Below, in pieces: positions 1 to 35,879 of a stretch of DNA of 35,879 bases; position 1 is the first letter of the stretch; every line of letters starts with the position of its first letter. Location: the NCBI GenBank assembly GCA_016794525.1, contig JAEUJY010000128.1, forward strand, positions 1 through 35,879, given 5' to 3'. The notes beneath the pieces are model-generated. The model made no database searches. It was not told the origin of the DNA and saw only the letters and a list, made by a program, of their open reading frames with translations. This DNA comes from Myxococcales bacterium (lineage in GTDB: Bacteria > Myxococcota_A > Polyangia > Haliangiales > Haliangiaceae). A program made the translations under genes and the position numbers.

Positions 1-748
1 TGACGGTCACCCGCGGCTTGACCGCCGACCGCTCGATCGTCAGCTCGGTCGACGGCTCGCGATCGTGGAAGTCCTGGCCGATCAGGCCGCGCGGCGCCAC
101 CGGCAGCAGCGACGGGCCGAGGTCGAGGTCGAGCTCGAGCGGCCCCGGCACCCGGCCGGCGTAGCCGCCGAACGTGGCCTCGCCGGAGTCGTCGGCGGGG
201 TCGAACGTCGGCGGGCGCGGCGGCGCCAGCGGCAGCGAGCGCGGCAGCGGCAGCGGCCGGCTGCCCTCGCTGCGGCCGAGGGTCAGGCTGGCGTAGTCGG
301 TGGTCGCGTCGTCGTCACCGAACGTCGCGGCCACCGGGCCGTGGTCGGGCGGCTCGTCGGCGTCGAGCTCGATCGTCGGCGCCGCCAGCGTCGGCGGCGC
401 CGGCAGCGCGCTGGCCTCCTCGGCGGCCAGCCACCAGCCGTCGTCGATCGCCGGCTCGGCCAGCCGCTCGCCGGGCGGCGGCTCGAGGCTGATCTCGACC
501 TCGTAGTCGCCCGACGGGTCGCCGCCGGCCAGCCCGAACGGGATCAGGAGCTCGGCGAGCGGCGCCGGCGCGCCGCCGGTGAGCTGCTCGTAGTGCGCGC
601 GCACGTAGTCGACGTAGCGCCCGGCGCGCATCTCCCGGGGGTACTCGGCGAGCACCTCCTCCCAGGCCGTGAGCGCGCCGTCGATGTCACCGCGCCGGTA
701 GCGCGCGAGGCCATCGTCGATCAGCCGATCGATCTCGTGGGACTCCAT
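1..748 (-). CDS. Partial acidic protein with a TPR-like N-terminus, downstream of dnaK
   Basis: Reading frame open from ATG at 748 to the left edge, so the C-terminus is missing (249 codons visible). The start lies 7 bases after the dnaK stop, which implies co-transcription and probably coupled translation. The N-terminus (about residues 5-35, containing ARYRRGDIDGALTAWEEVL) looks like one TPR-type helical hairpin. A second helical stretch (about 40-60) precedes a long Pro/Ala/Asp-rich, probably disordered region with repeated acidic patches. I see no signal peptide, membrane segment or catalytic motif. Its position after a J-protein and a DnaK suggests a client-binding or scaffold role in that chaperone unit (inference). 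The family is not recognised. Confidence 0.75.
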   Translation of the reverse strand, partial: MESHEIDRLIDDGLARYRRGDIDGALTAWEEVLAEYPREMRAGRYVDYVRAHYEQLTGGAPAPLAELLIPFGLAGGDPSGDYEVEISLEPPPGERLAEPAIDDGWWLAAEEASALPAPPTLAAPTIELDADEPPDHGPVAATFGDDDATTDYASLTLGRSEGSRPLPLPRSLPLAPPRPPTFDPADDSGEATFGGYAGRVPGPLELDLDLGPSLLPVAPRGLIGQDFHDREPSTELTIERSAVKPRVTV

Positions 749-755
749 GACGGCG

Positions 756-2588
<1,833 letters not shown>

Positions 2589-2715
2589 GTCGGGTGATGT
2601 TCTCAGGGATCCGGGGGCTTCGCCACCTCTGGGAGGGGAATCGATGCCCGGCTATCCCGCCGGCCCCCCCAGGACTCGCGGCGCGCCAGCGCGGCCGCGC
2701 GCCGGGGCCCGCCTC

Positions 2716-3960
2716 CTAGCGCCGCTGGGCCGACCGCAGCGCGGCGCGCACCGCCGACAGGTCCCCGGCCAGCTCGGCGCCCAGCGTGTCGTTCTCGTTC
2801 TTCATCGCCAGCGCCATCACCAGCACCTCCTCGGCGTCGTCGAGCTTGTCGAGGGCGCGCAGCACCTTGGCCAGGGTCCGGGCGGTGGAGGGATCGGCCG
2901 GCTCGGCGGCGGCGGCCTTCTTGGCGTAGTCGAGCGCGGTGCGAGGCTCGCCGGCGGCCAGCGCGCAGCTGGCGGCGCGGCGCAGGTAGCGGGCGCTGCC
3001 GTCGAGCTTGGTGGCGGCGGCGAACAGCTTGCCGGCGCTGGCGAGATCGCCCGACACCTCGGCCTGGCAGGCCCGGTCGAACAGCTCGGCCGCGTACTCG
3101 ACCGGGCTCTGGGGCGCGGTCGCGGCGGCCTCGGGCTGCTGGCTGGTCGGGCGTGGCCGACGCCCCTCGATCAGATCGGCGTGGGCCGCCGAGATGGCGT
3201 CGAACACCGCGTGGAGCCGCTGGGCCCACGGGCCGAGCTGACGCCCGTAGTACCGATCGGGGTGGAACAGCTTCGAGCGCTCGAAGAACGCTCGCTTGAT
3301 GACCTTCTTGTCGCTGCCGCTGGGGACCCCGACCAGCGCCCACGGGTCGCCGGCGGCGACCAGCCGCAGCCCGACCAGGATCCGGGTCTTCTCGTCGAGC
3401 GACAGATCGATCGCGTCGGCGATCATCGCGCGCTCGGCGGCGGTCGCGTCGTCGAGGTGGGGCAGCGGCGTCGCGCCGCGCCGGTCGTCGGTGCGGGCCG
3501 GGGCCGTGCCGGCCGCCAGCGGCACGGCCGGCGGCGCCGGTGGCACCGTCGGGACCGCCGCCATCGACGCGGTGGTCCGGGCGCCGCTCGCGGTCGCCGC
3601 GGCCACCGACGGCATCGGCGCGGTCGTCCGGCCCGTGCTGGTCGGGGCGGCCGCGGCCGGCGTCGGGACCCGGCCGCTGGCGGTCGCCGGCGCCGCGGCC
3701 GCGAAGCTCGGGGGCTCGGTCTCGCCCGGGGCGAGGATGGCGCCGCGGCGGCGCAGCTCGCGGACGATCGCGACCGCGCGGTCGATGGCCAGGCCGGTCA
3801 TCAGGATCAGGTCCTTGACCGACGTCGCGCCGTCGAACCGCGACCAGACGAAGTACTCCTCGGTGCCGAACCCCGCCTTCATCGGGTCGAACCGCGGGTT
3901 CTGGCGCAGCCGCAGGCTGGTCGCCCCGACCTCGGGGATCTCGGTGGGCACCACGCTCAT
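2716..3960 (-). CDS. J-domain protein with C-terminal TPRs, partner of the adjacent DnaK
   Basis: 414 residues. About 1-80: a compact helical segment resembling a winged-helix-like module common in myxobacterial J/TPR proteins (inference). About 85-165: a Pro/Ala/Thr-rich linker. About 205-266: J domain with the diagnostic HPD tripeptide at 233-235 (KLFHPDRYYGR), which stimulates Hsp70 ATPase activity. About 285-405: three or so TPR-like hairpins ending near the C-terminus. It lacks the G/F region and zinc-finger domain of classical DnaJ, so it is a class C (DnaJC-like) co-chaperone. It is encoded directly upstream of the DnaK paralogue on the same strand, so the two probably act as a dedicated pair with the TPRs choosing the client. 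ATG at 3960. A TAGCGT box lies 12 bases upstream. Confidence 0.85.
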   Translation of the reverse strand: MSVVPTEIPEVGATSLRLRQNPRFDPMKAGFGTEEYFVWSRFDGATSVKDLILMTGLAIDRAVAIVRELRRRGAILAPGETEPPSFAAAAPATASGRVPTPAAAAPTSTGRTTAPMPSVAAATASGARTTASMAAVPTVPPAPPAVPLAAGTAPARTDDRRGATPLPHLDDATAAERAMIADAIDLSLDEKTRILVGLRLVAAGDPWALVGVPSGSDKKVIKRAFFERSKLFHPDRYYGRQLGPWAQRLHAVFDAISAAHADLIEGRRPRPTSQQPEAAATAPQSPVEYAAELFDRACQAEVSGDLASAGKLFAAATKLDGSARYLRRAASCALAAGEPRTALDYAKKAAAAEPADPSTARTLAKVLRALDKLDDAEEVLVMALAMKNENDTLGAELAGDLSAVRAALRSAQRR

Positions 3961-4025
3961 GACGACCCGCTCACGCTAGCACACCGAGGGGATCGAATGC
4001 CGGCGCGAGACGCGGCGCGAGGCGA

Positions 4026-6175
<2,150 letters not shown>

Positions 6176-6234
6176 GACCGGCGGATAATGACACCGCCGG
6201 CCGCGAACGGAAGGGCCTGGCCGCGGTGCAGCGA

Positions 6235-6262
6235 TTGACCGCACGGGGTCGGTTGGTAGACT
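6235..6262 (+). promoter_or_regulatory. Promoter of the tRNA-Leu gene
   Basis: TTGACC at 6235-6240 (5/6 match to the -35 consensus) and TAGACT at 6257-6262 (4/6 match to -10) with 16 bases between them. The tRNA begins at 6271, 8 bases after the -10 box, so the 5' leader would be only one or two bases. Confidence 0.65.
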
Positions 6263-6270
6263 GGCCGCCC

Positions 6271-6346
6271 GGACGAGTAGCCAAACTGGTAAAGGCAGCT
6301 GACTTAAAATCAGCGCTCCCTGTGGGTTCGAGTCCCGCCTCGTCCA
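6271..6346 (+). tRNA. tRNA-Leu (anticodon UAA) with a short variable region
   Basis: A full cloverleaf folds by eye. Acceptor GGACGAG (6271-6277) pairs with CTCGTCC (6339-6345), followed by discriminator A6346. D arm GCC/GGC at 6280-6296 with GG in the loop. Anticodon stem GCTGA/TCAGC with loop CTTAAAA, anticodon TAA at 6305-6307. T arm GTGGG/CCCGC with loop TTCGAGT. UAA reads UUA, so leucine by the code, and A73 agrees with leucine identity. The variable region is only about 7 bases (6315-6321), whereas bacterial tRNA-Leu normally has a long extra arm. The 3' CCA is not encoded in full (ACCG follows). It lies antisense to the argB-argD interval. Confidence 0.9.
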
Positions 6347-6368
6347 CCGCCCCGCGGCGGCCGCGCCC

Positions 6369-7211
6369 TCACCCCGGCAGCAGCTGGGTGCCGACGCCGT
6401 CGGCGGTGAAGATCTCGAGCAGCAGCGCGTGCTCGACCCGGCCGTCGATGATGTGGATCTTGGCGACGCCGGCGGCCAGCGCCGCCAGCGCGTTCTCGAC
6501 CTTGGGGATCATGCCGCCGCGGATCACGCCGCGGGCGATCAGGTCCCGGGCCTCGGCGTCGGTCAACGACGGCAGCAGCGCGCCGGCGCCGTCGAGCACG
6601 CCGGCGATGTCGGTGAGCAAGACCAGCTTGACCGCGCCGATCGCCTGGGCCAGCCGCGCCGCGAACACGTCGGCGTTGACGTTGAGCGCCTTGCCGTCGG
6701 GGCCGGTGGCCAGCGGCGCGACCACCGGGATGAAGTCCGAGACCAGTCGATCGAGGACGGTGCGATCGACGGTGGTGACCTCGCCGACCAGGCCCAGCTC
6801 GGGGCGACGCACCTCGGCCTTGGCCAGGCCGCCGTCGCAGCCGGTCAACCCGACCGCGGCGCCGCCGAGGTGGTTGATGAGGCGCACCAGCTCGGAGTTG
6901 AGCTGGCCGCCCAGCACCATCTCGACCACCTCGAGCTGCGCGGCGTCGGTGACGCGCTGACCATCGACGAACGCCGCCTTGTGGCCCAGCCGATCAGCCA
7001 GCGCGGTGATCTGCTTGCCGCCGCCGTGGACCACGACGACGTGGATGCCGACCCAGTCGAGCAGGATCAGATCCTCGGCGAAGCGCTGGCGCAGCGTCGG
7101 ATCGTCGAGCGCGACGCCGCCGATCTTGACCACGACGGTCTTGCCGCGGAACTCGGAGATGAACGGCAGGGCCTCGACGAGCACCCGGGCCTTGGCGATG
7201 ACGGCTTCCAC
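6369..7211 (-). CDS. argB: Acetylglutamate kinase
   Basis: Phosphorylates N-acetyl-L-glutamate with ATP, the second step of arginine synthesis. 280 residues, amino-acid-kinase fold. VVKIGGVALDD near residue 28 is the ATP phosphate-binding Lys/Gly loop; VVVHGGGKQI near residue 60 is the second Gly-rich loop; LNVNADVFAARLA and LLTDIAGVLD are the acetylglutamate and nucleotide-binding stretches. The start is GTG at 7211; a TAGGAT -10-like box at 7220-7225 leaves only 8 bases before it, suggesting a leaderless transcript. Arginine feedback sensitivity cannot be judged: the mobile N-terminal helix typical of sensitive enzymes may be present (residues 1-18), but this is uncertain. Confidence 0.96.
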   Translation of the reverse strand: MEAVIAKARVLVEALPFISEFRGKTVVVKIGGVALDDPTLRQRFAEDLILLDWVGIHVVVVHGGGKQITALADRLGHKAAFVDGQRVTDAAQLEVVEMVLGGQLNSELVRLINHLGGAAVGLTGCDGGLAKAEVRRPELGLVGEVTTVDRTVLDRLVSDFIPVVAPLATGPDGKALNVNADVFAARLAQAIGAVKLVLLTDIAGVLDGAGALLPSLTDAEARDLIARGVIRGGMIPKVENALAALAAGVAKIHIIDGRVEHALLLEIFTADGVGTQLLPG

Positions 7212-7268
7212 GGCGGCGCATCCTACCCGAACCGGGCGCGCGGGGCCCCGTGCTACCGTCGCGCGACG

Positions 7269-7709
7269 ATGCGGGTCGCGCTCCTGGCCGTCGCCCTCGC
7301 CGCCGCCGCCTGCAACCCGGTGTTCGGCCTCGACCCGGTCAGCCGCGGCGACGGCGGCGCGCCGGCCGACGCCGCGACCACCGACGGCGCCGACGACGGC
7401 GCGGCCCCGCCCGACGCGCCGCCGGCTCCGGACGCCCGCGCCAGCGACGCCGCGGTCGACGCCCGCGCCCCGGTGTGCGGCGACGGCCTGATGGAGGGCG
7501 CCGAGGTGTGCGACGACGGCAACACCGCGACCGAGTTCGACTGCGCCTACGGCGTCCCGACCTGCCGGGCCTGCAACTTCAACTGCACCGCCGAGCAGGT
7601 CCTGACCGGCCCGTTCTGCGGCGACGGCACGGTCCAGACGCCGCCCGAGGAGTGCGACGAGCTGACGATCCCGAGCTGCTGCCTGCAGTGCATGATCATC
7701 CCCTGCTGA
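7269..7709 (+). CDS. Cys-rich lipoprotein with DUF4215/Myxococcus Cys-rich repeats
   Basis: 146 residues. The N-terminus is a lipoprotein signal peptide with lipobox AAAC at Cys15, so it is probably exported and lipid-anchored. Residues ~25-68 form an Asp/Ala/Pro-rich linker typical of myxobacterial surface lipoproteins. The C-terminal half carries two copies of the CGDG...E.CDDGN motif (CGDGLMEGAEVCDDGN and CGDGTVQTPPEECDE) with regularly spaced Cys, the signature of DUF4215-type Myxococcus cysteine-rich repeats. It is divergent from argB with 57 bases between them and convergent with hslU. The molecular function of this family is unknown; it is surface or outer-membrane associated by inference. 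Confidence 0.85.
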   Translation: MRVALLAVALAAAACNPVFGLDPVSRGDGGAPADAATTDGADDGAAPPDAPPAPDARASDAAVDARAPVCGDGLMEGAEVCDDGNTATEFDCAYGVPTCRACNFNCTAEQVLTGPFCGDGTVQTPPEECDELTIPSCCLQCMIIPC

Positions 7710-7713
7710 CGGG

Positions 7714-7732
7714 CGCGCCGCGGACCGGCGCG
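7714..7732. terminator. GC-rich hairpin between convergent genes
   Basis: A perfect 7-bp stem, CGCGCCG (7714-7720) and CGGCGCG (7726-7732), with a 5-base loop, directly after the lipoprotein stop and before the convergent hslU stop at 7759. There is no T-run, so it is a candidate bidirectional terminator rather than a classical intrinsic one. Confidence 0.4.
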
Positions 7733-7758
7733 GCGGTCTGGCGACAGGCCTTCCCAGG

Positions 7759-9131
7759 TCAGAGGATGAAGCGGGCCAGATCGTCGTCGGCCGCCAGCGC
7801 GCCGAGCCGCTCGACCACGTAGGCCTTGGTGATCGGGATGGTCTGGCGGCCGATGTCGGGCGCGTTGTAGAGCAGATCGTCGAGCAAGCGCTCGAGCACG
7901 GTGTGCAGGCGGCGGGCGCCGATGTTGGCGGTGCGGGTGTTGACGTCGACCGCGATCCGCGCGAGCTCGGCCACCGCCTCGGCGGTCCACTCGATCGTGA
8001 CGCCGTCGGTCGCGAGCAGCGCCGCGTACTGCGCGGTCAGCGCGTTCTGCGGCTCGGTCAGGATGCGGACGAAGTCGTCGGCGGTCAGCGGCTCGAGCTC
8101 GACCCGGATCGGGAACCGGCCCTGCAGCTCGGGGATGAGGTCGCTCGGCTTGGCCATGTGGAAGGCGCCGGCGGCGATGAACAGCACGTGGTCGGTCTTG
8201 ACCGGCCCGTACTTGGTGGTGACGGTCGAGCCCTCGACGATCGGCAGCAGGTCGCGCTGCACGCCCTGCCGCGAGATGTCGGCGCCGCCGCGCTCGTGGC
8301 TGGTCGCGATCTTGTCGATCTCGTCGAGGAAGACGATGCCGTGCTGCTCGGCGCGGGTGATCGCGTCGCGGGTGACCCGGTCGTGGTCGATCAGCTTGTC
8401 GACCTCCTCCTCGGTCAGCGCGTTCCACGCGTCGGGCACCTTGAGCTTGCGCCGGCGCTGCCGCTTGTTGAGCCCGCCCAGCAGATCCTTGAGCCCGCCC
8501 AGGCTCGACTCGTCGAGCCCGCTGCCCGGCGCCGAGAACATCTGCATCAGCGGGTGGCCGCCGCCCTCCTCGGTGATGTCGATCTCGACCTCGCGATCGT
8601 CGAGCCGGCCGTCGCGCAGCATCGCCCGAAACTTCTCGCGGGTCGGGTCGGTGACCGTCGGCGCGGCCTCGCCGGGCCGCTCGCCGAAGCGGTGGCCGCC
8701 GCTGGCCCGCGGCAACAGCACGTCGAGCACCCGCTCCTCGGCGGCGTCGCGCGCCCGCGGGCGCACCCGGGCCGCCTCCTCGTCACGCACCAGCTTGACC
8801 GCGACCTCGACCAGGTCGCGGACGATCGAGTCGACGTCGCGCCCGACGTAGCCGACCTCGGTGAACTTCGACGCCTCGACCTTGCAGAACGGCGCGCGCG
8901 CCAGCTTGGCCAGCCGGCGGGCGATCTCGGTCTTGCCGACGCCGGTGGGGCCGATCAGGATGATGTTCTTCGGCGCGATCTCGTCCTTGAGGTCGCCCTC
9001 GACCTGCTGGCGGCGCCACCGGTTGCGCAGCGCGACCGCGACGGCGCGCTTGGCCTCGCGCTGGCCGACGATGTAGCGATCCAGCTCGGCGACGATGGCG
9101 GCCGGCGTCAGCGCGGCGGCGGGCAGGCCCT

Positions 9132-9135
<4 letters not shown>
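7759..9135 (-). CDS. hslU: HslU, ATPase subunit of the HslVU protease
   Basis: AAA+ unfoldase that feeds proteins into the HslV peptidase ring. 458 residues from GTG at 9135, which overlaps the hslV stop (GTGA 9132-9135). Walker A GPTGVGKT at residues 62-69, Walker B VFLDEIDK, and the pore-region motif [12 protein letters not shown] are intact. The intermediate (I) domain contains a Gly-rich stretch [10 protein letters not shown]. The C-terminus LARFIL matches the conserved tail that inserts into HslV pockets to activate it (E. coli SRFIL). Some residues around 125-160 are Arg/Pro-rich and less conserved. It is translationally coupled to hslV. Confidence 0.96.
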
Positions 9136-9682
<547 letters not shown>

Positions 9683-9686
<4 letters not shown>

Positions 9687-10354
9687 GGTGCGGGAGTCGT
9701 AGCACGCCGGCGCCGGCGCTCGATGATCCAGGTGGCGAGCGGCACCAGCGGCAGCGCGGGCATGACGAAGTACGCCGGCGAGTCGGGCTGCGGCTTGCGC
9801 GGCCGGTAGACCTCGCCGAGCGCCACGCACAGCCCGCCGTAGATCGCGATCACCGCCAGCCCGCACATCGCCCACAGCCGGCGATCGATCGGCGGCGGCG
9901 CGGCCGGCGCCGGCGGCAGCGCGCGCTCGGTGATCAGGCCGGCCCAGCGCCGCAGGTCCCACGCCAGGAGCCCCGCCAGCCCCAGCGTCATCAGCGTCGT
10001 GACGATCACCGTCGGCGCCTTGGCGGTGCTCCAGGTGAACGCGGTGATCGCGGTGGCGATCGGCAGCGCCAGCGCGGCGCCCAGCGCGGCGAACCGCTGG
10101 GTCATCAGCAAGAGCGCGCTCACCAGCTGCATCGCGCCGACGAAGCGGTACAGCCCGCCGGTCGCCAGGAACGCGTGCAAGAAGTCGTGGAACGCGCCGG
10201 CGTTGCCGGGATCCGTGAACGGCTGGCCCAGCAGCTTCTTCAGCCCCGCCGGCACGAACGCGAAGCCGATGACGATCCGCAGGTTGGCCACCGCCAGGTG
10301 CGCCGGCCGCGCCGCGCGCAGCCCATCGAGCCAGACGATCACGCGATCGAGCAT
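9683..10354 (-). CDS. DoxX-like integral membrane protein
   Basis: 223 residues with about five hydrophobic segments (roughly 22-42, 72-92, 95-115, 120-138, 165-185) and an Arg-rich cytoplasmic tail ([10 protein letters not shown]). The early motif [19 protein letters not shown] followed by [13 protein letters not shown] resembles DoxX/SURF4-type proteins, a small membrane family with proposed roles in quinone or thiosulfate oxidation. No catalytic residues can be assigned. It is first in the operon with hslVU (stop overlaps the hslV GTG). A TAGGGT box at 10362-10367 leaves 7 bases to the ATG at 10354, so this operon may have its own leaderless promoter. Confidence 0.7.
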
Positions 10355-10378
10355 CGCCCGTACCCTATCCCACGCGGT

Positions 10379-10735
10379 CTACCGATACCGTGCCTCGTAC
10401 TGCTCGATGCGCGACCGCAGCGACTCGATCGCTTCATCGGCCGCCTCCCCGAATTTCTCGGCCTTGGCGAGCTCCGCTGCCAGCAAGAGGTGCAAGCCTG
10501 TGTCGTCTTTCGTCGTCGGCTTGGCGTAATCCCGTCCGAGCGCCTCCACGCCCCGCAACGTCGTCTCGTAGGCCGTGCGGTCGTCGCCAACTGCGCGCTG
10601 GTGCTCCGCCTCGACTAACGCCGCCCGCGCGGCCGCGATCTGCGCGCGCGCCGTCTCCACAGGTGGCGGCGGCGACGCCGGGCGCGGATGAGGATGGCAC
10701 GCGATCAACGCAAAGCTCGCGACCAGCGCCTTCAC
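10379..10735 (-). CDS. Small lipoprotein paired with the JAB-domain protein
   Basis: 118 residues from GTG at 10735, overlapping the upstream JAB-gene stop in a GTGA. Lipobox LIAC with Cys13 after a short hydrophobic stretch indicates lipid-anchored export. After a Pro/His-rich spacer it is almost wholly helical (residues 26-118, with helices TARAQIAAARAALVEAEHQ, GEAADEAIESLRSRIEQ), like a small TPR-type or coiled-coil protein. Codon 40 is TTA (10616-10618), a codon I noticed nowhere else in the genes here. By position it is a candidate immunity or partner protein for the JAB protein (inference); no family was recognised. Confidence 0.75.
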   Translation of the reverse strand: MKALVASFALIACHPHPRPASPPPPVETARAQIAAARAALVEAEHQRAVGDDRTAYETTLRGVEALGRDYAKPTTKDDTGLHLLLAAELAKAEKFGEAADEAIESLRSRIEQYEARYR

Positions 10736-11772
10736 GGAACGTCCGTACCGGTGACGCGGGTCAGCGTCGCGCCCCGGCCCTCGTAGTACTCGAGGTGGAA
10801 CTCCTGGCAGACGCGGCGTACCGCGACCTCAATCTTCTCCTTGTACGTCCCCTCGGTCGCCGCGAAGACGTTCTCGTAGCAGTCGTACATCGCCCGATAG
10901 AGACCGTTGGCGTTGTTGTCGGCCTCGTAACGCGCCACGATCTTGTCGAATTCTTTGGTCCGCGCGACGACGAACGTCATGTCGCCGGAGCGCAGGATGT
11001 TCAGCGTCTGGCTTTCCTCCTCTGCCGAGATCGACGCAAGATCCGATGAGCTGAAGCTCGCTCCGTCGTTGTCCCGATTCGTGTACGGGTGCGTGTGAAC
11101 CACGCCGACGAGCGACTGCGACCAGCCGACGTCATTGTAGTCCGGCTCGAACTGTCGCGAGTTGTGCCCCTTCCCCCGACGAAACTCGTAAGAGCCGCCG
11201 TAGTTGCGGACCAGGTTGCCGCCTTGTTCCTGCACCGACCCGTCGGCGAGGTGTGAGTCTTTCCACAGAAGGTCGAGCGCGGCCACCGCGGCGGGGGGAA
11301 GCGTAAGCGTGTCCGGCGCCCCACCGCGCCCGTTCAATCCGTGTCGCCTCGACACCTGCTCGAAGGCTGGATCGTGCGCCAGCTTCGACTTCGCCTTGGC
11401 AATCGCAGCCTGCGCGCCGTGAACCGCCTCCTCGACTCGCAGGCCGGGCGTGCCCGGAACGCGCGGGGCGTGCTGCTCCGCTTCGCCACCGAGTGGCTCG
11501 GGTTGCTTCGCTGCGGTGGCTGCGGTCGCGGTCGCAAGAGGCGCCACCAGAGCGAATGCCTCGTTGACGAAGCCGTTGCCGAATCGCCGCGCCGCGGCGG
11601 CGATCAGGGGCTCGGGATCGTGCCTCTCGGATCGCAGACGCGCTGCAAGGTCGGCGGGAGACACGACGCCTTCGTCGAGGGCACCATCGATGGCCGCCGT
11701 GGATGAGACAGCCGCGGTCGTCGCCTCGATCGACGTCCCGTCACGCCGCTCCACACCGTGCCGATCCAACAT
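10732..11772 (-). CDS. JAB/DUF4329-like metallopeptidase domain protein, candidate polymorphic toxin
   Basis: 346 residues. About 1-150: Ala-rich, helical, with low-complexity stretches and no signal peptide. About 155-346: a domain with GVVHTHPYTN at 223-232 and SFSSSDL at 239-245. H226, H228 and D244 fit the JAMM/JAB zinc triad (HxH...SxxD), with a longer than usual loop; E196 in YEFRRG is a candidate catalytic Glu. This arrangement matches DUF4329/'JAB-like toxin' domains often found at the C-termini of polymorphic toxins (family assignment from memory). ATG at 11772 is chosen because a TATCGT box lies 8 bases upstream; the open frame further upstream merely mirrors the epimerase gene. It is coupled to the lipoprotein gene. 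It could instead be a housekeeping peptidase. Confidence 0.75.
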   Translation of the reverse strand: MLDRHGVERRDGTSIEATTAAVSSTAAIDGALDEGVVSPADLAARLRSERHDPEPLIAAAARRFGNGFVNEAFALVAPLATATAATAAKQPEPLGGEAEQHAPRVPGTPGLRVEEAVHGAQAAIAKAKSKLAHDPAFEQVSRRHGLNGRGGAPDTLTLPPAAVAALDLLWKDSHLADGSVQEQGGNLVRNYGGSYEFRRGKGHNSRQFEPDYNDVGWSQSLVGVVHTHPYTNRDNDGASFSSSDLASISAEEESQTLNILRSGDMTFVVARTKEFDKIVARYEADNNANGLYRAMYDCYENVFAATEGTYKEKIEVAVRRVCQEFHLEYYEGRGATLTRVTGTDVP

Positions 11773-11780
11773 CGTTTGGT

Positions 11781-11809
11781 ACGATACGCAAGGCGGTGAC
11801 GCGGAGCAA
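11781..11809 (-). promoter_or_regulatory. Candidate promoter of the JAB/lipoprotein pair
   Basis: Reading the minus strand: TTGCTC (11804-11809), 17 bases, then TATCGT (11781-11786). The -10 box ends 8 bases before the ATG at 11772, so transcription would begin at or next to the start codon. Confidence 0.45.
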
Positions 11810-11940
11810 GTGCCCTCCGGCGCCGCGGTCGCCGCTGGGTTCGGGTCGCTCCCGCGTCGCAAATGCCCCTGTCCTCGCCCGTGCCGCACACTCGCGGCAA
11901 GCCGCTCGACGCGCCTCTCCAGCGGCGGTACACGTCCTGG

Positions 11941-12915
11941 ATGCTCACGCTCGTCACCGGCGGCACCGGTCTGGTCGGCAACGGCATCGCGAAGCGGCTC
12001 GTCGCCGACGGCCACGCGGTGCGCGCGCTGGTCCGCGATCGCGATCGCGCCGCCCCGCTCCTCCCCGACGTCGAGCTCGTCGTCGGCGACGTCACCGCCC
12101 CCTCCTCCCTCGCCGCGGCGATGACCGGCGTCGGGCGCGTCTACCACGCCGCCGGGATGCCCGAGCAATGGCAACGCGACGACGGCGTGTTCGATCGCGT
12201 CAACCACCTGGGCACGGTCAACGTGCTGGCCGCGGCCAAGGCCGCCGGCGTGGCGCGGGTGGTCTACACGTCGACGATGGACGTCTTCGCGGCGCCGCGC
12301 GGCGGCACGCTGGTCGAGGCCAACCTCGATCCGGCCCCCAAGCACACCGCGTACGAGCGCTCCAAGCAGGCCGCCGATCGCGCGGTCGCAGCCGCAGTCG
12401 CCGACGGCCAGGACGTGGTGTCGGTCAACCCGGCGGCGGTCTACGGCCCGGGCCCGGTCCACGTCGCGCTCAACGGCTTCTTCATCCGCCTGCTCACCGG
12501 CAAGGTGCCGCTGCTGCCGCCCGGCGGCATGTCGGTGGCGTACATCGACGGCGTCGTCGCCGCCCACCTCGCGGCCGCCGAGCGCGGCGGCCGCGGCGAG
12601 CGCTACCTGGTCGCCGACGGCTACGCCACCAACCGCGAGCTGGCGACCGAGGCGGTGACCGCCGCCGGCCGCGGTAAGGTCCCGCGCGCCGCGCCGGCGT
12701 GGCTCCTGGGCGGCCTGGCCGGCGTGAGCGCGCCGCTGGCCCGGCTGTTCCGCTTCACGCCGCTGATCGCGCCGGGCCAGCTGACCTTCCTCCTGTGGCA
12801 GGCGCGGGTCGACAGCACGAAGGCACAGGCCGAGCTCGGCTTCGAGCCGACCCCGCTCGACACCGGCGTCGCGCTGACGATCAGGTTCCTGCACGAGCAG
12901 GGCCTGGTGCCGTAG
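11941..12915 (+). CDS. NAD(P)-dependent epimerase/dehydratase family protein (extended SDR)
   Basis: 324 residues from ATG at 11941. Rossmann NAD(P)-binding motif TGGTGLVG at residues 6-13, then GDVTAPSSL (Asp binding the adenine). Active-site YERSK (YxxxK) and an upstream Ser/Thr cluster (YTSTMDVF) fit the extended short-chain dehydrogenase catalytic set. NPAAVYGPGPVH is the usual substrate-loop motif. It resembles sugar-nucleotide epimerases and 3-beta-HSD/dihydroflavonol reductase-like proteins; the substrate cannot be told. The frame is open upstream to 11863, but ATG at 11941 begins directly before the Rossmann strand. Its 3' end overlaps the convergent xerC by 35 bases. Confidence 0.87.
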   Translation: MLTLVTGGTGLVGNGIAKRLVADGHAVRALVRDRDRAAPLLPDVELVVGDVTAPSSLAAAMTGVGRVYHAAGMPEQWQRDDGVFDRVNHLGTVNVLAAAKAAGVARVVYTSTMDVFAAPRGGTLVEANLDPAPKHTAYERSKQAADRAVAAAVADGQDVVSVNPAAVYGPGPVHVALNGFFIRLLTGKVPLLPPGGMSVAYIDGVVAAHLAAAERGGRGERYLVADGYATNRELATEAVTAAGRGKVPRAAPAWLLGGLAGVSAPLARLFRFTPLIAPGQLTFLLWQARVDSTKAQAELGFEPTPLDTGVALTIRFLHEQGLVP

Positions 12916-13882
12916 CCGCCGGCGCCGGCTCGGCCTGGGCCCGCGGGTGGGCCGCGTCGTAGACCTTCATCAGGTGGTCGAGCGAGATCTTGGTGTAGAT
13001 CTGCGTCGACGACAGGCTGGCGTGGCCGAGCAGCTCCTGGATCGAGCGCAGGTCGACGCCGCCGTCGAGCAGGTGGGTCGCGAACGAGTGGCGCAGCGCG
13101 TGGGGCGTGGCCGGCGCGGTGACGCCCGAGGCGATGGCCCAGGCGCGGGTCAGGCGCTGCGCCGAGCGCGCGGTCAGCCGGGTGCCGCTGGCGTTGACGA
13201 ACAGCGCCGGCCCGGGCGCCCAGCCGCGCGCGGCCTGCCACGCCGCGATCGCCCGCGCCGCGGCGTCGCCCAGCGGCACGATGCGGCGCTTGCCGCCCTT
13301 GCCGCGCGCGACGGTGACGGTCCAGGTGCCGTAGCGATCGCGCTCGAGGTCGGTGGCGTCGAGCGCGCACGCCTCGGACACGCGCAGGCCGGCGCCGTAT
13401 AGCACCTCGAACAGCGCGGCGTCGCGCAGCGCCAGCGCCTCGGCCCGCGCCGCCTCGGCCTGGCCGCGCCGCCGCACCGTCGGCCGGGGCCCGCCGGCCG
13501 GGGCCTCGACCAGCCGGAACGCGTCGTCGACGTCGAGCGCCCGCGGCAGCGCCTGCTTCTTCTTGGGGCCGCGGATCGCCGCCGCCGGGTTGCCGGCGAT
13601 CGCGCCGCGCTTGTGCAGGAAGCGAAAGAACGTGCGCAGCGCGGAGAGCTTCTTGCCGATCGTCGCGGCGTCGTTGGCGTCGAACAGGCTGGCCAGGTGG
13701 CGGCGCACCTCGATCGCGTCGATCGCCGCCGGCGAGAGCGGCGGCCGCGGCGCGCGGCGCGCGGCGACGCCGGCGCGGAACGCCTCGACCTCGGCCAGGT
13801 ACACCGCGCTGGTCCGCGGCGAGTAGCCGCGCTCGCTGGCGAGGTACGCGGTGAACGCCGCGATCGCAGCCGACCAGTCCAT
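12881..13882 (-). CDS. xerC: Tyrosine recombinase XerC
   Basis: Site-specific recombinase that resolves chromosome dimers at dif together with XerD. 333 residues. About 5-120: SAM-like core-binding domain. The catalytic residues are all visible: Arg in GAGLRVSEA, Lys in GKGGKRR, HALRHSFATH (HxxR), LLGHASLSS and the nucleophile Tyr in TQIYTK. An insertion of ~20 Arg/Ala-rich residues near 150 (PRPTVRRRGQAEAARAEA) extends the family norm of ~300. ATG at 13882 has a TAGGAT box 6 bases upstream (13889-13894). It lies 73 bases after the nuoN stop on the same strand. XerD cannot be excluded, but XerC is more likely by N-terminal length. Confidence 0.9.
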   Translation of the reverse strand: MDWSAAIAAFTAYLASERGYSPRTSAVYLAEVEAFRAGVAARRAPRPPLSPAAIDAIEVRRHLASLFDANDAATIGKKLSALRTFFRFLHKRGAIAGNPAAAIRGPKKKQALPRALDVDDAFRLVEAPAGGPRPTVRRRGQAEAARAEALALRDAALFEVLYGAGLRVSEACALDATDLERDRYGTWTVTVARGKGGKRRIVPLGDAAARAIAAWQAARGWAPGPALFVNASGTRLTARSAQRLTRAWAIASGVTAPATPHALRHSFATHLLDGGVDLRSIQELLGHASLSSTQIYTKISLDHLMKVYDAAHPRAQAEPAPAATAPGPARAGT

Positions 13883-13942
13883 CGCGGGATCCTAGGCCCG
13901 CCCCGCCGCCGCAGCCAGTTCTCGGCGATCGCGCCCGGTCAC

Positions 13943-13954
13943 GCCGGGCCCGGC
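13943..13954. repeat. 12-bp perfect palindrome after nuoN
   Basis: GCCGGGCCCGGC directly follows the nuoN stop (13956-13958 on the minus strand). It could help end the nuo transcript, but there is no T-run. Confidence 0.35.
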
Positions 13955-13955
13955 C

Positions 13956-15415
<1,460 letters not shown>

Positions 15416-15419
<4 letters not shown>

Positions 15420-17112
15420 GGCTGACCTCCGGCGTTGCCGCCCAGGCGCGCCGCCGCGGCGTCGAGCTTCGCGGCGGCACCCTCGAGCTTGGCCTTGAGC
15501 GCGTCGGGCGAGCCCTCGGCGTTCATCATGCGGGCCGGCCCGTCAGGCTCGGCGAGCTTCTCGTGATAGTCGGCGATGAAGGCCTTCACCGACGGCTCCA
15601 TCTTGGCCAGGAACGGCCGGGGGAAGAACCCGAGCACGAAGATCAGCACCACCAGCGGCAGGAACACCGCCTTCTCGCGGATGCTCAGGTCCGGCAGGTG
15701 GCCGTTCTTGGCCTTGTCGAGCGGGCCGAAGAACACCTTCTGGAACATGAACAGCAGGTAGATGGCGCCGAGGATGACGCCGGTGGTCGAGATCGCGGCC
15801 AACAGGCGCGGCGACGGCAGGTAGTGCGGCCAGTTGGTCGGGAAGGTGTCGCCGGCGTTGAACGTGCCGAACAGCGACAGGAACTCGCCGACGAAGCCCG
15901 ACAGGCCCGGGAGGCCGGCCGAGCCCATCACGATGATCAGGTACAGGCCGCTGAACACCGGCATCTGCTTCCAGATGCCGCCGTACTCGGCCAGCCGGCG
16001 GGTGTGGCGGCGCTCGTAGAGCATGCCGATGCCGAGGAACAGGCCGCCGGTGGTGAGGCCGTGCGACAGCATCGCGTAGATCGAGCCCTCGATGCCCGAC
16101 ACCGTCAGCGAGAACAGGCCGATCGCGCAGAACCCGAGGTGCGACACCGACGAGTACGCCACCAGCTTCTTGACGTCGTCCTGGGCGAACGCGACGACCG
16201 CGCCGTAGACGATGCCGACGACCGCGAGGATGGCGATGTACGGGGCCAGCACCGCGGCGCCGTGCGGGAACAGCGGCATCGCCAGCCGGATGAAGCCGTA
16301 GATGCCGAGCTTGAGCAGCACGCCGGCCAGGATCACCGAGCCGGGGGTGGGCGCCTCGACGTGGGCGTCGGGCAACCACGTGTGCAGCGGGAACAGCGGG
16401 ATCTTGATCGCGAACGCCAGCGCGAAGGCGGCGAAGCACCACACCTGCGCGTCGTGCGGCAGCACCAGGTGGGCCAGGCCCAGGGTCTGGCCGGTCTCGG
16501 TGATGTGGGTGAGCTCGGTGGTGTAGATGCCGGTCACCTGGCCGTGCTGGACGTACAGGTAGAAGATCGCGACCAGCATCAGCAGCGAGCCGACCATCGT
16601 GTACAGCACGAACTTGATCGACGCGTAGAGCCGGCGCTGCCCGCCCCAGATGCCGATCAGCAGGTACATCGGGATCAGCATCACCTCCCAGAACACGTAG
16701 AACACGAACAGGTCGAGCGAGACGAACGCGCCGAGCATGCCGGTCTCGAGGACCAGGAACGCGGCGACGAACTCGCGGACGTGCTTCTCGATCGACTTGG
16801 TCGCGGCCAGGAGGGTCAGCGGCGTCAGGAAGGTGGTCAGGAGCACCAGCCACAGCGAGATGCCGTCGATGCCCAGCTTCATGTGGATGCCGAGGCTCTT
16901 GACCCACACCGCGTCGGTGGTGAGCTGGTAGCCCGCGGCCTTGCCGTCGAAGTAGCGCAGCACGAGCAGCGACATCACGAAGGTCGCGGTCGACACGACC
17001 AGGCCGACGCCGCGGGCGATCGAGCCCTCGCCGCGCGGGGTCAACATCACGAACAGCGCGCCGAGCAGCGGCAGCGCCAGGATGACGGGCAGGACGAAGC
17101 CGCCGGTCGGGT

Positions 17113-17116
<4 letters not shown>
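15416..17116 (-). CDS. nuoM: NADH-quinone oxidoreductase subunit M
   Basis: Antiporter-like complex I subunit. 566 residues. Motifs visible: FYVFWEVMLIPMYLLIGIWGG near residue 130 with the conserved channel Glu, KIPLFPLHTWLPDAHVEAPT, and DDVKKLVAYSSVSHLGF. About 50 residues of Ala-rich coiled tail (ALKAKLEGAAAKLDAAAARLG) follow the last helix, longer than the E. coli protein. ATG at 17116 has a strong Shine-Dalgarno GGAGGTGA inside the nuoL coding end and overlaps the nuoL stop by four bases. Confidence 0.96.
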
Positions 17117-19467
<2,351 letters not shown>

Positions 19468-19479
19468 GAGCTGGGCGGC

Positions 19480-19809
19480 CTAGTGCTTGAGGAGGTTCAT
19501 GCGGTCGACGTCGACGTGGCGACGACCGCGGAAGATCGCGACGACGATGGCCAGCCCGACCGCGACCTCGGCGGCGGCGACGGCCATGACGATCATCGCG
19601 AACGAGTGGCCGCCCAGATCCCCGTGCATGCGCGCGAAGGTCAGGATGGTCAGGTTGCCGGCGTTGAGCATCAGCTCGATGCTCATCATGATGATCAGCG
19701 CGTTGCGGCGCAGCAGCACGCCGCCGACGCCGATCGCGAACAGGACGGCGCCGAGCACCAGGAAGTGCGCGTAGCCGACCTCGGAGAACACCGTCGACAG
19801 GTTCGGCAT
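19480..19809 (-). CDS. nuoK: NADH-quinone oxidoreductase subunit K
   Basis: Small three-helix complex I subunit, 109 residues. The conserved [30 protein letters not shown] motif region, with the Glu residues essential for proton transfer, is intact (split here for length: [10 protein letters not shown] then MSIELMLNA). ATG at 19809 shares one base with the nuoJ stop (TGATG arrangement) with a GGGAGG Shine-Dalgarno inside nuoJ. Confidence 0.95.
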
Positions 19810-20608
19810 CAGTGGCCTCCCGTGGTGGCGGCCTCGGTGGCGGGCTCGTCATCCTTGAGCGGCCGGGCGATCGCGATCGCGCCGACCACCGCGATGAGCA
19901 GCGTCAGCGACACCGCCTCGAAGGGGAACAGGTAGTCGTTGAACAGGTTCATGCCGACCGCGGCGGTCGAGCCCCAGTCGTCGCCGGCCGCGGTCTTGGC
20001 CGGGGCGGCGTTCTGGGCGACGGTCACGTGCGACGGCACGTCGATCAGCACCGAGCCGATGCGGAATACCAGGTAGGCCATCGCCAGCCCGGCCAGGACC
20101 TTGCCGACCCGCCCGGACAGCGCGAACGGCTCGTCCTCGGGCTTGTTGAGGATCATGATGACGAAGACGAACAGCACCATGATCGCGCCGGCGTAGACCA
20201 GCATCTGGATGATCGCGAGGAAGTGCGCGTACAGCAGCATGTACAGCGCCGCCAGCGCGAAGAACGTCCCGACCATGCCCATCACCGCGGTGATCAGGTT
20301 GCGGCGGGTGATGACGAACAGCGAGCCGAGCACGGTCAGGGCGGCGAAGCCCCAGAACGCGAAGGCCATGCCGCCCTTGGTGCGCTTGGCGGCGGCGTTG
20401 GTCGGCGCGCCGGGCGCGGGCGACGCGACGCTGTCGCGCTTGCTGACGGTCTTGCCGGCGGTGGTCGCCGAGCGCGGCGGATCGAAGTCCGGCGCGGGGC
20501 CGACCTTGGCGTCGACCGGCGCCGGCGCGCCCTGGGCGTGGGCGGCCCCGGCGTCGAGCGCCAGCACGGCGAACAGGACCGCGAGGATCGCGGTCAGGAC
20601 ACGGGCGG

Positions 20609-20612
<4 letters not shown>
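19809..20612 (-). CDS. nuoJ: NADH-quinone oxidoreductase subunit J with an unusual signal-peptide-bearing N-terminus
   Basis: 267 residues against ~165-200 usually. The NuoJ core starts near residue 83 ([15 protein letters not shown]) and holds the five helices, with [19 protein letters not shown] matching the family's conserved TM3 region. Before it are a signal-peptide-like stretch (residues 1-26, [22 protein letters not shown], probable AHA|Q cleavage) and a Pro/Ala/Lys-rich linker. Either the N-terminus is exported and cut, or it is an extra anchor. ATG at 20612 overlaps the nuoF stop by four bases. A later Met start (MAFAFW) would give a classical NuoJ; the ATGA coupling argues for the longer form. 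Confidence 0.92.
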
Positions 20613-21942
<1,330 letters not shown>

Positions 21943-21946
<4 letters not shown>

Positions 21947-22440
21947 ACGATCTCGCCTTCGGGCCGCGGCGTCTTGCGCAGCTCGTCGAGGATGGTGTCG
22001 ACGTCCTTGGGCTCGACGTCGAGGAAGTAGCGGGTCCCGCACACGATCGCCGGCGCGTTGGCGCACGCGGCGATGCACTCCTCCTCGACGATCGTGAAGT
22101 CGCCGGCGGTGCCGCCCTTCTTCACGCCGAGCTTCTTCTCGAAGGCGGCCATGACGTCGTAGGCGCCCCGCAACATGCACGAGATGTTGGTGCAGATGCG
22201 CAGGATGTTCTTGGCCGCGGGCTCGCGGCGGAACATCGTGTAGAAGGTCGCCACGCCGTAGACGTGGGCGTAGGGCAGGTCCAGCGTCTCGGCGACGAGC
22301 TTGAGCGCGTCGTCGGACAGGAACCCATGCTCCTTCTGCGCGAGGTGGAGCGCTGCCAGCACCACCGGCTTGGAGCTGGGGTATTTCTGCAAGAGGTCGG
22401 AGATCTTCTTGCGGGCGTCGGCGGAGAATTCTAGTGACAT
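21943..22440 (-). CDS. nuoE: NADH-quinone oxidoreductase subunit E
   Basis: Thioredoxin-like 2Fe-2S subunit of complex I (24-kDa homologue). 165 residues, normal. Cluster ligands: CTNISCM (two Cys four apart) near residue 100 and EECIAACANAP (two Cys three apart) near residue 137. First gene of the block; ATG at 22440 is preceded by an AGAGGG Shine-Dalgarno and a good promoter at 22479-22507. Confidence 0.96.
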
Positions 22441-22478
22441 CGGCCAGTTGCCCTCTGCCCAGGGGTCGAGCGGGCGCG

Positions 22479-22507
22479 AACATACGGACCTGCCCCCAGC
22501 CAGTCAA
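22479..22507 (-). promoter_or_regulatory. Promoter of the nuoEFJKLMN operon
   Basis: On the minus strand TTGACT (22502-22507, 5/6 to consensus), 17 bases, TATGTT (22479-22484, 4/6). Predicted transcription start near 22472, about 32 bases before the nuoE ATG. The remainder of the 237-base divergent interval (22441-22677) toward the acyltransferase gene shows no other clear site. Confidence 0.6.
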
Positions 22508-22677
22508 GAGAGGCTCCCCGCCAAGTCGGCACCGCGCCACGAGATCGCGCCGGTGGGCCGCCGCCGCCGCCCGCACCTATTACTGACGGCCGGACCGCCC
22601 GGCGCCTGGTCCGCCTTCGCGAGAGATCGCGGCACGGGTTGCCGGGGGCCCCGGCGGCTGTGGTACCTGACCGACCC

Positions 22678-23595
22678 ATGGCCGAAGAGCCGTCGACTCC
22701 CTCCGGCGCGACCCCCGCCGACCTGACCCGCATCGAGAAGGTGGCGATCCGCCTGGCGGCGCTCACCAACGAGCACCCGATCGGCAAGGTCCTGCAGGAC
22801 CACTTCTTGCGCGGGGTGACCTACCCCTGGGTGCGGCTGGGCATGGCCCACCGCTGCCTGTTCGAGGGCCTCGACGAGGTGGTCGCGCTGCAGCCCGACC
22901 GCGGCCTGTTGATCGCCTCCAACCACCGCAGCTTCTTCGATCAGTACTCGCTGCTGCTCGGGCTGTACCTGGCGCGCACGCCGTGGATCCGGTCGATCAA
23001 CTTCCCGGTCCGCTCGAACTTCTTCTACGAGCAGCCGCTGGGCATGCTGGTCAACTGGGGGGTCGCCGCCGGCGCGATGTACCCGCCGGTGTTCCGGCAG
23101 CGCGAGCGCACCGCCGCCAACAAGGCCACGGTCGACAAGCTGGTCGAGATGCTGGCCAACCCCGGCGCGGTGATCGGCGTCCACCCCGAGGGCACCCGCA
23201 ACAAGGGCAGCGATCCGTACGAGATGCTGCCGGCGATGCCGGGCATCGGCCAGATCGCGCTGCAGGCCAAGCCGATCGTGATCCCGGTGTGGATCGGCGG
23301 GCTCGAGAACGACTTCGTGAGCGAGTTCCGCACCAACTACGTGCGCGGCATCCGCCGCACCCGCCCGGTGATCGCGGTGTGGGGCAAGCCGGTCGACTAC
23401 TCGCAGTACCTGGCGCAGAAGCCGCGGCCGGCGCTGTACAAGAAGTGCGCGGACCTGTTCCGCGACGAGATCCTGGCGCTGTCGGCGCGCGAGAAGGTGC
23501 TGCGCGCGCAGTGCGCGGCCGGCGAGATCGCCGACGACGATCCGCGGTGGATCGTCAACCGCGACCACGACCGGCTGTACGCCAAGCGGGCGTAG
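22678..23595 (+). CDS. PlsC-like 1-acyl-sn-glycerol-3-phosphate acyltransferase family protein
   Basis: 305 residues. Catalytic NHRSFFD (HxxxxD) near residue 81 and HPEGTRNKG (EGTR, phosphate binding) near residue 175 define the PlsC/LPLAT acyltransferase fold. These enzymes acylate lysophosphatidate or related acceptors at the inner membrane. An N-terminal extension of ~55 residues and a polar C-terminus follow a family seen in myxobacteria; the acceptor is uncertain. ATG at 22678. Convergent with the outer-membrane protein gene 16 bases downstream. Confidence 0.88.
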   Translation: MAEEPSTPSGATPADLTRIEKVAIRLAALTNEHPIGKVLQDHFLRGVTYPWVRLGMAHRCLFEGLDEVVALQPDRGLLIASNHRSFFDQYSLLLGLYLARTPWIRSINFPVRSNFFYEQPLGMLVNWGVAAGAMYPPVFRQRERTAANKATVDKLVEMLANPGAVIGVHPEGTRNKGSDPYEMLPAMPGIGQIALQAKPIVIPVWIGGLENDFVSEFRTNYVRGIRRTRPVIAVWGKPVDYSQYLAQKPRPALYKKCADLFRDEILALSAREKVLRAQCAAGEIADDDPRWIVNRDHDRLYAKRA

Positions 23596-23611
23596 CCCGG
23601 CGGACCGGCCG

Positions 23612-24229
23612 CTACATCGTCGTGCCGACCGCGAACAGGACGTCGAGGTCGATGCCGGTGTACTCGAAGTCGAAGTCGTCGGGATCGGCGGGGTCGTCGT
23701 CGTCGAAGTGCAGCGCGATCGGTAGCGCCAGCTGGGCGCTGACGATGGCGCCGCCGAGCCGCACGCCGACGCCGCCGCCGACCTCGAGCGCCAGCCCGAC
23801 GTCGGTCTCGCTGGTGTCGACCGACTGGCCGAGCAGCGTGCCGGTCACGGCGTAGCGCGCCAGGTCGACGCCGGCGCCGCCGCGGACGAAGCCGACGCCC
23901 TTGGCGCCGAGCGGCCACTGGCCGCGGGCGCCGACCAGCCCGCGGAACCGCCACGCCGAGGCCTCGAGGCCGAAGAACTGCGCGTTGTCGAGGCTGACCG
24001 GCGTGACGTCGAGGCCGAGGTCGACGCCGACGCCGCGCTCGCCGACCGACGCGGCGTGGACCGCGAACTTGGCGCTGTTGTCGACGGTGTCGGCGTAGTC
24101 GTCTTCGGCCAGCGGCAGGCCGCCGCCGACGGCCAGCTCGACCAGGCCGTCGGCCCGGGCGGTGGTGGTGGTGGCGGCGGTGGCGGCGGTCGCGGCGACG
24201 ACGAGGGGCACGAGGATCGAGGCGCGCAT
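23612..24229 (-). CDS. Small outer-membrane beta-barrel-like protein
   Basis: 205 residues. A Sec signal peptide (residues 1-26, Ala/Thr-rich, ending ARA|DG) is followed by repeated short amphipathic strands separated by Gly-rich turns (for example VGLALEVGGGVGVRLGGAIVSAQLALP). The last residues include a hydrophobic strand (DLDVLFAVGTTM). An acidic DDDDPADPDDFDFEY loop near residue 175 is notable. This fits a small 8-strand opacity/OmpA-type barrel, exact family unknown. ATG at 24229 has TAGCGT at 24236-24241, 6 bases upstream. It may instead be transcribed with the upstream DUF2007/two-component genes (37-base gap). Confidence 0.7.
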   Translation of the reverse strand: MRASILVPLVVAATAATAATTTTARADGLVELAVGGGLPLAEDDYADTVDNSAKFAVHAASVGERGVGVDLGLDVTPVSLDNAQFFGLEASAWRFRGLVGARGQWPLGAKGVGFVRGGAGVDLARYAVTGTLLGQSVDTSETDVGLALEVGGGVGVRLGGAIVSAQLALPIALHFDDDDPADPDDFDFEYTGIDLDVLFAVGTTM

Positions 24230-24266
24230 GGCCCGACGCTACCCGAGATCGCCCGGCGAGGGTCGC

Positions 24267-24875
24267 TCAGCGGGTGACCCGGGCCGGCGGCAGCTCGGCC
24301 GCGACCGCGGTGGTGCGGGCGATCTCCCACAGCGCGCCGACCACGTCGGTGACCACCGCGCCGACGATCAGCGCGGTCGCGATCGCGACGTTGCCGGCGG
24401 CGAGGTGCCGCCAGCCGAGGATCTGCGCCGCGGCCAGCGTGATGCCGCGCTTCCACGCCCGGGCGCTCAGGTGCGCGGTGCCGTGCTGCAGCATCAGGCC
24501 GATCAGCGCGGCGCCGACCATGCGCTTGTTGCGCCCGACCCGGGCCAGCGTGTCGACCGGCGACCGCACCAGCGCGCCGTCGGGCGACACCTCGTCGGCC
24601 CGCTCGGCGGTGTCGTCGGCGGGGATCTCGTCGTCGGCCAGCGCCGCCGCCCCGCCCTCGCGCAGCTCGGCGATCAGCGCGGCGGCGTCCTCGGCGTCGT
24701 CGCGATCGACCCACACGTCGAGCGCGATCGCCGCGGCGCCCATGCCCACCATCGCCGCGTGGTGCTCACCGCTGATGTGGACGACGATGTCGTGGCCGGT
24801 GAGCACCGACCGGATCACCGCGGCCTCGGCGCTGTCGCGGCAGGTCGCGATCCGGACCCGGCGGTCCGCGGTCAC
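24267..24875 (-). CDS. DUF2007-like putative signal-transducing protein with hydrophobic C-terminus
   Basis: 202 residues from GTG at 24875, overlapping the response-regulator stop (GTGA). About 6-72: a ferredoxin-like module ([20 protein letters not shown]...[22 protein letters not shown]) resembling DUF2007, a small regulatory family seen near PII-type signalling proteins. An acidic linker (about 73-115) leads to two or three hydrophobic segments (about 125-185) that look membrane-inserted. Its coupling to the regulator gene suggests an accessory role in that two-component pathway (inference). Confidence 0.65.
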
Positions 24876-25567
24876 GGCACCAGCTTGTAGCCGAGGCCGT
24901 AGACCGTCAGGATGTGGCGCGGGTTCTTCTGGTCCTCCTCGAGCTTGCGCCGCAGCTTGACGATGAAGTTGTCGACGGTGCGGTTGGTCGAGGCCGCGCT
25001 GACGCCCCACACCTTGTCGAGCAGCTCCTCGCGCGACACCGCCTCGTCGGCGCGCTCGCGCAGGAGCTTGAGCACCTCGAGCTCGTAGAACGTCAGGCGC
25101 TTGCTCTGCCGGCCGCGGGTGATGGTGTGCTTGCGCGCGTTGACGGTCCACGGCCCGATCGCGAACGTCTCGTCGGACGCGGCCATCCGGCTCTGGCGCC
25201 GGAAGATCGCGTTGATGCGCGCGATCAGCTCGGCCACCGAGAACGGCTTGGTGACGTAGTCGTCGGCGCCGGCGTCGAGGCCCCGCACCTTGTCGGCCTC
25301 CTGGGCCTTGGCGGTGAGGATGATGATCGGCACCGCCGGATCGCGGGCCCGCAGCGCCTCGCACACCCGGTAGCCGTTGTCGTCGGGCAGCATCAGATCG
25401 AGCAGCACCAGGTCGGGCTGCCAGTCGGCGGCCGCCGACAGCCCCTCGGCGCCGGTGCCGCGGGCCTCGACGGTGAAGCCCTCGAAGGTCAGGGCGTCCT
25501 TGAGGCCGCGCACGATGTCGGGCTCGTCCTCGACGATCAGGATGCGCTTGCTGCCTTCGCTGGCCAC
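24872..25567 (-). CDS. OmpR/PhoB-family response regulator
   Basis: 231 residues. Receiver domain about 8-122: acidic pair ED in IVEDEPD, phospho-acceptor Asp in LVLLDLMLP, conserved Thr in ILTAKA and Lys in VTKPFS. Winged-helix DNA-binding domain about 135-230: [31 protein letters not shown] and the recognition helix region [18 protein letters not shown] ending in GYKLVP. GTG start at 25567. It lies 24 bases after its kinase gene. Confidence 0.94.
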
Positions 25568-25591
25568 GGCGGGTGGATTCTTACCACGGCG

Positions 25592-27127
<1,536 letters not shown>

Positions 27128-27185
27128 CGGCGGCGGGTTATAGCGCGGGTGGGATCTTTTGGGGCGATCTTCTAAGTGGGGATGG

Positions 27186-27195
27186 TTGCTAGCAA
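27186..27195. repeat. 10-bp palindrome in the divergent interval
   Basis: TTGCTAGCAA is a perfect palindrome between the sensor kinase and the zinc-ribbon/H1 gene. It could be an operator half or chance. Confidence 0.25.
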
Positions 27196-27233
27196 TCGCG
27201 CATCGTGTTACGAGGCTAACTGAATCGACGCAG

Positions 27234-27259
27234 GCCATCCGGAGTGGGGCTCGGATGGC
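27234..27259. promoter_or_regulatory. Inverted repeat, candidate operator upstream of the zinc-ribbon/H1 gene
   Basis: GCCATCCG (27234-27241) and CGGATGGC (27252-27259) form a perfect 8-bp inverted repeat with a 10-base spacer. The right arm covers the place where the -35 of the TAGAAT promoter (27276-27281) would lie, so a bound protein could act there. The neighbouring DNA is noticeably less GC-rich than coding DNA here. Confidence 0.45.
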
Positions 27260-27275
27260 AGTATTCTCAGTAACT

Positions 27276-27281
27276 TAGAAT
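27276..27281 (+). promoter_or_regulatory. Candidate -10 box for the zinc-ribbon/H1 gene
   Basis: TAGAAT matches 5/6 of the -10 consensus. It lies about 60 bases before the ATG, leaving a 5' leader of about 53 bases. No good -35 is present, which suits an activator-dependent or alternative-sigma promoter. Confidence 0.4.
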
Positions 27282-27340
27282 TCGACTCGCTGACACGCAA
27301 TCCGGATTTCGCCCCTCGCGACAAGCCAAGGAAGCCTGGG

Positions 27341-28342
27341 ATGGACTCCATCTTCGACGAAGACGTGGACGAGGTCGGTGGCGAGATCGAGGCGTACTGT
27401 CCATCCCCGCGCTGTAAGGCCGACACGACGCACACCATCATCAGCATGTACGAGGACGAGGTTCGCCGCGTCCAGTGCGTGGTGTGCGGCGAGGTCCACG
27501 CGTACCGCAAGCCGCGCGGCGACGCGCCCGAGGAGGGCAGCGCCGAGCCGTCGGGCCGCAAGCCGACGTCGGGGCCGCGCATCTCGTGGAAGGACGCGGT
27601 CAGCCGCGCCAGCGAGGCCGACCTGGCGAACTGCCGCTCGTACTCGATCCGCGACACCTACGAGATCGGCGACGTGGTCATGCACCCGAAGTTCGACATC
27701 GGGTTCGTGATCGAGCTGCTGCCGGACAACAAGGTCGCGATGGTGTTCCGCAACGAGGCGGAGCCGCGCATCCTGGTGCACAACCGCGTCGACCTCGCGC
27801 AGCAGATGCCGGGCATCTCCGAGATCCCGGCGCCGCGCGACGCCAAGAAGAAGAAGCGTCCGAAGAAGAAGGACGAGGACGCCAAGCCGATCGCGATCCG
27901 CTCGGACGCCGACATCGAGACCGCGCTCGGCAAGGCGCGCACCGCCGCGGCGGCGCGCACCGAGGAAGGCCAGCGCGTGGTGTCGACGCGGCTCGCCGAG
28001 GAGAAGAAGAAGTCCAAGCCGGTGAAGGGCGCCAAGGCCGCGCCGCCTGCCAAGGCCGCGCCCGCCGCGAAGGCCGCGCCCGCCGCGAAGGCCGCGCCCG
28101 CCAAGGCCGGCAAGGCCGCGCCGCCTGCCAAGGCCGCGCCCGCCGCGAAGGCCGCGCCCGCGAAGGCCGCGCCCGCCAAGGCGGCCAAGCCGGCCAAGGC
28201 CGCGCCCGCGAAGAAGCCCGCGCCGGCGAAGAAGCCCGCGCCGGCCAAGAAGCCCGCGCCGGCCAAGAAGCCCGCGCCGGCCAAGAAGCCCGCGCCCGCG
28301 AAGAAGCCCGCGCCCGCCAAGAAGCCCGCGAAGAAGAAGTAG
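27341..28342 (+). CDS. Zinc-ribbon, Tudor-like domain and histone H1-like tail protein
   Basis: 333 residues. Zinc-ribbon-like Cys pairs: C20/C25 and C46/C49 (YCPSPRC and CVVCG). About 105-150, [15 protein letters not shown]...VAMVFR...RILVHNR, resembles the UvrD/PcrA-type Tudor or CarD-type nucleic-acid/RNA-polymerase-binding beta module (inference). A Lys-rich patch KKKKRPKKK follows. Residues ~222-333 are a repetitive Lys/Ala/Pro tail (APAKKP units), like histone H1 C-terminal tails that bind and bend DNA. Good Shine-Dalgarno AAGGAAG six bases before ATG 27341. The whole suggests a nucleoid or transcription-associated protein. No named family recognised. Confidence 0.82.
28205..28333 (+). 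repeat. Tandem 18-bp coding repeat of the H1-like tail
   Basis: About seven near-identical 18-bp units encoding APAKKP. Small silent differences (gcc/gcg, ccg/ccc) separate them. An earlier, less regular KAAPAAK-type repeat precedes it from about 28040. This is a coding minisatellite and a likely site of length variation. Confidence 0.8.
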
Positions 28343-28424
28343 CGCGTTCGGCGCGCGGTCCAACGACGGATCAGTCGGGAAGGACACGGTTCCCCGAGCA
28401 GGATTCTCGCGTTTCGGGTGGGGG

Positions 28425-28441
28425 CCCCACGTCTTGTGGGG
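28425..28441. terminator. Hairpin between convergent genes
   Basis: CCCCAC (28425-28430), loop GTCTT, GTGGGG (28436-28441), then a short T-run (CTTTT) on the plus strand. The 137-base gap also has a TCTTT/AAAGA mini-hairpin just downstream. A plausible terminator for the zinc-ribbon/H1 gene, and perhaps for the convergent kinase gene. Confidence 0.5.
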
Positions 28442-28479
28442 GAGGATCTTTTCGAAAGACCCTCTTCTTCCCAGCGCGT

Positions 28480-29541
28480 TCAGGTCGCGCGCGGCAGCAG
28501 CACGGTGAACTCGGTGAACACCGACTCCTCGGAGTCCACCGTGATCAGCCCGCCGTGGAGCTCGACCAGGCCGCGCGCGATGAACAGGCCGAGCCCGGCG
28601 GAGTCGGGCCCGGCCGAGGTGTGGTGCTTGGCCGGCTGGACGTCGGTGAAGGGCTCGAAGATGCGGTGGCGATGCGCGGCCGGGATGCCGATGCCGTTGT
28701 CGCGCACGCGGAGCCGGGCCCAGTCGCCGGCGAACACCGCGACCGGCGCGTCGTCGACGGTGACCGTGATCGTGCCGCCCTCGGGCGTGTAGCGGATCGC
28801 GTTCGACACCAGGTTGACGATGATCTGGTGGATCTTGTCGGAGTCGGCCGAGATCGGGCGGATCGTCGCCAGCTCGGTGATCAGCGCCTGCCGCTTGCGA
28901 TCGGCGAGCGGCTTGAGCTCGGTGGTGGCGTCGGAGGCGACGTCGGCGAGGTTGACGGCGGCGCGGGTCAGGCGGGCGCGCCCGGCCTCGAGCCGCGAGA
29001 AGTCGAGCATCTCGTCGACCAGCCGCTTGAGCCGGTGGGCGTTGCGCTTGAGCGACGCCACCGGGCGCTCCTGGGCGTCGTCGAGCGGGCCGAACTTGCC
29101 CTCGACCAGCAGGTCGAGGTAGCCGACGATCGACACCAGCGGCGTGCGCAGCTCGTGGGCGACGATCGAGATGAACTCGGCCTTGAGCTGGCTCTGGCGC
29201 TCGAGCTCGGCGTTCTTGCGCAGCAGCTGGGCCTCGGACTCGGCCAGCGCGCGGGTGCGCTGGCGGACGATCTGATCGAGGTTGGAGGTCACGGCCTCGA
29301 GCTCGGAGCGCTTCTCTTCGAGCTCGCGGGTGCGGCGCTCGATCTGCTGCTCCATCCGCGCCGCGACCTCGAACAGCTCGGCCTGGGTCGGCTCGAGCGC
29401 GCGCCGCTCGGTGCGCGCGATCAGCACGTCGATCGTGCGCCGCGCGGCCTTGAGCTCGGCCTCCAGCACCTCGACCCGATCGGCGGGCGCGTCGGGCGGG
29501 TTGCTGGTGCTGCGGCGCCGGCCGCCGGTGCCGCGCTTCAC
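28480..29541 (-). CDS. Soluble sensor histidine kinase coupled to a FIST protein
   Basis: 353 residues from GTG at 29541, overlapping the FIST-gene stop (GTGA). No membrane segment. About 20-120: long coiled coil ([19 protein letters not shown], then Glu/Arg-rich heptads). DHp AHELRTPL with the phospho-His near residue 135, then N box [15 protein letters not shown]1 DNGIGIP, F FEPF, G2 [17 protein letters not shown]. All catalytic residues are present. The cognate regulator is not in this window. Coupling to a FIST sensor suggests that ligand signals pass through the coiled coil (inference). Confidence 0.93.
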
Positions 29542-30692
29542 GGGCGATCCCCCGCGCCGACCGCCAGCGCGACCAGCGTGTGGTTGACCAGCAGCGGGCC
29601 GAACTGCTCGCCGAAGCTGTCGAAGCCGATCACCGGCGCGGTGGCGTAGGTGCGATCGAGCGCGTCGCGGGTGCGCTTGCGCTCGGCCTCGAGGTTGCGC
29701 GCGGTGCACGAGAACGTCAGCAGCAGGTCGAGCTCGCCGACCCGGCGGCGGGCGTCGTCGAGGGCGGCCGCGGTGCGGGCCACCAGATCGCTCGGCCGCA
29801 TGATCCGCAGCACCGCGCCTTGATCGACCGCGGCGGCGAGGCACAGCTCGTCGCCGTCGACGCTGCGGATCGACCGCACGTAGGGGCGGCCGTCGACGTA
29901 CAGCGCCAGCGGGAACTCGGCGACCAGCTGCGCGTCGAGCGGGCCCTCGGCGCCCAGCTCGCGCACCAGCGCGCCGTAGCGCGCGGCCGCGGGGTAACCG
30001 TCGAGCTCGGAGATGCGGCGCCGCGACGGATCGGCGCCGGTCACGACCACCCGCGCCTGGGTCGGCACCATGTGCTCGCACAGCAGCACCGCGAACCGGC
30101 GATCGGTCTCGAGCAGCAGCACGAGCCCGGTGTCGGAGCGGGCCTCGCCGTCGATGAACAGCGGCGTCGCGGTCGCCTGGTCGCGCTCGCCCGAGCTGGC
30201 GCCGCCGACGATGCCGATCCGCGGCGCGGCGGCGGCGCTGCCCAGGCAGAAGCCCTCGGCCGCGGTCGACATGCCGTCGACCAGCGCGACCCCGACGTGG
30301 CGCGCGCTGTCGAGCTGCTCGAGGGTGAGCCCGAGGGCGGCGGCGGCGGCGGTCATCGCCCCCCGCCCCGCCCCCAGCGGCCCGGCGGCCAGCCGCTCGG
30401 CGATGCCGACGCCGACCCGCACGTGGGGCGGCCCGAGCACGACCGCGACCGCGGTGCCCTCGACGGTCGCGCCGGCCAGCTCGCGCACCGACGTGCAGCC
30501 GACGACGCGCGCCGGCGCCAGCGCGGCGGTGACCTCGGCGGCGACCTCGCCGGCGTCGAGCCGGCTGGTCACGAACACCAGCACGACCTCGCCGGCGACC
30601 GGCGCCAGCCGCGCGCGGAGCTCGGCCGCGACCTGCCCCGCCGACTCGGCGGGGACGACGACGCGGCGGATCGTGGGCGAGGCGGCCACCAC
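29538..30692 (-). CDS. FIST-domain sensor protein
   Basis: About 384 residues. N-terminal half matches FIST_N ([49 protein letters not shown]), and the C-terminal half FIST_C ([29 protein letters not shown]...[17 protein letters not shown]). FIST modules are small-ligand sensors, thought to bind amino acids, that feed histidine kinases and other effectors. No signal peptide, so intracellular. GTG at 30692 is the likeliest start; GTG at 30707 or 30689 are alternatives. Its stop overlaps the kinase GTG. It is divergent from the ParA gene. Confidence 0.82.
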
Positions 30693-30824
30693 CGCATCAC
30701 ACCACACCCGCCCGCCCCGCGTCTCGCGGGTCGGGCGGCCAGCCACCCCCGCGCCGCCCGGTCGCCGCCCGGCGCCGCGGCCAAAAAGTTGCCCCGCGGC
30801 GCCAGCGGTCGCTTCCATAAGGGC

Positions 30825-31772
30825 ATGGAGAAGCTCTGCAGCGTCTGCGGCCAGTCGTTCCGGCCTTCGTTCGTCTACCAGGTCGCCGTCACCGGTGATG
30901 GCCAGCGCGGCTACTACTGCTCGCTCGACTGCCGCAAGGGCGGCCTCGGCGACGAGGCCTTCCGCGCCCGCCGCGCGCGCCGCATCGCGGTGCTCAACCA
31001 GAAGGGCGGCACCGGCAAGACGACGACGTCGGTCAACCTCGCGGCCGGCGTCGCCGAGCGCGGCCACAAGGTGCTCCTGGTCGACACCGACGCGCAGGGC
31101 AACGTCGGCGTGTCGCTGGGCGTGGCCGGCGAGAAGTCGCTCTACCACGTGCTGGTCGAGGGCATGGATCCGACCGAGGTCGCGGTGCCGGTGCGCCAGC
31201 ACCTCGACGTGATCACCTCCGACGCGACGCTGGCCGCCGCCGAGATCTGGCTGGCCCGCCAGGATCCGGCGCAGCGGTCGCGGATCATGACCAAGCGCCT
31301 CAACCTGATGGCGGTGTCGCGCCGCTACGACTACGTCGTCATCGACTGCGGCCCGTCGCTCAACCTGCTCAACCAGAACGCGCTGTCGTACGCCGACGAG
31401 GTCGTCATTCCGGTGACCTGCGATTACCTGGCGCTGGTCGGCGTCAAGCAGGTGCTGCGGACGATCAAGGACGTCGAGCGCCACCTCGGCCACGCGGTCC
31501 GCGTGTCGGCGGTGCTGCCGACCTTCTACGACGGCCGCACCCGCCTCGCCCGCGAGGTGTTCGAGACGCTGCAGGGCCACTTCAAGCAGAAGTGCCTCGA
31601 GCCGATCCGCATGAACACCAAGCTCGCCGAGGCGCCCAGCCACCGCAAGAGCATCTTCGAGTACGCGCCGCAGTCGCACGGCGCGGCCGACTACAACCGC
31701 GTCGTCGACTGGCTCCTGGCCTCGTCGGCGACGCAGCACCAGACGACCGGCGACGCCACGGTCGCCGCGTGA
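30825..31772 (+). CDS. ParA-family ATPase with an N-terminal zinc ribbon
   Basis: 315 residues. Residues 1-40 carry CSVCG (C5, C8) and YYCSLDC (C32, C36), a zinc-ribbon-like module absent from typical ParA. From about 53: deviant Walker A KGGTGKTT at 60-67, DTDAQGN (Walker A') near 86, Walker B-like [10 protein letters not shown]. These define a ParA/MinD-type ATPase that forms dimers or gradients on DNA or membrane to position cargo. A small RHH-like protein follows 8 bases downstream, as in plasmid-type ParA/ParB segregation systems. It might instead position other cellular cargo, as myxobacterial PomZ does; the sequence cannot decide. Confidence 0.9.
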
Positions 31773-31780
31773 GGTCGCCC

Positions 31781-32083
<303 letters not shown>

Positions 32084-32106
32084 CGCGCCGGTCGCACGGC
32101 CGGTCG

Positions 32107-32373
32107 CTAGACCGGCGACGGCAGCACCAGCTGGGCCGCGTGGTCGCGGATCAGCTTCACCACCAGATCGTTGACGGTGTCGCCGCGCTCGAGGCCGGCG
32201 AGGTAGTGGCCGGCCAGGTCGAGGTACTCGCGGTTGCGCGCGGCGAAGGCCTCGGGGTCGAGCTTCTGGATGAGGTGGCCCTGGTGCTTCACGAACGCGC
32301 CGACGTCGGCCTCGCCGATCGCCGTGGCGAAGCGGTCGAGGTACTCGGCGTAGTCGCGCTGGGCGTCGATCAT
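32107..32373 (-). CDS. Small all-helical protein of unknown function
   Basis: 88 residues from ATG at 32373 (begins MIDAQRDYAEYLDRF). No signal peptide or membrane segment. It is acidic with alternating amphipathic helices and a Pro-ended C-terminus (LVLPSPV). It lies 17 bases downstream of the SH3/barrel gene on the same strand, so possibly co-transcribed, and convergent with the RHH gene. Family not recognised. Confidence 0.6.
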   Translation of the reverse strand: MIDAQRDYAEYLDRFATAIGEADVGAFVKHQGHLIQKLDPEAFAARNREYLDLAGHYLAGLERGDTVNDLVVKLIRDHAAQLVLPSPV

Positions 32374-32390
32374 GATCGGCGGAGGGTACT

Positions 32391-33848
32391 CTAGAACACC
32401 CGCCCGAGGCCGACCGTGAGGACGTGGTTCTTGTCGACGCGCTCGGAGGCCGCGGTGGCGCCGGTGCCGCGGAACGACGGCCCGGTCCACGCGGTCTTGG
32501 CGTAGCCGAAGCGGTAGCCGGCCTCGAGGTTCCAGTCGCGCTTCCACGCGTAGGCGCCGGTGACGCCGAGGGTCAGCGCCATCGCGCCGTCGAGCTGGCC
32601 GTCCTCGTTGCCCTGGGTCTGGGTGCGGGTGCCGGGGTAGAGCAGATCGACCGAGGCGGCGACCCCGATCGTCGGGGTCAGCTTCGGCATCGTCATCGCC
32701 GCGCCGATCGCCGGGCCGCGCAGCGTCTCCGACGGCAGGTTGGCCATGTTCATCAGGTCCGACATCGACGTGATGCCGACATGGTAGCCGAGGCGGGCCC
32801 AGATCACCGTGCCGCGGCGGTCGTGCAGGTCGTAGCCGCCGATCGCGCGCAGGTCGATGTCGTGGGTCTTGAAGCCGATGTCCTGGCCGGCGTAGCGGAT
32901 GCCGGGCGTCGCGACGCAGCCGAGGTACTCGAGGCCGCCGCCGAGGTAGTAGTCCTTGCCGTAGGCGTAGGCCACCTCGGCGCCGAGGTTGAGGCTCACC
33001 GCGGTCGAGCCGAGCTGGTAGCGCGCCAGCGCGTTGGTGGCGGGCCCGTCGGAGGTGAACGTGCCGCCGAGGCTGGCGAAGCCCAGCCGCGCCTTGGTGA
33101 AGATCGCCCGCGGCGCCCGCGGCGGCCGGGCGTCGGCGTCGCCCACGGCGTCGGCGCGCACGAACCCGGCGTCGTCGCCGTACTCGACGCGCACCCACTC
33201 GTCGTCGCGCTCCAGCACGGTCAGCCGCGCGCCCCGCTTCAGCGTGCGGCTGGCCTTGGCCTTGCGCGAGGCGCGCGGGTACAGCTTGGTCTTGCCGGCG
33301 GTGACCACGACCATCTCGACCGCCGGCGCGGCCTCGGCGCGATCGTCGCCGCCGTCGTCGCCGTCGTCCCCATCGCCGCGATCGTCGTCCCCGTCGTCGC
33401 CGCCGCCGCGCCGACCGCGATCGCCGCCGTCGTCCCCGTCGTCGTCCCCGCCGCCACCGCCGGTGTCGACCGCGTCGACGCCGGTGCGATCGTCGGGCGC
33501 GCCGTCGCCCCAGCCGCGCCGGGTCGAGCGGCCGTCGACGAACGGCCGGCGGCGCGTGTTGCGCGGCAGATCGTCGTCGCCGTCGAGCGACGCGACGTTG
33601 GACCGGGTGATCCAGCCGGTGCGCCCGTTGACCCGGACCTTGAGCCAGCGGCCGTCGGTCTTGAGCACGGTCAGCGTGGTGCCTTCGGCGACCTTGGTGA
33701 TGACGCCCGACTGCTCGCCGGTGTCGCGGTAGACCTTGACGGTATCGGTGGTGCGGACCCGCTCGGCGTCGGCGTGCCCGATCACCAGGAGGGTGGCCCC
33801 CACGAAGGCCGCGATCCCCAGGGGACGCGCGAGATCGACACGACGCAT
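32391..33848 (-). CDS. Double bacterial-SH3 protein with a C-terminal outer-membrane barrel-like domain
   Basis: 485 residues. Signal peptide 1-28 (ending ADA|ER). SH3_3-type domain about 31-88 (VKVYRDTGEQSGVITKVAEG...GRWLKVRVNGRTGWITRSNV). An extreme Asp/Gly/Arg-rich stretch follows at 130-169, then a second SH3 domain about 180-236 (TKLYPRASRKAKASRTLKRG...DEWVRVEYGDDAGFVRAD). Residues ~245-485 alternate amphipathic strands and end in an aromatic-terminal motif (VGLGRVF), the C-terminal Phe typical of outer-membrane barrels. SH3 domains of this type often bind peptidoglycan, so the protein may link wall and outer membrane (inference). ATG at 33848. Confidence 0.75.
   Translation of the reverse strand: MRRVDLARPLGIAAFVGATLLVIGHADAERVRTTDTVKVYRDTGEQSGVITKVAEGTTLTVLKTDGRWLKVRVNGRTGWITRSNVASLDGDDDLPRNTRRRPFVDGRSTRRGWGDGAPDDRTGVDAVDTGGGGGDDDGDDGGDRGRRGGGDDGDDDRGDGDDGDDGGDDRAEAAPAVEMVVVTAGKTKLYPRASRKAKASRTLKRGARLTVLERDDEWVRVEYGDDAGFVRADAVGDADARPPRAPRAIFTKARLGFASLGGTFTSDGPATNALARYQLGSTAVSLNLGAEVAYAYGKDYYLGGGLEYLGCVATPGIRYAGQDIGFKTHDIDLRAIGGYDLHDRRGTVIWARLGYHVGITSMSDLMNMANLPSETLRGPAIGAAMTMPKLTPTIGVAASVDLLYPGTRTQTQGNEDGQLDGAMALTLGVTGAYAWKRDWNLEAGYRFGYAKTAWTGPSFRGTGATAASERVDKNHVLTVGLGRVF
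33342..33461 (-). repeat. Asp/Gly-rich low-complexity coding stretch
   Basis: Encodes about 40 residues composed almost only of Asp, Gly and Arg between two SH3 domains. The DNA repeats short GGC/GAC-type units. A calcium-binding or disordered spacer is possible. Confidence 0.75.
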
Positions 33849-33948
33849 GGCCCTATTGTCCTACAACCTTCGTGCCGAGGCAGGTGCCATCCCCGATCGA
33901 CTGCGTAACCGGGTGGAATCACGAGGGGCGCGGCCAGGATCTCGCCGC

Positions 33949-33972
33949 GCCCTGGGGGCTCGCCCCCCGGGC
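33949..33972. repeat. Strong GC hairpin in a divergent intergenic region
   Basis: GCCCTGGGGG (33949-33958), loop CTCG, CCCCCCGGGC (33963-33972): 9 of 10 pairs, one mismatch. It resembles REP-type palindromes often dispersed in very GC-rich genomes. The rest of 33849-34070 (222 bases) shows no gene. Confidence 0.6.
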
Positions 33973-34070
33973 CTGGCGGCGCCAGTGGCCGACCACCGCC
34001 CGGAGGGGAGGATCGGCGCCCGACGTCCGTACTAAGAACGCGATACCATCGGCGCAGGAGACAGGTCCGC

Positions 34071-34997
34071 ATGCCAGCATCCCCGGTTTCGAACAAGAGC
34101 TACGCGGTCTCGCGTTTCGGCGTGGTGATCGACGGCGTCGATCTGACGTCGTACGTGAAGAACGTCGAGGGCGGGCTGCACAAGGTCGAGTCGACCAAGG
34201 AGCAGGTCGGTTCGTACAACCACCCGACGAACCACCTGGCGACGCGCACGATCGAGCCGATCACGCTCGAGGTCGGCCTGTGCAAGGCCAACCCGATCAT
34301 CGACATCGTCGAGAAGATCGTCAACAGCCGCCAGCACAAGCGGCTGAGCGGCGAGATCTTCCACGCCGACGCCAACTCCAAGTCCCGCTTCGAGCAGGAC
34401 TTCAAGAACGCGATGATCACCGAGATCGGGTTCCCCGCGCTCGACGCCGCGGGCAAGGACCTGGCGATGATGAAGCTCAAGCTGCAGCCCGAGGAGGCGT
34501 CGTTCCGCGCCGGCGACGGCTCGTCGATCCCGATGGGCAGCGAGAAGCCGCAGAAGACCTGGCAGAACAACTCGTTCCGCCTCGAGATCGACCAGCAAGG
34601 CGCGGTCACGACCCACGTCACCAAGGTCGAGGCCCTGACCATCGGCGTCACCGCCAAGGCGATCCAGCGCGGCGGGTTCCTCTTGCCCGAATACATGCCG
34701 GGCCAGATCAAGATGCCCAAGCTGTCGATCCACGTGCCGTTGCACCACGCCGGCAGCTTGATCAAGTGGTTTGAGAAGGTGGCGGCCAAGCACAAGGCCT
34801 CCGCGGATGGCGCTGGCTACGAGTCGACCGGCGCGTTGACCTTCCTGGACACGACCACCAAGAAGGACCTCTACACGATCAAGTTCGAGGGCATCGCCCC
34901 CGAGCAGATGACGATCGTGAAGTCCGAGGGCGGCTCCGCCACGCTCAAGACCTGCAAGTTCGACTTCTACCTGACCAACCTGCAGCTCAACAAGTAG
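34071..34997 (+). CDS. Phage-tail-tube (gp19-like) family protein with two predicted domains
   Basis: 308 residues against ~150 for single tail-tube proteins. First half: FGVVIDGVDLTSYVKNVEGG...ITLEVGLCKANPIIDIVEKI...LKLQPEEASF. Second half: NSFRLEIDQQGAV...KVEALTIGV...MPKLSIHVPLHHAGSLIKWFEKV...TGALTFLDTTTKKDLYTIKFEG...EFD-like end CKFDFYLTNLQLN. The tail-tube elements (SVS-like start, 'LEV', 'kW', 'pgPyk...') recur twice, suggesting a duplicated T4-gp19-type module (inference from memory of the family). Good Shine-Dalgarno AGGAG 10 bases upstream. Contractile-system tail genes, baseplate or sheath are absent nearby, so it is an orphan. Confidence 0.68.
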   Translation: MPASPVSNKSYAVSRFGVVIDGVDLTSYVKNVEGGLHKVESTKEQVGSYNHPTNHLATRTIEPITLEVGLCKANPIIDIVEKIVNSRQHKRLSGEIFHADANSKSRFEQDFKNAMITEIGFPALDAAGKDLAMMKLKLQPEEASFRAGDGSSIPMGSEKPQKTWQNNSFRLEIDQQGAVTTHVTKVEALTIGVTAKAIQRGGFLLPEYMPGQIKMPKLSIHVPLHHAGSLIKWFEKVAAKHKASADGAGYESTGALTFLDTTTKKDLYTIKFEGIAPEQMTIVKSEGGSATLKTCKFDFYLTNLQLNK

Positions 34998-35021
34998 CGA
35001 GGCGAGGGCGCGTCGCGCCGG

Positions 35022-35690
35022 TCACGCGCCGGCGGCGGCGATCCAAAGGTCGTAGAGCACGTGGGCGTAGACGGCGTGGGCCAGCGAGCGGTGCCAGAAC
35101 ACCAGCGCGAAGCCGACGCCCGCGGCGGTGCGGAAGACGAAGGCCCGGGCCTCCCAGGGCGCGTCGAGGTGGTGGGCGGCGGCGAAGCCGAGCGACGACA
35201 CCGCGACCGCGGCGATCAGCGCCGCGCGCGGTGACAGCCCGAGGCGGCGGCCGAGCGCGGCGCCGCCGGCGACGCCGACCAGCCGGAACAGCAGCTCCTC
35301 GTGGACGCCGGCGCCGAGCGCGCCGACCACCGCGTCGGCGCCGAGCCCTGGCAGCCGCGCCACCACCGCCCACACCACCGTCGCGAGCGTGAACGCGTAG
35401 ACCGCGGCCTCGCCGACCACCGGCGCGACCACCGCGAGGCGCAGCGCCTCGGCGCGACGGTGGCGGCGCAGCCACGCCAGGAACCCGAGCGCGATCACCG
35501 CGTAAGCGACGAGGTAGCGCTGCCGCTGGCGATCGCAGGCCCACCACAGCGCGCGCGACGGCAGGTCGGCGACGTGGATCTGCATCGTGATCGCGGCGGC
35601 GACGCCGTAGGCCAGCATCAGCGGGAACACCAGCGCGATCGACGCCGCCAGATCGCCGTGGCCGGCCCAGCCGACCCGCCGGGCCCTCAC
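35022..35690 (-). CDS. CPBP-family intramembrane glutamic protease
   Basis: 222 residues with about six hydrophobic segments. Motif 1 HEELLFR (EExxxR) near residue 130, motif 2 FAAAHH (FxxxH) near residue 170 and motif 3 HAVYAHVLYD near residue 205 are the CPBP (CAAX protease/bacteriocin-processing) signature. Likely substrate unknown; in bacteria such proteins often give bacteriocin immunity or process membrane proteins. GTG at 35690 overlaps the upstream gene's stop (GTGA). Confidence 0.85.
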   Translation of the reverse strand: MRARRVGWAGHGDLAASIALVFPLMLAYGVAAAITMQIHVADLPSRALWWACDRQRQRYLVAYAVIALGFLAWLRRHRRAEALRLAVVAPVVGEAAVYAFTLATVVWAVVARLPGLGADAVVGALGAGVHEELLFRLVGVAGGAALGRRLGLSPRAALIAAVAVSSLGFAAAHHLDAPWEARAFVFRTAAGVGFALVFWHRSLAHAVYAHVLYDLWIAAAGA

Positions 35691-35879
35691 CGGCCGCTCC
35701 GGCCGCGGCGCCGCCGCGGCGCGTGGCGCCGGCGCTGGACCGCGGGCGTCTCGTCGGGCGGCCGCACCGTCACCACCATCGCGCGCGCCGGCGGCAGCAC
35801 CCGCGCCACCACCCGCGCCACCGCGGCGGCGTCGACCGGCGCGCGCGCGCCGAACAGCTCGGCCGCGGCGAGGGCGTCG
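35687..35879 (-). CDS. C-terminal fragment, probably an M16-family metallopeptidase
   Basis: 64 codons run into the right edge, with the N-terminus outside. The visible end DALAAAELFGARAPVDAAAVARVVARVLPPARAMVVTVRPP resembles the closing helix and strand of M16 (insulinase/PqqL-type) peptidases, then a very Arg-rich tail (RRRHAPRRRRGRSGR). Family call is a guess from the last domain. Stop TGA overlaps the CPBP GTG. Confidence 0.4.
   Translation of the reverse strand, partial: DALAAAELFGARAPVDAAAVARVVARVLPPARAMVVTVRPPDETPAVQRRRHAPRRRRGRSGR

What the first reader, a model, noticed from the sequence alone, without database searches (positions are those of the whole stretch)
10379..11772. Candidate JAB-domain toxin and coupled lipoprotein in a compositionally distinct cassette
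Seen: a 346-residue protein with GVVHTHP and SSSD (H226, H228, D244 in JAMM spacing with a longer loop) is followed, through a GTGA overlap, by a 118-residue helical lipoprotein (lipobox LIAC). The stretch is less GC-skewed than its neighbours, and the lipoprotein holds a TTA codon. Established: JAB-like toxin and DUF4329 domains are common polymorphic-toxin warheads, and immunity partners are often encoded next door. Inference: a toxin/periplasmic immunity pair, or a lipoprotein-regulated metallopeptidase, not described as a pair.
Basis: partly seen in the sequence, partly recalled or inferred. Interest (0 to 1): 0.75.

Follow-up and report, generated by a model that had tools for sequence, protein, structure and literature searches.

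The report
JAB-type toxin with lipoprotein immunity partner
In a myxobacterium of the family Kofleriaceae a small mobile gene pair encodes a zinc-enzyme-like toxin and, overlapping it by four bases, a membrane-anchored partner that most likely protects the producer; the pairing recurs in related genomes and suggests that the toxin acts in the space between the membranes of rival bacteria.

Summary
The 346-aa protein (10732-11772, minus) has a C-terminal JAB/JAMM domain: HxH and D are invariant in 8 of 8 homologues, and the predicted fold matches solved JAB/MPN enzymes almost exclusively. It overlaps by 4 nt a 118-aa lipoprotein gene. All eight full copies found in Myxococcota, including one that is the tip of a giant RHS protein, are followed within 29 bp by a lipoprotein of the same helical family. 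Tandem partners and orphan toxin tips occur; N-termini differ. The pair lies in a 3.25-kb low-GC3 insert between xerC and hslV that five relatives lack. This is a polymorphic toxin/immunity pair; a lipoprotein partner argues for periplasmic action. It has a precedent (Tox-JAB-1/Imm65), but the toxin falls below Pfam's DUF4329 cut-off and the lipoprotein matches no known family. Unexpectedly, the toxin's N-terminus carries a ~45-aa helical module found at the N-termini of many unrelated effector-like proteins in these eCIS-bearing, mostly T6SS-less genomes, once directly before an eCIS-core (DUF4157) domain. Delivery by eCIS is plausible, not shown. Nothing was tested experimentally.

The parts
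10732..11772 (-). toxin gene, 346 aa, ATG...TGA
   Evidence: homologues
11557..11664 (-). N-terminal helical module, residues 37-72 (around RRFGNGFVNEAF), shared with N-termini of unrelated effector-like proteins
   Evidence: leave-one-out profile E = 0.008 against 770 for the best of 50 shuffles; module hits in 11 of 18 genomes; helices 39-48, 54-64, 66-76 in the model
10750..11373 (-). JAB/JAMM-like catalytic domain, residues 134-341
   Evidence: alignment A4; weak PF14220 and PF14464; fold matches to JAB/MPN proteins
11227..11229 (-). E182, the putative JAMM glutamate (QEQGG), kept in 7 of 8 homologues
11089..11097 (-). H226-T227-H228, putative zinc ligands, invariant
11041..11052 (-). S241-x-x-D244 of the JAMM signature; D invariant, S in 7 of 8
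10379..10735 (-). lipoprotein gene, 118 aa, GTG...TAG, putative immunity protein
10732..10735 (-). GTGA stop/start overlap of toxin and lipoprotein
10697..10699 (-). lipobox cysteine (Cys13 of LIAC), +2 residue His
   Evidence: invariant Cys in nine homologues
10385..10660 (-). four-helix TPR-like domain of the lipoprotein, residues 26-117
   Evidence: model with mean pLDDT 86; alignment A10
9669..12922 (.). accessory insert between xerC and hslV holding a membrane (DoxX-like) gene, lipoprotein, toxin and an epimerase; absent in four same-genus genomes and one other

Best explanation
The pair is a polymorphic toxin/immunity cassette. The toxin has three parts: a hydrophilic N-terminal segment with a small helical trafficking module, a low-confidence linker, and a C-terminal JAMM-type zinc hydrolase domain. 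It is injected or otherwise delivered into competing bacteria and acts in the periplasm. Its likeliest chemistry is metal-dependent hydrolysis of a peptide or isopeptide bond (envelope protein or peptidoglycan cross-bridge). The downstream lipoprotein is exported by Sec, lipidated and anchored in the envelope facing the periplasm; with its TPR-like helical domain it binds and blocks toxin that arrives from siblings. Shown by computation: the domain, the signature residues, the conserved gene pair, the exchangeable N-termini, the lipobox and the insertion. Inferred: toxicity, zinc, substrate, binding and route. The favoured route is the eCIS encoded in this genome, because no T6SS was found there and the module also occurs directly before an eCIS-core domain.
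For: (1) JAB fold: weak DUF4329 (E 0.02) and Prok-JAB (E 0.11) hits land on the HTHP region; family members score better (L007 DUF4329 E 0.001, L060 Prok-JAB E 0.0013); the C-terminal part of the model (block pLDDT mostly 75-93) matches JAB/MPN proteins in all 50 listed VIA rows (Rpn11, AMSH, CSN5, PfJAMM1, Cap3, AF2198 and others; best Z 8.1). (2) Signature: HTH and D 8 of 8, E 7 of 8, S 7 of 8. (3) Constant partner: eight of eight full toxin genes (window, L003, L004, L005, L006, L007, L057, L060) are followed on the same strand, from a 23-nt overlap to a 29-nt gap, by a lipobox protein of one helical family; the RHS-linked one was not in the profile and still scored 1.6e-7. (4) Polymorphic behaviour: N-termini differ; in G068 the domain is the tip of a 2519-aa RHS frame; three tandem lipoproteins follow the toxin in G028; orphan toxin tips occur in G028 C235 and G068 C1. 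(5) Mobility: GC3 0.82-0.84 against 0.96-0.99; a 3.25-kb insert lies between xerC and hslV, which are adjacent in G006, G002, G005, G004 and G009; the family is sporadic. (6) Delivery context: no TssC in the window's genome; an eCIS cluster on contig C149 with Pvc16_N, two sheaths, gp19, base_V, gp25, baseplate J, AAA and eCIS_core; 46 eCIS_core matches in the genome; module plus eCIS_core in one protein (L183).
Against: No experiment. Foldseek E-values are above 0.001 and Z is at most 8.1, a range the tool itself calls common; the model had only four aligned sequences. The Pfam DUF4329 cut-off is not reached. One homologue (L005) has K for the glutamate and a probably broken N-terminus. Two distant DUF4329-like relatives (VgrG-fused in L062, lipoprotein-JAB in L063) have no such partner nearby. 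The eCIS genes lie on another contig, the toxin has no eCIS_core domain, five genomes with sheath genes have no module hit, and G003 has the module but no sheath hit. Zhang et al. 2012 predicted toxin JAB domains to be nucleases, which would normally need a cytosolic partner. The two chains could not be folded together here.
Confidence: 0.72

Rival explanations
1. A nuclease toxin of the Tox-JAB-2 kind that acts in the cytosol of the target, the lipoprotein catching it in the periplasm while it crosses.
For: Zhang et al. 2012 predict toxin JAB domains, like RadC, to be nucleases because the ubiquitin-tail tunnel residues are missing; later papers list DUF4329 as an RNase domain, in the passages read without an assay of their own.
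Against: Eight of eight partners are lipoproteins; immunity proteins usually sit where the toxin acts (general knowledge), and injection systems can bypass a periplasmic trap.
Confidence: 0.2
2. A lipoprotein-regulated housekeeping or predatory metallopeptidase exported by its producer to work on its own envelope or on prey; not a toxin/immunity pair.
For: The two genes are strictly coupled, and myxobacteria secrete many hydrolases (general knowledge).
Against: Absent from six same-genus genomes and from 89 of 95 searched genomes; foreign GC3 and empty site; RHS fusion, tandem partners and orphan tips; no Sec signal visible at the toxin's N-terminus.
Confidence: 0.08
3. Same toxin/immunity pair, but delivered by a route other than eCIS (outer-membrane exchange, a Tad/Kil-like contact system, or an unknown exporter), with the N-terminal module as signal for that route. 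This rival concerns the route only.
For: The toxin gene is not near the eCIS cluster; module and sheath presence do not coincide exactly; the sampled eCIS_core proteins of these genomes carry another N-terminal motif (PGKxTxTxxLxPR) and not the module.
Against: One protein has module and eCIS_core in tandem; no TssC in these genomes except G068; eCIS and many eCIS_core proteins are present.
Confidence: 0.4

Closest known systems
Tox-JAB-2 / Pfam DUF4329 (PF14220) polymorphic toxin domain (Zhang et al. 2012, PMC3482391)
   Same: JAB fold, E, H[ST]H, S, D motif, C-terminal warhead, fused to RHS in some proteins
   Different: below the Pfam gathering score (15.3 against 28.6 bits; best full family member 19.4); the published partner is an NTF2-like protein in E. 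coli only, here a helical lipoprotein
Tox-JAB-1 with Imm65 (Bacteroidetes; PMC3482391)
   Same: JAB toxin whose immunity protein is a lipobox lipoprotein
   Different: other clade (NxxxE, HxH motif; Bacteroidetes; RHS only); Imm65 is described as alpha+beta with YxC, here all-helical and TPR-like with no Pfam match
eCIS-associated toxins with DUF4157/eCIS_core (PMC8213781, PMC11297309)
   Same: no Sec signal at the N-terminus, variable toxin domain, genome with an eCIS; one protein joins the N-terminal module to eCIS_core
   Different: no eCIS_core in the toxin itself, gene not at the eCIS locus, and a dedicated immunity gene, which most tested eCIS toxins lack
T6SS Tle1-like lipase effectors with lipoprotein Tli partners (general knowledge)
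   Same: periplasm-acting enzyme with lipoprotein immunity; a protein in relative G025 carries the module before a Tle1-like domain
   Different: other enzyme class; the window's genome has no TssC

Membership tests
JAB/JAMM (MPN+) metalloenzyme superfamily | Glu, HxH, S-x2-D metal site | tested here: met
   HTH and D244 8 of 8; E182 7 of 8; S241 7 of 8; the HxH-to-S loop is 12 instead of 7 residues
JAB/JAMM (MPN+) metalloenzyme superfamily | JAB/MPN fold | tested here: met
   predicted model; all 50 listed VIA rows are JAB/MPN proteins, best Z 8.1; moderate confidence
JAB/JAMM (MPN+) metalloenzyme superfamily | zinc binding and hydrolase activity | not testable with these tools
   needs purified protein
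Pfam DUF4329 / Tox-JAB-2 | score over the Pfam gathering threshold | tested here: not met
   15.3 bits against 28.6; best full homologue 19.4
Pfam DUF4329 / Tox-JAB-2 | E, H[ST]H, S, D motif in a C-terminal toxin position | tested here: met
   RHS fusion in L060
Tox-JAB-1 / Imm65 pair | Imm65-type partner | tested here: not met
   no Pfam match to the lipoprotein family beyond noise; model all-helical
Polymorphic toxin systems | constant C-terminal warhead on differing N-termini | tested here: met
Polymorphic toxin systems | adjacent cognate immunity gene, tandem immunities, orphan tips | tested here: met
Polymorphic toxin systems | toxicity neutralised by the partner | not testable with these tools
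   bench test needed
eCIS-associated toxin | eCIS in the genome | tested here: met
   contig C149 cluster
eCIS-associated toxin | eCIS_core (DUF4157) in cis, or gene at the eCIS locus | tested here: not met
   no PF13699 in the toxin; eCIS cluster on a different contig
eCIS-associated toxin | shares its N-terminal segment with an eCIS_core protein | tested here: met
   L183: module residues 59-104 followed by PF13699; one example only
T6SS effector | T6SS (TssC/VipB) in the genome | tested here: not met
   no PF05943 hit in G000 or in 16 of the 17 other genomes searched; only G068 has it

The most novel reading that the evidence does not exclude
The ~45-aa helical module (consensus about PxxxxxIxxxLxxxxGNxFVQxVxxA) is a conserved, alignable loading signal for cargo of eCIS-like particles in Kofleriaceae, used by many warhead types including this periplasm-acting JAMM toxin. 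Published work reports no specific conserved sequence for eCIS signal peptides (PMC11297309).
Probability: 0.3. Interest if true: 0.78.

Novelty: new variant of a known kind. Interest (0 to 1): 0.55.

Why it matters
JAB toxin domains have been predicted to be nucleases, yet here every partner is an envelope lipoprotein; this makes the question of what JAB toxins cut directly testable (periplasmic against cytosolic toxicity). The pair also adds a new lipoprotein immunity family. The N-terminal module gives a handle for finding the effector repertoire of T6SS-less, eCIS-rich bacteria, and it is a candidate for a sequence-defined cargo signal, which eCIS work has lacked.

Tried and rejected
Own-genome hit of the toxin's N-terminus at C149:85144 (E 0.41) was in a wrong frame: chance. 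First scan of genome contigs with the single protein found nothing; the four-sequence alignment found three of the same MAG loci and names their organisms. Plasmids and viral contigs: no match. Alignments with all eight homologues were too diverse for pattern scans. NCBIfam and PADLOC gave noise only. phmmer against PDB sequences: noise. The DoxX-like neighbour failed as synteny anchor, as it lies elsewhere in relatives; hslV worked. The sampled DUF4157 proteins do not carry the module: best hit E 0.37 in 353 frames; many carry a PGKxTxTxxLxPR motif. The lipoprotein fold gave no clear PDB match. Considered and rejected: bldA-type control from the TTA codon, which reads as foreign composition. 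Paper searches found no characterised periplasmic JAMM toxin and no paper that holds eCIS, Haliangium and N-terminal together.

Full report
What is there. On the minus strand, 11772-10732 encodes a 346-aa protein and 10735-10379 a 118-aa lipoprotein, overlapping at GTGA. Third-codon-position GC is 0.815 and 0.84 against 0.96-0.99 in eleven neighbours; the one TTA codon has no counterpart in ten neighbouring genes. The window is a whole contig (C2) of a 9.8-Mb, 177-contig assembly. Named relatives are MAGs titled Kofleriaceae or 'Deltaproteobacteria'.

The JAB domain. Single-sequence Pfam hits to DUF4329 and Prok-JAB are weak but lie on the same stretch. Family searches gave seven further full copies and several tips. 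In the eight full copies HTH and D are invariant; the upstream glutamate and the serine are kept in seven each. The predicted structure is good only for residues ~150-341; most of Foldseek's top rows and all 50 listed VIA rows are JAB/MPN proteins such as Rpn11, AMSH, CSN5, PfJAMM1 and Cap3. Z is at most 8.1, so taken alone this would be weak; sequence motif, Pfam and fold agree.

The partner. The lipoprotein's relatives were found with its own sequence, and the confident hits (E of 8e-5 or better) all fell next to JAB-gene copies. In all eight full loci the next gene on the same strand, starting between 23 nt before and 29 nt after the toxin stop, encodes a lipobox protein with one helical domain. 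In G028 three copies stand in tandem; in G028 C235 a lipoprotein stands beside a 69-aa toxin tip; in G068 C1 the toxin domain ends a 2519-aa RHS reading frame and its lipoprotein, kept out of the profile, still scores 1.6e-7; a further orphan tip lies downstream. G019's lipoprotein holds a second partial copy of the domain. No Pfam family fits; the model is a four-helix TPR-like domain without a clear PDB match. No homologue has Asp at +2 after the cysteine, which by the E. coli rule (general knowledge) would send them to the outer membrane.

Mobility. In four same-genus genomes (G006, G002, G005, G004) and in G009, xerC is followed directly by hslV and hslU, and in the four also by argB. In the window 3.25 kb (9669-12922) intervene: a membrane gene called DoxX-like here by eye (no Pfam hit), the pair, and an epimerase. 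The pair is absent from all six same-genus genomes searched; the tally is 6 of 95 searched genomes, the window's own included, one of them of another family, plus one genome outside the class (G386). The cassette looks like a recent, horizontally moving unit.

How it most likely works. A conserved warhead on exchangeable N-termini, with an overlapping or abutting downstream partner, is the anatomy of a polymorphic toxin and its immunity protein. A lipoprotein can protect only outside the cytosol, so the toxin most likely acts, or is caught, in the periplasm. A JAMM site in that compartment points to a peptidase or isopeptidase rather than the nuclease proposed for toxin JABs in 2012. Toxicity, metal, substrate and binding are inferred.

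The unexpected N-terminus. Residues 37-72 resemble the N-termini of two homologues and of an unrelated own-genome protein. A four-sequence profile then found proteins that were not in it (E 1.6e-10, 2.9e-10, 9.5e-6, 5.8e-5). An eleven-sequence profile found hits in 11 of 18 genomes, in every genome of the window's genus that was searched, up to seven per genome. Leave-one-out E-values run from 0.008 (this toxin, the weakest) to 4e-11, against at best 0.31 for shuffled versions. The attached C-terminal parts differ: Tle1-like lipase (PF09994, E 6.6e-16), alpha/beta hydrolases, peptidoglycan-binding domains, barrel-like repeats, unknowns. One protein, L183 in G026, has the module immediately before an eCIS_core domain. 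The window's genome has an eCIS cluster and 46 eCIS_core matches but no TssC. So an eCIS route is plausible. Against it: the module was not found in some sheath-bearing genomes, is present in one without a detected sheath (75 % complete), and the sampled eCIS_core proteins carry a different motif. I put eCIS delivery at about even odds and the wider 'conserved loading signal' at 0.3.

Known or new. A JAB toxin with lipoprotein immunity has a precedent (Tox-JAB-1/Imm65). This toxin is closer to Tox-JAB-2/DUF4329 but fails Pfam's cut-off; its partner is a new family as far as Pfam, NCBIfam and PADLOC show. New variant of a known kind.

Noticed in passing
window 34071-34997 (+): Tail-tube-like protein (Phage_T4_gp19, E 1.1e-14) about 23 kb from the pair, without other tail genes recognised in the rest of the window.
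   Followed up: no
G000 C149:7456-41000 (L064, L065, L185): eCIS cluster with two sheath genes, Pvc16_N, gp19, gp25, baseplate J, AAA ATPase and an eCIS_core protein.
   Followed up: partly
whole genomes G000, G006, G002: Very many eCIS_core (DUF4157) matches: 46, 70 and 61 in single genomes, mostly in long frames; many share a PGKxTxTxxLxPR motif upstream. Suggests a huge eCIS effector repertoire in this genus.
   Followed up: partly
L183, L109, L149, L151, L100, L103, L104, L126, L137 and others: A ~45-aa N-terminal helical module with a GNxFVQ-like core shared by proteins with unrelated C-terminal domains; candidate trafficking signal.
   Followed up: partly
L063 (G402) 7971-8603: A JAB/DUF4329 domain (E 1.4e-11) that is itself a 193-aa lipoprotein; could be a toxin passed by outer-membrane exchange.
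   Followed up: no
L062 (G428) 10020-12740: VgrG protein with a C-terminal DUF4329-like domain, no lipoprotein of this family nearby.
   Followed up: no
L036 (G068 C1) 3190-10680: A ~2500-aa SpvB/RHS-type protein (SpvB part by eye) carrying the same warhead, next to an upstream frame of ~3080 aa; plus an orphan toxin tip at 227-595.
   Followed up: partly
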